Shown in pieces: positions 1 to 64,000 of a stretch of 64,000 nt of DNA. How positions within the stretch are numbered: the stretch's first letter is position 1; every line of letters begins with the position of its first letter. Location: positions 62,001 to 126,000 of the forward strand of contig NZ_QMIE01000001.1 in assembly GCF_007625075.1 (NCBI RefSeq). Direction: 5' to 3'. This DNA is from Oceanidesulfovibrio indonesiensis. Lineage in GTDB: Bacteria > Desulfobacterota > Desulfovibrionia > Desulfovibrionales > Desulfovibrionaceae. The translations under genes were made by a program, and so were the position numbers. The notes under the pieces are model-generated. The model had not been told where the DNA came from and ran no database searches. It saw only the letters and a list, made by a program, of their open reading frames with translations.

Positions 1-1
1 G

Positions 2-397
2 GGCCACGCCGTGGCCGCCACCGAGAACATGGTCAAGGAGTTCGACGTGCGCGGCGGCGGGCCCGAAACCCGGGCGGGCCAGCTCTCCGGCGGCAACCTG
101 CAAAAGCTCGTGCTGGCGCGGGAATTCTACCGCGAGCCGAGGATAATCGTGGCCGAGCAGCCCACCCAGGGCCTGGACGTGGCCGCCACGGAAGAAGTCT
201 GGGCGCAATTGCTCGCCGTGCGCGAGCGCGCCGGCGTGCTCCTGGTGACCAATGATCTCAACGAATCCATCCAGCTGGCGGACCGCATAGCGGTGATGTA
301 CCGCGGCAGGTTCATGGATGTTCTGGAGGGGGAGGAGGCCAGGGACGTGGACCTGCTGGGCCAGCTCATGGCCGGAGTAGATCCTCGAAAGTCCTGA
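2..397 (+). CDS. ABC transporter ATP-binding protein, C-terminal part (cut by window edge)
   Basis: Only the last ~131 residues are present; the reading frame is open to the left edge, so the true start lies outside. It carries the ABC signature LSGGNLQK, a Walker B region in which the usual Asp-Glu is read as AEQPTQGLD, and a late LLVTNDLNE switch-like segment. The Q-P-T-Q-G-L-D form is typical of the second nucleotide-binding half of sugar/nucleoside importers of the RbsA/YufO class, which energise uptake from the cytoplasmic face. The partner permease and binding protein are presumably upstream, outside the window. The substrate cannot be told; nucleoside or sugar is an inference from family resemblance. 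Confidence 0.85.
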   Translation, partial: GHAVAATENMVKEFDVRGGGPETRAGQLSGGNLQKLVLAREFYREPRIIVAEQPTQGLDVAATEEVWAQLLAVRERAGVLLVTNDLNESIQLADRIAVMYRGRFMDVLEGEEARDVDLLGQLMAGVDPRKS

Positions 398-412
398 AGC
401 CGGCAGTGGTCG

Positions 413-1468
413 TCATGCCGTGGGCAGATCTACCGTGAAGGTGGTCCGGCACACGTCCCCGTTTTCCAGGTCGGGGGCTCCCTCTTCGCAGACGCTCTCG
501 ACCCATACCGTTCCCTGCATCATTTCCGCAAACTGCGCGACGAGCGGCAGACCGAAGCCTGTTCCCTGCTCACCGCATGTGCCGGGGCGGGTGGTGCACG
601 CCTCCGGAGAAAATATTCGATCGGCAAGGTTGTCCGGAATACAGGGACCGATGTTGGTCACGCTGAAGTAGGCGCGGCCGTTTCGCCTGGTCAGTTCGAT
701 GCGCACCGTCCTGCCGGGCAGGGAAAACTTCACCGCGTTGGAGATGAGGTTGCCGAACACGGTGTTGCGCAACACCACGGGTTCCACCGCGCAGAAGACG
801 TCCGCATCCGGTAAATGCACGTCCATTTCGAGGCGCTTGGCCTCGGCCTTCTCTTTGTAGAGTGCGGCGGCGCTCGTCACGATGGGCCGCAGATCCAGGC
901 GTTCCAGCTGCATGACCATCTTGCCGCTCTGAATGGCCAGCATGCGTTTGGTGAAGTCCAGAAGCTGCTGCGCATTGGCGAGCGTTTCCTGCGCTTCGGA
1001 CGCAATTTCGACGAAGTCCGCCGAATTCCGGCAGGACATCTGCGTGGTATGGGCGCGGCGTTCCACAATGGTGAGGGCGGCCGAAGCCGAGACCATGGCG
1101 TTGGTGATGTCGTGGGAGATGATCCGCAGCAGGCTTTCCCGCTCCGTCACGGCGGCGCTCAGCTTTTCGTTCGCCTTGGCGAGCTTGCGGTTCTGCTTTT
1201 TGAGCTGGTAGCGCAGCATGCCGCCGGCAAATCCCGTCATCATTCCGATGAAAGCGAAGTAGGCGCTGAGCGACGTGCCGATGGAAGCCACGATGGTTTG
1301 CAGCGAGACATCCTGCCCGACAAGCACCATCGCTGTCGGATGGAGAACGAAGAAACCGAGCAACGCGCCGACGATGAGGTCGGTGAACGGCGGTTGGTCC
1401 AGGTTGGCGAGAAAGCCTTCATCCGAGAAATGTCGTCGATCTTTTGGCATGTTCGCTGGCCGATGCAT
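413..1468 (-). CDS. membrane sensor histidine kinase
   Basis: About 351 residues. Two hydrophobic segments near the N terminus (about residues 30-75) are followed by a coiled-coil stretch rich in K, N and E, then a dimerisation/phosphoacceptor box IISHDITNAM with the His, an N box NLISNAVKFS, and a glycine-rich ATP lid ending GTGFGLPLV. These are the hallmarks of a HisKA/HATPase_c kinase that autophosphorylates and passes phosphate to a response regulator. No periplasmic sensor domain of any size is present, so the signal may be sensed in the membrane. No response regulator lies next to it. The start is uncertain: a GTG at 1477, ATG at 1468 and ATG at 1450 are all in frame; 1468 has a GGGTG upstream. 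Confidence 0.85.
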   Translation of the reverse strand: MHRPANMPKDRRHFSDEGFLANLDQPPFTDLIVGALLGFFVLHPTAMVLVGQDVSLQTIVASIGTSLSAYFAFIGMMTGFAGGMLRYQLKKQNRKLAKANEKLSAAVTERESLLRIISHDITNAMVSASAALTIVERRAHTTQMSCRNSADFVEIASEAQETLANAQQLLDFTKRMLAIQSGKMVMQLERLDLRPIVTSAAALYKEKAEAKRLEMDVHLPDADVFCAVEPVVLRNTVFGNLISNAVKFSLPGRTVRIELTRRNGRAYFSVTNIGPCIPDNLADRIFSPEACTTRPGTCGEQGTGFGLPLVAQFAEMMQGTVWVESVCEEGAPDLENGDVCRTTFTVDLPTA

Positions 1469-1546
1469 TCGGAACACCCGATTTGGTGTGGATATGCTTA
1501 TAGCAGCAAAACCGGGCGGATGCCAGCATGGCGCAGGAAATCCGAA

Positions 1547-2482
1547 TCAGCATGCACCCCAGGCTATACGCAAACGGTCCAGGTTGCGGGTGAGCAGATC
1601 CATGTAGGCAAGCTCCAGGTCGATCATGTCCTCGTCGCCACGACGCAGCCATTCGGAAAGCCACCCCGTACGCAGGGCGGCCACGGTTTCCGGAAGCAGA
1701 GCCAGATCCCATCCTGCTTTGTTCAAGGTCCCGATCAGCCCGTTGACGAAGTCGGCCGCCAGCGCGTCCGGTCCCTCGCTGCCCACGCATCCTACGCAGT
1801 TGGCCACGTCGTAGAGCATGGGCTTGCGGCCCATGAACTCCCAATCGATCACGCCGGTCAGGGCGTCTTCGGACCAGACCGCATTGAGCGGGTGGAAGTC
1901 GCCGTGGCTCAGGCGCAGGGGCAGGCAAGGCCAATTGTCGAAAAACGAGGCGAGACGTTTCAACGATGTGCTGAGCCGCGTATGTTCGGCCGGTCTGCGC
2001 AGCCGGAGCGTTTCCGACAGGGAAGCGACGTATGCCGACAGATCGAGCGGCGCGCCGAGCTCGTTCACGAGGTTTTCGGGAACGGACGATGCCGCCGCCT
2101 CCATTTCCAGCAGAAACTCCGCCATGCCTCGCCCCCGCCAGCCATGGCGCACGAGGGCCGGCCTGGGCGGGGGACCGCCGTGAATGAGCGGCGCGAGCAT
2201 GTAGTGATCGCTTCGGTGGTGAACGACATGAACGCCCGAATGGTCGGGTATGTAGCGTAAGGACCTGGCCAACCCGTTGTTTGCGAGCTCGTCGAGTATC
2301 CGGGCGATGGCCGTCCGCCGTTGTGCCTGCCCGGGTAAGAGGCGCTCCAGAACGAGTACCGCGCCGCGTTCATCCTCCACAGCCACGCGCGTGGCGCATC
2401 GCTCCGGGCTGCCGGCCAGGGAAATATCGTTTCTGAGCCTGATTGGGCGAAGATTCCAATAGTTGAGTATCTTGTCGATCAT
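1547..2482 (-). CDS. aminoglycoside/choline kinase-type phosphotransferase (APH family)
   Basis: 311 residues from the ATG at 2482; the frame stays open further upstream, but that part overlaps the divergent MATE gene and reads as non-protein. The C-terminal half contains the Brenner-type catalytic loop LSHGDFHPLNAVW and the metal-binding IDWEFMG, as in the APH/choline kinase fold, which phosphorylates small alcohols using ATP. The N-terminal half has a weak nucleotide-binding lobe (RCATRVAVEDERGAVLVLE). The substrate is unknown; in environmental bacteria such genes are often not antibiotic-resistance genes. It lies 78 bp upstream of the histidine kinase on the same strand and is divergent from the exporter gene at 2577. 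Confidence 0.8.
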   Translation of the reverse strand: MIDKILNYWNLRPIRLRNDISLAGSPERCATRVAVEDERGAVLVLERLLPGQAQRRTAIARILDELANNGLARSLRYIPDHSGVHVVHHRSDHYMLAPLIHGGPPPRPALVRHGWRGRGMAEFLLEMEAAASSVPENLVNELGAPLDLSAYVASLSETLRLRRPAEHTRLSTSLKRLASFFDNWPCLPLRLSHGDFHPLNAVWSEDALTGVIDWEFMGRKPMLYDVANCVGCVGSEGPDALAADFVNGLIGTLNKAGWDLALLPETVAALRTGWLSEWLRRGDEDMIDLELAYMDLLTRNLDRLRIAWGAC

Positions 2483-2512
2483 GGTAGGAATAAGGATTTT
2501 TTCGAAATGGTG

Positions 2513-2546
2513 TTGACTCCATACAGGGATCGCATTACTAATGCGA
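2513..2546 (+). promoter_or_regulatory. sigma70-type promoter overlapped by a 17-bp perfect palindrome (MATE gene operator)
   Basis: A -35 TTGACT (2513-2518) is followed after 17 nt by a -10 TACTAA (2536-2541). The -10 is embedded in the perfect palindrome TCGCATTACTAATGCGA (2530-2546, 8-bp arms around one base). A repressor bound here would block RNA polymerase. The dyad is of the size bound by TetR- or MarR-type dimers, but no such gene is adjacent. Promoter and operator assignment is inference from sequence. Confidence 0.55.
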
Positions 2547-2576
2547 CCCTTTTTCGAAAATAATCGGAGTGTTCCC

Positions 2577-4001
2577 GTGTTCGCTATAGCAAGACGCCGC
2601 TGGTCGGCGCAGAATGGATACCGCGAGGTGCTCGTGGTGGGATTGCCGTTGGTGGCCAGCCTTGGCGCCGCAACGGTGATGCAGTTCACGGACCGCATTT
2701 TTTTGAGCCGCTACTCCATGGATTCCATCGCCGCGGTGGTGCCGGCCTGGACAGCCTGGTTCACGTTGCTGGCTTTTTTCTTCGGCATCTGCGTGTACAC
2801 AAACGTGTTCGTGGCGCAGTACACCGGGGCCCGCCAGCCGGGGCGCGTTGGTGCTGCGCTGTGGCAGGGCGTGTATGTGGCGCTGGGAGCCGGCCTGGTA
2901 ATGGGTGCGTGCGCGTTCGTGGCAGAACCGCTTTTCCACATGGTCGGCCACCCGCCGAACGTGGCGGCGCAGGAAGCCACGTACTTTCGCATCCTCTGCC
3001 TGGGCGCGGTCTTCGTGCTGCTCATGGAGACGTTCTCCTGCTTCTACTCGGGCCGGGGCATTACCCGCCCTGTGATGGTGGCGAACATGGCGGGCGCAGC
3101 TCTGAATATCCCTCTGGACTACGCGCTCATATTCGGCTGGGGACCGTTTCCCGAACTGGGAATAGCCGGCGCGGCCATCGCTTCGGTCTGCGCGGCGGCG
3201 TTCACGGCAGGGCTTTTCGGCTGGTGGATTTTTACGCGGCACAACGAGAAGCAGTACGCGGTTCGCTCTGCCTGGCGGCCGGACCGCATATTGCTGGCGC
3301 GTCTTGTCCGTTTCGGCCTTCCGGGCGGTGTGGAGTTTTTCCTGGAGATATCGGCGATCACTTTCTTCATATTCATCGTGGGCAGAATCGGCACGGTGGA
3401 GCTTGCCGCCTCCAACATCGTCTTCGCCGTGAACACACTGGGCTTTCTGCCAATGGTGGGCCTGCACATCGCTGTATCCAGCCTGGTGGGCCAGGCCGTG
3501 GGCCGCGGCGAGCCCGAGGACGGCGCCCAGGCCACAGGCAGCGCCCTGCATATGGCGCTGCTCTGGAGTCTGGCCATGATCGCGATATACATCTTTGCCC
3601 CGCGTGTGATCATGGACTGGTTCCGGCCCATCGGGACAAGCGATGCCGAATGGGCGGCCATTGTCTCCATGGGCGTGGTGCTCCTGCGCTTCGTGGCCCT
3701 GTACTGCCTGTTCGACACGGTGGCGGTCATCTATTTCGGCGCGCTCAAAGGCGCGGGCGACATTCTGTTCGTGATGCGCGCCATCGGCACCATCGCAGTA
3801 TTCGGGCTGGCGATTCCCGCGTGGCTGGTGCTGGAGGTGTTGCATGCCGGACTGATCGCGGCGTGGATCGTGGTGTCTGTGTACGTGGTGTTGCTGGGCG
3901 CCGCGGGGTGGCTGCGCTTTCGGCAGGGTGGCTGGCGTTCCATGCGGGTCATCGAGTCGGCTCCTGTCGAGGAGCCATCTTCCGGGACGCCGAGCGGGTG
4001 A
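2577..4001 (+). CDS. MATE family multidrug/cation efflux transporter
   Basis: 474 residues if started at the GTG at 2577, which has a GGAG 7 nt upstream; the longer in-frame ATG at 2541 overlaps the proposed -10 box and is therefore unlikely. The protein is almost entirely hydrophobic with about 12 predicted transmembrane segments, and has MATE-like stretches such as GLPLVASLGAATVMQFTDR near the N terminus and a repeated second half beginning RFGLPGGVEFFLEISA. MATE proteins exchange Na+ or H+ for organic cations or other toxic compounds across the inner membrane. It is divergent from the phosphotransferase gene. A second, unrelated MATE gene is at 33748. Substrate unknown. Confidence 0.9.
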   Translation: MFAIARRRWSAQNGYREVLVVGLPLVASLGAATVMQFTDRIFLSRYSMDSIAAVVPAWTAWFTLLAFFFGICVYTNVFVAQYTGARQPGRVGAALWQGVYVALGAGLVMGACAFVAEPLFHMVGHPPNVAAQEATYFRILCLGAVFVLLMETFSCFYSGRGITRPVMVANMAGAALNIPLDYALIFGWGPFPELGIAGAAIASVCAAAFTAGLFGWWIFTRHNEKQYAVRSAWRPDRILLARLVRFGLPGGVEFFLEISAITFFIFIVGRIGTVELAASNIVFAVNTLGFLPMVGLHIAVSSLVGQAVGRGEPEDGAQATGSALHMALLWSLAMIAIYIFAPRVIMDWFRPIGTSDAEWAAIVSMGVVLLRFVALYCLFDTVAVIYFGALKGAGDILFVMRAIGTIAVFGLAIPAWLVLEVLHAGLIAAWIVVSVYVVLLGAAGWLRFRQGGWRSMRVIESAPVEEPSSGTPSG

Positions 4002-4031
4002 GAAGCGGCGCCGGCCGGATCGATCTGCGGT

Positions 4032-4631
4032 TCAGTGGGAGCGCTCCATGGCGTTCATCCAGGCGATCAATGCGGCGAAGCCGTCCCGGGCGCCATTGAT
4101 CACGGCGTCGTCTTCGCGTGTCATGGCGACCCAGGAGACGAGTTGCCTGTCGAAGTCGTCCTTGAGCGCGTGCGGATCCTTCCCGTATGAGGAAAAGTAG
4201 GCTGTGCCGCAATCGGGGCCGAGGCCGAGGCAGTCTTCCAGGTTGCGTGCGATGATGATGCCTCCCAGCCGCGAACCTTCCATGAGATACAGCATGCCGA
4301 GCGCAGCGGGCAGTTCCAGGGTGGAGGGCAGCCGGGCCTGCGGCATGTTTCTGAGCTCGTTGCCGGTGACGCCGAAGTAAATCAGATCCTTGTACAGATC
4401 CGGGGCGCGCATGAGGTCTGAATACGGGTGGTTGAGCTCGAATCCCCGTAGGCTGCGGTCCAGCAGCGTTTCCAGGGGGACGGTGAATCCGTAAAGCCTG
4501 CCGAGGACGGCAGTGTACTCAGGCTGCGTAATGCTTCGGCTCAGGATTGCATCCAGCGGTGCGGTGTCCTGGGCTTGATCGTGCAAGTCCTGGATGGAGT
4601 CCCGCAGACGGCTCATGAAGGGATGATTCAC
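4032..4631 (-). CDS. biliverdin-producing heme oxygenase (BphO-like)
   Basis: 199 residues, the usual size for bacterial heme oxygenases. The start is a GTG at 4631 with AAGGA about 5 nt upstream. An N-terminal helix LRDSIQDLH places His17 at the expected proximal heme ligand position, and the distal helix region YLMEGSRLGGIIIARNLE plus the later GTAYFSSYG match the family pattern of a glycine-rich distal helix followed by F-x-x-Y-G. These enzymes open heme to biliverdin, CO and Fe2+ using O2 and electrons. In an anaerobe this could supply iron, detoxify heme during oxygen exposure, or provide biliverdin for a phytochrome; no phytochrome gene is in the window. Short inverted repeats lie just upstream at 4674-4695. 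Confidence 0.8.
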   Translation of the reverse strand: MNHPFMSRLRDSIQDLHDQAQDTAPLDAILSRSITQPEYTAVLGRLYGFTVPLETLLDRSLRGFELNHPYSDLMRAPDLYKDLIYFGVTGNELRNMPQARLPSTLELPAALGMLYLMEGSRLGGIIIARNLEDCLGLGPDCGTAYFSSYGKDPHALKDDFDRQLVSWVAMTREDDAVINGARDGFAALIAWMNAMERSH

Positions 4632-4673
4632 GTGTATCCTTTTAGGACGTGTGGTGTTGGCCTGTATTCAACA

Positions 4674-4695
4674 ATACTTCTATAAAAAAGTATAG
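4674..4695. repeat. nested short inverted repeats upstream of the heme oxygenase
   Basis: ATACTT (4674-4679) and AAGTAT (4688-4693) form an 8-nt-spaced dyad, and CTATA (4680-4684) with TATAG (4691-4695) a second one inside it. The segment is AT-rich, contrasting with its surroundings, and sits about 45-60 bp upstream of the heme oxygenase start. It could be an operator or part of the promoter; no Fur-type box is evident. Confidence 0.35.
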
Positions 4696-4705
4696 AGTAC
4701 TGCAA

Positions 4706-6655
4706 TCATTCGTGCGCCATTTTGTGTGGAGCAACAAGCGGCAGCACCAACGCCGATGGTCGCATCTGCGAACGATGCACCGTGAGCGTCACGGGACCTT
4801 GAGCAGGGTGGCGCGCAAAGTAGTCCGAGTCGGCGCCGGCAAGGCTGAGCCGGAGCCTGTACCCGGCCGGTATCTGCATGGCCACGGGCAGCAAGGGCAC
4901 GGTCATTTCCATCACCTCGCCCGGAATCACGGAACTGGCGGCGTCGCTGGTGAACGCAGGGGTCGCTCCGTCGCCACGGCAAACGGCGCGCAGCGATCCT
5001 TCCGTCACGTAATGTCGCTGGCCTTCCGGGTCCACGGCTTCCAGATAAACGTATACGGCGAAGTCCTCGCGATCCGCGGCAACGAAGAGCCGCAGTTGCG
5101 GATCGCCGGCAATGCGCATGGGCGTTTCCAGCGGTTCGCTGCTGAATGAAAGCAGGCCCGGAGCGTCCGTGAGCCCCGTGTAGAAGACGTCGTCCTGGCC
5201 CAGCTGGGTGCGCCAGCGAGCGTTGGGCCCGCTGCCGTGAGTGAGATCCGGCGTGAAGCTGTCGAAACCGTCCAGGGACTCGTCCGGCTGCGGGACCAGG
5301 CGGTTCCCTGCCCAGAGGTGGTAGGCCTGCATGGTGGAACCGGCAGGCGGCCATGTCGCGCTGTGCTGCCACGCGCCAGCCCCCATGATTTCGTAGGATA
5401 ACCCTTTCGGCGGCTCCGTGCCCTGGCCTTTCAGGTGGTAGTCGAAAAAACGCAGCACGGCCAGCCGCTGCACGGCGCGGGAGGGCGTGGCCTCGGCGTT
5501 GCGCGGTTCGAACGGGTCCACGCCTTTTCGGCCGCCGTGGTTCCATGCGCCCACGATGCATGTGTCGGCGCCAGGCACCTGACGGAATCGCTCCAGGGCG
5601 GCGCGGGCATAAGCGCCGTCGTACCAGCCGGCGATGGAGATAATCGCGGTGTCGGTCGGTCCGGCGCGCTCGTGGAAGGCGTGGGGGCTGAAGTCGTCGG
5701 TGGAAACGCCTGCCGGACCGGCTATCTGGTCCCGGAAAGCCACGCGTCGGGCCGCATCCTCGATATTTACATTCGCGGCATGCTGCGCAATGGCCTTCTG
5801 CAACGCGGGGCGTCCATCGTCGGGCAGGGGGGCGAGCCCACCCGGCGTCCAGCGATATTCGACAGGTGCCGGGCCGCGCACCAGGGCCTTGCCCAGCAGA
5901 CCGATCACCTCCGGGACAGTGCCGGCGTCCAGCGCCGCGTTGAACATCCCCCAACGGGAGACGAACCATTCATTGAGCACGCCCCCGGGAAAGGCGATGT
6001 CCCGGTATACGTCGTACAGGCTGAATTCCACGGCGGCTGCGCGCACTGCCGGATGGTTCAGACCGGCGATGAACTCGGCGGCAGTTCCGCCGTAGGAGGT
6101 TCCCTGCACGCCGACATTGCCGTCGGACCAGGGTTGCGTGATGACCCAGTCCACGACCTCTTCATAGTCACTGACTTCGTCCGGAGACCAGGGATACGGC
6201 CGCGATCCGAACGAGGCGCCGGAGCCCCGGGCGTCCGTCTTGATCACGGCGTAGCCCCGCGAAAGCAGCAGCCTGTCCATGCTCCAGGGCCGGTCGCCCC
6301 AGGAGACGAAACGCGTCTCCCAGCGCCGCCAGTAGCGGGTGGGGAAGACCACGGCGGGCAGCGTGACGCCGTCCTCCAGGGGCCCGGGCAGCCAGAGGTC
6401 CACGGCGATCTCCACGCCGTCGCGCATGAGCAGGTAAAATGACGTGAGTTCCCACTCCTCGTAGCGCTCGGGGCTTACCGCGGGGTCGCCGCCGAACGCC
6501 GCGGACATGGCGTGCAGCTGGCTGTCCTCAACGTCTGGCGGACCGGACGGCAGAACCACCGTGCCGACAATCCAGACAACGAGAAGCAGCAGGACAACGA
6601 GAGAGGCGAGAGCGACGAACGCGCGTCGCACCAGGCGCGAAGAGAGGAAGCGCAT
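4706..6655 (-). CDS. CocE/NonD family serine hydrolase, membrane-anchored
   Basis: 649 residues. A strongly hydrophobic signal anchor (about residues 11-36) precedes an alpha/beta-hydrolase domain with the nucleophile elbow GTSYGG (Ser187), and a C-terminal jelly-roll domain (from about residue 440) typical of the X-Pro dipeptidyl peptidase S15/cocaine esterase family. The general role is hydrolysis of acyl, ester or N-terminal peptide bonds, here probably on the periplasmic side. The start codon lies only 3 nt beyond the stop of the sugar dehydrogenase-like gene, so the two are almost surely cotranscribed. The natural substrate cannot be deduced. Confidence 0.88.
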   Translation of the reverse strand: MRFLSSRLVRRAFVALASLVVLLLLVVWIVGTVVLPSGPPDVEDSQLHAMSAAFGGDPAVSPERYEEWELTSFYLLMRDGVEIAVDLWLPGPLEDGVTLPAVVFPTRYWRRWETRFVSWGDRPWSMDRLLLSRGYAVIKTDARGSGASFGSRPYPWSPDEVSDYEEVVDWVITQPWSDGNVGVQGTSYGGTAAEFIAGLNHPAVRAAAVEFSLYDVYRDIAFPGGVLNEWFVSRWGMFNAALDAGTVPEVIGLLGKALVRGPAPVEYRWTPGGLAPLPDDGRPALQKAIAQHAANVNIEDAARRVAFRDQIAGPAGVSTDDFSPHAFHERAGPTDTAIISIAGWYDGAYARAALERFRQVPGADTCIVGAWNHGGRKGVDPFEPRNAEATPSRAVQRLAVLRFFDYHLKGQGTEPPKGLSYEIMGAGAWQHSATWPPAGSTMQAYHLWAGNRLVPQPDESLDGFDSFTPDLTHGSGPNARWRTQLGQDDVFYTGLTDAPGLLSFSSEPLETPMRIAGDPQLRLFVAADREDFAVYVYLEAVDPEGQRHYVTEGSLRAVCRGDGATPAFTSDAASSVIPGEVMEMTVPLLPVAMQIPAGYRLRLSLAGADSDYFARHPAQGPVTLTVHRSQMRPSALVLPLVAPHKMAHE

Positions 6656-6658
6656 TCG

Positions 6659-7885
6659 TTAGTTCTCTCGTGCAGGGACAAGGCGCAGCAATCTGTCTCC
6701 CTGAGGGTCGCCCGGCCCGTAGGCGTCGGTGTTGGATGTGAGCACGTAGAGGTGGCCATGGGGGCCCTGTTCCACGTCGCGCAGTCTGCCGAACGCGTCT
6801 TCGAGCAGGAACTCCTGGCCGAGGACCTCTCGGCCGTTCAGCGCCACGCGCACGATATTCTTGCCCACGAGATTGGCGAAGAAGAAGGATCCCCGCCACT
6901 CCGGAAATGCTTCGCCGTCATAGAAGCAGGCGCCGGAGGGCGCGATGGCCGGCGTGTACTCCAGGAGCGGTGAAACCATGCCTTCCCTTGTTTCGCGATG
7001 ATGGATGACGGGCCAGCCGTAGTTCTTGCCGGCCTCGTAGATGTTCACCTCGTCGCCGCCGCCCGGGGCATCGCTCCAGGAGGGACCGTGCTCGGAGGCA
7101 AAGAGCAGTCCCGTGCCCGGTTGCACGTCCAGGCCCTGAGAGTTGCGGTTGCCATAGGTGAATATCTCGGGCCGCGCGTCTTCCGTATCGACGAAAGGAT
7201 TGTCCTCGGGAATATCACCGGTGTCGGTGAGGCGCAAAGTCTTGCCCAAGAGACTGTCGAGCTCCTGCGCCTGTTCCTTCAGTCCGCGTTCGCCCAGGGT
7301 GACGTAAAGCATGCCGTCCTCGCCGAACACAATGCGGCAGCCGAAATGTTTATAGCGGTTGTCGTCCACGAAGAAGCCAGGAAAGACGACCTCTTCGTCG
7401 GTCAGACCTTGTTCCGTAAGGGTGTAACGGGAAACGCGCGTGGCCTGTCCTTGCTCGTTCGAGACGGAGTAGGCGAGATAGATGAGTCTGTTGTTCTCGA
7501 ATTCCGGGTGCAGTGCGATGTCCAGCAGGCCACCCTGGCCGGCGTAAAAGACCTCGGGCGCTCCGGTTAGCGGTTCATCCAGCATCCGGCCTTCCTCGAT
7601 GATGCGGATGCGCCCCGGCCGCTCCACCACGAAGATTCGGCCGTCCGGAATGAAGGCCATGGACCAGGGGCTCTCCAGGCCGTTGGTGACTTCTTCCACA
7701 GTGAAGGCGTGTTCGTCGGATTCGATGGTTTCAGCGGCGTTGCCGTCGACCCGTGCCTTGAGCCAGGACCAGACGTCGTACGCTTCTGCAGGGCCGGGAA
7801 AGGCCAGGATGGCGGCGGCCAGAGACAGCGCGAGCCAAATACGAAAGTGCGACGCCTTTTTCGAAGAGACTGGAGGATGCGGCAT
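6659..7885 (-). CDS. PQQ-dependent soluble aldose/sorbosone dehydrogenase-like protein, exported
   Basis: 408 residues from the ATG at 7885, chosen because it has AAGGAG about 8 nt upstream and begins a clear signal peptide (about residues 10-34, ending FPGPAEA). The mature part reads as a six-bladed propeller of the GSDH/YliI family, with segments such as NGLESPWSMAFIPDGRIFVVE, GQGGLLDIALHP, ASEHGP and GKNYGWPVIHH. Known relatives oxidise aldose sugars in the periplasm with PQQ; whether this one binds PQQ is not testable here. It is followed by the CocE-type hydrolase after a 3-nt gap, suggesting a two-gene exported enzyme operon. Confidence 0.87.
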   Translation of the reverse strand: MPHPPVSSKKASHFRIWLALSLAAAILAFPGPAEAYDVWSWLKARVDGNAAETIESDEHAFTVEEVTNGLESPWSMAFIPDGRIFVVERPGRIRIIEEGRMLDEPLTGAPEVFYAGQGGLLDIALHPEFENNRLIYLAYSVSNEQGQATRVSRYTLTEQGLTDEEVVFPGFFVDDNRYKHFGCRIVFGEDGMLYVTLGERGLKEQAQELDSLLGKTLRLTDTGDIPEDNPFVDTEDARPEIFTYGNRNSQGLDVQPGTGLLFASEHGPSWSDAPGGGDEVNIYEAGKNYGWPVIHHRETREGMVSPLLEYTPAIAPSGACFYDGEAFPEWRGSFFFANLVGKNIVRVALNGREVLGQEFLLEDAFGRLRDVEQGPHGHLYVLTSNTDAYGPGDPQGDRLLRLVPAREN

Positions 7886-7988
7886 GGTGGTGCTCCTTGC
7901 GGCTGGACAGTTGGAATACTCGTCAGCCAGTATAGCACGAGGCGCGGGGCAATGCGCAAGTCCGTAGCAGAAAAGACCCCGGCGACAG

Positions 7989-8840
7989 TCAGATCGCCAG
8001 CAGCCTGGCGGCAAGGGCCGCGGCGCCGAAGCCGTTGTCGATGTTCACCACGGCCACGCCGGGAGCGCAGGCGTTGAGCATGGCGAGAAGAGCAGAAAGA
8101 CCGCCGAATGACGCTCCGTAGCCCACGGACGTGGGCACGGCGATGAGCGGCGCCGACACCAGCCCGGCGAGCACGGAGGGCAGCGCGCCTTCCATGCCGG
8201 CGATGACCACAAGCAGCCGCGCCGCGGACAGGGCGGGCAGGTGGGGCTCCAGCCTGTGGATGCCGGCAACGCCTACATCCGAGACCAGACCCGGTTCGTA
8301 TCCCAGGAATCGCAGCGTGCCCACGGCCTCAAGCGCGACAGGGATGTCGCTGGAACCGGCAGTGACAACTACGATTTCGCCGTCAGCGGGCCAGGAACTC
8401 TTGCCGGCGGCAAAAGGGCCGGCAAGGCCCTCGGCCACGCCGAGCGGCGGGGAGGAGATGAAAAGCCGCGCTTTGGGCCAGAACTCGCCCCCTGGGAAAC
8501 GCTCCAGCAGATACTCGCCGTCGTCTTCGTCCAGCCGGGTGACGAGCACGGGACGGCCGGGAACGTCCAACCCGGCCACAGCGGATACGAGCTGTTCGCG
8601 GTTCTTGCCCTGGCCGAAAACCACCTCGCCCATGCCGGTCCGCAAAGCGCGGTGGCCGTCCAGGCAGACGCTGGGGTCGACATTCGTCGGCGCTGCGTCC
8701 GTCTCCGGAGTCCGAGCGTTCATTGTGCGGCGGAAGGGTTCCTGTAAAATGGCCTGGGCCGCGTCTTCCGGCGTCGTATCACCATTCGCCACCGCGCTCA
8801 GCAAAGCGGCGAGATTTTTTTTGTCCATAAGCAGGGTCAT
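7989..8840 (-). CDS. larB: nickel-pincer cofactor biosynthesis protein LarB
   Basis: 283 residues from the ATG at 8840 (another ATG at 8828 is possible). The diagnostic LarB/PurE-like signature DGHRALRTGMGEVVFGQGK is present near residue 60, followed by a PurE-type fold with ITAGSSDIPVALEA-like and glycine-rich SVGYGASFGG segments. LarB carboxylates nicotinic acid adenine dinucleotide and cleaves the phosphoanhydride, the first step in making the nickel-pincer nucleotide of lactate racemase and related LarA enzymes. larC, larE and larA are not in the window, so the remaining genes must be elsewhere. Divergent from the sigma-54 activator gene. Confidence 0.88.
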   Translation of the reverse strand: MTLLMDKKNLAALLSAVANGDTTPEDAAQAILQEPFRRTMNARTPETDAAPTNVDPSVCLDGHRALRTGMGEVVFGQGKNREQLVSAVAGLDVPGRPVLVTRLDEDDGEYLLERFPGGEFWPKARLFISSPPLGVAEGLAGPFAAGKSSWPADGEIVVVTAGSSDIPVALEAVGTLRFLGYEPGLVSDVGVAGIHRLEPHLPALSAARLLVVIAGMEGALPSVLAGLVSAPLIAVPTSVGYGASFGGLSALLAMLNACAPGVAVVNIDNGFGAAALAARLLAI

Positions 8841-8962
8841 CGTTCGTGTGTAGGGACGGCAGTGGGGCAGGTCAAGCTGTCGGTAAAGAAAACAGACCCG
8901 GGCGGCGAAAATTGGCGCCATATTCGTTGAAAAAAAGCGGCGTGACGGGTACTAAGTGACGC

Positions 8963-10420
<1,458 letters not shown>

Positions 10421-10492
10421 TTTCCCGGCCCTATTGCATTCCATCCGACGCATGTCTTTTCAGACCCGCAGACCGACAAGGAGTAGCCATCG

Positions 10493-11686
10493 ATGTCCGT
10501 GATTTCCCAGGCCGTGGCCGAATACCTCGACAAGTCCTCATGGATCCGGAAAATGTTCGAAACCGGAGCCGCTCTCAAAGCGTATCATGGCGAGGACGCC
10601 GTATGTGACTTCAGCCTGGGCAACCCGGACCTTTCGCCCCCCACATGCGTGAGCTGCACCCTGGACCGGCTCGCCAAGGAATCGAACAAATCCTTCGCCT
10701 TCGGCTACATGCCCAACGCCGGATACCCCTGGCTGCGAGAAAAGCTCGCTGATTTCCTCTCCAAAGAGCAGGGCGCGCCTCTCACGGCCGGGGACATCGT
10801 GGTTACCTGCGGCGCGGCCGGCGGTCTCAACGCCATCATGCGGGCCGTGTTCGATCCGGGCGACGAACTGCTGTGCCCGAGCCCCTACTTTGTGGAGTAT
10901 GGCTTCTACGCCGCGAACCACGGCGGCAAGCTCGTAAGCGTACCGGCCGTGCCCCCGTCCTTCGATCTCGACGTGGACGCCATGGCAGCGGCCATCACGC
11001 CCAAGACGCGCATCGTGCTGGTCAACTCGCCCAACAACCCCACTGGCGCTGTGTATTCCGAGGAGAGCCTCCGGGCTCTCGCTGAAGTCGTGGACGCCAA
11101 GGCTGAAGAGTACGGGCGGCCCATCTTCCTTGTGGCGGACGAGCCGTATCGCTTCCTTACGTACGACGGCGCCGCGACACCGCCGTTCCTCCCTGTTTCG
11201 CCAAACGCCATCATCGTGAGCTCGTTTTCCAAAAACATGTCCCTCGCCGGCGAGCGTGTGGGCTATATCGCCGTGCATCCGGAAATGCGGGACAAGTCCA
11301 AGTTTCTGGACGGCGTGGTCCTCGCCAACCGTATTCTCGGCTTCGTGAACGCTCCGGCCATCGGCCAGCATCTCGTGGCGGACGGGCTGGGCAGGGCCGT
11401 AGACACCACTATATACGAGAAACGCCGCGCCGCCATGGCCAAAGTCCTGGAAGACGCGGGGATCGAGTTCTCCATGCCTAAGGGCGGATTCTACTTCTTT
11501 CCCAAGGCTCCGGAACACTTCGAAGGCGACGACGTGGCTTTCGTGAACCGGCTGGCCGAAGAACTCGTGCTTGCCGTTCCCGGCCGAGGCTTCGGCTGCC
11601 CCGGTTACTTCCGGCTCACCTTCTGCGTGGACGAAGCCGTCATCAACCGCTCGGCCGAGGGCTTCAAGCGCGCAGTGGCGCAGTAA
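10493..11686 (+). CDS. pyridoxal-phosphate-dependent aminotransferase, class I/II
   Basis: 397 residues, typical size. It has the expected fold-type I landmarks: GNPDLSPP near the N terminus, the substrate/PLP Asn in NSPNNPTGA, the Asp in VADEPYR, the Schiff-base Lys in SSFSKNMSLAGERVGY and the C-terminal carboxylate-binding Arg in YFRLTFC. Such enzymes transfer amino groups between amino acids and 2-oxoacids in the cytoplasm. An aspartate/alanine-type specificity is likely but not certain. A GGAG lies 9 nt before the ATG (aaggagtagccatcg). It converges with the phosphohexomutase gene; the ~110 bp between them show no strong terminator. Confidence 0.9.
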   Translation: MSVISQAVAEYLDKSSWIRKMFETGAALKAYHGEDAVCDFSLGNPDLSPPTCVSCTLDRLAKESNKSFAFGYMPNAGYPWLREKLADFLSKEQGAPLTAGDIVVTCGAAGGLNAIMRAVFDPGDELLCPSPYFVEYGFYAANHGGKLVSVPAVPPSFDLDVDAMAAAITPKTRIVLVNSPNNPTGAVYSEESLRALAEVVDAKAEEYGRPIFLVADEPYRFLTYDGAATPPFLPVSPNAIIVSSFSKNMSLAGERVGYIAVHPEMRDKSKFLDGVVLANRILGFVNAPAIGQHLVADGLGRAVDTTIYEKRRAAMAKVLEDAGIEFSMPKGGFYFFPKAPEHFEGDDVAFVNRLAEELVLAVPGRGFGCPGYFRLTFCVDEAVINRSAEGFKRAVAQ

Positions 11687-11798
11687 ATTCCGTTTGTCTC
11701 CGGCGGCGGGGGCGCATTGTTCCTCCCGTCGCTGCGACCGGGTTCAGAGTGCATCGTTCCCAGGCAGGGTCGACCAGGGGATACCCCCACGTGGTCTG

Positions 11799-13175
11799 CT
11801 ACTTTTCGGTGATCCAGCGGGAGAGCGGTTCTTCGACCAGGGCGCGGATTTCTGCGAGGCGTTCCGGGGTTTCGGCTTCAAAGCGCAGAGAAAGCACGGG
11901 CTGAGTGTTGGAGGCGCGGATGAGCCCCCACCCGTCCGGAAAAGTGATCCGCACGCCGTCCACGTCGTTTATCTCATACAGGCCGGCGAAGTGGCGGCGG
12001 GCATGCTCGACAATCTCGCCAAGGCGGTCTTCCGGGCAGGGGATGCGCAGCTCCGGAGTGTTGGCCGTATCCGGCCAGTCGTCCAGGAATCCGGACAGAG
12101 GCGGACCGCCTGCATGTTTGGCCTTGGCCACGATCTCCGCCAGCCGCAGCGCAGCGTACAAGGCGTCGTCGAAGCCGTAATATCGATCGGCGAAGAAATA
12201 ATGGCCGCTCAGTTCCCCTGCCAGCAGAGCGCCGGTTTCCTGGAGCCTGGCCTTGATCATGGAATGGCCGGCCTTCCACATGATGGGGTCGCCGCCGCGG
12301 TCGGCGATATCCTTGTACAGGAGATGGGAGCTTTTGACCTCGCTGATGACCGTGGCGCCGGGGTGTTCGATGAGCAAGTCGCGGGCGAAGATGGCAAGTA
12401 TCCTGTCGCCGAAGACCATGGCTCCGGTTTCGTCGAACACTCCGAGGCGGTCGGCATCGCCGTCCAGCCCTACGCCGAAGTCGGCCCCGGTTTCCACGAC
12501 GGCGGACTTGAGGTCCGCCATGTTTTTTTCGACAACCGGATCGGGATGATGGTTCGGGAACCGGCCGTCCGGCTCGCAGTAGAGCGGGACAACATCAGCC
12601 CCGGCCCGGCGCAATAGTTCGGCGCACAGTTCTCCGCCTGTTCCGTTGCCGCCGTCCACCACGACCTTGACGTTGTCCAGAGGAATGATGAGGTTATTGA
12701 CGAGCTCATCGAGATAGCTGGGCGAGATGTCGTGGAATGAGGCGAAGCCGGCGCCTGTCGGGAAATCGCCCCGCGCCATGAGGTCGTGGATTGCGCGGAC
12801 CTCGTTTGTATGAATGGTGGTTGCGCCGCACCAGACTTTGAATCCGTTGTATTCCGGTGGGTTGTGGCTGGCGGTGACGATGCAGCCGGCGCAACGATTC
12901 AGCCTGGTGACAGCATGGTACAAGACAGGGGTGGGGACCATGCCGACGGTTATGACGTCCACACCGGTGGCGGTGAGCCCGGCGATAAGGCGCGTCTCGT
13001 ATTCGGGTGAGCTTTCGCGGCAGTCGCGTCCCACCACAGCCTGTGCGAAGCCGCGTTCCAGGAAATACGCGCCCAGGGCGCGTCCCAGGCGCTCCACCCA
13101 GGCCCCGTCGAAGTCCTTGCCCACAATACCCCGAATATCGTAGGCTCTGAACACATCAGGCAACACTGGCTTCAT
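11799..13175 (-). CDS. phosphomannomutase/phosphoglucomutase
   Basis: 458 residues from the ATG at 13175, which has GGGG 6 nt upstream; an in-frame GTG at 13187 is less likely. The active-site phosphoserine loop is TASHNPPEYNGFK, the metal loop GLDGDADRLGVFD and the sugar-binding loop GELSGHYFF, the set seen in AlgC/ManB-type alpha-D-phosphohexomutases. They interconvert hexose 6- and 1-phosphates to supply nucleotide-sugar precursors for LPS, exopolysaccharide and other glycans. Divergent from hflK. The separately located rfbC (21382) and glycosyltransferase (54596) may use related precursors. Confidence 0.93.
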   Translation of the reverse strand: MKPVLPDVFRAYDIRGIVGKDFDGAWVERLGRALGAYFLERGFAQAVVGRDCRESSPEYETRLIAGLTATGVDVITVGMVPTPVLYHAVTRLNRCAGCIVTASHNPPEYNGFKVWCGATTIHTNEVRAIHDLMARGDFPTGAGFASFHDISPSYLDELVNNLIIPLDNVKVVVDGGNGTGGELCAELLRRAGADVVPLYCEPDGRFPNHHPDPVVEKNMADLKSAVVETGADFGVGLDGDADRLGVFDETGAMVFGDRILAIFARDLLIEHPGATVISEVKSSHLLYKDIADRGGDPIMWKAGHSMIKARLQETGALLAGELSGHYFFADRYYGFDDALYAALRLAEIVAKAKHAGGPPLSGFLDDWPDTANTPELRIPCPEDRLGEIVEHARRHFAGLYEINDVDGVRITFPDGWGLIRASNTQPVLSLRFEAETPERLAEIRALVEEPLSRWITEK

Positions 13176-13285
13176 TTTCGACCCCACAATTGAGCGTTTG
13201 GCACACTTGGTTTTCTAGAACATACCTACGAGTAAAACAATAACGTCTCCGGGAATATCCGGGGGTTGCATCAAGGGACACATCT

Positions 13286-14362
13286 ATGAATTGGGATTGG
13301 GACAAGCTTTCTGAAAAGAAGCGCCGGCAAAACAGTGGCGGAGGCGGGCCGGAGCCTGCGCGTCCAGACTGGGACAGTGTGGGCGAGAAGCTTGAAAAGT
13401 TCAAGAATTTCAAGTTTCCCTTCGGCAAGACAATCATTGCGCTGGTGCTCGTGGCGTGGCTCGTTTCGGGCTTTTACATCGTGAACCCTGGCGAGGTCGG
13501 CGTGGTGTTGCGCTTTGGCGAGTATCACCGGACAACGACAGAAGGGCCGCACCTCCACTATCCGTTTCCCATCGAATCCGTGATGACGCCGAATGTGGAG
13601 CAGGTGCGCCGGGTTGCCGTGGGGGTTCGCGGAACGATTACGCCGGGGCAGGACGAGTCTTCCATGCTCACAGGCGATGAGAACATCGTGAACGTCGAGT
13701 TCGTCGTCCAGTACAAGATCAAGGACGCGAAGAACTATCTGTTCAATGTGGCAGGACCGGACGATACCGTGAAGTCTGCCTCGGAAACGGCCATGCGTGA
13801 GGTTATCGGCTACAGCATGATCGATGCGGCGCTGACTGACGGCAAGTTCGAAATCCAGAATGAAACGCGGGACCTGTTGCAGGGGATCCTGGACAGCTAC
13901 CAGGCGGGGCTTCAGGTTATTGCGGTGAAGCTGCAGGACGTGACGCCGCCGCGCGAGGTTGTGGACGCGTTCAAGGACGTTGCCAGCGCCCGTGAGGATC
14001 GGGAGCGGTTCATCAACGAGGCCGAGGCCTACCGCAACGATATCATTCCCACGGCCCGCGGTCGTGCAGCGGAAATGGTCAACCAGGCCCTTGCATTCAA
14101 GGAAAGCGAGATACGCAAGGCCACAGGTGAAGCGGAACGCTTCCTGTCCGTGCTCGCCGAGTACCAGAAGGCCGAGGACGTAACCCGCCGCCGCCTCTAC
14201 CTGGAAGCTATGGAAGAGGTTTATTCGAATCCGTCCCTGGAGAAGATCATCATGGGTCAGGAGAATATGGAGCGGGTGCTGCCGCTTCTGCCTCTCGGTC
14301 AGGGCCTTGGTTCGTTCACCGCCCCGCAACCGCAGGGACAGACCCAGGGAGGGCAGCAGTAA
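13286..14362 (+). CDS. hflK: HflK, subunit of the FtsH-associated HflKC complex
   Basis: 358 residues. A short charged, glycine-rich cytoplasmic N terminus is followed by one transmembrane segment (about residues 50-70), then an SPFH/band-7 domain starting FYIVNPGEVGVVLRFGEY, with the alpha-helical C-terminal region rich in E, A and R and a Gln/Pro/Gly-rich tail. HflK and HflC form a large periplasm-facing cage around the membrane protease FtsH and modulate its activity. The stop codon overlaps the hflC start by one base (TAATG), so the two are translationally coupled. Divergent from the phosphohexomutase gene. Confidence 0.95.
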   Translation: MNWDWDKLSEKKRRQNSGGGGPEPARPDWDSVGEKLEKFKNFKFPFGKTIIALVLVAWLVSGFYIVNPGEVGVVLRFGEYHRTTTEGPHLHYPFPIESVMTPNVEQVRRVAVGVRGTITPGQDESSMLTGDENIVNVEFVVQYKIKDAKNYLFNVAGPDDTVKSASETAMREVIGYSMIDAALTDGKFEIQNETRDLLQGILDSYQAGLQVIAVKLQDVTPPREVVDAFKDVASAREDRERFINEAEAYRNDIIPTARGRAAEMVNQALAFKESEIRKATGEAERFLSVLAEYQKAEDVTRRRLYLEAMEEVYSNPSLEKIIMGQENMERVLPLLPLGQGLGSFTAPQPQGQTQGGQQ

Positions 14363-15207
14363 TGAAGAAATCCGGAATCCTGCTCATCCTGCTATTTGTG
14401 GCGCTTTTCGTAGTGTCGCAGGTGTTTTTCACCGTGCATCAGACGCAATACGCCATCGTATTGCAGTTGGGTAAGCCTGTGGGCGGAACATTGAGCCCGG
14501 GGCTGCATATGAAAAAGCCCCTGATCCAGACGGTCGAATTCTTCGACAAGCGCATTCAGGACTATGACATGCAGCCCACCGAGGTGCTGACGAGCGACAA
14601 GAAAAACCTTGTGGTGGACAGCTACTTCAAGTGGCGGATTACCGATCCGTTGCAATTCTATCGCACCGTGCGAACCATCCCGAGCGCCCGGGCGCGGCTG
14701 GACGACGTGATCTACTCCGAGCTGCGCGAAGCTCTGGGCCGGCATACGCTCACGGAGATTGTGGCCGAGGAGCGCGGCGCCATCATGGAGCATATCACCA
14801 CGGAAGCCTCGGATCTTGTGGCGCAATATGGTATCGAACTGCTCGATGTCCGTATCAAACGCACCGAACTGCCGCCTCAGAACGAGCAGGCGATCTTCAA
14901 CCGCATGCGCGCCGAACGTGAGCGGCAGGCCAAGCAATACCGCTCGGAAGGGCGTGAGGAAGCGGCCAAGATACGCTCCAGCGCCGAGAAGGACCGCGCG
15001 GTGATAGTCGCGGACGCCAGACGCGAATCCGACGCCATCCGAGGCGAAGGTGAAGCAGAGGCGATCAAGCTGTATGCGCAGGCCCTGGAACAGGGGCCCG
15101 AGTTCTATGCATTTCAGCGCAGCCTGACTGCATACCGCAAGAGCATAGGCAACAACACGCGGTTGCTGCTCACTCCTGAGAACGAATTCCTTCGTTACTT
15201 CGAATAG
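14362..15207 (+). CDS. hflC: HflC, subunit of the FtsH-associated HflKC complex
   Basis: 281 residues. One N-terminal transmembrane segment (residues ~4-24) is followed by a band-7 domain with the HflC pattern IVLQLGKPVG, LSPGLHMKKP and later RIKRTELP, and an extended helix with RAERERQAKQYRSEGREEA, which forms the cage wall. It partners with HflK, whose stop overlaps this start by one nucleotide. Length matches the family. A GC-rich stem followed by a short T-run begins just after the stop codon and likely ends the operon. Confidence 0.95.
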   Translation: MKKSGILLILLFVALFVVSQVFFTVHQTQYAIVLQLGKPVGGTLSPGLHMKKPLIQTVEFFDKRIQDYDMQPTEVLTSDKKNLVVDSYFKWRITDPLQFYRTVRTIPSARARLDDVIYSELREALGRHTLTEIVAEERGAIMEHITTEASDLVAQYGIELLDVRIKRTELPPQNEQAIFNRMRAERERQAKQYRSEGREEAAKIRSSAEKDRAVIVADARRESDAIRGEGEAEAIKLYAQALEQGPEFYAFQRSLTAYRKSIGNNTRLLLTPENEFLRYFE

Positions 15208-15214
15208 CAAAAAA

Positions 15215-15276
15215 CGGCACCAGGCTCCTGATACCAGCCTTTCGCGCGGGCATTTGGGGGTCTGGTGCTTTCTTCC
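15215..15276 (+). terminator. probable terminator after hflC
   Basis: The arm GCACCAG (about 15217-15223) pairs with CTGGTGC (about 15262-15268), followed by TTTCTT. The ~40-nt loop is long for an intrinsic terminator and contains further GC-rich sequence, so the call is moderate. Confidence 0.4.
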
Positions 15277-15400
15277 AAGACAGGCGCACCTTGGGCGGCC
15301 AATCGCCGCCATCACGGGCAGCCCATGCGGAGTGCGCTGTCACAGCAAGCATATTCTGCTGATACCCCATCAAGTTTCCGGCGCCGGTCATATTACTCAG

Positions 15401-15424
15401 AACAGAATGTTTCAACCATTCTGC
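15401..15424 (+). repeat. palindromic repeat, copy A
   Basis: CAGAATG (15403-15409) and CATTCTG (15417-15423) are perfect inverted arms with a 7-nt loop; flanks extend the match to GAACAGAATG versus CATTCTGCTC. Related copies are at 15480-15509 and 43534-43560. No T-run follows, so it is not a simple terminator. Confidence 0.55.
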
Positions 15425-15479
15425 TCTCGCAACGTTCGCCGCTTGGCCCCGCTCTCTGCGTGGCCGTGCGCTTAACTTC

Positions 15480-15512
15480 GAGCAACAAAATGTTCAGCAT
15501 TTTGTGCTCTCA
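15480..15512 (+). repeat. palindromic repeat, copy B
   Basis: ACAAAATG (15485-15492), 5-nt loop, CATTTTGT (15498-15505), with outer GAGCA/TGCTC extending the dyad with one bulge. The right half CATTTTGTGCTCTCAG is shared almost exactly with the reverse complement of copy C at 43.5 kb. Confidence 0.55.
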
Positions 15513-15631
15513 GGAACACGTCTCGCTGTATGATGAACGGCTGATGAATCTTCTGCGATCAGAGAATCGGCTATTTGATGGTTGGATGCTTCCCCCCTCA
15601 TCGGGTCGGCGTTGGTAATTTTAGTGCCGCT

Positions 15632-15682
15632 ACGTGTAACACTGTAACATGTGTTTGACATAAACGTCACAGTGTTGCACGT
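15632..15682. repeat. 17-bp imperfect inverted repeat flanking TTGACA
   Basis: Arms ACGTGTAACACTGTAAC (15632-15648) and the inverse of ACGTGCAACACTGTGAC (15666-15682) agree at 15 of 17 positions. The 17-nt spacer contains TTGACA (15655-15660). This could be a long hairpin in RNA or paired operator sites around a -35 element; no matching -10 box is seen at the usual spacing. Confidence 0.5.
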
Positions 15683-15902
15683 GGGAGCACTGTTTTCTAC
15701 CCGGCGTCAGTCCATGCGCTGCTCATTATCATACCGAAATGGTAGAGATTGGATTAAATTGTTTGTCTGTATTCTAGGCTGGCATCAAGCTTGTATATAT
15801 TCGCGCCGCGAAGACTGCTGCCTTTTCCAATACAGCCTTCCATGGACAATTATTTGCTCCGGTTAGGCAACTGGAATCAATAATGCATGGAGGGTGTAAC
15901 GA

Positions 15903-16190
15903 TCAGGACTTTAAAGCGTCTTCCTGGCTGAGTTGTGCAGAGGGGGGCTTCCGAGGCCGACCCGGGCCGCGTTCGGAAGGAGCAGGCAAAAGGGCTTTCG
16001 GGATGCCGTACTCGATAAGCCGTTGGATTTTATCCTTTGGACGGCGCTCCCCTTTGATGAGGCGCGTGACAAAGGAGGTATGTGTTCCCAAATGGATGGC
16101 AAGCTCTTTGTTCGAGATGCCGTTGTATGCGAGCCACGCTCGTAGTAGTTGGCAGCGGTTTTCCATGACTCTTGCTTTTTTTGGGTTCAT
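15903..16190 (-). CDS. small helix-turn-helix DNA-binding protein with AT-hook-like tail
   Basis: 95 residues. The central part ISNKELAIHLGTHTSFVTRL followed by IKGERRP reads as a Cro/CI-type HTH, with ELAIHLG as the first helix and TSFVTRLIKG as the recognition helix. Downstream, GPGRPRKPP resembles an AT-hook (core GRPRK). It is divergent from the S24 repressor gene with 105 bp between them holding an inverted repeat, an arrangement like a phage immunity switch, but no other phage gene is nearby. A role as a partner or antagonist of the S24 protein is inference. The function and target are unknown. Confidence 0.7.
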   Translation of the reverse strand: MNPKKARVMENRCQLLRAWLAYNGISNKELAIHLGTHTSFVTRLIKGERRPKDKIQRLIEYGIPKALLPAPSERGPGRPRKPPSAQLSQEDALKS

Positions 16191-16234
16191 CGATATGTGT
16201 CAAGCGTATCTTATTGAGGTTTCATGTTCCCTGT

Positions 16235-16270
16235 CAAGTTCTTACTTGGTGTGACGTATCTGAATATATA
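16235..16270 (+). promoter_or_regulatory. promoter and operator-like dyad in the HTH/S24 divergent region
   Basis: The perfect dyad CAAGT-TCTT-ACTTG (16235-16248) overlaps a weak -35 TTACTT (16242-16247), which is followed after 17 nt by a -10 TATATA (16265-16270) in front of the S24 repressor gene. The dyad may be where the repressor or the small HTH protein binds. Two similar GTGT(C/G)A...CGTATCT stretches (about 16197 and 16250) also occur in this interval. Confidence 0.5.
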
Positions 16271-16295
16271 AACACGAATACGCAAGGAGATAGAA

Positions 16296-16991
16296 TTGTC
16301 ATCATTCGACCAGGTTTTCGAACGGATCAAATCGGCGACGAATACGCGCACTCAGGTTGAGCTGGCCGAGGTCCTCGGCATTCGCCAGTCGAGCATCTCG
16401 GATGCCAAACGGCGCAACTCGGTGCCGGCGGACTGGTACCTCAAGCTTTTCGAGCAATACGGGCTCAACCCCGACTGGCTGAAGATCGGCCAGGGGCCGA
16501 TGTATCTGAAAAGCGAGGAAGGCTATCAACCGTACGACGGGCCGGCAGCTCTGAGCCTGCGCGAGGAAGCGGCGCACTATGCCGAACCGGAGAGCAAGGG
16601 CATCGTGGTCAATGTCCATTCCATGCAGAGCGAAAGCGAGACGCATGAGGGATATGAGCCCAAGTCCATCGGCAAACTGAACGTGCCGCGTTCACTGGCT
16701 CCCAGTTCCATCCTCGTAGTCAAGGTGGAAGGTTCAAGCATGGAACCGCATATTCGCCGCGGTGCGTATGTAGGGATTGACCAGAGCAAGAAAAATGTGG
16801 TCTCGGGCGAGATATTCGGCGTCTTCGTGCCGTACGAGGGGCTTTTGCTCAAGCGGGTATTCCTGGATGCAGACCGCGAGCGGATCGTGCTGCGGTCCGA
16901 AAACCAGGCCCACCCCGAAACCGAAATCCATGTGGATAAGGCGCAGGAGCGCATTGTGGGCCGCGCCGTCTGGGTCATGCAGGAACTGTAG
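16296..16991 (+). CDS. CI/LexA-like repressor: HTH plus S24 peptidase domain
   Basis: 231 residues. The start is a TTG at 16296 with AAGGAG 7 nt upstream. Residues ~5-65 form a CI-type HTH (TQVELAEVLGIRQSSISDAK). The C-terminal half is an S24 domain with the Ser nucleophile in VEGSSMEP (Ser148) and the general-base Lys in GLLLKRVFL (Lys186). LexA/CI relatives cleave themselves when RecA filaments form; no clear Ala-Gly cleavage site is visible in the linker, so autocleavage is not assured. It faces a small HTH gene on the other strand and is followed by a terminator and then the ClpX-like ATPase gene. Confidence 0.88.
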   Translation: MSSFDQVFERIKSATNTRTQVELAEVLGIRQSSISDAKRRNSVPADWYLKLFEQYGLNPDWLKIGQGPMYLKSEEGYQPYDGPAALSLREEAAHYAEPESKGIVVNVHSMQSESETHEGYEPKSIGKLNVPRSLAPSSILVVKVEGSSMEPHIRRGAYVGIDQSKKNVVSGEIFGVFVPYEGLLLKRVFLDADRERIVLRSENQAHPETEIHVDKAQERIVGRAVWVMQEL

Positions 16992-17028
16992 TTCAGGCTG
17001 TCCCACATGCGTTCTGACGACGCAAAAG

Positions 17029-17068
17029 GCCGCGGAATGCTCTATGGGCGCCGCGGCTTTTTTTCTTG
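17029..17068 (+). terminator. intrinsic terminator after the S24 repressor gene
   Basis: GCCGCGG (about 17032-17038) pairs with CCGCGGC (about 17054-17060), followed by a run of T (TTTTTTT). It separates the repressor from the downstream ClpX-like gene, so the latter needs its own promoter or read-through. Confidence 0.75.
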
Positions 17069-17115
17069 ATCCCTTTTGCTGCGAGGGTTTACATGCACAC
17101 GCATACAGGAGGTGC

Positions 17116-18244
17116 ATGGATTCCATGAACGCGTCTTTGATGCCGCAGGACATATACGATCATCTCGCATCGCGGGTGCTCGGGCAGGAAGCTGCGCTGC
17201 GCGCCATTTCAGTGGCAGTGTACAAGCACGTGAACCGCATCGGCGGCGCGCGCATTCTGATGATCGGCAACAGCGGCACTGGCAAGACCACGATCATGAA
17301 GGCGATCGAGGAGTTGTACTCCAGCCGTGAATCCCTCGCGGCCTTCCGCGCCATGACCATCATGAACGCGCGCACGCTTCTGAACGAGGCTGGCGATGTG
17401 GACACGTTCGGCATCTTCCGAAGCCTGGAAAGCAGAGTCGCCGCCATGCTTGGCGAGAAGCGTCCCCCCCCAGGCAGTGCTCTCGCTGATGGAAAACGCC
17501 ACGGTCTGTCTTGATGAAATAGACAAAATATCCGGCAAGGTCGCCGGGAAGCCCGATGTTACGGGCATTACCCTCCAGCAGGCGCTGCTCACACTCATCG
17601 AAGGAGAGCGCGTTCTCTACCGCGCCCGCGTGTTCGCCGACGGTGCGGAGCGCATCGCCAAGTTGCCAATCAATACGCGGAACATGCTTTTCGTTTGCGG
17701 CGGAGCCTTCGAGGAACTCTACGACCAGGTGTACAGCCGGGTGGAGAACAAGGAGGACGAAAGGCGGCTCAAGGAAATCCGGGATTATGACAAGCAACAC
17801 GGCATGAAGACCACAATTCTCTTCACTCTGCGCGATTATCTCAAGCTTTCCGACCTGTTTCACTACGGCATGGCTCCGCAATTCCTGTCGCGCTTCAGTT
17901 CCATAGCCGTGCTCGATGATCTGGGGCGCGAAACCTTGCAGCGCATTCTGCTTCACTCCGCCGATTCTCCCTATCTGCATTCGAAAGCGTACTTCCGCAC
18001 CATGGGCATAGACTTGCAGCTCACCGAGGGTGCCGTCGCGGCTGTTGTGGCGCATGCGGCCGAAAACACCCGGCTGGGCGCCAGGGCGCTGAGGGAGGAC
18101 TTTGCCCGGGTGGTGGTGGATATGGAGTTCGACCCCTTTGGCTCACCGGGTCTTCGCGAAACGGAGCAGGGCGGGAAGGCCCTTACGATAGACGCAGACA
18201 TGGTTGCAGAAAAACTGGCTGCCTGGGCTGGCTACGGAGACTGA
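17116..18244 (+). pseudogene. ClpX-like AAA+ ATPase gene split by a +1 frameshift in a C8 run
   Basis: The gene starts at ATG 17116 with AGGAGG 5 nt upstream. Frame 1 gives Walker A GNSGTGKT (residues 51-58) and continues to codon 116, where eight consecutive C (17464-17471) carry it into a short tail ending at 17514. Removing one C joins it exactly to the second frame, which then supplies Walker B VCLDEIDKI, the sensor region FVCGGAF, an arginine-finger region FLSRF and a C-terminal helical domain, in total ~375 residues. This matches the ClpX/HslU AAA+ layout without the ClpX zinc finger. The gene could be a sequencing artefact, a true pseudogene, a phase-variable gene or a frameshifting gene. 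Its position beside the S24 repressor hints at a link with regulated proteolysis, which is inference. Confidence 0.7.
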
Positions 18245-18625
18245 TTCATACCGTTTGACCTGGCGAACACCGCCGGGTTATACATACGCCGGATAGGAAA
18301 AAAACTGTTGATCAATGTAATCTCCGTTTGGACAGTGTGCTTGGCGTCTGGCTGCGTCTATCTGCATTGCCTTAGTGCATGACTACGCCTGATCCGGTAG
18401 TTGCCGGAAGGTAATACGCCTGCGCGCGATGGCGCGACCGATTCAATCAGACACTCCGAAGCCGATATCGATACCAGAGGGTTTGGCAATGCTTCGTATG
18501 CAATCCTTTTTCGGCTGTCCTGCTGGGCGCGTCGCCGAACATACCGTCTCCTGGTCGTAGAGATGTCTTACCATCGTCACACATCCAGCCGTTCCGGTCC
18601 AAAGTCCTGCGGGGCTGCATATTCC
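18245..18625. other. 381-bp intergenic stretch, nothing recognised
   Basis: Frames here lack ribosome binding sites and protein-like composition. A possible GC-rich hairpin (GCGCG...CGCGC near 18422-18438) is present. The longer in-frame extension of the TPR gene into this region (back to about 18401) reads as unlike protein and is not adopted. Confidence 0.5.
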
Positions 18626-19306
18626 ATGCGCGGCTGTCTTCGTGTGCTGCTCGCAGCCGCCGTATTCATGCTTGGCGGGTGCACCCTCATGGAAGGCACA
18701 GCTGTGCACCTGCCCAATTTGGACATGTTCGACGAGATCTCGGCGAACATGTCCGGTGACGATCCGGCGATTGCTGTGGGATATCGTGAGCAGAAGCCGG
18801 CGCCGCAACCACATACGCCATTTCTCGGAGAGGCCGAGGACCATGACATGAGCAGGCTGGCCGAAGCGGACCCGGTCATATTCATGTACTGTCGCGGTAA
18901 TGAGCATTTCGACGCCGGACAATACGAACGCGCTCTTGCAGCGTACGAAAACACGCTCGTCCTCAAGCCGGAACACCCGCAGGCACGGTTCAGAAAAGGC
19001 GCAAGCCTGCACATGCTTGGCAAGTTCGATGAAGCTGTCGAGGCTTATGACGACCACCTCGCATTGAAACCCGAAGACGTGCGCGCCCATTACAACAAGG
19101 GCAACTCGCTCAGCGCGTTGCATCGCTGGCAGGAGGCAGTGGCAAGCTATTCCCGTGCGGTGGAACTCGATCCCTCTTTCGCCAACGCCTACGCCAACCG
19201 TGCGTTCGTCCTGCTCGAACTGGGGGACAGAACCGGGGCCCAGGAAGATGCGGCAAAGGCCCGCACCCTTGATGCCTCGGTGGACATCCCGGATTCGTTC
19301 GAATAA
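18626..19306 (+). CDS. TPR-repeat lipoprotein
   Basis: 226 residues from ATG 18626, chosen because it opens a lipoprotein signal peptide: MRGCLRVLLAAAVFMLGGC, with lipobox LGGC. An in-frame ATG at 18563 would add 21 unsupported residues. After a ~65-residue linker, the C-terminal half contains three to four consecutive tetratricopeptide repeats (about residues 80-215), with classic spacing such as GNEHFDAGQYERALAAYENT and YNKGNSLSALHRWQEAVASY. TPRs bind partner proteins; this one is probably outer- or inner-membrane anchored in the periplasm. Partner unknown; neighbours give no hint. Confidence 0.82.
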   Translation: MRGCLRVLLAAAVFMLGGCTLMEGTAVHLPNLDMFDEISANMSGDDPAIAVGYREQKPAPQPHTPFLGEAEDHDMSRLAEADPVIFMYCRGNEHFDAGQYERALAAYENTLVLKPEHPQARFRKGASLHMLGKFDEAVEAYDDHLALKPEDVRAHYNKGNSLSALHRWQEAVASYSRAVELDPSFANAYANRAFVLLELGDRTGAQEDAAKARTLDASVDIPDSFE

Positions 19307-19450
19307 CGGCCTGTTGGCGAGATCATTCTCGCGCCCTGCGAATCGGACGTTTCGCAACAGCCTGACGACCTGGACAAAATAGTCGCGGAAGAGCGGTCTG
19401 TTCCTCCTTTTTCGAAGAAGGATCGGCTGGCCCTGCTGCATGAAGGATTC

Positions 19451-20011
19451 TTACCCGGCGCGGGTAAGAATGTCTTCAGCGTGGGCGCTGGTAGCGTCGA
19501 TGAACTGTTCGAGCGCGGGCATGAGTTCGGTGAGGCCGGGCAGATTGTTCAAGGCGGGCACTGCCGCAAGATGGGTCCGGAATGACCTGGAGCCGTCAAA
19601 GAGGCTGTCCGCAAGCAGGGTGAGTCGCTGGCCGATGTAGCCGGCAAGTATGTTGCCGGCCTTCTCCGATGCCAGAATACGGTCGTAAAATATGAAGCTG
19701 AGGTCGAAGGCGTTTTGCGCCAGAGATTCCAGCAGATCGAGCTGCGTGAGGAAGTAGTTCGTTACGCCAGCCTCCGACGGGGCGGCGGCCTTGCGCATTT
19801 CCAGGGTTTCCCGCGCCTCGGCGATCGCGCTTTGCAGCTCCCTGTGCCTCGCCAGGTGCGCTTTCATATCCCCAGGCAGGAGGGACTGTTGCGCAAAAGC
19901 CGGCAGATCGGCCCCGAGAATCAGCACCGCAACGAGCAGCACGGCGCAGGTGGTTTCTCGCGAACCAAGTCCGATACGGCGATTGAGAGGGCCGAAAGAT
20001 AAGAATACCAT
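19451..20011 (-). CDS. exported protein of unknown function
   Basis: 186 residues. A signal peptide (about residues 18-41, ending LPAFAQQ) precedes a predicted all-helical mature region with heptad-like stretches (HLARHRELQSAIAEARETLE) and many Leu and Ala. No family was recognised. Convergent with the TPR lipoprotein gene (145 bp between the ends). The start ATG at 20011 has no clear Shine-Dalgarno sequence. Probably periplasmic. Confidence 0.65.
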   Translation of the reverse strand: MVFLSFGPLNRRIGLGSRETTCAVLLVAVLILGADLPAFAQQSLLPGDMKAHLARHRELQSAIAEARETLEMRKAAAPSEAGVTNYFLTQLDLLESLAQNAFDLSFIFYDRILASEKAGNILAGYIGQRLTLLADSLFDGSRSFRTHLAAVPALNNLPGLTELMPALEQFIDATSAHAEDILTRAG

Positions 20012-20323
20012 CCGGGGACATTAACTGTTCTTGAGATTCGCGGTCAACGAAAACAACCCGAAACGGCGATCCTGCTGCACGACATCTTTATTCGTCTGTG
20101 GTTTTCGGGTAGCATGCCGAGCTTCGCGAGAACAAGATTCCAGGCGCAGCAGTGCCAGGCATTACCGGACGCATTCGATTTTTGTTATGTCCGCTCCGCA
20201 GTGGCGCGGACAGCCCCGGCCAAGTGACAAATGCCGCAGAGCACGAAGTGAACAACGTGGTGTTCCGTAAAGGAGTGCGCCTGGAGCCGCATGCTACCAT
20301 CCGCAAACCGCGGACGAGGCCCC
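20012..20323. other. 312-bp intergenic stretch between divergent genes
   Basis: Upstream of both the exported unknown (minus) and the Gate-domain gene (plus), so promoters must lie here, but no consensus pair could be fixed by eye. No tRNA or strong hairpin was seen. Confidence 0.4.
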
Positions 20324-21283
20324 ATGGATATCGGATCACTCTGGAGCGGGCTTGGCTGGCCGCTCATTCGTCTTCTCTTCTTCGTCTCTCTCGGCCTGTT
20401 CGTGGCCAATGTCATTGAGGCGCTCAACTGGACTCGCGCAATGGCTCGCCTTGCGCAGCCGCTTGTCCGCCTCGGGCACATGAAGGACATCACCGGGGCG
20501 AGCTTCTCCATGGCGTTCTTCTCCGGCGTGGCAGCAAACTCCATGCTCGCCGAACATTACGACAAAGGGAATCTCACAACACGGGAGCTTGTCCTTGCCA
20601 ACCTGTTCAACAGCCTGCCGACCTATTTTCTCCACCTCCCCACGGTCTTTTTCATCACGCTGCCGTTCATAGGCAGCGCGGCGGTGCTCTATGTGGGGCT
20701 CACCGTGGCCTCAGCTGTGGTGCGCACGGCGTTCACCGTGCTCCTTGGCAGGATGTTGCTTCCTCCGCTGCCGGAGGGCTGCGTGGTCTGTCGGCTGGAG
20801 GAGGGCAGGGCCAGCACCTGGAAGGATGCCTTCCGGAAGGCCTGGCAGCGATTCAAGAAGCGGATATGGAAGATCGCCACGATCACCGTGCCCATCTACA
20901 TTGCCATCTACGCGGCGCGGAAGATCGGATTTTTCGAGTGGCTGCAGGACGCTATGGCGCAATACGTGGGCGGACTATCCTTCTTGCCGCCGGAAGCCAT
21001 GTCCATCGTGGTCTTCCATGTGGCCGCGGAGTTCACGGCCGGTCTCGCCGCCGCCGGGTCGCTCATGGAGACCGGAACGCTGAGCGTGAACCAGATCGTG
21101 GTGGCGTTGCTGGTGGGCAACATCCTTTCGTCGCCCATGCGCGCGTTCCGTCATCAGTTTCCATACTATGCGGGCATATTCAAGCCGCGGCTGGCAATGC
21201 GGCTCATCGTCTACAACCAGATCCTGCGGGTCTTCAGCCTTGTACTCGTGGCAACGGCTTTTATTTTGTCCATGGGCATGTAA
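20324..21283 (+). CDS. nucleoside recognition (Gate) domain membrane protein
   Basis: 319 residues from ATG 20324 (GAGG 5 nt upstream); an in-frame ATG at 20291 also has a GGAG and cannot be excluded. Eight or so hydrophobic segments occur, with Gate-domain-like patterns near GASFSMAFFSGVAANSMLAEHY and VFHVAAEFTAGLAAAGSLMETG. This family includes the spore maturation proteins SpmA/SpmB and the core of nucleoside transporters; in non-sporulating bacteria its role is not settled. A ~50-residue hydrophilic loop (GCVVCRLEEGRASTW) lies mid-protein with two Cys. Followed 98 bp later by rfbC. Confidence 0.8.
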   Translation: MDIGSLWSGLGWPLIRLLFFVSLGLFVANVIEALNWTRAMARLAQPLVRLGHMKDITGASFSMAFFSGVAANSMLAEHYDKGNLTTRELVLANLFNSLPTYFLHLPTVFFITLPFIGSAAVLYVGLTVASAVVRTAFTVLLGRMLLPPLPEGCVVCRLEEGRASTWKDAFRKAWQRFKKRIWKIATITVPIYIAIYAARKIGFFEWLQDAMAQYVGGLSFLPPEAMSIVVFHVAAEFTAGLAAAGSLMETGTLSVNQIVVALLVGNILSSPMRAFRHQFPYYAGIFKPRLAMRLIVYNQILRVFSLVLVATAFILSMGM

Positions 21284-21381
21284 TCCCTGCGGCCTTTTCA
21301 AGCCAGCGCCGTTTGGGTATGCCTGAATGAACCCGGCCCAACGCCGGCAACCCACAGAAATCAAAGCGAAGGATGGACGAC

Positions 21382-21939
21382 ATGCGTCTCATCGAAACGG
21401 ACATTCCGGATCTCATGATCCTCGAGCCCAAGGTTTTTCAGGACGAGCGCGGATTTTTCATGGAAAGCTACAATAGCGAAGCCCTCGCATCGTATGGCCT
21501 CGACTACAACTTCATTCAGGACAACCACGCCAAGTCCGGCCAGGGTGTGCTGCGCGGACTGCACTTTCAGAGGCCGCCCATGGACCAGACCAAGCTCGTG
21601 CGTGTGACGCGTGGGGCAGTCTATGACGTGGCCGTGGACCTGCGCAAAGGGTCGCCCACGTATGGCAAATGGGTAGGCGTCACGCTTTCGGCTTCCAACT
21701 TCCTTCAATTTCTTGTGCCTCGAGGCTTCGCACACGGTTACGTGACGCTGGAGCCGGACACAGAATTCCAGTACAAAGTGGACAACTACTATGCGCCCAA
21801 GCTGGACGGCGGCATCATCTGGAACGATCCCGATCTCGCAATCGACTGGCCAGTTGAATCGCCTGTTCTCTCAGCCAAGGACCGCGAGCTGCCACGATTC
21901 AAGGATTTCGAATCTCCGTTCGTTTACGAAAGAGACTGA
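21382..21939 (+). CDS. rfbC: dTDP-4-dehydrorhamnose 3,5-epimerase
   Basis: 185 residues from ATG 21382, for which GAAGGATGG is a well-spaced ribosome site; the ATG at 21373 lies inside that site. The sequence is RmlC-like throughout: VFQDERGFFMESY, the catalytic His in LRGLHFQRPP, the VYDVAVDLRKGSPTYGKWVG cupin strand pair, the conserved PRGFAHGYVTLE and the active-site Tyr in FQYKVDNYY. The enzyme acts in dTDP-L-rhamnose synthesis, for surface polysaccharides. The other rml genes are not in the window. Followed by a strong terminator. Confidence 0.95.
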   Translation: MRLIETDIPDLMILEPKVFQDERGFFMESYNSEALASYGLDYNFIQDNHAKSGQGVLRGLHFQRPPMDQTKLVRVTRGAVYDVAVDLRKGSPTYGKWVGVTLSASNFLQFLVPRGFAHGYVTLEPDTEFQYKVDNYYAPKLDGGIIWNDPDLAIDWPVESPVLSAKDRELPRFKDFESPFVYERD

Positions 21940-22012
21940 ATCGATTCAGAATTGTTTTCCAATATCTGTCAATCATATGAAGTGACTACGGGACTGGCAG
22001 GGTTGCTGTGCA

Positions 22013-22063
22013 GAAGACGGCTTGTGTCTCGAATAGTGGACACAGGCCGTCGTGTTTTTCGTG
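22013..22063 (+). terminator. intrinsic terminator after rfbC
   Basis: GACGGC-TTGTGTC (about 22016-22028) pairs with GACACAG-GCCGTC (about 22039-22052), then GTGTTTTTC. A long, nearly perfect stem followed by T. Confidence 0.8.
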
Positions 22064-22173
22064 TGTCCATAATTCTGGACCGAAACAAGGGTGGTACACT
22101 AAAGGCATGGCTGGCCGGAGACGCCTCATTTCAGGGGGTTCAACCAGACGTACAGAGTCGTGACGCGCGGATC

Positions 22174-22218
22174 GTGAAATAATTCACCTTGACACTCCGG
22201 AAATCTCAAGGGTAAGTA
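22174..22218 (+). promoter_or_regulatory. qrc promoter with Rex-like (GTGAA-N4-TTCAC) site
   Basis: GTGAA-ATAA-TTCAC (22174-22187) is a perfect dyad matching the core of the Rex consensus, TTGTGAA-N4-TTCACAA, and also the GTGA-N6-TCAC core of CRP/FNR-family sites. It abuts a perfect -35 TTGACA (22189-22194); 17 nt on, the -10 GTAAGT is weak. Rex senses NADH/NAD+ and is known to regulate sulfate-reduction genes in Desulfovibrio. Control of this operon is inference. Confidence 0.55.
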
Positions 22219-22272
22219 ATGCGCGGGTCAGTCGCAAGTCTCATATACATTACCTCAAAAGGCGGAAGGGTT

Positions 22273-22917
22273 ATGGAGGCACACAAGCAAAGCCAGGTGA
22301 AAGCCGAAGCCGGCTCCAGAAATCCCATCGTCGGGGCCTTGCCGTTCTTTTTTGGCCTCGCCTTGTCCCTTGCGATGGGCTGGTGGGTCTTCCCGGACTC
22401 GCTCTTCTCGAAAGAGCCCCAGCCGATCAACTTCAGTCACAAAGTGCACATCGAAAACGTGGGCATGGAATGTTCGAGCTGTCACTACTTCCGTGAGGAC
22501 GGCTCGTTCAATGGGTTCCCCACCACGCAGGAATGTGCCGAGTGTCACATGGAAGCCATGGACTGGAGCAAGGACGAGGTCGCATTCGTGCGGGACTATG
22601 TGGAGCTGGACAGGGAAGTGGACTGGAAAGTCTACCAGTATCAGCCTGACAACGTCTTCTTTACGCACGCCGCGCACAGCATGGACAACTGCGGCATGTG
22701 CCACGACATCACCGAGGCGGAGCTCTGCTCCTACGGTGGCTGCCATCCCAATATGGCGGAAACCGATAAAGCGCCTCCTGTCAAGACGAACCGCATCACT
22801 GGCTATAGCAAGGACACCATGAAGATGTGGCAATGCGAAAAATGCCACACCTTGCCCGAACATTATGAAATGACCGGGTCTGCCAAGGGCCAGGCGTGTT
22901 TCAGCTGTCACAAATAG
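22273..22917 (+). CDS. qrcA: QrcA, hexaheme cytochrome c subunit of the quinone reductase complex
   Basis: 214 residues from ATG 22273 (GGAAGG 5-6 nt upstream). An N-terminal transmembrane anchor (about residues 20-40) is followed by six heme-binding motifs: CSSCH (67-71), CAECH (88-92), CGMCH (140-144), the expanded CSYGGCH (152-158, CX4CH), CEKCH (188-192) and CFSCH (209-213). In the Qrc complex this subunit accepts electrons from periplasmic type I cytochrome c3, reduced by hydrogenases and formate dehydrogenases, and passes them inward toward menaquinone. First gene of the qrcABCD operon. Confidence 0.95.
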   Translation: MEAHKQSQVKAEAGSRNPIVGALPFFFGLALSLAMGWWVFPDSLFSKEPQPINFSHKVHIENVGMECSSCHYFREDGSFNGFPTTQECAECHMEAMDWSKDEVAFVRDYVELDREVDWKVYQYQPDNVFFTHAAHSMDNCGMCHDITEAELCSYGGCHPNMAETDKAPPVKTNRITGYSKDTMKMWQCEKCHTLPEHYEMTGSAKGQACFSCHK

Positions 22918-22932
22918 GGAAGGGTGCGAGCC

Positions 22933-24975
22933 ATGGGAATTGATAGAAGAGACGTCATCAAGTTCATCGTCGGTGGAGCTGTGGGCTCCACGCTCACGCC
23001 CATCCCCTGGAAGCTCACCGACGACATCTCCATCTGGACGCAGAACTGGCCGTGGATTCCCACGAACATCGGCGGGAAAAACGAGTACACGCCCACGGTC
23101 AGCAAGCTCTGTCCTTCGAACAGCGGCATGCTGCTGCGTACTGTGAGCGGACGCCCGGTACGGCCTCAGGGCGATCCTGACTCCCCGCTTTCCGGCGGCA
23201 AGATCAGCTCGCTGGCCGCTGCCGAAGCACAGATGCTCTACAGCCCGTCGCGTGTTCGCCGGCCGCTTCGCAAGACCTCCGACGGCACGTACAAGGCCGT
23301 CTCCTGGGCCGAAGCAGAGGCGATTCTTTCCGAGAAACTGGGCAACGCCACAGGCGGCGTCGGGGTTATCTCCGGAGACGAGAACGGTTCCATGAACGAG
23401 GTGCTTTCCGCACTCGCCGCGGGATTCGGTTCCGACGACTGCCACTTCATGCCCGGTTCCGCGCAGGCGGAAGCTGTTGCGTACAACCAGCTCATGGGCG
23501 GAGAAGGCCAGCCGGCTTACGACTTCGAGAAGGCCGATTACGTCCTGGCCATCGGCGCTGACGTGCTAGAGTCGTGGGGGCCGGTGGTCGCCACGCGCCG
23601 TGCCTACGCCGACATGCGGCCCCACGGCGAGGACCCGAAGTCCACCTGGGTTTACGCCGGAGCTTTTCAGACCAATACCGCCGCTGGCGCGGACAGGTTC
23701 GTGGCCATGCGCCCCGGCGCGCAGGTCGCCCTCGCCCTGGGCGTCGCGAATCTGCTGATTAAAGAAGGCGCATCCGCCACAGGCCTTTCCGGGTTTGCTT
23801 CACTGGCTGCGCAATACACTCCTGAGAAAGTCGCGGAGGTCGCCGGGGTCTCTCCTGATGCGCTCCAGGAAATCGCCAAGGGCCTGGCCAGCGCACAAAA
23901 GCCTCTTGTGGTGGTTGGCGCCGAAGGCAACGAAGGCGGCAGCACTGCGGCGGCAATCGCGGGTATAGCCTGCAATATGCTCCTGGGCTCCTTCAAGGCG
24001 GTACCGTATCCCAGGACGGTGGTTCAGGGCGCCATGGGACGCGGCGACATGCTCGCCAAGGACGTGGCCAGCTACGTAGCCGGGTTCAAGGGCGGCAAAG
24101 CTCCCGAGGTGCTCATCACCTACCAGGCGAACCCGGTGTACGCTCTTCCGGGGTCGATCAAGACGAAAGAAGCTTTCGAAAACGTTTCCTTCAAGGTGTG
24201 CTTCACCACCTATCTCTCGGAAACAGCCCTGGCGAGCGACCTCATCCTGCCTGTTCCGCACTCCCTGGAGATGGTTGACGACGTGGCGACTCCATATGGC
24301 TACGGCAAGGCATTGTACGCTGTCGCCCGGCCCCTCGTGCCTACCCTGGTGGACGCCAAGCACCCGGGCGACTTCCTGCTCGGCCTCGGCGCCAAACTCG
24401 GCAAGGATCTTGGTTTTGCTTCGTACCAGAAGGTGCTCGAAGCCAAGGCCAGAGCCATGGGCGCGAACTGGGCCGATGTATCCAGGGGCACGGTGTACGT
24501 GAGCGATTCTCAGGCTTCGACCTACGGCGTGCGTGTTGATGCTGACGCCGTAGCCAAGGCGGCTGCGGTTGTGGAGGTCGCGGACCTTACGCTCTGCCCT
24601 GTGATGAAGCTCAACTTCGGTACGGCTAATTGCGGTATCCCGCCCTTCAACCTGAATACCATTCGTGGCGACGAGCTCGATTCCGATTATCTCTACGCCC
24701 ATCTCAACGCCAGCACTGCCAAGAGCAAGGGCGTGGCACAAGGGGATGTGGTTCGGATATCCAGCGCGGCCGGCACGGTGATGGCCAAGGTGAACATCTT
24801 CGAAGGCGTCATGGACGGCGTTGTCGCTATCCCGAAGAACTTCGGTCACACCGCTTTCGACGAATTCACCCGAGGCAAGGGTGACAATGTGAGCGCACTT
24901 TTCGCTGTGGCCTCCGAGCCAGGCACTCAGGCATCCGTCTGGACCGGCCAGGCTGTCGAGCTCAAGCGCGCGTAA
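22933..24975 (+). CDS. qrcB: QrcB, molybdopterin oxidoreductase-like subunit
   Basis: 680 residues from ATG 22933 (GGAAGGG upstream). The N terminus DRRDVIKFIVGGAVGST is a twin-arginine-type signal, consistent with periplasmic placement. The body follows the MopB fold of formate dehydrogenase/polysulfide reductase A subunits, but only one Cys (SKLCPSN) lies in the N-terminal region where an [4Fe-4S] site would have four, so that cluster is missing. In the characterised Desulfovibrio Qrc no molybdenum was found, and QrcB is regarded as structural; the sequence here agrees. Spacing to qrcA 15 nt, to qrcC 25 nt. Confidence 0.93.
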   Translation: MGIDRRDVIKFIVGGAVGSTLTPIPWKLTDDISIWTQNWPWIPTNIGGKNEYTPTVSKLCPSNSGMLLRTVSGRPVRPQGDPDSPLSGGKISSLAAAEAQMLYSPSRVRRPLRKTSDGTYKAVSWAEAEAILSEKLGNATGGVGVISGDENGSMNEVLSALAAGFGSDDCHFMPGSAQAEAVAYNQLMGGEGQPAYDFEKADYVLAIGADVLESWGPVVATRRAYADMRPHGEDPKSTWVYAGAFQTNTAAGADRFVAMRPGAQVALALGVANLLIKEGASATGLSGFASLAAQYTPEKVAEVAGVSPDALQEIAKGLASAQKPLVVVGAEGNEGGSTAAAIAGIACNMLLGSFKAVPYPRTVVQGAMGRGDMLAKDVASYVAGFKGGKAPEVLITYQANPVYALPGSIKTKEAFENVSFKVCFTTYLSETALASDLILPVPHSLEMVDDVATPYGYGKALYAVARPLVPTLVDAKHPGDFLLGLGAKLGKDLGFASYQKVLEAKARAMGANWADVSRGTVYVSDSQASTYGVRVDADAVAKAAAVVEVADLTLCPVMKLNFGTANCGIPPFNLNTIRGDELDSDYLYAHLNASTAKSKGVAQGDVVRISSAAGTVMAKVNIFEGVMDGVVAIPKNFGHTAFDEFTRGKGDNVSALFAVASEPGTQASVWTGQAVELKRA

Positions 24976-25000
24976 CTGCAAGTCATAAGGAACAACCGTC

Positions 25001-25798
25001 ATGGCCTCCAAGAAAGAGTTCGATATTGTCTGGGGGATGGTCATAGACCTGGACAAGTGCACGGGCTGCGGCGCGTGCATGGTAGCATGTCAGGCGGAGA
25101 ACAACGTGCCCGTCACGAAGGACGCCACGAACAAGTTGCGGTCGCTGACGTGGCTGCTCGTGTATGAGCTTTCCAACGGGAAGCCGTTCCCCGATCATGA
25201 CGTCGCGTATCTGCCCCGTCCCTGCCAGCAGTGCGGCAACCCGGCCTGCGTTCCGGTGTGCCCCGCTACGGTAACCAAGAAGGACGAGGAAGGCGGAATC
25301 GTCAGCCAGGTCTACCCGCGCTGCTTCGGCTGCCGGTACTGCATGGCCTCCTGTCCGTACCACGTCCGCTACTTCAACTGGTTCGATCCGGTCTGGCCCG
25401 AAGGCATGGAGAAGACGCTCTCTCCGGATGTCTCCGTGCGGCCCCGCGGCGTGGTCGAGAAGTGCACTTTCTGCCACCATCGCTGGATGCACGCCAAGGA
25501 CAAAGCCCGCGTCGAGGGCCGCGATCCGTATGCTCTGGAGCAGATGGAGTATCAAACCGCCTGCACCGAGGCGTGCCCGAACGGCGCGATCCACTTCGGC
25601 GATCTGAAGAATCCCGAGCACACGGTGCACGAGTTGTCCAAGAGCAAGTATGCATTCCGGCTTCTGGAGCGGCTCGGGATGGATCCGCAGATTTACTACC
25701 TGAGCCGGCGCGAATGGGTCCGCCGCTTGGGCGACAACTACTTGGATGATGAAAAGACTGGCGATTTCAAGGTCGTAGGGGGTCATGGTCATGGCTAA
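25001..25798 (+). CDS. qrcC: QrcC, multi-cluster iron-sulfur subunit
   Basis: 265 residues with four ferredoxin-type cysteine groups: CTGCGACMVAC, CQQCGNPACVPVC, CFGCRYCMASC, and the split pair CTFC...CTEAC, fully cysteinyl, as in the periplasmic iron-sulfur proteins of the PsrB/HybA family. It carries electrons from the hexaheme QrcA toward the membrane subunit QrcD. No signal peptide of its own, so it is probably exported with QrcB by the Tat system. Its stop overlaps the qrcD start by 8 nt, implying coupled translation. Confidence 0.94.
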   Translation: MASKKEFDIVWGMVIDLDKCTGCGACMVACQAENNVPVTKDATNKLRSLTWLLVYELSNGKPFPDHDVAYLPRPCQQCGNPACVPVCPATVTKKDEEGGIVSQVYPRCFGCRYCMASCPYHVRYFNWFDPVWPEGMEKTLSPDVSVRPRGVVEKCTFCHHRWMHAKDKARVEGRDPYALEQMEYQTACTEACPNGAIHFGDLKNPEHTVHELSKSKYAFRLLERLGMDPQIYYLSRREWVRRLGDNYLDDEKTGDFKVVGGHGHG

Positions 25799-27032
25799 GC
25801 CCACGGATTACCCGCTTCTCAACGAGGGACTGCCCCGTTGCTCCTTCCCGAAATTCCTCATCTGGATTGCCGTCATCGGCATCGTCCTGGCATGGGGCGG
25901 CGCCTGGATGGGCGTCATCTTCTACGAAGGCCTCGGCGTCACCGCTCTCGACAACTACTTCGGTTTCGGCCTCTGGATCACTTTCGACCTTGCGGTCATC
26001 GCTCTGGGCGCCGGCGCGTTCTTCACGGGTCTGCTTCGCTACATACTGAACATCGATCCATTGAAGAACATCATCAACCTGGCGGTGATCATCGGGTTCA
26101 TCTGCTACTCCGGCGCGATGATCGTTCTGGCGCTCGATGTGGGCCAGCCGCTCAGATCATGGTTCGGCTTCTGGCACGCCAACGTCCACTCCATGCTTGT
26201 CGAGGTGATGTTCTGCATCTCCTGCTACCTCATGGTGCTGGCAATCGAGTTCGTGCCGATCATTCTGGAAAACCGTCAGCTGGACAAGATTCCCTTCATC
26301 CACAGGCTGTCGCACAACTTCCACGTGATCATGCCACTGTTCGCCGGTATCGGAGCGTTTCTGTCCTTCTTCCACCAGGGCTCCCTGGGCGGCATGTACG
26401 GCGTGCTCTTCAGCCGTCCGTTCGTGTTCCGCGAAGGCTTCTTCATCTGGCCGTGGACCTTCTTCCTCTTCGTACTTTCGGCCGTGGCGTCCGGTCCGGT
26501 TTTCACCATGCTCATCGCCACCCTTATCGAGAAGATGACCGGCCGCAAGCTGGTGGAATTCCGTGTGAAGGCCATGATGGGCAAGATCGCAGGCACCATG
26601 CTGGCCATTTACATGTTCTTCAAGATCATAGACACGTGGGCCTGGGCGCAGGGCTACCTGCCCAGCGTGGGACTCACCTTCAGCGAAATGTTCCACGGCT
26701 CCATGTACGGGCAGTGGCTGCTCTGGACCGAAATAGGACTCTGTGGTCTCGTGCCCATGGTCATGCTCCTGGTGCCGTCCATCCGGAACACGCCGTCGCT
26801 GCTGTACACCGCAGCAATCCTGGACTGCATCGGCATCACCATCAACCGCTACGTCTTCACCGTGCAGGCACTGGCCGCTCCTGTCATGCCCTTTGAAGAC
26901 TGGCAGATTTACATCCCCAACCAGGCGGAATGGGCGCCCACCTTCCTGGTGATCGCATACGGCGCACTCATCATCAGCCTGTCGTACCGCTACCTGCCGG
27001 TCTTCCCTCAGGAGAAGAGGCTCAACGCCTGA
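25791..27032 (+). CDS. qrcD: QrcD, NrfD/PsrC-type membrane subunit
   Basis: 413 residues from ATG 25791 (GGGGG just upstream; an in-frame ATG sits at 25785). It has about ten predicted transmembrane helices and NrfD-family features such as HANVHSMLVEVMF, FHVIMPLFAGIGAFLSFFHQGSLGGMYG and GRFWPW-like FFIWPWTFF. NrfD-type proteins bind menaquinone; in Qrc this subunit completes quinone reduction from periplasmic electron donors, feeding sulfate reduction through QmoABC. Last gene of the operon; a terminator follows within 30 bp. Confidence 0.94.
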   Translation: MAKPTDYPLLNEGLPRCSFPKFLIWIAVIGIVLAWGGAWMGVIFYEGLGVTALDNYFGFGLWITFDLAVIALGAGAFFTGLLRYILNIDPLKNIINLAVIIGFICYSGAMIVLALDVGQPLRSWFGFWHANVHSMLVEVMFCISCYLMVLAIEFVPIILENRQLDKIPFIHRLSHNFHVIMPLFAGIGAFLSFFHQGSLGGMYGVLFSRPFVFREGFFIWPWTFFLFVLSAVASGPVFTMLIATLIEKMTGRKLVEFRVKAMMGKIAGTMLAIYMFFKIIDTWAWAQGYLPSVGLTFSEMFHGSMYGQWLLWTEIGLCGLVPMVMLLVPSIRNTPSLLYTAAILDCIGITINRYVFTVQALAAPVMPFEDWQIYIPNQAEWAPTFLVIAYGALIISLSYRYLPVFPQEKRLNA

Positions 27033-27055
27033 CCTCCGGCAAACTGACGAACCAG

Positions 27056-27100
27056 CAACAAGGCGGCTTCGCGTTCATCGCGGGGTCGCCTTTTCATTTG
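27056..27100 (+). terminator. intrinsic terminator after qrcD
   Basis: AAGGCG(GC)TTCGCG (about 27060-27073) pairs with CGCGGGGTCGCCTT (about 27080-27093), then TTTCATTT. Stem with small internal mismatches; it ends the qrc transcript. Confidence 0.75.
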
Positions 27101-27403
27101 ACTCATTCTGGTGCTCAGGAATCGGCGGTCCACGCGTGATCGAGTAGAAACGGACAAGGACGCATGGCAACGGCTACCCCGGATTTAGCCTGTCCTTATT
27201 TGATGTCGCTCGGCATTCGGCACAGAATACACGAGTGGAGCAGAGTGCCTGGCGATGATTCATAGCCGCAAGCGCTTCGCATGCGAACAGGAAGACCCGG
27301 CGGGACACGGTTGATCTGCCGCAGGCATCGTGAGCCCTGCCTGGAGAGCGATGCGCGGATCGAAAATGTGTGCGTGTGGTGACAAAAAGTCAGCTTTGAA
27401 GAA
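27101..27403. other. 303-bp intergenic stretch, nothing recognised
   Basis: Between the qrc terminator and the end of the AEC transporter gene (convergent). No promoter, RNA gene or repeat was seen, and none of the short frames looks coding. Confidence 0.45.
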
Positions 27404-28306
27404 TCAATCCACGAGGTAGAGCGCGAGAGGAAGCGTGACGAATGCAAGGACTGTCTGCGTCGTGATGATGGAAGCCATAAGGTCTTCGTCGCCACCAAGC
27501 TGGCGCGCGAGAATGAATGAGGAAACGGCAGTCGGCAGAGAAGCGAACAACACCGCAATGACATCCGCCGGGGCCGGCACGTGGTAGAGGCGGCAGGCGA
27601 GCATGGTCACGGCTGGCAGTAAAATGAGTTTGAGGAATGACGCCATCAGTATGCGGTACTTTTGCGGAGCGATGCGACGGAAGTTGAGACCGGCGCCAAC
27701 GGTGAGCAGCCCCAGCGGCAGGGCGGCGCGGCCCAGCAGCCGAAGAACTTCGTAAATGGATTCAGGCAGTTGAACGTGCATGAAGTTGAGAGCGAAACCA
27801 CCGAGGCTGCCGAGGATCAACGGGTTCTTGGCGAGCGTAGCCAGAATGGACTTGAGCGACGAGAGTTGCGCCGAGCCGTAATGCGAGACGACCGGTACGC
27901 AGAGAAAGTTCACAAGCGGAATAAGGGTGATGAGCGCCACGGCCGAGAGAGTCACCCCCGGGCTCCCGGCCATGGCGGAAGCCGCTGCAATGCCGACATA
28001 TGTATTGAGTCGTATGGAGCCCTGGAAAATGGAAGAGAACGCCGGCCCGGGAATGACGAGCCGGGACTGCAGGAACAGGGCGATGCCGGTCACGGAAACC
28101 ACGCCGGTAATCAGCGCGCCGGCCATGGTCAGAGCGGGTTGCTCGCCGAAAGACGCCGTCGATAGGTTGGCCACCAGAAGGGCAGGGAAAAAGACATAAT
28201 AGGTCGCGCGCTCGGCCTGCGCCCAGAAGCCGAGTTCCACAACGCCGGTGCGACGGAAAATGTAGCCCAGCAGAATGAGTAGAAATACAGGGAAAAGAAC
28301 GTTCAC
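27404..28306 (-). CDS. AEC (auxin efflux carrier) family transporter
   Basis: 300 residues with about ten transmembrane segments in two halves, starting MNVLFPVFLLILLGYIFRRTG. Typical AEC features are the N-terminal PVFLLILLGY, a central cytoplasmic loop of ~40 residues (SHYGSAQLSSLKSILATLAKNPLILG) and a second half rich in small residues with LPTAVSSFILARQLGGDED. Bacterial members export or import small organic acids such as malate or malonate. The substrate cannot be inferred. Isolated gene, convergent with qrc; divergent neighbour on the right is on the same strand 180 bp away. Confidence 0.88.
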   Translation of the reverse strand: MNVLFPVFLLILLGYIFRRTGVVELGFWAQAERATYYVFFPALLVANLSTASFGEQPALTMAGALITGVVSVTGIALFLQSRLVIPGPAFSSIFQGSIRLNTYVGIAAASAMAGSPGVTLSAVALITLIPLVNFLCVPVVSHYGSAQLSSLKSILATLAKNPLILGSLGGFALNFMHVQLPESIYEVLRLLGRAALPLGLLTVGAGLNFRRIAPQKYRILMASFLKLILLPAVTMLACRLYHVPAPADVIAVLFASLPTAVSSFILARQLGGDEDLMASIITTQTVLAFVTLPLALYLVD

Positions 28307-28486
28307 GAAGCCGGCCTATAGCACGAGGCATCGCGCGCGGCAATGGAGCCGTTTGTCCTCAAGCCCAATGGTGTTCCCTTTCGGACCAGCCGGAATCCAG
28401 GGTGCATCAAGCGTCAGACGACACTTGCTGCAGTGTGCGAGTCGGACCCGGGATGAGTGTTTCAGGAACAGTGGGCTTGATGCAGG

Positions 28487-29749
28487 CTATTCGATGCGCG
28501 CGGATTCCTCCTGGATGGATTTAGCCCAGGTAAGCGCCTCGGCGTAGGAGTTGGCCACTGTCATGGGGTCGAGTTGCAGCTTCTCGATGATCTCGTCGAT
28601 GTTGTCCCATTCGCCGCGTTCGAACAACTTGGCCATTTCGAGCCAGGGAGTCAGCTCGTTCTCCTGGCCGCACAATGCGTCGATGATTTTTTCGTCCAGC
28701 GGCAGGTTCTCCGCAATATCGGCAAAGGGGATGTCGAGGAGCGCTTCGAGCAGCGAGAAGAGGCCGAGGAGGTAGAGACTGTCGGGTTTGGGGTCGCTGC
28801 GGTCGTGGTTCAGCGCGGCGCGTTCCAGGAACTTGCCGCGGATGGTGGAGAGGTAAGGCAGCTCGGACGTCTTTTCTTCGGGCGTGATGTCGGACAAAAA
28901 GATCAGCCAGAGCCAGCTCTTCACCTGCTTGAGGCCAAGGAGCACCAGGGCCTGCTTGATGGACTCCACTTTTCTGGAGAGGCTGAACGCCGCGGAGTTG
29001 ATGAGCGCGAGCAATCGGTAGCTGATGGCGACATCGGACTCGATGATGGAAGCGAGTTCGTCGAACTCCGGATTCTCCTTCTCCAGTGCCCGGAACAGCA
29101 TGAGCCGGGATATCTGGCTGGAGGACAGCTTGCGGCCTGGCACAATTTCCGGTTTTTCGAAGAAAAAGCCCTGGAAGAGCGAGAATCCAAGCTCGCGGGC
29201 AAGCTCGAAATGGGAAATGTGCTCCACCCGTTTTGCGGCCAGCACGCACTTGTGGGGTTTGACGGCGTCCACCAGGCCGCCGATGCGTTCCTTGTCGCCG
29301 TCCAGCACGTCTACGAAGACGATATCCGCAAGCTTGAGAAGCACTTCGGACCCGGGAGCGCCGGAGTAATCGTTGAGCGCTATCTGGTAGTCATCGGCCT
29401 TGAGCTCCATGAGGGTCTTGAGCACCTCACGGTTCTTGGCAATGGACTCGTCCACGGCGAGCACGGTGGTTTCGGCCGGGAGCGCGAGCGGAATCTTGCG
29501 CAGGATAGGCTCTTCGGTGAAGGTGATGAAGAGCTTTTTCCGTGCCTTCTCCTCTTTGGGCATGTTCATGATCGCGTTGGCGATCACGGTAAGAGTGGCT
29601 ATGTCCTTGTCATCAAAATGCGCCGTGGTCGCATCGGAGCTGTGACGATAGAGGAGAGCATACCCGCGTGGCTCCTTCTTCCTGTCGAAGATGGGTTGCC
29701 GCGCAAAAAACGTGTCGATGTATACCGCGTCGGGCTTGGCGTCTGCCAT
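28487..29749 (-). CDS. degenerate EAL-HDOD signalling protein (YuxH-like)
   Basis: 420 residues from ATG 29749 (GAGG 7 nt upstream). The N-terminal ~200 residues read as an EAL-type fold starting FFARQPIFDRKKEPRGYALLYR; the canonical Glu of E-(A/V/L)-L is Ala (YALLYR), and further catalytic acidic residues are not evident, so cyclic-di-GMP phosphodiesterase activity is unlikely. The C-terminal half is an HDOD domain (SRLMLFRALEKENPEFDELA, then SYRLLALINSAAF), a helical signalling domain related to HD phosphohydrolases but lacking the HD metal ligands. Such proteins act in c-di-GMP-linked or stress signalling through protein contacts. Divergent from the pilus ATPase gene. Confidence 0.87.
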   Translation of the reverse strand: MADAKPDAVYIDTFFARQPIFDRKKEPRGYALLYRHSSDATTAHFDDKDIATLTVIANAIMNMPKEEKARKKLFITFTEEPILRKIPLALPAETTVLAVDESIAKNREVLKTLMELKADDYQIALNDYSGAPGSEVLLKLADIVFVDVLDGDKERIGGLVDAVKPHKCVLAAKRVEHISHFELARELGFSLFQGFFFEKPEIVPGRKLSSSQISRLMLFRALEKENPEFDELASIIESDVAISYRLLALINSAAFSLSRKVESIKQALVLLGLKQVKSWLWLIFLSDITPEEKTSELPYLSTIRGKFLERAALNHDRSDPKPDSLYLLGLFSLLEALLDIPFADIAENLPLDEKIIDALCGQENELTPWLEMAKLFERGEWDNIDEIIEKLQLDPMTVANSYAEALTWAKSIQEESARIE

Positions 29750-30109
29750 TCGAATCCTCGTGGTTGTGCAGCGTTTCGTCTCAGAATGACAAGGATTTAA
29801 AACAACCAGGGGTTGCATGCAAGCTGAGGAAGTCATACATACAGCAACGGGTGTGGTCTACTCAACCCCGAACATGGTGAAATTCAGGATGCCGGCAGCG
29901 CAGGCCGTCGCTTGCCAGAGTCCCGGCATGTTACCGGCTCGGCCCTTTTCCCCTGAATCACATGCCGAGTTGTATTTTATCGTGACTCTTTGCAATGTTA
30001 CGTGTAAGCGCTATTGACTTGCAAGCAGGTTTCGGAAAAAATTGCAACAAAGGCTGCGCATTACAATAGACGGCGCGCTACGCAGGATATTAGAACGACG
30101 CAGAGAACC
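29750..30109. other. 360-bp region between divergent EAL-HDOD and GspE/PilB genes
   Basis: Promoters for both genes should lie here. On the plus strand TTGACT (30015) with an AT-rich -10 area is a weak candidate. No clear dyad or RNA gene was found. Confidence 0.35.
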
Positions 30110-31780
30110 ATGACTCAGCAACCCAGCAACACATCCGCTTTCAGCACGGGAGGCGACAACTCGCGTATGGCCCGCGCCGTGCAGCGAAAATCCGGGCTGA
30201 AGCTCGCCGAGTACCTGCGCCACCAGGGCAAGCTCAAAGAAAACGAGCTGATGGAATATGTCGCCAACCAGCTTCAGATAGACAAGTACGACCCGAATAA
30301 ATATCCGTTCGAGCAAAGCCTCTCCCGGATCATCGACCCTGAGACCGCCCGCAAGCACGGCATCTGCGCCATCAAGGAAAAGGGCGGGCTGGTCTACGTG
30401 GCCACATCGGACCCCCTGAATGTTTCCCTGCTGGACACCCTGGAAAAAAGCCTCAAGCTGGACCTTGAACCTGTCTACTGCCCCAAAGGCGACCTCGACG
30501 AGCTCATATACCAGTACTACGGCAAGACCGCCGCGCTGGGCGACATGCAGGACACCATCGACGAGCTCGATGTGGAAGAGGGTGAGGGCGAGGAGAAGGT
30601 TGTCGATATCTCCATGGCGGCGTTGGAAGACGCCCCCGTGGTCAAGCTGGTCAACCAGATTCTATATCAGGCCGTCAGCGAGGGCGCGAGCGACATACAC
30701 CTGAGTCCCCAGCGCGATCGCGTGCAGCTCCGCTTTCGGGTGGACGGCATTTTGCGAGAGTATCCGGCGCCGCCCAAGTCCATCTTCATGCAGGTCATTT
30801 CCCGCATGAAACTCATTGCGAACATGGATATCTCGGTCACGCGCGTGCCGCAGGACGGCCGCTTCTCGTTCAATGTCCAGACACGCGAGGTCAACGTCCG
30901 CGCTTCCGCGCTGCCGACCATCTACGGCGAGAACATGGTCCTGCGTCTGCTCATCCGACAGCGCGGCACGCTGAGCATCGAAGACCTCGGCATGAGCGAG
31001 GACGACATGCAGCGCATCGAGGAGGCGACCAAGAAGTCCTACGGCATGATCCTCGCCACTGGGCCGACCGGTTCCGGTAAGACCACGCTGCTCTACTCGC
31101 TGCTGCACCAGATCGACCATCCCGAGATCAACATCATCACCCTCGAAGATCCGGTGGAACACCGCGTTGACACCATCCGCCAGGTGCAGCTCAACCGCAA
31201 GGCCGGCATGACCTTCGCCTCAGGCCTGCGCTCCATCCTGCGTCAGGACCCGGACGTTCTGATGGTCGGTGAGATTCGTGACCACGAGACGGCGCAGATT
31301 GCCGTGGAGTCCGCCATGACCGGTCACCGTCTGCTCTCCACCGTGCACACCAACGATGCGGCCGGCGCTGTGACCCGGTTCATCGACATGGGCATCGAGC
31401 CGTTCCTGGTCGCCTCCACCTTGCTGTGTGTGGTGGGCCAACGGCTGGTGCGCCGCAACTGCAAGGAATGCCTGGAAGAGTACATGCCGGACAAGAAGCT
31501 TGTGGAAGCGCTCAAGCTCAAGCGGGAAGTGAAGTTCTATCGCGGCCGCGGCTGCCCCAAATGCCGCGATTCCGGCTATTCCGGCCGTACGGGCATATAC
31601 GAAGTGCTCAACATCGACGAGCAGGTCCAGGACATGATCATCAAGCGCGCTTCGTCGCGCGAGATCGCCCGCGCGGCCCAGGCGGCCAAGAAGTTCCGCC
31701 CCATGCGCCAGGACGCCTTGAACAAGGTGTTCAAGGGCGTCACAACGCTTGAGGAAGCCGCCCCCATCATCTTCATGTAG
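30110..31780 (+). CDS. GspE/PilB family secretion/pilus assembly ATPase
   Basis: 556 residues from ATG 30110 (in-frame frame extends 32 codons further but without support). An N-terminal GspE-N domain (about residues 20-150) precedes the ATPase with Walker A GPTGSGKTT, an Asp box ITLEDPVEHR, Walker B DPDVLMVGEIRD and a His box STVHTNDA. A C-terminal tetracysteine zinc-binding segment (CKEC ... CPKC) is present, as in PilB/GspE. These hexameric ATPases drive type IV pilus extension or type II secretion. No pilin, platform or secretin genes are adjacent, so it may belong to a distant cluster or act alone. Confidence 0.9.
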   Translation: MTQQPSNTSAFSTGGDNSRMARAVQRKSGLKLAEYLRHQGKLKENELMEYVANQLQIDKYDPNKYPFEQSLSRIIDPETARKHGICAIKEKGGLVYVATSDPLNVSLLDTLEKSLKLDLEPVYCPKGDLDELIYQYYGKTAALGDMQDTIDELDVEEGEGEEKVVDISMAALEDAPVVKLVNQILYQAVSEGASDIHLSPQRDRVQLRFRVDGILREYPAPPKSIFMQVISRMKLIANMDISVTRVPQDGRFSFNVQTREVNVRASALPTIYGENMVLRLLIRQRGTLSIEDLGMSEDDMQRIEEATKKSYGMILATGPTGSGKTTLLYSLLHQIDHPEINIITLEDPVEHRVDTIRQVQLNRKAGMTFASGLRSILRQDPDVLMVGEIRDHETAQIAVESAMTGHRLLSTVHTNDAAGAVTRFIDMGIEPFLVASTLLCVVGQRLVRRNCKECLEEYMPDKKLVEALKLKREVKFYRGRGCPKCRDSGYSGRTGIYEVLNIDEQVQDMIIKRASSREIARAAQAAKKFRPMRQDALNKVFKGVTTLEEAAPIIFM

Positions 31781-31889
31781 TATCTTTGCAGCCAAGGCGA
31801 TTTTCCGCGTAGGGAGCACCGGTCCTTATATGCGCTGGAGAATATGGCTGCTCCGGTCCTTGCGCATGGCGTTCGTCTCCCGCCCTCGA

Positions 31890-31925
31890 AACAAAAAAGC
31901 CCGACTCCACAGGGAGCCGGGCCAT
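31890..31925 (-). terminator. intrinsic terminator for the ParA-like gene
   Basis: On the minus strand GGCCCGGCTCC pairs across ACAG-like loop with GGAGTCGGGC, followed by TTTTTT. It lies ~30 bp after the ParA-like stop codon. Confidence 0.8.
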
Positions 31926-31952
31926 GATTTCATGCAGGAACGGAGCGAAACG

Positions 31953-32837
31953 CTATACCGCTTCTTCGCCTTCTTCCTCGTCTTCTGACAGAACCTTCTT
32001 GACCAGAGCCTTGTAGTCCGCGGCGCCGGTGGAGCCGCCTGCATATTCGAAAATGGTCATGCCGTAGGCCGGGGCTTCGGAAAGCCGCACATTGTAGCGA
32101 ACAGGTGGGCAAAGGTACTGGCTGTAGATGGTCTTGAGCTTTTCGAGGATTTCGCCGGGGTTCTTGATCCGCTCGTCGAGGAAGGTGGGCAGGATGTACT
32201 TGATGCCTACTTCCTTGCGGTATTTCTTGATAGATTGCAGGCTCTTGATGAACTCGGACAATCCTTGCAGGCTCATCACCTCAAGCGAGACCGGGATGAG
32301 CACTTCCTTGGCGTAGAACAGCACGTTCACGGTAAGCGGGTCCCAGCCGGGCGATGAGTCGATGACGATGAAGTCGAAATGCACTTCCAGCGGGGCCAGA
32401 GCTTCGGTCAGCGTCATCTCGCCGCCGAAATCCTTGCGGTCGATCATCCGTTTGATGCCGGCCAGAGACTTGCCGCCGGAGAGCAGCCACAGGTTGTCCC
32501 GCGCTTTGAACATGGCGTCCTTGGGCTTGAGCTCCCTGGTGACGAGTTCGGTGAGGCCGGCTTTTGGTTTGACGCCAAGCATGTAGGCGGACTGGCCTTG
32601 CGTGTCGGTATCGACCAGGAGCACGCGCTTGCCTTCCAGGGCGAGTCCGGCGGCGAGGTTTACCGACGTGGTGGTCTTGCCGACGCCGCCTTTGGAGAGC
32701 AGCACGGCAATGGAGCGGGCTTTTTTCAGCGGAAAGCGATGCCCGCAGCTTTTGCAGTGCACCATGGCTTTCCGCGGCGGCACCTTCGAATCATCAATGG
32801 TGCGCTGAAAGCCGCAATTCGGACAGATTATCTCCAT
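31953..32837 (-). CDS. ParA/MinD-type ATPase with N-terminal zinc ribbon
   Basis: 294 residues. The first ~35 residues form a zinc ribbon of the MJ0042 type (C5-x2-C8 ... C28-x2-C31). Then comes a deviant Walker A SKGGVGKTTTS starting near residue 48 with the signature Lys, and IVIDSSPGWDPLTV as the switch/Walker B area. ParA-like ATPases position plasmids, chemoreceptor arrays or other cargo using ATP-driven dimerisation on DNA or membrane. The zinc ribbon is an unusual N-terminal addition and might bind the cargo or a partner protein. The PilZ protein gene lies upstream on the same strand, 112 bp away. Confidence 0.88.
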   Translation of the reverse strand: MEIICPNCGFQRTIDDSKVPPRKAMVHCKSCGHRFPLKKARSIAVLLSKGGVGKTTTSVNLAAGLALEGKRVLLVDTDTQGQSAYMLGVKPKAGLTELVTRELKPKDAMFKARDNLWLLSGGKSLAGIKRMIDRKDFGGEMTLTEALAPLEVHFDFIVIDSSPGWDPLTVNVLFYAKEVLIPVSLEVMSLQGLSEFIKSLQSIKKYRKEVGIKYILPTFLDERIKNPGEILEKLKTIYSQYLCPPVRYNVRLSEAPAYGMTIFEYAGGSTGAADYKALVKKVLSEDEEEGEEAV

Positions 32838-32949
32838 GAATGCCTCCGGGTGGCGAGGGGCCGGTATCGTTGCGTGGGATCAGCGGGCGATGAAAAAGCC
32901 GGGCGGTGAAGAAAAGTGCGAGTTGTCGGCGCCCCGGTGCGAATCCCCA

Positions 32950-33351
32950 TCATTTCTTGCTCTGGAAGTAGTCTTTGCGGGTGCTGGAGACGAATTCGAC
33001 CAGCTTGTCCTCGGTTTCGGGGTCGAGCTGGGTGAACTGTACGCCGTAGCGGAAGTTGTTTGCCTCGTCTCGCGAAATATGCACGACCTTGCCTTGCATG
33101 TGCAACGGCTCGCCTTTGAACGTCAACGTGATGTCGTCGAGCACTTCGCCGATGGAAAAGAGGTTGCGCCTGGACTGGAACACGCCAACGCCACCTTCCA
33201 CGATGTCGAATGCGCCGAAGCTCTCCTCGCCGATCCTGACGTTCAGGGCGAGCGAGTCGTCCACAGGCACCCGGAACGATTTGCGGGTGACGGCAGGATG
33301 CTCCGAATCCTTGTGCTTTTCGGGATCATGGTTCGTATTCTTGTCCGCCAT
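32950..33351 (-). CDS. PilZ domain protein (c-di-GMP receptor candidate)
   Basis: 133 residues from ATG 33351 with AAGGAG 7 nt upstream. After a charged N-terminal tail, RKSFRVPV (residues ~24-31) resembles the RxxxR motif of PilZ domains and is followed by a beta-barrel with FDIVEGGVGVF in the place of the D/NxSxxG motif; the Ser-Gly part is not perfect. PilZ domains bind cyclic-di-GMP and alter motility, surface attachment or secretion. The next gene downstream on the same strand encodes a ParA-like ATPase, a pairing seen in polar localisation systems. c-di-GMP binding is inference. Confidence 0.7.
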   Translation of the reverse strand: MADKNTNHDPEKHKDSEHPAVTRKSFRVPVDDSLALNVRIGEESFGAFDIVEGGVGVFQSRRNLFSIGEVLDDITLTFKGEPLHMQGKVVHISRDEANNFRYGVQFTQLDPETEDKLVEFVSSTRKDYFQSKK

Positions 33352-33747
33352 GGAAGACTCCTTCACGATTGGCGCCGCATTCGGGTGTTAACCTGCTCAG
33401 GCGTTGCCGATGTCCACTCCCGGCTGCCCGGAATGGTTCCCGGAGAGACTTGTCGAGTCTGACAGCCGAGTTACGTGGCGCAATTCCGGACGGGCCATTC
33501 CGTATCGAGTCCGCCGGAAAGGAACGTTGCGGACGCCGAAACCAGGAGGCCACACTACGTTACTGGAACCGCTTTAGCGTAAAAGCTGAAAAATATCCAG
33601 TCATAATACGGGACTGGGACGAAAAAGAAAAAATCGGCACAGCCGAGCATGGTGGTTGCAATGCGTAGCCATGTCGAAAGTAATACGATCCATGCAAAAA
33701 TGCTTGTATGTATGAGGGAGATGTCTGCCGAAATCTGCAGTCATAGA
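33352..33747. other. 396-bp intergenic stretch, nothing recognised
   Basis: Between two minus-strand genes (PilZ and MATE, the latter lying upstream of PilZ on that strand). No strong dyad, RNA gene or long frame with a ribosome site is visible. Confidence 0.45.
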
Positions 33748-35121
33748 TTACGGCGAGCTTTGTTCAGGAGAAGACTGTAATCCTTTCGTTGCCGTGGCCA
33801 GAATTTTGTTTGCATAAAGGATAGCAACCAAAGCGGCCGCCCAGGTTATGGAGAATATTCCCCACCATATGCCCAGTGTCCCTGTGTTGAAAAATTCCAC
33901 AAGTATGGTGAAAACAATGACCGGAACGACCAGTTGCCTTGCCAGCCCGATCCATACCGCGAACAGTGGCCGTTTTACGCCTTGCAATGCGGCAACGTTT
34001 ACAAATAGGATGACGTAGGCATAGAGTGCGAATGCGGATATGTGCAGATACTCGGCTCCCGTCGCTACCACGGCGGCGTCCCTGGTGAAGAACGACATCA
34101 GGGTCTCTGCGCCGAAGAACACGAGCACCGCGCCAAGGCTCATGATGATCGCGCCGTACTTGAGAGCCGCGTTGTGAACCTCGAACACGCGGTCTCCCAG
34201 CTGTGCGCCGTGGCTTTGGGCCACGATGGTCAGGGTCGCCACGTTCAGGCCTATTGTCGGCATCAGCACGATCTGCTCCACGCGGGTGGCTATGCCGTAT
34301 GCCGCCACGGCTGCTTCGCCGAACTGCGAGACGAAATACGTGATGACGAAAATCCCGAGCCCGATGGTGAAGAAGTTGATGCTTGCCGGGAATCCCTGTT
34401 TCGCTATTTCCACGCACGCAGCGCGTCGGGGCAGAAAGTCCCGCCAACTCGCCACGCGCAGCAGACCGCTCTGCCAGGTGCGAAAGCCCATGTACACCGC
34501 GCCTCCTGCCTGGATAAGCACAGTGGCCAGCGCTATGCCGCCCACGCCCATGGCCGGCACGCCCAGCCCGCCGCGCACGAACCACGGGTCCAGCACGCAG
34601 TTGGCGAAAAAACTCGCCACCAGAAAGTTGCGGTGGATCTTCGTATTACCCTGGGCGTTCAGCGATGCGTTGAACATGTAAATCAGAATGAAGAAGAACG
34701 ATCCGGCGAAGATGGTGTCCATGTACTCCAGACAAAGCCCCAGGTACCGTCCCTCGGCGCCCAGGATGCGGAAAAGCATTGGCGAGAACGCAATGCCCGC
34801 CACGGTGAGGCCCAGGGAGGCCACCGCGCCGAACGTGAGAGCCTGCAATGTGAAGAGTCGGGCCGTTTCTTCGTCCTTGCGCCCCAAGGCATGGCCGATG
34901 AGCGCGGTGGCGCCGGTGCTCAGTCCGTTGCCCAGAGAGGTGATGGCGAAGAACAATGGAAAGGCGAGGGACAGCGCAGCCACGGCATCCGTGGAGATGT
35001 GGCCCGCAAAGTACGTATCCACCACGTTGTACATGGTGTGGAAGAAGAAGCCGATGGATGCGGGCGCAGCCACCAGAGCGATGGCTTTGGGGATGGGCAG
35101 GGTGGTGAGATCGTAGCGCAT
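33748..35121 (-). CDS. MATE family efflux transporter (second copy)
   Basis: 457 residues with about 12 transmembrane helices. Family marks include IALVAAPASIGFFFHTMYNVVDTYFAG near the N terminus, the repeated half beginning IAKQGFPASINFFTIGLG, and PTIGLNVATLTIVAQSHGAQ. It is distinct in sequence from the MATE gene at 2577 and more like the NorM/DinF-type Na+- or H+-driven exporters. Substrate unknown. The convergent upstream gene is on the minus strand too; the downstream end at 33748 is followed by an uninformative gap. Confidence 0.9.
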   Translation of the reverse strand: MRYDLTTLPIPKAIALVAAPASIGFFFHTMYNVVDTYFAGHISTDAVAALSLAFPLFFAITSLGNGLSTGATALIGHALGRKDEETARLFTLQALTFGAVASLGLTVAGIAFSPMLFRILGAEGRYLGLCLEYMDTIFAGSFFFILIYMFNASLNAQGNTKIHRNFLVASFFANCVLDPWFVRGGLGVPAMGVGGIALATVLIQAGGAVYMGFRTWQSGLLRVASWRDFLPRRAACVEIAKQGFPASINFFTIGLGIFVITYFVSQFGEAAVAAYGIATRVEQIVLMPTIGLNVATLTIVAQSHGAQLGDRVFEVHNAALKYGAIIMSLGAVLVFFGAETLMSFFTRDAAVVATGAEYLHISAFALYAYVILFVNVAALQGVKRPLFAVWIGLARQLVVPVIVFTILVEFFNTGTLGIWWGIFSITWAAALVAILYANKILATATKGLQSSPEQSSP

Positions 35122-35265
35122 CGCCGTTGTCGTGGTAAGGAAAGGGCGTTCCGGAGCTGCTGTGGTCGGCGTGTGAAGCTACAACGGCAGCGCGCGCCCG
35201 GCAATGATTAATAAGCGTTTTCAGCGCGCGATAGTATTGCGCACGCACACACAAGGAGTCCCGTC

Positions 35266-35769
35266 ATGCGGAAACTGGTCTGGCTGAGCATCGCGCTCAT
35301 GCTGCTCATAGCGGGCGGCGTGGCAGCCTACGTTTTTTGGCCGGAGGATCAGGCCAGGGTGGAAGAGGTCCTGGACGAAGTCGGCCTGCGGCGTTTTGCG
35401 CAGCGTATGCTGGGGCCGGGCAAGGACGCCGCCGAGCCTCTGGACGAGGTGACGAAGGATCTCGGCGATTTCCAGGGGTACATGGGCGAGTCCATGGAGC
35501 AGAAACAGGCGCAGGACCTGCTCGCCCTCGTGAACTCCCAGCCCGGCAAGGAACGGTACACCATCACCTACAAGATCGGGCGCACCAGATATACCTTCAT
35601 CATCGACTTTCGGGACGATGCGCTCATGCGGCTGGAAAAGACCGGCTCCCACGGCAAAAATGAGTACTGGACCGGCTATCCCATGGAACGACTGAAGAGC
35701 GCTGCCGAGGGCGGCAGTCTCGCGGAAACGCCGGAAGGAAGGTCCCCGGCACGGGTGTACGAGTTCTGA
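35266..35769 (+). CDS. membrane-anchored protein of unknown function
   Basis: 167 residues. A hydrophobic N-terminal segment (about residues 5-23) could be an uncleaved anchor or a signal peptide; the rest is soluble with a predicted alpha/beta makeup and an even charge distribution. The RBS AAGGAG lies 7 nt before the ATG. No domain recognised. It is the first of a group of envelope-related genes on the plus strand; the next is the transglycosylase/beta-helix gene 130 bp downstream. Confidence 0.7.
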   Translation: MRKLVWLSIALMLLIAGGVAAYVFWPEDQARVEEVLDEVGLRRFAQRMLGPGKDAAEPLDEVTKDLGDFQGYMGESMEQKQAQDLLALVNSQPGKERYTITYKIGRTRYTFIIDFRDDALMRLEKTGSHGKNEYWTGYPMERLKSAAEGGSLAETPEGRSPARVYEF

Positions 35770-35898
35770 AACCGCTCGGGTGGGCGCAAGAAGGCTGGAA
35801 CCTAACGAGATTTTCATTGTCGTGAACATGCACAACACGATACCCTTTGACCTGGAAAATCCGCGTTCCACCTCCAGCAGCTTGAGGCTCGCAATTTT

Positions 35899-37914
35899 AT
35901 GAGCACATGCCGTTCGTTGTTCCGTCGGCTCGGGCCGCCGTTTTCGGCAGTCATTTCACTCACCATCCTTTTGACCATGCTGGCGGGGCCAGCACAATCG
36001 GCAGACAGCGTGTGGCAGCCGCTGCTGCGGCGGCTGGCGGCCAACGGGTTCGACCCCGCGGAGCTGGATGCCCTCTTCTCGCTGCCGGATGTCGAGTACG
36101 ACCCGCGCCCCATGCGGTCCAAGCTGACCACGCTGTACGAGGGCATGACCGATTCCTCGCGTGTTCGCGGCATCCAGGAGGACCTCGCCGATCTGGGCTA
36201 TGCCCCGGGCAAGGCGGACGGAAAATACGGACCCAACACGGAGCAGGCCATCCGGCAGTATCAGAAAGCCTACGGGCTGGAAGCGGACGGCCTGGCCACC
36301 CGCGAACTGCGTGCGCACATTCGCGAAACCATGGTGCAGCGCGGTCTCGCCAAGCCGGAGGATACGTGGACGTCCCGGGTCTACGATGCCGGAACCCATC
36401 CGCGCCGTATCGCCGAAGGCCGGGATTTCTATGTGCTCCACCGACCCGACTTCATGGCCATGGAGCGCCGTTTCGGGGTGGACGCCCATGTGGTCGGCGG
36501 CATCATCAGCGTGGAGACGCGCTCCGGCCGCTACCTTGGCGTGCGCAAGGCGTTCAACACCCTTGCCAGCATGGCCGCGGCTGCGGACTACAGCCTTATG
36601 CAGCCGTTCTTCAAAAACGAATCCATGACCCCGGAGCTGGCGGCCTGGATGCGGCAGACCTCCAAGGAACGGGGCGACTGGGCCTTTGAGGAGCTGGTCG
36701 CGCTCCTGCATTACGCTGAAACCACATGCCAGAGTCCTGTGGAGCTGCCCGGCTCCATCTACGGCGCCATCGGCATCGCACAGTTCATGCCTTCAAACGT
36801 GGCGAAGCACGGCGTGGACGGCGACGGCGACGGCGTGGTCAATCTCTTCTCCCCGGAGGACGCCATCCACAGCGCAGGCTCGTACCTGCATGGATATGGA
36901 TGGACCAGCTCCAAAGCTTCCACGCTGCAAGGCCGGCGAGAGCTCCTGTACACGTACAATCACAGCCAGACCTATGTGAATACGGTGCTGGCCGTGTCCG
37001 GCGCGCTGGAGGAGCGGGACCGGACGGTTCCGGAGCCGGCGGCGCGCACCCACCGCGTGCACGTGGCCGATGCCTCGGGACTCATCCGCGCCATTGCGCC
37101 GGACACGCGAATCGTCCTCGCTCCAGGGGTCTATGACCTTGCAGGTCTTGCCGGCGCGGCGGCATCGAACCACGTTCGCTGGGAGGATCGAGGCGGCGCG
37201 CTGGTTCCGGTGCTTCACAACATCGCCGGCCTCACCATCCAGTCTCAGGAGGGCAGGGCGCAGATACTCGCGCCGGAAAACGCCCCGGCGCTCGTGCTGG
37301 AGAACGTTCGTGACATGGAACTGCGCGATGTGGCTTTTGTCCCCCGCACGCCGGAGGCGTGCTCCGTAGCGGCAGGCATTCGAGGCGAGCTCCGGCGGGC
37401 CGTGGTCAGCGCGGCTGCGGGGCCGCCTGTCGCAACGCAATACGGCCCGGGCCTCGTGGCCACGGGGAGCAGCGATATCGTGCTGGAGGGGTGCAGCTTC
37501 GCAAATCTGGCGCATGGCGCCATTCGATTCGAGGAGTGCCGTGACATCGAACTGCGCTTCTGTCATTTTGCCGGGTGCGGACAATCGGTGCTTCTGGCCG
37601 ACCGTTGCGAACGGTTCACCGTGCGCGACACCTTTTTTACAGCAAATCCGGCGCACAGATTGCTGCGGCTGGAAGGGTGCACGGATGTGCAGGTCGCATG
37701 GTGCGGTTTTCTGGACAACAGGCTCGACGACGGCACTGGCGACGACCCAAGCGGCACGGCCATCGTGTCCATAGAAGGACCGTCCTCGGAGCATTCGCTG
37801 CAAAGCTCGGTCGTCTGGGGCAACCGGGCCGGCCGGTTCTGCGACAGGCTGGATTTGCTGAACCGATTCGCCACGGTCATCGAAAAGAACTCTTTCAAGC
37901 ACGGTCTTGGCTGA
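35899..37914 (+). CDS. MltB-type lytic transglycosylase fused to a right-handed beta-helix domain
   Basis: 671 residues, far longer than the ~350-400 usual for MltB/SLT_2 enzymes. Signal peptide (~1-34); the first SLT_2 helices (35-75); a peptidoglycan-binding PG_binding_1 domain (~85-145) inserted into the SLT_2 fold; the catalytic core with VETRSGRYLG (predicted catalytic Glu206), IYGAIGIAQFMPSN and a Ca-binding-like VDGDGDGVVNLF; then, from ~385, a beta-helix with ~22-residue coils (VHVADASGLIRAIAPDTRI, IVLEGCSFANLAHGAIRF, IELRFCHFAGCG). The enzyme cleaves glycan strands to 1,6-anhydro-muropeptides; the helix may bind or cleave polysaccharide or serve as a scaffold. Lacks a lipobox. Confidence 0.85.
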   Translation: MSTCRSLFRRLGPPFSAVISLTILLTMLAGPAQSADSVWQPLLRRLAANGFDPAELDALFSLPDVEYDPRPMRSKLTTLYEGMTDSSRVRGIQEDLADLGYAPGKADGKYGPNTEQAIRQYQKAYGLEADGLATRELRAHIRETMVQRGLAKPEDTWTSRVYDAGTHPRRIAEGRDFYVLHRPDFMAMERRFGVDAHVVGGIISVETRSGRYLGVRKAFNTLASMAAAADYSLMQPFFKNESMTPELAAWMRQTSKERGDWAFEELVALLHYAETTCQSPVELPGSIYGAIGIAQFMPSNVAKHGVDGDGDGVVNLFSPEDAIHSAGSYLHGYGWTSSKASTLQGRRELLYTYNHSQTYVNTVLAVSGALEERDRTVPEPAARTHRVHVADASGLIRAIAPDTRIVLAPGVYDLAGLAGAAASNHVRWEDRGGALVPVLHNIAGLTIQSQEGRAQILAPENAPALVLENVRDMELRDVAFVPRTPEACSVAAGIRGELRRAVVSAAAGPPVATQYGPGLVATGSSDIVLEGCSFANLAHGAIRFEECRDIELRFCHFAGCGQSVLLADRCERFTVRDTFFTANPAHRLLRLEGCTDVQVAWCGFLDNRLDDGTGDDPSGTAIVSIEGPSSEHSLQSSVVWGNRAGRFCDRLDLLNRFATVIEKNSFKHGLG

Positions 37915-37949
37915 TTCGCCGCCCAGGCCCGCGCCTTCGGAGCAACCAT

Positions 37950-38216
37950 ATGGATGAACGACTGAAGAACATCGCAAACGCCCTGGGCAGGGAAGCCGGC
38001 AAGGTGGCCAGGAAGGCCGGCGAAAAGCTGGCGGATACTGGCTCCAAGGCGGCGGTGAATCGCGGCTTCATCGAGAACCCAGTGTCTTTCGACGAACTCG
38101 TGGACGGCTTCAAATCCTTGTCCAAGGACGGCTCCCTCGGTTCGCTGGACAAGGACGAGCTGCGCCGCCGGGGGCAGCATCTCATCGAGACGCTGCGCAA
38201 TCGGAAACGCTCCTGA
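37950..38216 (+). CDS. small alanine/lysine-rich protein of unknown function
   Basis: 88 residues from ATG 37950 (GGAG 6 nt upstream). N-terminal ~40 residues are helical and Lys/Ala-rich (LGREAGKVARKAGEKLADTG); the remainder is predicted helical with a basic C terminus. No signal peptide. It sits 35 bp after the transglycosylase/beta-helix gene and 119 bp before the second transglycosylase gene. The role is unknown; real coding is supported by the ribosome site and codon pattern rather than homology. Confidence 0.6.
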   Translation: MDERLKNIANALGREAGKVARKAGEKLADTGSKAAVNRGFIENPVSFDELVDGFKSLSKDGSLGSLDKDELRRRGQHLIETLRNRKRS

Positions 38217-38335
38217 AGCAGGAACCGTCCGCTTTCCAGCAATCGTACCCAACGGCGAAAACTCGATGTCGTCGGCCGGGAACGCCTTGCATGCACGGTA
38301 TACAGTTTCCTGATCCAGCAACCCGTCAAGGCAGC

Positions 38336-39508
38336 ATGACTACCGATATCTTCGCACCAGACGCTTGTCGTTTTTTTCGATTATTCGCAATCCGCAGCAC
38401 CGCACCCTACTGCGCCGTTCTCTTCTTTTGGGTGTTCTTTATCCTGTCCGGCCCGTTCGCCCAGGCGCAGGAACTGCCGCCGCAATGGCGTCCGCTCGTG
38501 GCCAGGCTTGCCGCCGAAGGGCTGGATCAGCGAATCGTGAGCGCGCTCTTCGTCGAGTCTTCCGTCGCGTACGACCCGGAGCCCATGGCGCGGAAAATGG
38601 AGGAGCTGTACGCCATCAGGTTCGGCACGAAACTCACGCGCAATGTGCAGACGCACCTTGTGCGCCTCGGGTATCTGGACGACGACATAGACGGCAAGGT
38701 TGGCCCCAAAACTCGGAATGCGGTCAGGCTTTTCGAACTGGTGCGCGGAATGGAGATCACCGGGCGGGTGAACGAGGCGCTGCTGGCCGTGCTTTCGCAG
38801 GAGACCCGGCCCATGCCGCCGGGCACGACACTGCCGGAAGAGGAAGACCGCGACATCGTCTACCGCACCGTGCTCACTCCGGAACGGCTGGCCGAGGCGC
38901 GGGCTTTCTACAACGCCCATCGCGGGACGCTTGCCGAGGTGCACAGGCGGTATGGAGTTCCTCCGGAGATCGCCGTAGGCATAGTGACGGTGGAAACACG
39001 TTGCGGGCTGTACCTGGGCGAGAAAAGCGCTTTCGCCACGCTGGCGAGCATGGCCGCAAGCCGCGACCTCGACATACTCGGTGCGCTAATTGCGCGGGAG
39101 CAGCCCTCGGCCGAAGCTCGCCGCTGGCTCTTGAACCGTATGCGCGAAAAAGCGGACTGGGCTCAGAAGGAACTCGTGGCAATGTTCCAGTACGCCGGAT
39201 TGAACCGCCTCGATCCGCAGCATATGCCGGGCTCCGTGTACGGGGCCATCGGCGTCTGTCAGTTCATGCCCAGCAACGCCCTGGAATTCGGCGTGGATGG
39301 CGACGGCGACGGCGTTGTCGACCTTTTCGCCACGGAAGACGCGCTCATGAGCCTGGGCAACTTCCTGAGCCAACACGGCTGGAAGCGCGGTGGAAACAGC
39401 ATTCAGGCGCAGCGCAAGGCGCTGTATCGTTATAACTATTCAAAAGTATATGTGAATACGGTGCTTGCCGTGGCGGAGAGGCTGCGCGGTGCCGGAACCG
39501 ACAAGTGA
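38336..39508 (+). CDS. MltB-type lytic transglycosylase with inserted peptidoglycan-binding domain
   Basis: 390 residues from ATG 38336 (AAGG 6 nt upstream). A signal sequence (~25-45) precedes the same layout as the gene at 35899, without the beta-helix: SLT_2 helices (WRPLVARLAAEGLDQRIVSAL), a peptidoglycan-binding domain (~95-150), and a catalytic core with VETRCGLYLG (Glu220), YGAIGVCQFMPSN and DGDGDGVVDLF. The two are paralogs from a tandem duplication with subsequent gain or loss of the helix. Substrate is murein. The stop overlaps the GTG start of the next gene by 4 nt. Confidence 0.87.
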   Translation: MTTDIFAPDACRFFRLFAIRSTAPYCAVLFFWVFFILSGPFAQAQELPPQWRPLVARLAAEGLDQRIVSALFVESSVAYDPEPMARKMEELYAIRFGTKLTRNVQTHLVRLGYLDDDIDGKVGPKTRNAVRLFELVRGMEITGRVNEALLAVLSQETRPMPPGTTLPEEEDRDIVYRTVLTPERLAEARAFYNAHRGTLAEVHRRYGVPPEIAVGIVTVETRCGLYLGEKSAFATLASMAASRDLDILGALIAREQPSAEARRWLLNRMREKADWAQKELVAMFQYAGLNRLDPQHMPGSVYGAIGVCQFMPSNALEFGVDGDGDGVVDLFATEDALMSLGNFLSQHGWKRGGNSIQAQRKALYRYNYSKVYVNTVLAVAERLRGAGTDK

Positions 39509-40020
39509 GCCGCCCCATGTATGAGCATTTCATCAAAAAGAAGTATGAGGTCGAGGACGAGGACAAGGCCTGCACGTTCAAATCCGGCAGCGGCCCCATG
39601 CGCAAGCCGCGCAACGTGGTTCTGTGCGGACTGCAAGGCAGCGGCCGGGGAGCTTTGGCGGAGAATGTGGCGGCATCTCACGATCTGGAGATCGTCCGGC
39701 CGGTAGCGACGGCCGAGGCCCTGGAAGCCTTGGGTCAGGAGACAGGAAGGCTGGTCATTCTGGGGCCGGAGCATATGGATGTTCCCGATGCCATGACGCT
39801 GATACCGCGCATGGGGTACGTCTTTTTTCTGATGGCCGACGTCCCGTTCGTCATCGAGGCCCGCGAGATCGCCGAAGAAGAGGAACGCGAACGCCTCGCC
39901 GCGGTTTTCCCAGACCTGGAGATGCGGTTCCACGCTTTGGGAGGCCTTCCTCTGAGTGCGTACCGATCGCTGGAGGAAAACGCGGCGCAGATCGCTGAGG
40001 TGCTGGATATGTGCCCATGA
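39505..40020 (+). CDS. degenerate shikimate-kinase-like P-loop protein
   Basis: 171 residues if started at the GTG at 39505, which overlaps the transglycosylase stop (GTGA); an ATG at 39517 is an alternative. The segment RNVVLCGLQGSGRGALAENVA resembles a kinase P-loop but reads GLQGSGRG, with Arg where a Lys is required and no following Ser/Thr, so ATP binding is doubtful. A C-terminal Leu/Glu-rich helical part follows. Related to shikimate kinase by pattern only. Probably co-transcribed with the transglycosylase; function unknown. Confidence 0.55.
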   Translation: MSRPMYEHFIKKKYEVEDEDKACTFKSGSGPMRKPRNVVLCGLQGSGRGALAENVAASHDLEIVRPVATAEALEALGQETGRLVILGPEHMDVPDAMTLIPRMGYVFFLMADVPFVIEAREIAEEEERERLAAVFPDLEMRFHALGGLPLSAYRSLEENAAQIAEVLDMCP

Positions 40021-40071
40021 TCCGGGGCTTGCCAGGGTGCGAAAAAGGTGCCGGAAACAGCAAAAACCCCA

Positions 40072-40100
40072 TTTACAAGCGGGGAATGTCGTGCTAGTAT
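40072..40100 (+). promoter_or_regulatory. sigma70-type promoter of the Rrf2 gene
   Basis: -35 TTTACA (40072-40077), 17-nt spacer, -10 TAGTAT (40095-40100), about 118 bp upstream of the Rrf2 start. A good consensus match. Confidence 0.65.
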
Positions 40101-40217
40101 CACACCGAGCAAGTATGTAATTGGATTTTCTTAACCGAACCGGGGCTTCCCGGGCACCAGTATATGCCGGTCAGGCGCAGTGCCTAGCCTTTCCGGCCAC
40201 AAGCCAGGAGTGACGGC

Positions 40218-40664
40218 ATGAAACTCTCCACCCGCAGCAGATACGGCACCCGCATGGTGTTGGATATTGCTTTGCATTCAGAAGAAGGCCCCGTCCGCAT
40301 CAGCGACATTTCCAAGCGACAGGGCGTTTCGGTGAAGTACCTTGAGAAGCTCATCCGCCCCCTGAAGCAGGGCGGGTTCATTACGAGTAAACGCGGTCCG
40401 CGCGGGGGGCATATGCTCTCCGAAAAACCTGAGGACATCACGGTGGGCCAGGTCGTGCGCACCATGGAAGGCGAACTCGCTCTGACGGAGTGCACCAAGG
40501 ATGACACGATATGCCCCATATCCGGCGATTGCCTCACGCGCCAGGTATGGGTGGCTGCCACGCAGGCCATGTTCGACAAACTTGACGCCGTGAGTTTTGC
40601 GGATCTGATCGAGGAGGCCAAACGCGCCGGCGGTTCGGCCCAGAAGTGTTTGATCAATCAATGA
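40218..40664 (+). CDS. Rrf2 family transcriptional regulator
   Basis: 148 residues. N-terminal winged HTH MKLSTRSRYGTRMVLDIALH, QGVSVKYLEKLIRPLKQGGFITSKRGPRGGH, and a C-terminal dimer helix. Three conserved Cys are in the loop ECTKDDTICPISGDC, matching the Fe-S-binding Rrf2 subgroup (IscR/NsrR/CymR types). These sense iron-sulfur status, nitric oxide or cysteine. No isc, suf or cysK gene is adjacent, so the regulated genes are elsewhere. Its own promoter is well formed (40072-40100). Confidence 0.92.
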   Translation: MKLSTRSRYGTRMVLDIALHSEEGPVRISDISKRQGVSVKYLEKLIRPLKQGGFITSKRGPRGGHMLSEKPEDITVGQVVRTMEGELALTECTKDDTICPISGDCLTRQVWVAATQAMFDKLDAVSFADLIEEAKRAGGSAQKCLINQ

Positions 40665-41104
40665 GCTCGGCTCGGCCGGTCTGTCGGGCCCCGGCGACGT
40701 GAGCGGCCCGAGGTTCCCTGCGGGCGATCGATTTTCAGGCTCGGGGCAGTCAGCCTCGGGCATTCTGCTGGTGCGCGCAGGCCGTTCTGCGTTAGGCTGT
40801 GTGATCGTGAAGCCTTGTTTCGCGAAGCATTCAGTGCATGCGGATTCGGGCGGGGGCCGGGATGTCGGCTCCAGTAAACGCCCGCGTGCTGAGCTGCGCT
40901 CAAAGATCGAGGTCGATGCGTTCTTCCTGTACGCAGGGGATTGAGCTTTCTAGCGCCAGCATTCGCACATTCCTTTACCGCCAATGCGCACTGGTTCCGT
41001 CAAGGAGTCGCTTCCCTTTGTGCCCTAAAGAATCCTGAGGTTTGTCCGAAAAGGATACTGAATCGCACAGAGTAAACAGCCCAGGACGGGCATGGAGGTG
41101 AACC
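40665..41104. other. 440-bp intergenic stretch, no gene found
   Basis: Holds the untranslated regions of the Rrf2 gene and of the small gene at 41105. No clear terminator, tRNA or promoter was identified. A short CTTTCTAGCGCCAGC area is unexplained. Confidence 0.45.
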
Positions 41105-41314
41105 ATGGAACAGGTTGCCATGCAGCAAATCAGTGTGCAGGATTCCGCAAAGCTCGCAGACCAGATGAAGTCGATCAAGAAGGCCAGGCTCCACAGGATG
41201 GTGTATCAGGATCCGAGTCTGGCGAGAAAGCTTGTCGCCACCGAGGCATCGCCGGTCTACAACGCCAAGGGCGAGATCATCCAGGCCGTGAGCAGCATGA
41301 ACTTCGGCGTCTGA
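41105..41314 (+). CDS. small protein of unknown function
   Basis: 69 residues. ATG 41105 is preceded by GGAGGTG 5 nt upstream, an excellent ribosome site. The protein is mixed helical with basic middle (KSIKKARLHRMVYQD) and a C-terminal segment that could form beta strands. No recognisable domain, signal peptide or transmembrane segment. A 9-bp perfect stem-loop lies 53 bp after its stop. Isolated, flanked by non-coding stretches on both sides; a role cannot be suggested. Confidence 0.65.
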   Translation: MEQVAMQQISVQDSAKLADQMKSIKKARLHRMVYQDPSLARKLVATEASPVYNAKGEIIQAVSSMNFGV

Positions 41315-41740
41315 CGCTCGACTCTTCCGCCCATGCGGCGGCAGCTTTCGACTCTCCCGTACAGAACGCGCCGGATCATCTCAGGTCCGGCGCGGCATAC
41401 TCTCCTGGCGTCCGCATCATCCCGGGGGGCGAGTTTTCGATCGGCGGCATCGGTACACACCGGTACACCCATGCCGATTCGTGCCCGCACATTCCGGCAT
41501 TGCATGTGCTCTCGCCTGGAAAGGCGGGAAGGCTGGAGTGACTTGCCGAATGCATGGACGGCGCAATGGACATGGGCGGCGCCTCCTATCCCAAAAATAT
41601 GCGCGCCTTCTCACAAGCGGCTGTCCCGGGCTTGACGTGCGCCTCAGGGTGAATAACAGTCCTGGTTGCTGGGTGCCGAAACGGCGGCTCCTCCGGGCCG
41701 GCTGTTCGCAAACTGCGTTGCCGACGAATTCCCCCTCGCC
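41315..41740. other. 426-bp intergenic stretch with one GC-rich stem-loop
   Basis: A perfect 9-bp stem with 10-nt loop (CGCGCCGGA at 41367-41375, TCCGGCGCG at 41386-41394) sits near its left end; a T-run is missing. The rest shows a short tandem ACACCGGT-like pattern near 41455 and otherwise nothing. Confidence 0.45.
41367..41394 (+). terminator. stem-loop, terminator-like but without T-run
   Basis: Perfect 9-bp arms, loop of 10 nt, 53 bp after the 69-residue protein. The absence of a T-tract leaves open an RNA-stability or processing role. Confidence 0.35.
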
Positions 41741-42640
41741 ATGTTCCTGAAGAAATACAAGCTCCTCATCTTTCGGAATAATGAAGGCTCATGCCGGGTT
41801 GTTCCGTTCTGGGGAGTCATCCTGCCGGGCGTGGCGCTCGCCTTTCTGCTGCTGGCTGGCTCGACGCTCTATCTGTGGAATACCACAAGAGAGTACGACG
41901 CCTTGCTCGATCGCAGGGAGGAACTCGAAATCACCATAAGCGCCCAGCACGCCCAACTCCTTGCGCGCGCCGGTGACGTGTTTTCACTGGCCGACAAAAC
42001 GCGGGGCATCGAGGACTTCAACGCCAAGCTGGGCGTGATGCTCAGCTTCGACCGCAAGCAGGATCGCATGTCCCGGGGAGGCGCCAGCGGATACCTGGGC
42101 AAACCAATGCCGGTGGCGCTCATGTCCGAACGCCAGTTAACCCGGGCGCTTCATGGCCTTCTGGACGACATGAATACCTCCCTCGCAATGGAGGAGACGG
42201 TTCAGCAGCAGATCATCGCGGCGATGGCCATCCAGTCCGACGAGTTCGCGAGAATTCCCTCTATCTGGCCGGTTCGCGGCCGTTTCTCATCGCCTTTCGG
42301 TTATCGCATCAACCCCATCACCAAGCAGCGGCATCTGCACAAGGGCATCGACGTTACAGCGAAACGCGGCACGCCTGTTCGCGCGCCTGCAGACGGCGTG
42401 GTGGTCTACGCTCAGCGGTTTTCCTCGTATGGCCTTACCATGGAGATACGGCACAGCCCCCGTTTCAAGACACGGTATGCGCATCTGAGCGCCTTCGAGG
42501 CCGAGGTGGGGCAGAAAGTCAAACGGGGACAGGTTGTCGCACGGGTAGGCAACACCGGTCGCAGCACGGCATCGCATCTGCATTACGAGGTGCATGTGGA
42601 TGGCCGGCTGAAAGATCCCATGCAGTATATCCTCAACTAG
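41741..42640 (+). CDS. M23 family peptidoglycan endopeptidase, membrane-anchored
   Basis: 299 residues from ATG 41741, which opens the N-terminal cytoplasmic stretch and the transmembrane segment (~24-46); no clear Shine-Dalgarno sequence precedes it. A coiled-coil region (about 50-80) leads to the LytM/M23 domain (~180-290) with the zinc ligands in HKGIDV, a YAHLSAF strand and HLHYEV. These metalloproteases cut peptide cross-links in murein or, if inactive, activate amidases. The active-site His and Asp are present, so it is probably an active enzyme. Confidence 0.88.
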   Translation: MFLKKYKLLIFRNNEGSCRVVPFWGVILPGVALAFLLLAGSTLYLWNTTREYDALLDRREELEITISAQHAQLLARAGDVFSLADKTRGIEDFNAKLGVMLSFDRKQDRMSRGGASGYLGKPMPVALMSERQLTRALHGLLDDMNTSLAMEETVQQQIIAAMAIQSDEFARIPSIWPVRGRFSSPFGYRINPITKQRHLHKGIDVTAKRGTPVRAPADGVVVYAQRFSSYGLTMEIRHSPRFKTRYAHLSAFEAEVGQKVKRGQVVARVGNTGRSTASHLHYEVHVDGRLKDPMQYILN

Positions 42641-42778
42641 GACCGCTGGAGCGGGTGCGCAAGCGAGAGACGCGCGTCGGAGCGGAACGCCCGCGGAATC
42701 CTGCGCCTCCGTACGTTCGAGATTTTACGAAGGCGCTTCCGACATTTCGCGGGGCTCCAGTCTGCGGGAATTTTCGGC

Positions 42779-43183
42779 TCAGGCTTCCTGGAGCAGGCGG
42801 TTACGCAACTCGCTCAGGATAATGGGTTTGAAGAGCGTGTTGTTGTTATATTCCATGCGGTCCACGAAGTTTTCGAGCTTTTCCGGCGAGTCGAGCACCT
42901 TGATGAACGTGCGCCGGCCGGAGTTGTATTCGTTCCCGATGAACTCAACGATATAGTAGATGATGTACTGACCTTTTTCGGTTCGAAAAATCGCCATGCT
43001 CTCTACAAAGTTGGAAACGAAGCGCTCCTTATCCACTCCGGTGAGGCCTTCATGGTAAAACGTGATCAGCGTCCCCTTGAAGGACGTGAAGAAGCCCTCC
43101 CGCGGGAGGCGGTAGCGTCGCATTTTGCCAAGATGTTTCGAGGAAATGTCTTCGTGCGTGAGCGTTCTGGATAATAAGCCCAT
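42779..43183 (-). CDS. protein of unknown function
   Basis: 134 residues. Predicted mixed alpha/beta with strong beta stretches (FFTSFKGTLITFYHEG, IYYIVEFIGNEYNSG) and a hydrophobic C-terminal helix (TLFKPIILSELRNRLLQEA). No signal peptide. Conservation could not be tested, but the composition is protein-like. Convergent with the M23 gene. No function proposed. Confidence 0.6.
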   Translation of the reverse strand: MGLLSRTLTHEDISSKHLGKMRRYRLPREGFFTSFKGTLITFYHEGLTGVDKERFVSNFVESMAIFRTEKGQYIIYYIVEFIGNEYNSGRRTFIKVLDSPEKLENFVDRMEYNNNTLFKPIILSELRNRLLQEA

Positions 43184-43610
43184 GGGTGTTGCGTCTCGAT
43201 TCTTAGTGAAGCTTGTGCTGCCGGTTCGATATCGGCATGCAGTGTGCGAATATGCCCGGTCGACCGGCGGATACCATTGCCGGCGCCAGTGCGCGGGGGA
43301 ATCTTTCTAGCCGTAAACCAATGAACAGGCAAGCCGCCGCTGGAGAAAGAAGCAGCGCCCATCGATAGAGGATTTCGGACTCGCTTTGGACACTGGCCAA
43401 AACAGGTCCGCCAAAGAGTTCAGGCGGTGGCTCCAGACGGAAGCAGCGAGGCTTGCGAGCCCGCTCTGCGGCGAGGTGATAGTCAAAGCCTGGAGCGGCA
43501 GGACGGGCACCCGGACCAGGATTTATTTCTGAGAGCACAAAATGCTAAACATTCTGCCCTGATTAATATGTCGAGGCCTCCTGATATGGCAGCCGCAATA
43601 CGTGTTGTCG
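43184..43610. other. 427-bp intergenic stretch holding a palindromic repeat copy
   Basis: No coding potential found. A palindromic repeat (43534-43560) belongs to the family at 15.4-15.5 kb. The remainder shows nothing recognisable. Confidence 0.5.
43534..43560 (-). repeat. palindromic repeat, copy C
   Basis: GAGCACAAAATG (43534-43545), 5-nt loop, CATTCTGCCC (43551-43560). Its reverse complement matches copy B at 15.5 kb nearly base for base over the segment AATGTTYAGCATTTTGTGCT and further into CTCAG. Confidence 0.55.
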
Positions 43611-44012
43611 CTACGGAGTCTTTGTCCAGGCATACCCGTCTTTCACCCGGCGGCCCTCAACGCCTTCACCATTTCTGAGTTCAACGCGCAGGCCGCCGTC
43701 CAGGCCCACGATGCGCACCTGTTGTCCCGCGTTCACGCGCAGGCCCAGCCGTCTCAGCGGGCCGGGATAGCGCACCATGCCTTCCGTTGCTTCGCCCGCT
43801 GCGAGGTCGGCCAGATTGACCCGAAAAAGCACGCCCAGTGCATACATCGCGCGGTTGGGGTCTTCCATCGGAGTGAACGGGCTGAAGAGTTGGGTGGTTG
43901 CGTTGTCCGCCGCAGTGGACATCCCTGGCATGAGCAACGTCGCGAGGAGCAGGAGTGCGGCCGCTGGAAAACAGGCAACAGGTGGACGATGCGAAAGGAC
44001 GAATCGAGGCAA
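43611..44012 (-). CDS. exported protein of unknown function
   Basis: 133 residues from a TTG at 44012 that has GGAG 6-7 nt upstream; the longer TTG at 44039 lacks a site. A signal peptide (~1-37, ending MSTAAD) is followed by a mature region with a beta-rich C-terminal part (LRVNAGQQVRIVGLDGGLRVELRN) recalling SH3-like or copper-fist-free barrels, but no family could be assigned. Divergent from the dacB-type gene with a perfect palindrome between them. Confidence 0.6.
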   Translation of the reverse strand: MPRFVLSHRPPVACFPAAALLLLATLLMPGMSTAADNATTQLFSPFTPMEDPNRAMYALGVLFRVNLADLAAGEATEGMVRYPGPLRRLGLRVNAGQQVRIVGLDGGLRVELRNGEGVEGRRVKDGYAWTKTP

Positions 44013-44053
44013 TGTTGGCTCCAGAAAGTATGGTGGCAAAAAAGCTTACTGAG

Positions 44054-44069
44054 TACGCCCATGGGCGTA
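44054..44069. promoter_or_regulatory. 16-bp perfect palindrome between divergent genes
   Basis: TACGCCCATGGGCGTA is an exact dyad in the 219-bp interval between the exported unknown (minus) and the DacB-type gene (plus). A candidate operator; its regulator is unknown. Confidence 0.45.
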
Positions 44070-44231
44070 TACTGGCAAGGGCTGGCTCCCGGTTCCGACT
44101 ATTTGTCCCATTTCTCAGGGCGCCCCTGCCGCAGCAGGGTCCTCCTCTTGCAGAATCGCTTCCCTTCCAGCCTGTTGGTAGGCTATTCTCGCCGGAATTC
44201 GCAGCCACCACTGCCTGCAAGGGTTCGCCAT

Positions 44232-45746
44232 ATGCGCATAGTGCTCCGCCATTGCCGTGTATTCGTTTTTTTGCTTTTGCTCGTGTGTTGTGCATCCATC
44301 CTGAATGCACAAGCGCAACAGAGCGCCGCTTCCGCCATTGGTTCCAGGAGCGCAGAACTCGTACGCGTCGACCTGTTGGGACTGGCCAAAGACCCGAGGC
44401 TCGAACGCGCCCACCTGGGCCTGTTTGTGAAGAACCTGACCACGGGCGCAGAGTTGCTCGACGTGAACGCTGCGCGGCTCTTCATCCCGGCGTCCACCAT
44501 GAAGCTGTTCACCACGGCGGCTGCCATCTCGTTGCTCGGGCCGGCATACACATATCAGACGCCGCTGTTGCTCCACGGCACTGTGGAGGGCGGGGTTCTG
44601 CGCGGCGATCTCGTGGTGCGCGGCGCGGGCGATCCGTCCATTGCCGGTGCATTCCACAAGAACGATCCACTGGCCGTGTTCGAGTCGTGGGCGCGGGCGC
44701 TCCGGCAGCGGGGTGTGGAGCGAATCGAAGGCGATTTGGTAGGCGATGCTTCGTTGTTTCCCGGGCCGCCTTTGGGAGACGGCTGGAACTGGGACGACGA
44801 GACGTACTGGTACTCGGCGCAGACCGGTGCGCTGGCGTTCAACGAGTCCACGGCTGATGTCGTCGTTTCCGCCGAAGGCGAACCGGGTGCTCCGGTGCGT
44901 TGGGAGATCGGACCTGTTCCAGGGTACCTGGAGGTCGTGAGCGATGCGACAGTCGGCCCGGCCGGCTCCGGATCCACGTTTCTGGCCGAGCGGCGCCGCG
45001 GTGAAAACGTGCTGGAGATGAAAGGCCAGCTGCCGCGCGGACAGAGAGCGCGCTTCGCCGTTACCGTGGAAAAGCCCGCTGCGTGGTTTCTCCATGCATT
45101 GCGACATGTGCTTGCGGCCAATGGCGTGCATGTGGAGGGTGTATCCCGCGAGGTGCGCAAGCAGGAGGAGGCGCGGGAATGGGCCACTGCGGCGCCCGTC
45201 GCCGTGCATACGTCGCCGTCCATGTTCTCGCTGGCAACGCACACGAATCGCGAGAGCCACAATCTCTACGCGGAGCAGATGCTTATGGCGCTGGGGGCGG
45301 AGCAACGCAATCTGGGCACGGCCCGGGCAGGTGCGGAAACCGTGATGTCCTGGGCCACGGCCCTGGGAGTGGGCCGCGAATCCCTGGTCATGGTGGACGG
45401 CTCCGGCCTTTCGCGCAAAAATCTCGTTTCGCCGCGGGCCATGGTGGCCCTGCTCGAAGGCATGCGCACGTCGAGCGTGTTCCAGCCGTTTTACGAGTCG
45501 TTGCCAGTTGCCGGATGCCATGGTTCCCTGGCCAACCGCATGTGCGGCACGCCCGCCGAAAACGTGGCCAGCGCCAAGGTGGGCTATGTGACGCACAACA
45601 TATGCCTGGCCGGCTATACTCGCGATGCAAGCGGGCAATGGTACGCATACGCGCTTTTCGTGAACAACCACGCCGGGCCGGTGCGCGACGCCAAGGCATT
45701 GCAGGATGGAATCGTCGCCGCACTCACGGCAGCCGAATCGCCATGA
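44232..45746 (+). CDS. dacB: D-Ala-D-Ala carboxypeptidase/endopeptidase (PBP4, S13 family)
   Basis: 504 residues from ATG 44232. A signal peptide (~8-27) is followed by the SxxK motif PASTMK (Ser88-Lys91), the SxN motif in RESHNLY, and, in the place of KTG, K-V-G (SAKVGYVTHN), a deviation at the middle residue. The large insertion region between SxxK and SxN, typical of the S13/PBP4 group, is present. PBP4 trims pentapeptides and cuts 4-3 cross-links in the periplasm. The stop overlaps the start of the next gene (ATGA), so they are coupled. Confidence 0.88.
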   Translation: MRIVLRHCRVFVFLLLLVCCASILNAQAQQSAASAIGSRSAELVRVDLLGLAKDPRLERAHLGLFVKNLTTGAELLDVNAARLFIPASTMKLFTTAAAISLLGPAYTYQTPLLLHGTVEGGVLRGDLVVRGAGDPSIAGAFHKNDPLAVFESWARALRQRGVERIEGDLVGDASLFPGPPLGDGWNWDDETYWYSAQTGALAFNESTADVVVSAEGEPGAPVRWEIGPVPGYLEVVSDATVGPAGSGSTFLAERRRGENVLEMKGQLPRGQRARFAVTVEKPAAWFLHALRHVLAANGVHVEGVSREVRKQEEAREWATAAPVAVHTSPSMFSLATHTNRESHNLYAEQMLMALGAEQRNLGTARAGAETVMSWATALGVGRESLVMVDGSGLSRKNLVSPRAMVALLEGMRTSSVFQPFYESLPVAGCHGSLANRMCGTPAENVASAKVGYVTHNICLAGYTRDASGQWYAYALFVNNHAGPVRDAKALQDGIVAALTAAESP

Positions 45747-46681
45747 TCATCTCCGCGAGCCGCCGCACGGACATCCCCGCATTTTATGCCGAATGGTTCA
45801 TGAACCGCATGCGCGCAGGTTGGTGCGATGTACCCAACCCGTTCAACAGCAGGCAGATATCCCGGGTGGACCTTTCTCCCGATGCGGTCGACTGTCTCGT
45901 TTTCTGGACGCGGCACCCACGTCCGGTGTTCCGACACCTCCATGAGCTGGAATCCATGGGGCATGCGTTCTATTTCCTGTACACGCTCACCGGTTACCCC
46001 CGTAGCCTGGATGCCCGAGGGCCGTCATCTGGAGCGGCGGTGCGCGCGTTCCGCGAGCTGGCGGAAAGAACCGGTCCGCATCGTGTGCGCTGGCGGTACG
46101 ATCCCATCGTTTTTGCGCCAGGCCTGGAAGCAGACGACCATCGTCGGCGGTTCGAAGCGCTGGCGAAATCGCTGGAAGGTGCGACCGGACAGGTGATTGT
46201 GAGCGTGCTGGAGCCATACGCCAAGGTCAGGCGTCGCGCTGCCACCGTTTTCGGCATGGAGCTGGATCGGGGTCGATTGACCGAGGCGGCGGCGGGGCTG
46301 CTGCCGGATCTTGCGGCAATTGCTCACAGCCGTGGTATGGTCATGGCGGGCTGCGCGCTCCAGGAGGAACTGGAGCCTGTTGCACGGGACGCCGGAATCA
46401 TTGCGTCCCGTTGCGTGGATCCCGAGCTTGTAAGCCTCCTTGCCGGGCGACCAGGGCAAAGCTCTCGCGACGCAGGGCAACGTCCGCGGTGCGGCTGCGC
46501 CCCCAGTCGGGACATAGGCATGTACGAAAGCTGCGGGTTCGGCTGCGCATACTGCTATGCAACGCAGAGTTTCGCAGCGGCCAGAGCTAACCGCCGGCGG
46601 CACGATCCTGAATCCATGTCGCTCTTGCCGCAGGAGAATCCCGTCACGTCAGGCAGAAACGATCAGCATACATTGCTGTAA
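45743..46681 (+). CDS. DUF1848 family protein with C-terminal cysteine cluster
   Basis: 312 residues. The start overlaps the dacB stop by 4 nt (ATGA). It opens with SASRRTDIPAFY and ends with a Cys group CGCAPSRDIGMYESC followed by GCAYCYA, five or six Cys suggestive of an iron-sulfur site. DUF1848 proteins are found beside radical or repair-type enzymes, and some are likened to spore photoproduct lyase, but the biochemical function is unknown. The middle contains an alpha/beta barrel-like pattern. Its coupling to a cell-wall enzyme is unexpected. Confidence 0.82.
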   Translation: MIISASRRTDIPAFYAEWFMNRMRAGWCDVPNPFNSRQISRVDLSPDAVDCLVFWTRHPRPVFRHLHELESMGHAFYFLYTLTGYPRSLDARGPSSGAAVRAFRELAERTGPHRVRWRYDPIVFAPGLEADDHRRRFEALAKSLEGATGQVIVSVLEPYAKVRRRAATVFGMELDRGRLTEAAAGLLPDLAAIAHSRGMVMAGCALQEELEPVARDAGIIASRCVDPELVSLLAGRPGQSSRDAGQRPRCGCAPSRDIGMYESCGFGCAYCYATQSFAAARANRRRHDPESMSLLPQENPVTSGRNDQHTLL

Positions 46682-46686
46682 ACGGG

Positions 46687-47223
46687 TCAGTTCCGTCGCT
46701 GGCGTCGGTGCTCCCGGGGGTGCAGCTTCAGACCGCCTTGGGTCCAGAAGCCGTTCTGCGCGTTCTGCGCTTCCTGCTGTGCCCGGAGAATATCCTGCTG
46801 CAAACGTGTGGACGAGCGCTTGCGATACGGCACGGCGAGCCCGGCGCGGACCAGTTCGATGTTCAGGCAGGTCCAGGCGCCGTCTGCCTCATACCAGAGA
46901 TAGCAGAGATTGCGGTCGTAATCGTCCTGTCTCGGGTGGTCGAAATCGAGGCGCACCTGCTTTCCCAGGATGCGCGCGGCGACGAACTCGCGAGCGGCTT
47001 TGCCCCATTCCTGATTCATCTCGGGACAGTCGATACCGAGCAGACGCACCGGGGCATGGAGTTCTTCGGCCCGCACGATGATGCTGTCGCCATCGATGAC
47101 CTTGACGCACTCATACAGGGTCGGGGCAGAAGCTCGGGCTGTGCAGGCCCAAAGCAGGGTGAGGCAGCAAACGAGGTGCAGCAGGATTGCAAGGCATGGG
47201 GCAGACCAGCCGCGGGTGCGCAT
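46687..47223 (-). CDS. exported thermonuclease-like (SNase) protein
   Basis: 178 residues. A signal peptide (~8-32, ARASA) precedes a Staphylococcal nuclease OB-fold with VKVIDGDSIIVR, VRLLGIDCPEMNQEWG (Arg/Asp catalytic-site pattern), RVRLDFDHPRQDDYDRNLCYLW and a helical C terminus. It cleaves DNA and RNA with Ca2+ in the periplasm or outside. Its start lies 3 nt after the stop of the small exported protein gene upstream, indicating an operon. Confidence 0.88.
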   Translation of the reverse strand: MRTRGWSAPCLAILLHLVCCLTLLWACTARASAPTLYECVKVIDGDSIIVRAEELHAPVRLLGIDCPEMNQEWGKAAREFVAARILGKQVRLDFDHPRQDDYDRNLCYLWYEADGAWTCLNIELVRAGLAVPYRKRSSTRLQQDILRAQQEAQNAQNGFWTQGGLKLHPREHRRQRRN

Positions 47224-47226
47224 GGG

Positions 47227-47496
47227 CTACTCCGCAAGCGCTTCGTCGACCATTCTGGAGGCGGCGCATTCCTCAATGTACGCGTTCATGTCCTGCTCGG
47301 GAATGTTCTCGGCCTGGGCGTGCTCACGGCAAAGGCGCATGATATCTTCAGGCGGTTGTTGCCCAGTGTCTGAATTTTTGGACCGCATGAAGATCGTTTC
47401 CTCGGCAAAAGCATGGTCGCCCTGGGGCTTATGGGCCAACAGGGTGATGGAGCCGAGAAAGAGAACGACGATGAGCATCAGGTGGGGCATGCGCAT
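47227..47496 (-). CDS. small exported protein of unknown function
   Basis: 89 residues from ATG 47496 (GGGAG about 10 nt upstream; ATG 47490 also possible). A hydrophobic N-terminal segment (residues 3-22, HLMLIVVLFLGSITLLAH) acts as signal or anchor. The remainder has two Cys (LCREHAQ, IEECAAS) that could form a disulfide or bind metal. No family recognised. Adjacent to the SNase gene, 3 nt apart. Confidence 0.65.
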   Translation of the reverse strand: MRMPHLMLIVVLFLGSITLLAHKPQGDHAFAEETIFMRSKNSDTGQQPPEDIMRLCREHAQAENIPEQDMNAYIEECAASRMVDEALAE

Positions 47497-47577
47497 GAAT
47501 TTTGGACTCCCTTGAATCGATAATGCATCTGGCCGGCGTATACACTGTCCCCATGCCGCGCGCAACGGGTCGGTCAA

Positions 47578-48567
47578 TTAAAAGTGGCGCAGGGGCAACC
47601 TGCCGAGATGGTTCAGATACTTCTCTGCCAGGCGCCTTGCATGGGGCGTGGGCAGCCGGGAGATGCGCTCGTAAAGCTCCCGGCATTCCTCATGATTCAG
47701 GGCCATTGCCAGGCCCGCGCTCCATGCTTCGTCACAGGTGTGCGGTGCCGGATTTTCCAATTCTTCTACGATCTCTTCCTTTTGCTGAATTTTTACATGG
47801 ATGAGGCTCTGAGCTGCGAGGAGGGCGGCTCGTGGTTTGTCGTACTGCGGGAAATAGGTGAACAGCATGGTGAGCACGTCGCCCGGGCCGAGTACCTGCC
47901 GCCGTCCCCAAACTCGGCGGGAAACGTCTTCCATCAGGTAGGCGACTCGCGGCGGAGAGTCCAGCAATCTGGACAGTTGGTTCAAAAGATGAAAATGGAT
48001 GGAGCCTGCCTCCACGTACACTGGCCGGGGCAAAGGGTCGTCGCCGTGCATGAGGCCAAGCAGCCCTCTGGCGCGCATGGCGTCACGCATTCGGCCGCGT
48101 TCAGCATCCACGCGGGCAAAAGCGATGACGGCGTGCACGAGGTCGTCGAAGGACCGTGTTCCGGACGTTTCGTAGTAATTGAGCAGCGCCGTGGTCCAGC
48201 GGTGTTCCACGTCGTAGACCACGGCCTGGACGGTGTCGGGTTCGAGGTCCGCCGGCCCGAAGCCGTCTGTGAAGAACTCATGGATGGAGACGAGCACATC
48301 CATGTATGGGTCGAGCTGGATCACGCGCCGTGTGGCGGCGAGCTCCTGGAGCATTGCCGCAGCGCGTTCGGCAAAGGCGGGGTACTCGTATTCCGTGGCC
48401 AGGAGATATTCCTCGATGTCCATTTCGCCGCGGAGCATGGCATGAAAACCCGGCGTTTCCGGCTCTTCCAGGACGATCGACGCATGCTCGCGCATAAGCA
48501 GCGATGCGCGCGAAAGCGTTTCCGGCCGGTGTGTGGAATACGCGATAGTCACACCGGACGCACCCAT
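47578..48567 (-). CDS. cytoplasmic protein of unknown function
   Basis: 329 residues from ATG 48567, one base after the stop of the 3D-domain gene (TGA-c-ATG) and preceded by GGGG; a longer frame to 48591 overlaps that gene and is less likely. No signal peptide. The composition is globular, mostly helical, with a VYVEAGSIHFHLLNQLSR stretch and a C-terminal region rich in Leu and Arg. It may belong to a family limited to these bacteria. The tight junction shows coupling with the 3D-domain protein. Confidence 0.7.
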   Translation of the reverse strand: MGASGVTIAYSTHRPETLSRASLLMREHASIVLEEPETPGFHAMLRGEMDIEEYLLATEYEYPAFAERAAAMLQELAATRRVIQLDPYMDVLVSIHEFFTDGFGPADLEPDTVQAVVYDVEHRWTTALLNYYETSGTRSFDDLVHAVIAFARVDAERGRMRDAMRARGLLGLMHGDDPLPRPVYVEAGSIHFHLLNQLSRLLDSPPRVAYLMEDVSRRVWGRRQVLGPGDVLTMLFTYFPQYDKPRAALLAAQSLIHVKIQQKEEIVEELENPAPHTCDEAWSAGLAMALNHEECRELYERISRLPTPHARRLAEKYLNHLGRLPLRHF

Positions 48568-48568
48568 G

Positions 48569-49165
48569 TCAGGACCCCAGCAGGTAGACACGCATCTTGC
48601 GGCGGCCGAATTCGAGGGCGTCCTGCGTGTCGAACATGAAGATGTCGACCTGATTTTTCTTGCGGCGATGCATCAGGTCCTCGATGGTGTAGACGCCCAT
48701 GCCTTTCACATAGACTTTCTCGCCGAATTGCCAGCCTTTGGAATACAGGTCGCGGGAAACGGCAACGATACCGTCCCGAACCCGGCTGTTGCTCGCCGTG
48801 ATGAACGGTGTGGAGTCGGTTTGCCCCACGGTGGGGCTGTATGCCGTAACGGTGAGCATGCGGCCGCGGGACAGGCTCTGGATCATGTGCTCCTTGTCCT
48901 GCAGCAGGGAATAGAGCCGATGCACCAATTCCTTGTTCTCGGCCAGGGAGGAGCCCAGAAAGCGAGTCCGCTGGCCGGTGGAGAAGGCGAGCCCTTGCAG
49001 GGCGCCCTCGGCGCCTGCGCGGGCTAACTCCAGCGTGTAGTATTCCTCGCGGACGGAATCGAGTTCCGTGGACAACTCCGCGATAATGCGCTGCTGATGG
49101 GCGGCATAGAGACAAACAACAAGAAGAGCAGGCAGCGGCGTGTATTTTAGCAGGAACCGGAACAT
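48569..49165 (-). CDS. 3D-domain protein, membrane-anchored (double-psi barrel)
   Basis: 198 residues. An N-terminal hydrophobic segment (~8-22) and a coiled-coil (residues ~25-85) precede a 3D domain (~103-198) with LTVTAYSPTVGQTDSTPFI, DGIVAVSRDLYS and VDIFMFDTQDALEFGRR, containing the spaced Asp residues that name it. 3D domains are shared with RlpA/MltA-type murein enzymes and Rpf-like autolysins; the coil suggests it spans the periplasm. Part of the operon 50344 to 46687. Whether it is an active lytic enzyme is not clear. Confidence 0.83.
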   Translation of the reverse strand: MFRFLLKYTPLPALLVVCLYAAHQQRIIAELSTELDSVREEYYTLELARAGAEGALQGLAFSTGQRTRFLGSSLAENKELVHRLYSLLQDKEHMIQSLSRGRMLTVTAYSPTVGQTDSTPFITASNSRVRDGIVAVSRDLYSKGWQFGEKVYVKGMGVYTIEDLMHRRKKNQVDIFMFDTQDALEFGRRKMRVYLLGS

Positions 49166-49297
49166 GGCGCTCGAGTGTTCAATATCGCACAGAAAGGGCC
49201 CTCATGCTATCTCAGGGCGGAAACAAAGTAACGAGCGCAACGGCATATGTCCACATAAATGGATCACCATGCTGAATCGGCAGAAATCCGGGAAATA

Positions 49298-50344
49298 TTA
49301 GCGTCCGAGGGTATTCAAAGTCAGCAGCAGTCCAGGAAGCATGGCTTCCGGATCGGCGGACGGAAGCCGCACCACCCTGGAGCGCGCCAACTCGGCGACA
49401 ATGGCGGCGGATTCTCGGGAGAGGGGAGCAGCGTCGTTGTATACAGGCGGGGGGTAGCGCAGCGATGCTTTCGATGTGAGGGTCTGCTGCATCGCGTTGG
49501 CGTCGGTGGGAAGCTGGGCTGGAAAATTATCGCTTTCCGGGCCTGGGGCAGTGTCGTCCAGAACGGCCAGCAGTACGGGGCCAACGTGCTGCAGGTGAAC
49601 CTTGGCTCCGCCTTCCAGGGGAAGCGGCGTCCAGTCGGGGGAGGCAGGTTGCTGCTCATCGTTGGGAAGGTCTGCGGCGAGAACTGGTGGAACGGCGGAC
49701 GGATGTCCCCAGAGTTCCAGACCTCGCGCGGGGTGGCGGGCGGCGAGGAGGAAGTCCGAGGCCAGCATCTCGAACCCGGCGCGGTGCAGGCCGCCGGCAA
49801 GCTGAAGCCGCGCGGTTTCGGAATCGGCAAGCAGCACCAGGGCCGCGTCGCCACGCACAAAGGCCGAGGCGCGCAGAAAGACGCGGTCCCCGGGCAAGGA
49901 TTCAGAGGCGAGGAAAATGGCAAGAGGGGTCGCGACTACGTCGGCGAACGCGCGTCCCGTGGCCACCCATTCCGGAGCGGCGAAGATCACGCCAGAAGGC
50001 TCTGCAGCAGCGCCGTCAAGGCCGGGGGCCGACACCATGAGCATGCCGCCACGGCCGCGCCACGTCAACACGCGGGGCTGGCTTTCCAGTTCTGCGGCCA
50101 TGTCCTCGGCAACGATGATTTCCAGCCGGCAGAAAGAGACGTCCTCCCGGTAGGAGGTGGGCATGGATTTCCAACGGCCGAGGGCCGCGTCCAAGTGATC
50201 CATGATACCCGCCGAATTGGACGCGACGATCAGGGGAACGCCGAAAGGATAGAGCACCATCTGGTGTTCCAGGTTCGTCGCGCGGCCTTCGACGGCAGTG
50301 GGGTATTGCGAATGGAGTTCGTGCATAGTGAGTCCGAACAGCAC
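49298..50344 (-). CDS. HprK-like protein without a P-loop, function unknown
   Basis: 348 residues. Segments such as NLEHQMVLYPFGVPLIVASN, SGVIFAAPEW and GDAALVLLADSETARLQLAG with ASDFLLAARHPARGLELWG follow the order of HPr kinase/phosphorylase-like proteins, but the expected GxxGxGK(S/T) is replaced by ADSETARLQLA, so it would not bind ATP in the usual way. Related HprK-like proteins occur next to peptide-modification or polysaccharide clusters. The relationship is pattern-based and tentative. First gene of an apparent operon leading to the 3D-domain and SNase genes. Confidence 0.5.
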   Translation of the reverse strand: MLFGLTMHELHSQYPTAVEGRATNLEHQMVLYPFGVPLIVASNSAGIMDHLDAALGRWKSMPTSYREDVSFCRLEIIVAEDMAAELESQPRVLTWRGRGGMLMVSAPGLDGAAAEPSGVIFAAPEWVATGRAFADVVATPLAIFLASESLPGDRVFLRASAFVRGDAALVLLADSETARLQLAGGLHRAGFEMLASDFLLAARHPARGLELWGHPSAVPPVLAADLPNDEQQPASPDWTPLPLEGGAKVHLQHVGPVLLAVLDDTAPGPESDNFPAQLPTDANAMQQTLTSKASLRYPPPVYNDAAPLSRESAAIVAELARSRVVRLPSADPEAMLPGLLLTLNTLGR

Positions 50345-50590
50345 GGATTGCCGCCACGGATAATGCAGAGTGCGGCGTCTGCTGTGCGTGGGCCGCAGTG
50401 GACGTCATTTTCCAGGATCGGGGGGCGCCTGCTGGGCGGGAACCGACACCGGGGAAGTCGCATGCTGTGTGAATTGCTGATACGGCGTAGTCGGATGAAT
50501 GGTCAAGCAGCCCCTTTCTAAACCCTGCGCCGGTGGGGTATGACCATGCATCCGGGACAGAATTTTTCAGCACGGAGGAAGTGTTCCAGA

Positions 50591-52303
50591 ATGTCGTTCG
50601 AGACATCACGTCAATCCCTGCATGAAGCGGCCTTTGAAAGCGGCGGGGTACGGCTCGTGGCCCGGCGGCTGGACGGGTGCGTACTGGAGGCCAGCAAACC
50701 AGCCCTGGCCATGTGGGGCATGGACAAGGAACGGATGCTCTCGGCCACGCTGGAGGATCTGGGCCTCTCGCTGCCGCCGTTTTTTCCGTCGGGCCGGGTG
50801 GCGATCCTTGAGCTCAGCCTGCCTGGAGGTTCCGCGCGCCATGTGGAACTGGAGGCGACTCCCATGGAGTGGGGCGGCATGGACACCGTGCTCGTGAGCA
50901 TCCGGGATCTGACGGCGCAGCAACGCGCTGAGGAAACGCTGCGCCGCGCGGCGTTGGAGATCGACCGCCAGCGCCAGACATTGGAGACCATCCTTGAGCA
51001 TATTCCGGACGCCATTATCGCAACGGACGCCGATAAGCGGGTCATCAAGGTGAATGCTCCCGTGGAAAAACTCTGCGGGAGGTGCAACGTAGCGCCGGGA
51101 GCGGACATCAATGCTTTGGCGCACGAGCAAGATTGCCCGCTGCATGCGCCGCTGCACCAGGTGCTCGAATCCAACAGGCCGGTGGAGGACTACAGGCTCA
51201 CGCTGCAATGCGGCAATGAGCAAACGCAGGTGGTGCTCTGCAATGCCAGGCCGCTTACAAACGGCAAGGGCGATCTTGTCGGCGTGGTGCTCGTGCTTCG
51301 CGATATTTCCAGTATGGTGGACATGGAACGCCAGCTGGACCAGCGGATGGGGTTCGGCGCCATTGTGGGCAAGAGCCAGCTCATGCGATCCATTTTTTCG
51401 CGCATCGAGCAATACGCCGACGTGGATGCCACGGTGCTTATCACCGGCGAGTCCGGAACGGGCAAGGACCTTATCGCCGAAGCCATCCACGCGACAGGTC
51501 CGCGCGCCAAAGGTCCGTTGGTCAAACTGAACTGCGCGGCCCTCAGCGAGAACCTATTGGAGAGCGAGCTGTTCGGGCATGTGCGCGGCGCGTTTACCGG
51601 CGCCGTCTCGGACAAGGCGGGACGCATCCAGGCGGCGGAAGGCGGGACGCTTTTCCTGGACGAGATTGGTGACATTTCTCCACATACCCAGCTGCGGTTG
51701 CTGCGCTTTCTGGAAAGCAAAGAGTACGAGCGCGTGGGCGAATCCAGCACGCGCAAAGCGGATGTGCGCATTATCGCCGCGACCAACGCGAATCTTACGC
51801 AGGCCATCCGTGACGGCCGTTTCCGGGCGGACCTCTACTATCGTCTGCGGGTCATGGTCCTGCATGTGCCGCCGCTCAAGGAGCGGGCCGAGGATATTCC
51901 GCTTCTGGTGGACGCCTTTATACGTCGCTTCAATTCTGAGCACACCAAGGCTGTCGAGGGCGTGACCGGTGAAGTCCTGCAACTGCTCTTGCACTACCAT
52001 TGGCCGGGCAACGTCCGGGAGCTCAAGCATACCATCGAGCACGCCTTCGTGGTGGGCAGCGGCAAGCACATCGAATGCAGCCACCTGCCGGCTGAACTTC
52101 GAGAATATGCGACTCGGGAGAGCAGCAAGGGCAGTCGCGGACGCCGCCGGGACCTCACGGCGGAAGACATCATTCAGGCGCTGGAGCAGACGGGGTGGAA
52201 GAAAGCTCCGGCAGCACGCCTGCTCGGGGTCGGTCGTACGACTCTGTACATGAAGATGGATGCGCTGGGTATCGTGGACAGACGTCGTGCTGCCAGGAAG
52301 TGA
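50591..52303 (+). CDS. sigma-54 activator with two PAS domains
   Basis: 570 residues from ATG 50591 (GGAGGAAG upstream); in-frame ATGs at 50540/50546 exist. No receiver. PAS1 (~15-108), PAS2 (~130-240) with Cys162, Cys165, Cys182, Cys207 and Cys217, then AAA+ (~255-490) with GESGTGKD, GAFTGA and a Walker B LFLDEIGD, and a Fis-type HTH at the end (KAPAARLLGVGRTTLYMKM). The Cys in PAS2 may hold a metal or redox centre, so it probably senses a redox or gas signal and activates -24/-12 promoters. The target is likely the operon downstream at 52633, given the sites between. Confidence 0.92.
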   Translation: MSFETSRQSLHEAAFESGGVRLVARRLDGCVLEASKPALAMWGMDKERMLSATLEDLGLSLPPFFPSGRVAILELSLPGGSARHVELEATPMEWGGMDTVLVSIRDLTAQQRAEETLRRAALEIDRQRQTLETILEHIPDAIIATDADKRVIKVNAPVEKLCGRCNVAPGADINALAHEQDCPLHAPLHQVLESNRPVEDYRLTLQCGNEQTQVVLCNARPLTNGKGDLVGVVLVLRDISSMVDMERQLDQRMGFGAIVGKSQLMRSIFSRIEQYADVDATVLITGESGTGKDLIAEAIHATGPRAKGPLVKLNCAALSENLLESELFGHVRGAFTGAVSDKAGRIQAAEGGTLFLDEIGDISPHTQLRLLRFLESKEYERVGESSTRKADVRIIAATNANLTQAIRDGRFRADLYYRLRVMVLHVPPLKERAEDIPLLVDAFIRRFNSEHTKAVEGVTGEVLQLLLHYHWPGNVRELKHTIEHAFVVGSGKHIECSHLPAELREYATRESSKGSRGRRRDLTAEDIIQALEQTGWKKAPAARLLGVGRTTLYMKMDALGIVDRRRAARK

Positions 52304-52323
52304 CATCAGCTGTCACAGAGTTC

Positions 52324-52497
52324 GAACACTTTTCAGAACAGAATCGTCGATCCCGCAGTCGGGCCGGTGCGAACGATTGAGTTCGGCTGTGCGCCTGTGG
52401 CGGCTGCTTGCTGTCTCAGGAGAGCCGCCAGGGGGAGTCTGTAAAAGTGTTCATTGTCGGAAGTAGTGAACAGAAAAGTGTTCAGCGAACACTTTTT
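52324..52497 (+). promoter_or_regulatory. array of AAAAGTGTTC half-sites upstream of a sigma-54 promoter
   Basis: GAACACTTTT (52324-52333); AAAAGTGTTC (52443-52452); and a perfect palindrome with arms AAAAGTGTTC (52474-52483) and GAACACTTTT (52487-52496), 3-nt centre. The distances to the promoter (about 100-260 bp) are typical for enhancers of sigma-54 activators. The likely binder is the activator encoded just upstream; this is inference. Confidence 0.6.
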
Positions 52498-52578
52498 CGA
52501 GCGTCTCACTCTGCCGCCTAATCGCCATTTCCTTTATAGTATTTTGGTATCATTGTTGTTTTGCTGAAGGCTGTTTCC

Positions 52579-52594
52579 TGGCACGCAACTTGTT
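52579..52594 (+). promoter_or_regulatory. sigma-54 (-24/-12) promoter
   Basis: TGGCAC (52579-52584), 5 nt, TTGTT, against the consensus TGGCAC-N5-TTGC; only the final C of the -12 element differs. It lies about 40 bp before the Trx-like gene. Confidence 0.65.
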
Positions 52595-52632
52595 AGGAGA
52601 CTGGAACCGCCGTTGCCAGGAGAGCAGACGCA

Positions 52633-52953
52633 ATGACCGCCTTCACGAAATCCACAATCCTCGACGTCATGATCCCGGCCACCGAGACCCCTGTGCTCGT
52701 GGGATTTCTGGGAACGTCCTACGCCATGGCCGTTCAGGGCATGGATGTGGAACGGCTGTGCCGCGGCCGGATCGAGTTTTTGCCTGTGTGCGGCAACCCG
52801 GCCTTGTATCCGTCCCATGGCGCGCGCGGATTGCCCACGTACATATTATTCTACCGCGGCCTCGAGATAGGCCGCCATCTCGGCCGCCTCGATTCCCAGG
52901 CTCTGGATTCCCTGATCGAGACCGCGCTTGGAGCCATGCAATGTCCAAGTTGA
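52633..52953 (+). CDS. thioredoxin-fold protein lacking the CxxC active site
   Basis: 106 residues, as in classic thioredoxin. The pattern VLVGFLGTSYAMAV sits at the place of the W-C-G-P-C strand-helix junction, but the two Cys are replaced (GTSYAM); the cis-Pro loop LPTYILFYRG and C-terminal helix are kept. Two other Cys occur (RLCRGR, LPVCGN). Catalytic thiol-disulfide exchange is unlikely; a scaffolding, chaperone-like or sensory role in the module is more plausible. Overlaps the next gene by 13 nt, so expressed together. Confidence 0.78.
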   Translation: MTAFTKSTILDVMIPATETPVLVGFLGTSYAMAVQGMDVERLCRGRIEFLPVCGNPALYPSHGARGLPTYILFYRGLEIGRHLGRLDSQALDSLIETALGAMQCPS

Positions 52954-54512
52954 ACATATACGATCCGGCGGGTGACGATGCCCGCTCCACCACCGGTACT
53001 TCCGCCAGGCCTGCAAAGCTGTTCATCGTCGAGGATTCTCCTACGCTCGCGCTGTACATGGAGCAGTTCTTCCGGGCCGAAGGGTATGAGATCCTTGGAA
53101 CGCGGGACACGGCCGAGGAAGCCCTGAAGGAACTGGATCGGTTGTCCAAGCTGTGCCGCGAGCCGGACGCCGTGCTTCTGGATATTGTCCTCGCCGGCGA
53201 GATGGACGGCGTTGAGGCCGCGCGCACCATTCTTCAACGCTACCAGAGCGCGGTGGTTTTTCTCACCGGAATTCGGGATGTGGAGCGCGCCGTGGCCGTG
53301 CAGCCGCATGCGTACCTGTCCAAGCCTTTCGAGATGCATCAGGCCCGAGCGGTGCTGGAGATCGCCTTGCAGCACAAACGGTTGGAGCTTGAGCTGACGC
53401 GAAAGAAGAATGAACTCGAGGTACTCAACCTCACGCTGGAGCAGCGGGTGCGCGAGCGCAGCGAGGAACTCGTACGCATGGAACGGGAGAAGAATGCGGT
53501 GCTGTCCGGGCTCAAGGACGTTGTGGTCTTCTCGTTATCGCCGGACATGGAGATTCTTTGGACCAACGCCCCCAAGAGCATGTTGCCGGACGCGGGCCGT
53601 ACATGTGTAGGCAAGAGCTATGAAAGACTGTTCCGTTCCAGCAACGGCAACGGCTGCGTTGCCCGGCAGGCCCTGGAATCATGCGCGCCCGCAGAGGGCG
53701 AACTGGTCACCAGAGACGGCCGCCACTGGTTTTCACACTGCAACCCCTTGTTCGACAGGCACGGCCGCGTCGCCAAGCTCGTGCAGGTCATGATGGACAT
53801 CAGCGAGCGGAAGCGCTCGCATGAGGAGATGGAGAAGCTGCATTTCTCCCTGGCGGAGGCGCATGCCGAACTCATGGAGGCGTACCGCCACACCATAGAA
53901 GGCTGGGCGCGCGCCCTGGAGCTCAAGGACAAGGAGACGGAAGGCCATTCCCGCCGCGTGGTGAACATGACCCTGGAGCTGGCGACGGCGTTGGGCGTGG
54001 AAGGCGAGGAGCTCAGCCATATCGAGCACGGCGCAATACTTCACGATATCGGCAAGATGGGTGTTCCCGACTACATTCTGCTCAAGCCCGGCGAGTTGGA
54101 CGCGGAGGAGTGGAACATCATGCGCCGCCATCCGGAGTACGCCTACGAATGGCTTTCTTCCATTCCGTATCTCAAGCCGGCGCTGGCAATACCATACTGC
54201 CATCATGAGCGCTGGGACGGGAAGGGGTATCCGCAGGGACTGGCCGGCGAGGCCATTCCCTATGCCGCGCGTCTTTTTGCCGTGGTGGATGTCTGGGACG
54301 CGCTCATATCGGACAGGCCGTACCGCAAGGCCTGGCCCAAGGCCAAGGCCAAAGCCTACATCCTGGAACAGGCCGGCGCGCAGTTCGATCCCGCAATCGT
54401 CGAGGCGTTCTTCAAGTACGATGTTCCGCGAATCGGAATGAATGGCGCGTCGAGCGTCAGAGTCGCGGCGCAACCTTCCATTCAGGCGCTCTCTACGCCG
54501 CCGGACCTCTGA
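52941..54512 (+). CDS. REC-PAS-HD-GYP protein (predicted c-di-GMP phosphodiesterase)
   Basis: 523 residues from ATG 52941, inside the end of the Trx-like gene. A receiver (~26-140, phosphoacceptor Asp81), a coiled-coil (~145-185), a PAS domain (~190-300) and an HD-GYP domain (~325-505) with HSRRV, AILHDIGKMGVPD, HHERWDGKGYP and DVWDALISDRPYRKA. HD-GYP enzymes degrade cyclic-di-GMP to GMP. This links the sigma-54 module to c-di-GMP turnover and thus to motility or attachment. No kinase is adjacent; a chemoreceptor gene lies at 57717. Confidence 0.92.
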   Translation: MSKLNIYDPAGDDARSTTGTSARPAKLFIVEDSPTLALYMEQFFRAEGYEILGTRDTAEEALKELDRLSKLCREPDAVLLDIVLAGEMDGVEAARTILQRYQSAVVFLTGIRDVERAVAVQPHAYLSKPFEMHQARAVLEIALQHKRLELELTRKKNELEVLNLTLEQRVRERSEELVRMEREKNAVLSGLKDVVVFSLSPDMEILWTNAPKSMLPDAGRTCVGKSYERLFRSSNGNGCVARQALESCAPAEGELVTRDGRHWFSHCNPLFDRHGRVAKLVQVMMDISERKRSHEEMEKLHFSLAEAHAELMEAYRHTIEGWARALELKDKETEGHSRRVVNMTLELATALGVEGEELSHIEHGAILHDIGKMGVPDYILLKPGELDAEEWNIMRRHPEYAYEWLSSIPYLKPALAIPYCHHERWDGKGYPQGLAGEAIPYAARLFAVVDVWDALISDRPYRKAWPKAKAKAYILEQAGAQFDPAIVEAFFKYDVPRIGMNGASSVRVAAQPSIQALSTPPDL

Positions 54513-54595
54513 TTTTTCGGGTCGGATACGAATCCCGCACGGAAGCAATTGTACCAGCAGGCGAGAAGGATATGAGCAACGTTCCAGCCAGGGTG

Positions 54596-55855
54596 TCAGC
54601 GTCCGTAATCAGGGCGGCTTGTGCCCGACGCCTCTGCAAACCATATTCTGAGCGCCCCGGCGAGACCGGCGTCTTCAGCTTCCCGCGCCTGGAACATGGC
54701 GTTTCGTGCAGTTTCCCGGAGCCGTTCCGGACGTGCGAGGCGTCGGCGGATCTCGTGGATGCGACGGGATGCCTCTTCGGCACGGGACGCATCGCCGGCT
54801 TTCTGCGCGAGCTCCAGGATGGCGTGGAAAGCGTCCAGGGACGGCAGGAAGGCCGAGCGCCGCACGGCTGCGGCGAGCGCGCGGGACCAGTCCCGGTTAT
54901 TGCGGAATGCGGCTTCGAGTCTGTCGTACCCAAGCGGCCAGCACGGCTCATCCTCCAGCCTCAGAAAAATCGCATCAGGCTCCGCAGTCGCTGCCGCGTC
55001 CAGCGTGGCGAGGCGCTCCGGCGCCGGCAACAGGTGGGGGTCCAGCCAGGGAGTGAGGCGCAGCACGTAGCCGTCCTTGGCGGCGAGGGCGGCCATGTCC
55101 GGCGCGAGCAACCCGGCGGCGCGGCGGTGGAGCAGGGCGTCGTTGGCGGCTTCCTTGTCGAACCGCCCGGAACTGGCGTGCTCGGCGTGGACCACCACAG
55201 CATCCGGCGACACGGCGAAGTGGTATCCGGCATGGGCGAGCCGAGCGCAGAGGTCGATATCCTCCATGCCGTTGATGAATCCTTCGTGCAATCCGCCATG
55301 CGCGAGGAAGAGCTCCCGGTCCATGCACAGGGCCGCGGCGGTAATGACCTGCAGCCGGCGGCGGCGTCTGGCTACGGGATGGGACGCCGGGAACAGGGCG
55401 TAAAGGTGCACGCACTTGAGACCATAGGCCACGGCCACGCCGAGATGCTGGATGCGCGCATCCGGACCGTCGGCGTAGACAAGCATGGGGCCTACGCCGG
55501 CCAAGTCGGGGTCGGACTCCAGCAGGTCCAGGCATGGGGGGATCGGGTTGGACGTGAGCAGGGTGTCGTTGTTCAGCAAAAAGAGCTGCGTACCGCGGGC
55601 ATGCCGGGCTCCGCGATTCACGGCAGTGGCAAAACCGCGGTTCTTTTCGGAAGTGAGCAGGGCGAAGCGCTCGCCAAACAGGACAGGGCCGAGCAGAGAC
55701 GCTTCCTGCACGGTTCCGTCCGGTGAGCAGTCGTCCACGAGCACGACCTCACACTGATCCGCCGGCACGTGCGCGGCGATGGACTCCAGACACGCGCGTG
55801 TCCGCGGCCACTGGCCATAAGCAGGAATGACGAACGTGATGGGCGGCGAGGGCAT
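54596..55855 (-). CDS. family 2 glycosyltransferase with C-terminal extension
   Basis: 419 residues from ATG 55855; the frame is open to a GTG at 55891, and neither has a clear ribosome site. The GT2 fold is shown by ITFVIPAYGQWPRTRACLESI, VVLVDDCSPDGT and LFLLNNDT, with a later GMEDIDLCARL. The C-terminal ~160 residues are helical, typical of GT2 proteins that add sugars to surface glycans. The donor and acceptor are not known. It is the last gene of a small cluster on the minus strand with a Cys-rich protein and a REC-PAS-PAS protein. Confidence 0.87.
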   Translation of the reverse strand: MPSPPITFVIPAYGQWPRTRACLESIAAHVPADQCEVVLVDDCSPDGTVQEASLLGPVLFGERFALLTSEKNRGFATAVNRGARHARGTQLFLLNNDTLLTSNPIPPCLDLLESDPDLAGVGPMLVYADGPDARIQHLGVAVAYGLKCVHLYALFPASHPVARRRRRLQVITAAALCMDRELFLAHGGLHEGFINGMEDIDLCARLAHAGYHFAVSPDAVVVHAEHASSGRFDKEAANDALLHRRAAGLLAPDMAALAAKDGYVLRLTPWLDPHLLPAPERLATLDAAATAEPDAIFLRLEDEPCWPLGYDRLEAAFRNNRDWSRALAAAVRRSAFLPSLDAFHAILELAQKAGDASRAEEASRRIHEIRRRLARPERLRETARNAMFQAREAEDAGLAGALRIWFAEASGTSRPDYGR

Positions 55856-55922
55856 GAGGTGGATGCGCTTGGGCTCTGACCTGACAGTCACCGCAACGGG
55901 AGTCGGCAGGGTTTGCAGAATG

Positions 55923-56189
55923 TCAGCAGTGGGAGCATTGGCCGCGGTCCTTCATGTAGGTGTCGTAGTCCGGGGCCAGGCAGTCCACGGCGCCGCCCAT
56001 GCGGGACCTGAACTTCTCCGCAGCCGGAATCGCCGGCGCCTCCGGGTGGGTGCATTCCGCCTGAACCAGGGACAGCTTCCTGATCTCACCGGAGCTCTTG
56101 TACTCGTAGGTGCCGCAATGCTTGCACACATAGCGGGTCGCACGGCGTTGGCAGTCGCAATCGGTTTTGACGAATTGATGCTTGTTCAT
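55923..56189 (-). CDS. small cysteine-rich protein, zinc-ribbon-like
   Basis: 88 residues with eight Cys: CDC near the N terminus, YVCKHCG (a CxxC with following Gly, typical of zinc ribbons), AECTHPE, VDCLAP and the C-terminal CSHC. It probably binds zinc. No clear ribosome site upstream. It is flanked by the REC-PAS-PAS gene (7 bp) and the glycosyltransferase gene (67 bp) on the same strand. Function unknown. Confidence 0.62.
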   Translation of the reverse strand: MNKHQFVKTDCDCQRRATRYVCKHCGTYEYKSSGEIRKLSLVQAECTHPEAPAIPAAEKFRSRMGGAVDCLAPDYDTYMKDRGQCSHC

Positions 56190-56196
56190 GCGCGGG

Positions 56197-57303
56197 TCAG
56201 AGAAGGTTGCCGTGGCGAAACAGGAACAATGCGCCGATGAGGTCGCCCTGCGGGCCTTTGTAGGGAGAGACTATAACAGCGGAGGCGGCGTCCGGGGAAG
56301 AGGCTGTAGCAGGTGTTTCCGGGGCGAGAGCGAACGTTTCGAAGGCGCGCCTGCACTGCGAGAGGATGGCGTCCGGCAGCACATCGGCAAGCCGGCAGCC
56401 CTCCAGGCTCCCGTTCCTGGTGAAATGGTCGGCGAAGGGTTTGTTGTGGAGGATGATGTTGTGTTCCATGTCCGTGAGCACGAGTGGGGCAGGCAGGGAG
56501 TCGATGGTCTGGTGCAGGAGGTTGAGGGTGACGCTCAGGTTCTCCTCGGCTTCCTTGGCCTCTGTGATGTCCACGACCACGCCCACAATGAAGGCGATGC
56601 CTCCTTTGTCGTCCGGAATGGCCCGCAGGTGCTCCGAGACCCAGATGAGGTCGCCGTCGCGGCCGAGCACTCCGCTGCGCACGCGGACCAGCTCATGTTC
56701 AGTTTCGAGCCGCCGAACCAGCTGGGTCCAGCGTCCGGGAGCGTCATGGTACTGCATGGCGATGTCCCGCAGGCAATCGACCGCCTCGGCAGGAGAGTCG
56801 TATCCCAGAATGCGCGCGAACCCGTGGTTGGCGTCTGTCACTCGGCCGTCCGGAGTGGCCTGGTAGATACCGGCGACAGCGTTGTTGAAAAGAGAGCGAT
56901 AGCGCTTTTCGCTCTGGCGCAGGCGCTGCTCCATGCGATGGTTCATGACGGCCAGCTGAATGTTCGCAGCCAGATCGCTCTTGTGGATTGGTTTCTGAAT
57001 ATAGCATGCCGCGCTGGGGCCTTCGCCGTCCAGAACTTCTTCGGCCGACAGGCTGGTGAGGAAAATGACAGGCACATCGTATTCCGCAGTGATGCGGGCT
57101 GCTGCCTCCCTGCCGTCCGTGTCGCCATCGAGCAGTATGTCCATGAGCACGAGGTCGGGCGCCGCGTCAGTCATCCGCTCGAAGCATTCCCGGGCGCTCG
57201 AAACCATGGCGGCCACCTCGTGGCCCATTTCGCTCAGAAAACGTTGCAGGCAATGCTGGGTTACAGTGTCGTCCTCGACCACAAGAATGGAATATGTATG
57301 CAT
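56197..57303 (-). CDS. REC-PAS-PAS signalling protein without an output domain
   Basis: 368 residues from ATG 57303 (no clear ribosome site; the longer frame to 57714 is composed of unlikely sequence). A receiver (~5-120, phosphoacceptor Asp55, Lys in IQKPI), PAS1 (~135-250), PAS2 (~265-365). No kinase, cyclase or DNA-binding part follows. It may pass a signal by protein contact, or be an N-terminal module whose output is a separate protein. The gene lies divergent from the chemoreceptor gene; the interval has a CRP-like palindrome. Confidence 0.87.
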   Translation of the reverse strand: MHTYSILVVEDDTVTQHCLQRFLSEMGHEVAAMVSSARECFERMTDAAPDLVLMDILLDGDTDGREAAARITAEYDVPVIFLTSLSAEEVLDGEGPSAACYIQKPIHKSDLAANIQLAVMNHRMEQRLRQSEKRYRSLFNNAVAGIYQATPDGRVTDANHGFARILGYDSPAEAVDCLRDIAMQYHDAPGRWTQLVRRLETEHELVRVRSGVLGRDGDLIWVSEHLRAIPDDKGGIAFIVGVVVDITEAKEAEENLSVTLNLLHQTIDSLPAPLVLTDMEHNIILHNKPFADHFTRNGSLEGCRLADVLPDAILSQCRRAFETFALAPETPATASSPDAASAVIVSPYKGPQGDLIGALFLFRHGNLL

Positions 57304-57716
57304 GGTTGTCGAAATCTGGTGTTGGAATTCAGTTGCGGCGGTCTTATGCAGGGAACAGGGCGTTGCGATGGCGCCGGGAGCAGGAGGGTTCTGCATTCTC
57401 GTTATTATAATGATGAAACAACCCCAGCGGGCCACAGGCGAATGTCGCGGGAACGGAGCGCACAGCGAATGACTTTCAAACAATACTACCCGGAAGTGGC
57501 GGTTTGGTGAAGATTGAAGAAACCATACCATGAAAGTGGTGGTATTGAAAGGTTTTGTTCTATATTTCACAAAATATTGCCTTGTTGAACGGATTTTGCC
57601 TCGCAGCGAGTCAATATATTGTGCTGATTTGCACAATCGACAACCTTGTTGATTGTAACCAAAAAGCATGTATGAAGTGACTAAAAAATCTAACATAAGT
57701 ATGGGGGCGGCCATTT
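57304..57716. other. 413-bp AT-rich region between divergent REC-PAS-PAS and chemoreceptor genes
   Basis: Its right half is markedly AT-rich compared with the rest of the window and includes the palindrome at 57618-57637. No open frame with a ribosome site, no RNA gene and no sigma-28 promoter consensus was found. Confidence 0.5.
57618..57637. promoter_or_regulatory. 20-bp palindrome, ATTGTGC-N6-GCACAAT
   Basis: Perfect 7-bp arms with a 6-bp centre, 80 bp upstream of the chemoreceptor start. The spacing and TTGTG/CACAA core resemble sites of CRP/FNR-family regulators such as HcpR. A regulator is not nearby. The assignment is by pattern. Confidence 0.5.
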
Positions 57717-60143
57717 ATGACAATTCGCACGAAGATCAGTCTTCCTCTCATTTGCTTCACTATCGTATTGGGTACGGTGAGCTACTTTGTCATTCAAAGT
57801 CAGCTCCACGGGTTGACGCAACGCAGCCTGAGGTCACTTGCCGAGAACAAGGCCGAGGAGTTCAACCTCGCTATTGAAACGAGCTCCGGATTGTCGCTCA
57901 CCCTGGCGAGCATGGCCGCGAGCCGTGATGGTGTCGTTGCGGCCTACCAGACAGCGCTTTCCGGAAACATCGACGATCCGGAAAGCCCCTCCGCCCAGGT
58001 TGCCAGGGAGATGCTCCGAAAGGAATTCGCCAAGGCGGCGGCCATGGTTTCCCGGAACATGGACGGCCAGCAGCTGCGGGTCCATTTCCACCTGCCCAAC
58101 GGCAGGAGTCTCGTTCGCCTGTGGCGGGAGAAGCAGGCGAGGCAGAACGGCGAATGGGTGGATGTCTCGGACGACCTGACTTCGTTCCGGCAGACGGTGC
58201 TGGACGTTAATGCCAACGGGAAGGCGGTTTCAGGCATCGAGTTGGGCCGCGGCGGATTCGTCATGCGCGGGCTCTCGCCGGTGCTCGGGGAGGGCGGGGA
58301 ACCCCTCGGCTCGGTGGAGGCCCTCGTCGATTTCGAGCCGGTGCTGCAAGGCGCAGCCCGTGGCTCGGATCAGAAGCTCTTCCTGTTCATGAACAAGGAC
58401 AAGCTTTCCATAACCACCCGCCTGCAGGACGAAAAGGCCCATCCCGTTTTCGGCGGCAAGTACGTGTTCGTGGACGGCGCCGGGGAATACGCCATCGATG
58501 CGGCGGATGTGCCCGTCGAGCTGCTGGATGCAGGGCGGGAATCCGTGGTGACGAGTCTATTAGGTGATACGGCGCTGGGCGCATTCCCGATCCGCGACTA
58601 CCAGGGCAACCAGATCGGCGTGATCGCGTATGCTTCGGACTTCTCGGAGCAGGTCGGAATCATCGACAACACGCTCTGGACACTCATTGTCCTGCTCGCG
58701 GCCATCCTGGTTCTGCCGGGGATTGTCGGCTATTTCGTGGTCGCACGGTTCGTGGCCAGGCCCGTGAACCAGATGATCGCCAGGATCAAGGACATTGCCG
58801 AGGACCGCGCCAATCTCCAGGAAAGGCTTGAAGACAGGCAAAACGACGAGATCGGCGCGCTGGCCACATGGTTCAACCGACTCATGGGCAAGATCGAGGA
58901 TATACTCTGCAATGTGGAGGGGTACCAGAATCTGGTGAACGCTGTGCCCGATCCCATCTTCGCCGTGGACGACGACTACAACTTCCTGGTGGCGAACACC
59001 GCCACGGAGAAGTTCCTCGGCTGCACTATCGAGGAACTCAAGCAGTACAAGTGCCGGGACAAATTCCGCACCCAGGTGTGCAACACAGACAAATGCCCCA
59101 TAGCCATGGCCAAGAAGATCAACGGCGCATACCAGGCCGAGATCATCAACATCGGAAGCGATGAGAATCCCCATTTCATCCAGCCGGTGGGCGACATCCT
59201 CAAGGATTGTTACGACAAGAAGATCGGCTATGTGGAGGTGGCGCGCGACGTTTCCGCCCTCGTCGAAAAGGATCGGCAGACACAGGAGGCGATGCGCCGC
59301 ATTGAACAGGTGAACGAGGAAATAACCCTGGCGACCACGGAAATCGCCGCGGCTGCGGATCAGATGGCCGAGCGGTTCAAATCCATCACCGCAGGGGCTG
59401 AGGATCAGTCGACCCGCGCCGGCGAAACGGCCACCGCCATGGAGGAGATGAACGCCACGGTGCTGGAGGTTGCCAAAAGCGCCAGCGAGGCTGCGGATCA
59501 GGCCGGACGGGCGCGCGAGCGCGCCGAGGCGGGGGCGGACGTGGTGAACCAGGCTGTGGTGTCCATCGGCGAGGTGCGCAATCAGGCGCTCGCTCTCAAG
59601 GAATCCATGAGCGCACTCGGCAGCCAGGTCGAAGGAATCGGCAGGGTCATGGCCGTGATCAACGACATCGCCGACCAGACCAATCTGCTCGCCCTGAACG
59701 CGGCCATCGAGGCGGCGCGGGCCGGCGAAGCGGGCAGAGGCTTCGCCGTGGTGGCAGACGAAGTGCGCAAGCTGGCCGAGAAGACCATGTCCGCCACAAG
59801 CGAGGTGGGCACGGCAATACGCGACATTCAGGAAGGCGCACGACGCAACATGCAGGTGGTGGACGTGGCGGCGAACGCGGTGGAGCAATCCGCCGACCTG
59901 GCCAACGAGTCCGGCAATTCGCTCAATCAGATCGTCGAACTCGTGGTGACCACCACGGACCGTGTGCAGTCCATCGCCACGGCGGCGGAGCAGCAGTCCG
60001 CGGCCAGCGAGGAGATCAACCAAGCCGTGGTCGAGGTCAACCGCATCGCCCAGGAGACCACACGGAGCATGGAGGAGGCAAACAGCGCGGTCCGCAGCCT
60101 GAGCACCCAGGCGGAGAAGCTGCGAAGCATTGCTTCCTCGTAA
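57717..60143 (+). CDS. methyl-accepting chemotaxis protein with periplasmic sensor and cysteine-rich PAS
   Basis: 808 residues. A GGGGGCGG site lies before the ATG. TM1 (~8-26), a large periplasmic dCache-like domain (~35-300) with a [15 protein letters not shown] stretch, TM2 (~315-345), HAMP (~345-395), a cytoplasmic PAS (~400-520) with CRDKF, VCNTDKC clustered Cys, then the methyl-accepting helices and the tip region ([31 protein letters not shown]) that contacts CheA/CheW. It lacks the C-terminal pentapeptide for CheR/CheB. Ligands of dCache domains are often small organic acids or sulfonates; the Cys-rich PAS could add redox or metal sensing. Confidence 0.93.
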
Positions 60144-60243
60144 AGCCGGCCAGCTGCTGCGGGCGGCGTGCGGCTCGCATGCATCACATAGCAGCGTGGA
60201 GCGGTACGCGCAGCACAAGCCGCTCCGCGCCCGTATTCGCCCT

Positions 60244-60283
60244 CAAGAAGTGCATTGCAACGCAGTGCACTTCTTGTGCTTTT
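60244..60283 (+). terminator. intrinsic terminator after the chemoreceptor
   Basis: CAAGAAGTGCA (60244-60254) pairs perfectly with TGCACTTCTTG (60266-60276) across 11 nt, followed by TGCTTTTG. An 11-bp perfect stem. Confidence 0.6.
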
Positions 60284-60410
60284 GATGAAAGCCGAATCCC
60301 TGCGCGGTTGGCTGTCGCCATCGGAACGATTCCAGGGTATGCTTGCGGCGAGTCGGACAAAGGATATCCAACAGCAACAGCTTATGACTATACATTCAGG
60401 ATAATCGCTC

Positions 60411-61181
60411 GTGCGCATCATCGCACACATTTCGGATCTGCATTTCGGCGCCGTGCGGGGGGACCTTGTGAGGAATCTCCGCGAATCCCTGCTGGAACAC
60501 GCGCCCCATGTAGTGGCGATAAGCGGCGACCTGACGCAGCGTGCGCGTTCGCGGCAGTTCGCCGAGGCCACGTCCTTTCTTTCTTCGCTGCCGTTCCCTC
60601 TGCTCACGGTTCCCGGCAACCATGATATTCCGTTGTACAATATCTACCGCCGCTGGACCAAACCCCTGGCCGGTTACCGCCGCGCCGTAGGGGATGCGGC
60701 TACGTTCTACGAGAACGGCGAGGTGGCGCTGGTGGGGCTGGACACGACCAAGCCGTTCGGCTGGAAGGAAGGCCGTTTTTCCAGACGGCGACTGGGGCGG
60801 CTGGCGACCATACTCGAACGCGTTCCGGAAACGGATATCCGCATCGTCGTCGCGCACCATCCCTTGCCTTCACACAAGCTCGCCGCGCTGACGCGGACCC
60901 ATCGCATAGACATGGTGCTCACCGGGCACCACCATGTGGGCCGGCACGACGTATTGGCCGAAACCCTGGGGACGCGGTCATGCCTGACCATCCATGCGGG
61001 CACGGCGGTTTCGCACCGGCTGCGGGGTCAGGACAACTCGTTCAACATCCTGCGCGTGGAGAGAAACCGTGTCGATCTGGAGCTGATGTTGTGGTGCGAT
61101 GGCTGCTTCGAAGCGGCGGAGAAGCATCGGTTCGTTCGGGAGCGCGGGAGCTGGCGCAAAGTCGAGGACATGCGTGCGTAA
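60411..61181 (+). CDS. metallophosphoesterase
   Basis: 256 residues from GTG 60411 (AGGA upstream). The calcineurin-like metal-binding motifs are all there: HISDLHFG, SGDLTQ, PGNHDIP, AHHPL and GHHHVG. The size fits cyclic nucleotide phosphodiesterase/LpxH-like enzymes. Coupled to the DgkA-like gene (GTG of the latter overlaps the last 8 nt), which suggests a role in lipid or membrane phosphate turnover, but this is inferred from order alone. Substrate unknown. Confidence 0.88.
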   Translation: MRIIAHISDLHFGAVRGDLVRNLRESLLEHAPHVVAISGDLTQRARSRQFAEATSFLSSLPFPLLTVPGNHDIPLYNIYRRWTKPLAGYRRAVGDAATFYENGEVALVGLDTTKPFGWKEGRFSRRRLGRLATILERVPETDIRIVVAHHPLPSHKLAALTRTHRIDMVLTGHHHVGRHDVLAETLGTRSCLTIHAGTAVSHRLRGQDNSFNILRVERNRVDLELMLWCDGCFEAAEKHRFVRERGSWRKVEDMRA

Positions 61182-61551
61182 CAAGTTCCTGAACACGGGG
61201 ACGCCCGGGTTTCACCCTCTCCAGAAAATAAGGATCATAGTCGGCGGTTTATTCTCCGCCATGCGCTATGATCTGAGCGTGGCCTACAAGGTGGTCATCT
61301 CGGCAGCGCTGCTGGCGGTCCTGTTCTTCATGCGCCAGTGGGTGGACTTCCTGCTCATCTTCGTGGCCACGTCCGTCATGTTGACCGCCGAGATTTTCAA
61401 CAGCTGCATCGAGGCCATCTGCGATTTCATCGAAACGCACGAAGACGAGAAGATCAAGCTTATCAAGGACATGGCCGCCGGAGGCACGGGCCTGTGCATC
61501 TTCACCTGGGTACTTGTGGTTGGGTACGAGGTGGCCGGCCTGCTCTTCTGA
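61174..61551 (+). CDS. diacylglycerol kinase-like membrane protein (DgkA family)
   Basis: 125 residues from GTG 61174 (GAGG 6 nt upstream), overlapping the metallophosphoesterase stop by 8 nt. Three transmembrane segments follow an N-terminal amphipathic helix, with the DgkA signature TAEIFNSCIEAICDFIETH, where the active-site Glu and Asn are kept, and DMAAGGTGLCI. DgkA proteins phosphorylate diacylglycerol or undecaprenol in the inner membrane. It is the correct size. Confidence 0.85.
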   Translation: MRNKFLNTGTPGFHPLQKIRIIVGGLFSAMRYDLSVAYKVVISAALLAVLFFMRQWVDFLLIFVATSVMLTAEIFNSCIEAICDFIETHEDEKIKLIKDMAAGGTGLCIFTWVLVVGYEVAGLLF

Positions 61552-61629
61552 TCCGGTCTTGCATCCGGGAAACATCACCGCTGGCCAGCGCCGGCAAACT
61601 CCACGATTATACGGCGTAGAGAGTCGCGC

Positions 61630-62256
61630 TCAAAAGGGCTTGCCCTGCACGATCATCTCGGCAAGGGTCATGTCCACTTTGGGCAGGGTGCGCGCCTTGG
61701 AGCCGAGAAAGGCCTGCTCGATGGCGGCGAGTTCCCGGTAGAGCGGGGTGCGGTCTATGACGGGGCCGCGCACGTCGGTTCCGGGCACGCAGGGTTCGTC
61801 GGCGGCGAGTTCGCTGAAGCGAGGGCAGCCCGGGTAGTGGACGAACCGGCCGTCCGGGCGATGCAGCACATGGGCCACCCCGTGCAGCCGGCAGATCATG
61901 AGTCTATGCCTGTATATGGAGCACAAGCCGTCCACGTTGACCGGGCACATCACCCGAGGGCGTTCGCCGCGGGCCAGGGCGGCCTGGGTGGCTTCCACGT
62001 TCTCGCGGGCTTTATCCACCACACGTTTTGCCAATGCCGGGTCCGCCTGCTCCAACCCTTCGAGGAAATACGCCCACTCCACGTATGTGTGGTGCTGGAA
62101 ATGGCTTATGCAGCAGTTCTGCGCACAGTCCGCACAGGTGAAACCGAGGGGAGCGGCAGCCTTGTCGTAAGCCGCATCCATCTGGTCGTAGAGAGCCGCG
62201 AGGCGATCGAATATCCTGCGGGTGCGTTGCATTTTTGGGGAGGTGCGTCGAGCCAC
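61630..62256 (-). CDS. YkgJ family cysteine cluster protein
   Basis: 208 residues from a GTG at 62256 with AAGGA 6 nt upstream; this starts just after the shikimate kinase stop (TAG-ac-GTG). The N-terminal cluster CADCAQNCC with following HFQHHTYVEW, and later CPVNVDGLCSIY, MICRLHG and GCP, is the CxxCx(n)CC pattern of the YkgJ/DUF153-like family, thought to bind an iron-sulfur or zinc centre. Function unknown. The next gene upstream is aroK-like. Confidence 0.8.
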   Translation of the reverse strand: MARRTSPKMQRTRRIFDRLAALYDQMDAAYDKAAAPLGFTCADCAQNCCISHFQHHTYVEWAYFLEGLEQADPALAKRVVDKARENVEATQAALARGERPRVMCPVNVDGLCSIYRHRLMICRLHGVAHVLHRPDGRFVHYPGCPRFSELAADEPCVPGTDVRGPVIDRTPLYRELAAIEQAFLGSKARTLPKVDMTLAEMIVQGKPF

Positions 62257-62258
62257 GT

Positions 62259-62801
62259 CTAATCCTTGTTCAACCAGTCGATTATGGCGCCGGTCACAGC
62301 GTCCGGTGTGCGGTCGTCCGTGTCCACAGTGAAATCCGCGGCCTGCTCGTAGAGGGGCTGTCTTTCGGCGTAAAGATCGGCAAAGCTCTGCCCCGGGGCG
62401 ATGGCCAGCCCGCGTTCGCCGCATTGGGCCAGCCGTGTCTCCACGGTCTCCAGCCGGGTGCGCAGGAAAACGAGCGGGCCGAGTTCCTTGAGCCGGGCCA
62501 CGGCCGCAGGTCCATAAATGACGCTGCCGCCAGTGGAGATGATGCAGTGCCGTGCGGAAAGCCCGGCCACGAGCGATTCCTCGGCCTTGAGGAAGCGGTC
62601 TCGTCCGAGCTGTTGGAAGATGCTCTCCAGGTCCGCGCCGAAGTAGGACTCGATAATGCGGTCGGTATCCACATGGCCGAGCCGGAGCGCCACGGCGAGC
62701 TCGCGGCCCACGGTGGATTTGCCGGCCCCGGCCATGCCGATGAGCGTAATGGAGCCTTCGACCGGCAGGTGGGATGGTGGATGTGTGTTGGCCGCCGTCA
62801 T
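62259..62801 (-). CDS. aroK: shikimate kinase
   Basis: 180 residues from ATG 62801; no strong ribosome site, and a TTG at 62840 is in frame. It has the P-loop GMAGAGKS (22-29), DTDRII (D45, D47 region), the shikimate-contact GRDRFLKAEE, a Gly-rich STGGSVIY, and a lid region with RPLYEQAADF. The reaction phosphorylates shikimate to shikimate 3-phosphate in aromatic amino acid synthesis. Other nucleoside-monophosphate-type kinases share these motifs, so specificity is likely but not proved. The stop is adjacent to the YkgJ-family gene. Confidence 0.82.
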   Translation of the reverse strand: MTAANTHPPSHLPVEGSITLIGMAGAGKSTVGRELAVALRLGHVDTDRIIESYFGADLESIFQQLGRDRFLKAEESLVAGLSARHCIISTGGSVIYGPAAVARLKELGPLVFLRTRLETVETRLAQCGERGLAIAPGQSFADLYAERQPLYEQAADFTVDTDDRTPDAVTGAIIDWLNKD

Positions 62802-62872
62802 TGTGGTAGTATTCGTATCCTCTCGGGCAGGGAGGCGCAATGTCCGGCAGAGACGAAAAAGGTCTGCCGGAA

Positions 62873-62908
62873 AGGAAAAAGGCCCGCGCTGGGGCGGGCC
62901 TTTGGAAA
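62873..62908 (-). terminator. intrinsic terminator after rpsI
   Basis: On the minus strand AAAGGCCCGC pairs with GCGGGCCTTT across a short GCGC-containing loop, followed by TTTTTCC. It ends the rplM-rpsI transcript. Confidence 0.8.
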
Positions 62909-62950
62909 CGAGACAGCGTATCGCATCGACCGAAGCCGATGGATGTACGA

Positions 62951-63343
62951 CTACCGCTTGGAGTACTGGAAGCGAGCGCGGGCGCCGCGTTGACCGTACT
63001 TCTTACGCTCTTTCTTGCGGGCGTCGCGGGTCAGATAGCCGGCCCTCTTGAGCTGGGTGCGGAGCTCGGGGTCCACGCTCAGCAGGGCGCGTGCGATGCC
63101 GTGGCGCAGAGCCTCGGCCTGGCCGCTCACGCCGCCGCCGGCGATGTTGGCCTTCACGTCGTACTTGCCGAGCAGGTTGAGCAGGGTCAGGGGCTGCTGA
63201 ATTACCTGCTGCAGGGATGCACGGGGGAAGTACTCGTCAAAAGGGCGACCGTTGACGAGAATCCGTCCGGAACCTGCGGTAACACGGGTGCGGGCAACGG
63301 CGTTCTTGCGCCGGCCGGTACCGTAATATTCTTCGGTGCTCAT
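62951..63343 (-). CDS. rpsI: 30S ribosomal protein S9
   Basis: 130 residues. ATG 63343 has GAGGAG 6 nt upstream. It carries the S9 pattern [50 protein letters not shown]-like and the C-terminal [17 protein letters not shown], whose basic tail reaches the decoding P site in the 30S subunit. Cotranscribed with rplM, 16 bp upstream, as in most bacteria. Confidence 0.98.
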
Positions 63344-63359
63344 GCGCTACTCCTCGGAC

Positions 63360-63788
63360 TTACAGCGAAAGCTGCTGAGGGTTCTGGGCTTCGTGGGGGT
63401 GTTCGGGGCCGGCATACACTTTGAGTTTTTTGAGCATCGCGCGGCCGATCTTGTTCTTGGGCAGCATGCCACGGACGGCGGTCATGATGACGTCCTCGGG
63501 CTTGCGTTCCAGGGTGTCGGCCAGGCTGCGGCTCTTGATGCCGCCCGGGTATCCGCTGTGGCGGTAGTAGAACTTGTCGTTCAACTTGTTGCCGGTAACC
63601 TTGATCTTTTCCGCATTGACCACGACGATGAAATCGCCGTTGTCCATGTGGGGCGCGAACTCGGGCTTGTGCTTGCCCCGGAGGCGCGTGGCGATCTGAG
63701 TGGCGAGCCGGCCGAGAATCTGGTCGGCAGCATCCACGATGTACCAGTCGCGGTTGATATCCTTGGGCGTCGGAGTGAAAGTCTTCAT
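63360..63788 (-). CDS. rplM: 50S ribosomal protein L13
   Basis: 142 residues from ATG 63788, with AAGGAG 7 nt upstream. L13 features include [62 protein letters not shown] and [33 protein letters not shown]. It binds 23S rRNA early in 50S assembly. A strong promoter and a hairpin leader lie upstream. It is followed by rpsI. Confidence 0.98.
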
Positions 63789-63819
63789 GAATCGCCGCTC
63801 CTTCGTGCTCTCATAAGGT

Positions 63820-63835
63820 GGCGCCATTGGGCGCC
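63820..63835 (-). other. hairpin in the rplM leader
   Basis: GGCGCC arms (63820-63825 and 63830-63835) around a 4-nt loop, between the predicted transcript start (about 63886) and the rplM ATG. L13 is known to regulate its own operon in E. coli by binding the leader mRNA; whether that applies here is inference. Confidence 0.35.
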
Positions 63836-63892
63836 CCGGGATGATATAGTTGTGGGGACTGCGCAACGCGCCCCGAAATCGCAAAGACGAAT

Positions 63893-63921
63893 TTGATAGA
63901 GGGTACGGGCCGACCTGTCAA
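63893..63921 (-). promoter_or_regulatory. sigma70 promoter of rplM-rpsI
   Basis: On the minus strand, -35 TTGACA (63921-63916), 17-nt spacer, -10 TATCAA (63898-63893). Perfect -35, good -10; the transcript start is predicted near 63886, leaving a ~98-nt leader. Confidence 0.75.
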
Positions 63922-64000
63922 GGGAAAAACACGAAAAAATGCGACGGCGCCGGATGAGGGCAATCGACCCGGCCGCGACATTGACCCCCAGCCGCGGAAC

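What the first reader, a model, noticed from the sequence alone, without database searches (positions are those of the whole stretch)
17116..18244. ClpX-like ATPase broken by a run of eight C: error, pseudogene or phase switch
Seen: two overlapping frames join into one continuous AAA+ protein if one C of the C8 run (17464-17471) is removed; Walker A is in the first frame and Walker B in the second, and the second frame has no other sign of decay. Known: homopolymeric C or G tracts cause phase variation in other bacteria. Inference: a reversible on/off switch of a ClpX-like unfoldase beside an S24 repressor would be a new regulatory arrangement; the alternative is a base-call error.
Basis: partly seen in the sequence, partly recalled or inferred. 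Interest (0 to 1): 0.6.

Follow-up and report, generated by a model that had tools for sequence, protein, structure and literature searches.

The report
One-base frameshift in ClpX-like gene
A gene for a ClpX-like protein-remodelling ATPase is broken in this one genome assembly by one extra C in a run of eight; the rest of the gene is intact, and at least three unrelated genes of the same genome are broken the same way, so it looks like an ordinary copying slip or sequencing slip and not a special on/off switch.

Summary
A C8 run at 17464-17471 puts the start (17116-17514) and the rest (to 18244) of one ClpX-like AAA+ gene in different frames. Read through, they give 375 residues that align end to end with intact homologues in nine other genomes or metagenome bins, including the only congener held (77% identical, syntenic). 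None of these has a C tract at this place. Both halves look fully constrained (dN/dS 0.136 before, 0.127 after the run) and no conserved residue is lost beyond those the congener also lost. So the shift is private and either very recent or not real.

It is not special to this gene. At least three other genes of this genome (ATP-grasp, Hpt-STAS, NAD-kinase-like) carry the same kind of one-base excess at C/G runs of 8-9, while 13 such runs lie in frame. Shorter runs show no clear breaks; mutS and mutL are intact. I favour an accidental slippage mutation in the sequenced isolate, with a consensus error as close rival. Nothing supports an evolved phase switch: the tract is not conserved and sits at codon 117. 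The S24 neighbour is real and syntenic in two relatives, but a terminator separates it. Low interest.

The parts
17116..17514 (+). 5' part of the ClpX-like gene: 132 residues, P-loop (Walker A 17266-17289), ends in frame-1 stop after the C run
   Evidence: weak ClpX/AAA matches
17464..17471 (+). C8 homopolymer where the reading frame changes by one base
   Evidence: absent in all homologues
17396..18244 (+). 3' part of the ClpX-like gene, open frame 2 (Walker B 17504-17518, arginine-finger PQFLSRF, sensor-2 GARALR); coding signal begins after the C run
17107..17113 (+). Shine-Dalgarno-like AGGAGGT before ATG 17116
   Evidence: sequence
17024..17064 (+). Intrinsic terminator (hairpin 17024-17062, -23.4 kcal/mol, U7 tail) between the S24 gene and the ClpX-like gene, so they are probably separate transcription units
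16296..16991 (+). Neighbouring CI-type HTH plus peptidase S24 repressor-like protein, intact; syntenic in two relatives

Best explanation
The gene encodes a ClpX-like AAA+ remodelling ATPase that was functional until very recently. A slipped-strand insertion enlarged a C run by one base in the sequenced isolate (or in part of its culture) and knocked the gene out: the product stops at residue 132, after Walker A and before Walker B. It is an accidental, in principle revertible slip at a mutable run, one of at least four of the same kind in this genome, and not an evolved on/off switch. Shown: the tract, the shift, the constraint, absence of the tract in homologues, three parallel cases, intact mutS/mutL. 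Inferred: that the extra base is in the DNA and not only in the consensus.
For: Intact full-length homologues, including the syntenic congener, without the tract. No decay on either side. Three other genes with the same one-base excess at C/G runs of 8-9: ATP-grasp, Hpt-STAS and NAD-kinase-like; the Hpt-STAS gene is intact in the congener. No frame breaks at ten in-gene C/G runs of 7. In 800 kb the breaks flagged at runs of 6-7 are gene junctions, except one unresolved 73-base overlap at a G6. This length threshold fits slippage, and is unlike platforms that miscall short homopolymers. A G14-A-G38 block inside a CRISPR array looks like a two-colour short-read poly-G artefact, suggesting Illumina-type data, in which indels at an 8-base run are uncommon (PMC8808543).
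Against: No reads were available, so a consensus error is not excluded. Reliability at 8-base homopolymers does fall on NextSeq-type machines (PMC11140927). All four cases have the same sign (+1), which a systematic overcall would also give (4 of 4, two-sided p 0.125).
Confidence: 0.5

Rival explanations
1. Consensus or assembly error: the organism's gene is intact and the extra C is an overcall in a long C/G run.
For: The assembly is a draft of 330 contigs with at least one visible artefact (G14-A-G38). At least four genes show the same +1 excess only at C/G runs of 8-9. All are otherwise intact, and MMR genes are intact, so no mutator explains them. 8-base homopolymers are less reliable on all three short-read machines tested in PMC11140927.
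Against: Thirteen other in-gene C/G runs of at least 8 are in frame. No clear breaks at C/G runs of 4-7 or at A/T runs in 800 kb. Illumina-type indels are described as mainly a problem of much longer runs (PMC8808543).
Confidence: 0.34
2. Evolved phase variation: the C tract is a contingency locus that turns the ClpX-like ATPase on and off, perhaps to tune the neighbouring S24 repressor.
For: C/G tracts are known contingency elements in other bacteria. Frameshifts in homopolymers are frequent and reversible (PMC2831843). The rest of the gene is intact.
Against: Tract absent in every homologue, including the congener. Such runs are below the shuffle expectation in this window (1 against 4.6). 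The tract lies at codon 117, whereas selected poly-A/T tracts cluster towards 5' ends (PMC2831843). The other broken genes are unrelated functions. A terminator lies between S24 and this gene, and S24 is adjacent only in two relatives.
Confidence: 0.1
3. Recoding: ribosomes or RNA polymerase slip on the C run, so some full-length protein is made.
For: CCC-C prolines are a known +1 slippery context (own knowledge). Both frames keep a coding signal right up to the run.
Against: No relative has a slippery run or frame change here, so it is not a conserved programme. The local RNA fold is no better than shuffles (z -0.65).
Confidence: 0.04

Closest known systems
Frameshift by slipped-strand mispairing in a homopolymeric tract (e.g. 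Listeria inlA poly-A, Bacillus swrA; PMC2831843)
   Same: One-base length change in a homopolymer truncates an otherwise intact gene
   Different: Those tracts are A runs near the 5' end and polymorphic among strains; here a C run at codon 117 seen in one assembly only
ClpX (ATP-dependent Clp protease ATP-binding subunit)
   Same: Best sequence and fold match over the whole protein; Walker A/B, arginine finger and sensor-2 positions kept
   Different: Only 28% identical to the genome's own ClpX, below the ClpX equivalog cut-offs, no zinc-binding domain, and no GYVG pore-loop or IGF-type ClpP-docking motif at the aligned positions

Membership tests
Phase-variable (contingency) homopolymer locus | Tract present and length-polymorphic among related strains | tested here: not met
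   Absent in the congener and all other intact homologues; no second strain of the same species was available
Phase-variable (contingency) homopolymer locus | Tract length mixed within a population, with reversible expression | not testable with these tools
   No reads or cultures
Phase-variable (contingency) homopolymer locus | Rest of the gene maintained by selection | tested here: met
   dN/dS 0.136 and 0.127 on the two sides; equally expected for a fresh mutation or an error
Pseudogene (old) | Accumulated decay after the first disabling change | tested here: not met
   No further stops or shifts, no excess loss of invariant residues
Homopolymer consensus error | Reads disagree with the consensus run length | not testable with these tools
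   Indirect only: at least four +1 cases at C/G runs of 8-9 in one draft
ClpX sensu stricto | Equivalog score, N-terminal zinc-binding domain, GYVG pore-1 loop, IGF loop for ClpP | tested here: not met
   36.8 and 109.3 bits for the two halves (two separate scans) against a cut-off of 359; motifs missing in the alignment with own ClpX
ClpX/HslU-type AAA+ ATPase | Walker A, Walker B, arginine finger, sensor 2, fold | tested here: met
   (on the read-through protein and its homologues)

The most novel reading that the evidence does not exclude
C/G tracts of 8-9 in several genes of this species (ClpX-like ATPase, Hpt-STAS signalling protein, ATP-grasp enzyme, NAD-kinase-like protein) form a real set of reversible frame switches, a kind of set not reported for this group of bacteria in the papers I could search.
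Probability: 0.06. Interest if true: 0.5.

Novelty: already known. Interest (0 to 1): 0.12.

Why it matters
As it stands, little: it is a caution that one-base breaks at long C/G runs in draft genomes should be judged against all runs of the same assembly and against intact relatives before a switch is proposed. If read data showed mixed tract lengths at all four genes, it would point to slippage-driven diversity in a group where I found no paper on homopolymer phase variation (open-access library only).

Tried and rejected
Mutator explanation: rejected, mutS and mutL are full length and intact. General low-quality homopolymer calling: not seen at C/G runs of 4-7 or at A/T runs in 800 kb; breaks flagged at runs of 6-7 proved to be gene junctions, bar one unresolved G6 overlap. 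A first frame-break candidate at L058 was rejected as two adjacent genes. Mobile origin: no close relative among phages or plasmids; matches there are about 30% identical and include genes annotated as clpX. S24-ClpX-like operon: rejected because of the terminator and non-conserved linkage. Statistics: 4 broken of 17 in-gene C/G runs of at least 8, against 0 of 10 runs of 7 (p 0.26) and 0 of 5 in the congener (p 0.54), are not significant alone; against all C/G runs of 4-7, p is 3e-5, with the caveat that the two classes were scored by slightly different rules.

Full report
What was checked. The C8 run lies at 17464-17471 as stated and is the only one of that length in the window. By dinucleotide shuffles 4.6 would be expected, so the run is not an excess. 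Frame 1 from ATG 17116 holds the P-loop and stops at 17514. Frame 2, open to 18244, holds Walker B, the arginine-finger and sensor-2 regions. With one base skipped at the run the two give a single 375-residue protein (P0003).

What the gene is. Halves and read-through match ClpX best in NCBIfam, PDB sequences and PDB folds. The protein is not ClpX: the genome has its own ClpX at G000:C4, 28% identical; the scores are far under the equivalog cut-off; and in alignment with that ClpX the zinc-binding domain, the GYVG pore loop and the IGF-type ClpP-docking loop are missing. PMC7112952 describes the pore-1 and IGF loops of ClpXP. It is therefore most likely a ClpP-independent remodelling ATPase; that function is inferred. 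The predicted fold has mean pLDDT 76, weak in the inserted region 209-268.

Relatives. The congener G001 holds the gene intact at 77% identity, and eight other genomes or metagenome bins hold it intact at 46-55%. It is sporadic in the family: in the relatives searched, only G001, G014, G015, G025, G027, G032 and G037 carry it. At the place of the run none has a C tract. In the congener the whole neighbourhood is syntenic: S24 95%, HTH 95%, HflK/HflC, TPR. In G015 the S24-ClpX-like order and HflK/HflC are kept. In the others no S24 gene lies beside it. A strong intrinsic terminator separates the S24 gene from this one.

No decay. Against the congener dN/dS is 0.136 before the run and 0.127 after it, like neighbouring genes (0.02-0.22). 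Of 75 columns invariant in the eight other homologues the protein departs at two, the same two as the congener. A long-standing pseudogene is excluded.

Not special to this gene. The genome has about 31 C/G runs of 8 or more. A codon-usage frame test finds 13 in frame within genes and 4 where the coding frame changes by one surplus base: this gene, an ATP-grasp protein (G000:C2:23718), an Hpt-STAS protein (G000:C9:67877) and a NAD-kinase-like protein (G000:C9:111174). The congener's complete genome shows 5 in frame and none broken. The Hpt-STAS gene is intact there. The congener had no full-length match to the other two, so those two rest on coding signal and on Pfam matches. In 800 kb of this genome, C/G runs of 4-7 and A/T runs show no breaks beyond the gene-junction background also seen in 400 kb of the congener; I inspected only those at runs of 6-7 by eye, and one at a G6 (G000:C2:86424) is unresolved. 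mutS and mutL are intact.

Error or mutation. The draft has a G14-A-G38 block inside a CRISPR array, which looks like poly-G from two-colour chemistry (G carries no label on such machines, PMC11140927). That suggests Illumina-type reads, for which indels at 8-base runs are uncommon though not absent (PMC8808543; PMC11140927). I therefore lean to a real, recent slippage insertion (0.5) over a consensus error (0.34). Reads would decide; they were not available.

Switch. Homopolymer frameshifts are frequent and revertible in principle (PMC2831843), so this run could flip. Nothing shows it is kept for that purpose: the tract is private, such runs are below expectation in the window, the site is a third of the way into the gene, the co-affected genes are a miscellany, and the repressor link is weak. 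Probability of an evolved switch about 0.1.

Noticed in passing
L088:2478-2530 (G000:C17:98977-99029, outside the window): G14-A-G38 block sits where a spacer should be in a CRISPR array (repeat GGATCATCCCCGCGGGCGCGGGGAACAC); probably a two-colour poly-G assembly artefact, possibly a collapsed array.
   Followed up: partly
L056:1501, L078:1501, L079:1501 (G000:C2:23718, G000:C9:67877, G000:C9:111174): Three further genes (ATP-grasp, Hpt-STAS, NAD-kinase-like) broken by one surplus base in C/G runs of 8-9.
   Followed up: yes
17116-18244; intact copies in L093-L099, L036, L037: Distinct, sporadic ClpX-like family without zinc-binding domain, GYVG pore loop or IGF loop; not reached by NCBIfam cut-offs. 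A function without ClpP is likely but unknown.
   Followed up: partly
15903-16991: Small HTH protein (minus strand) and S24/CI-type repressor (plus strand) are divergent and 95% identical to the congener's copies, well above neighbouring genes; S24 dN/dS is only 0.02.
   Followed up: partly
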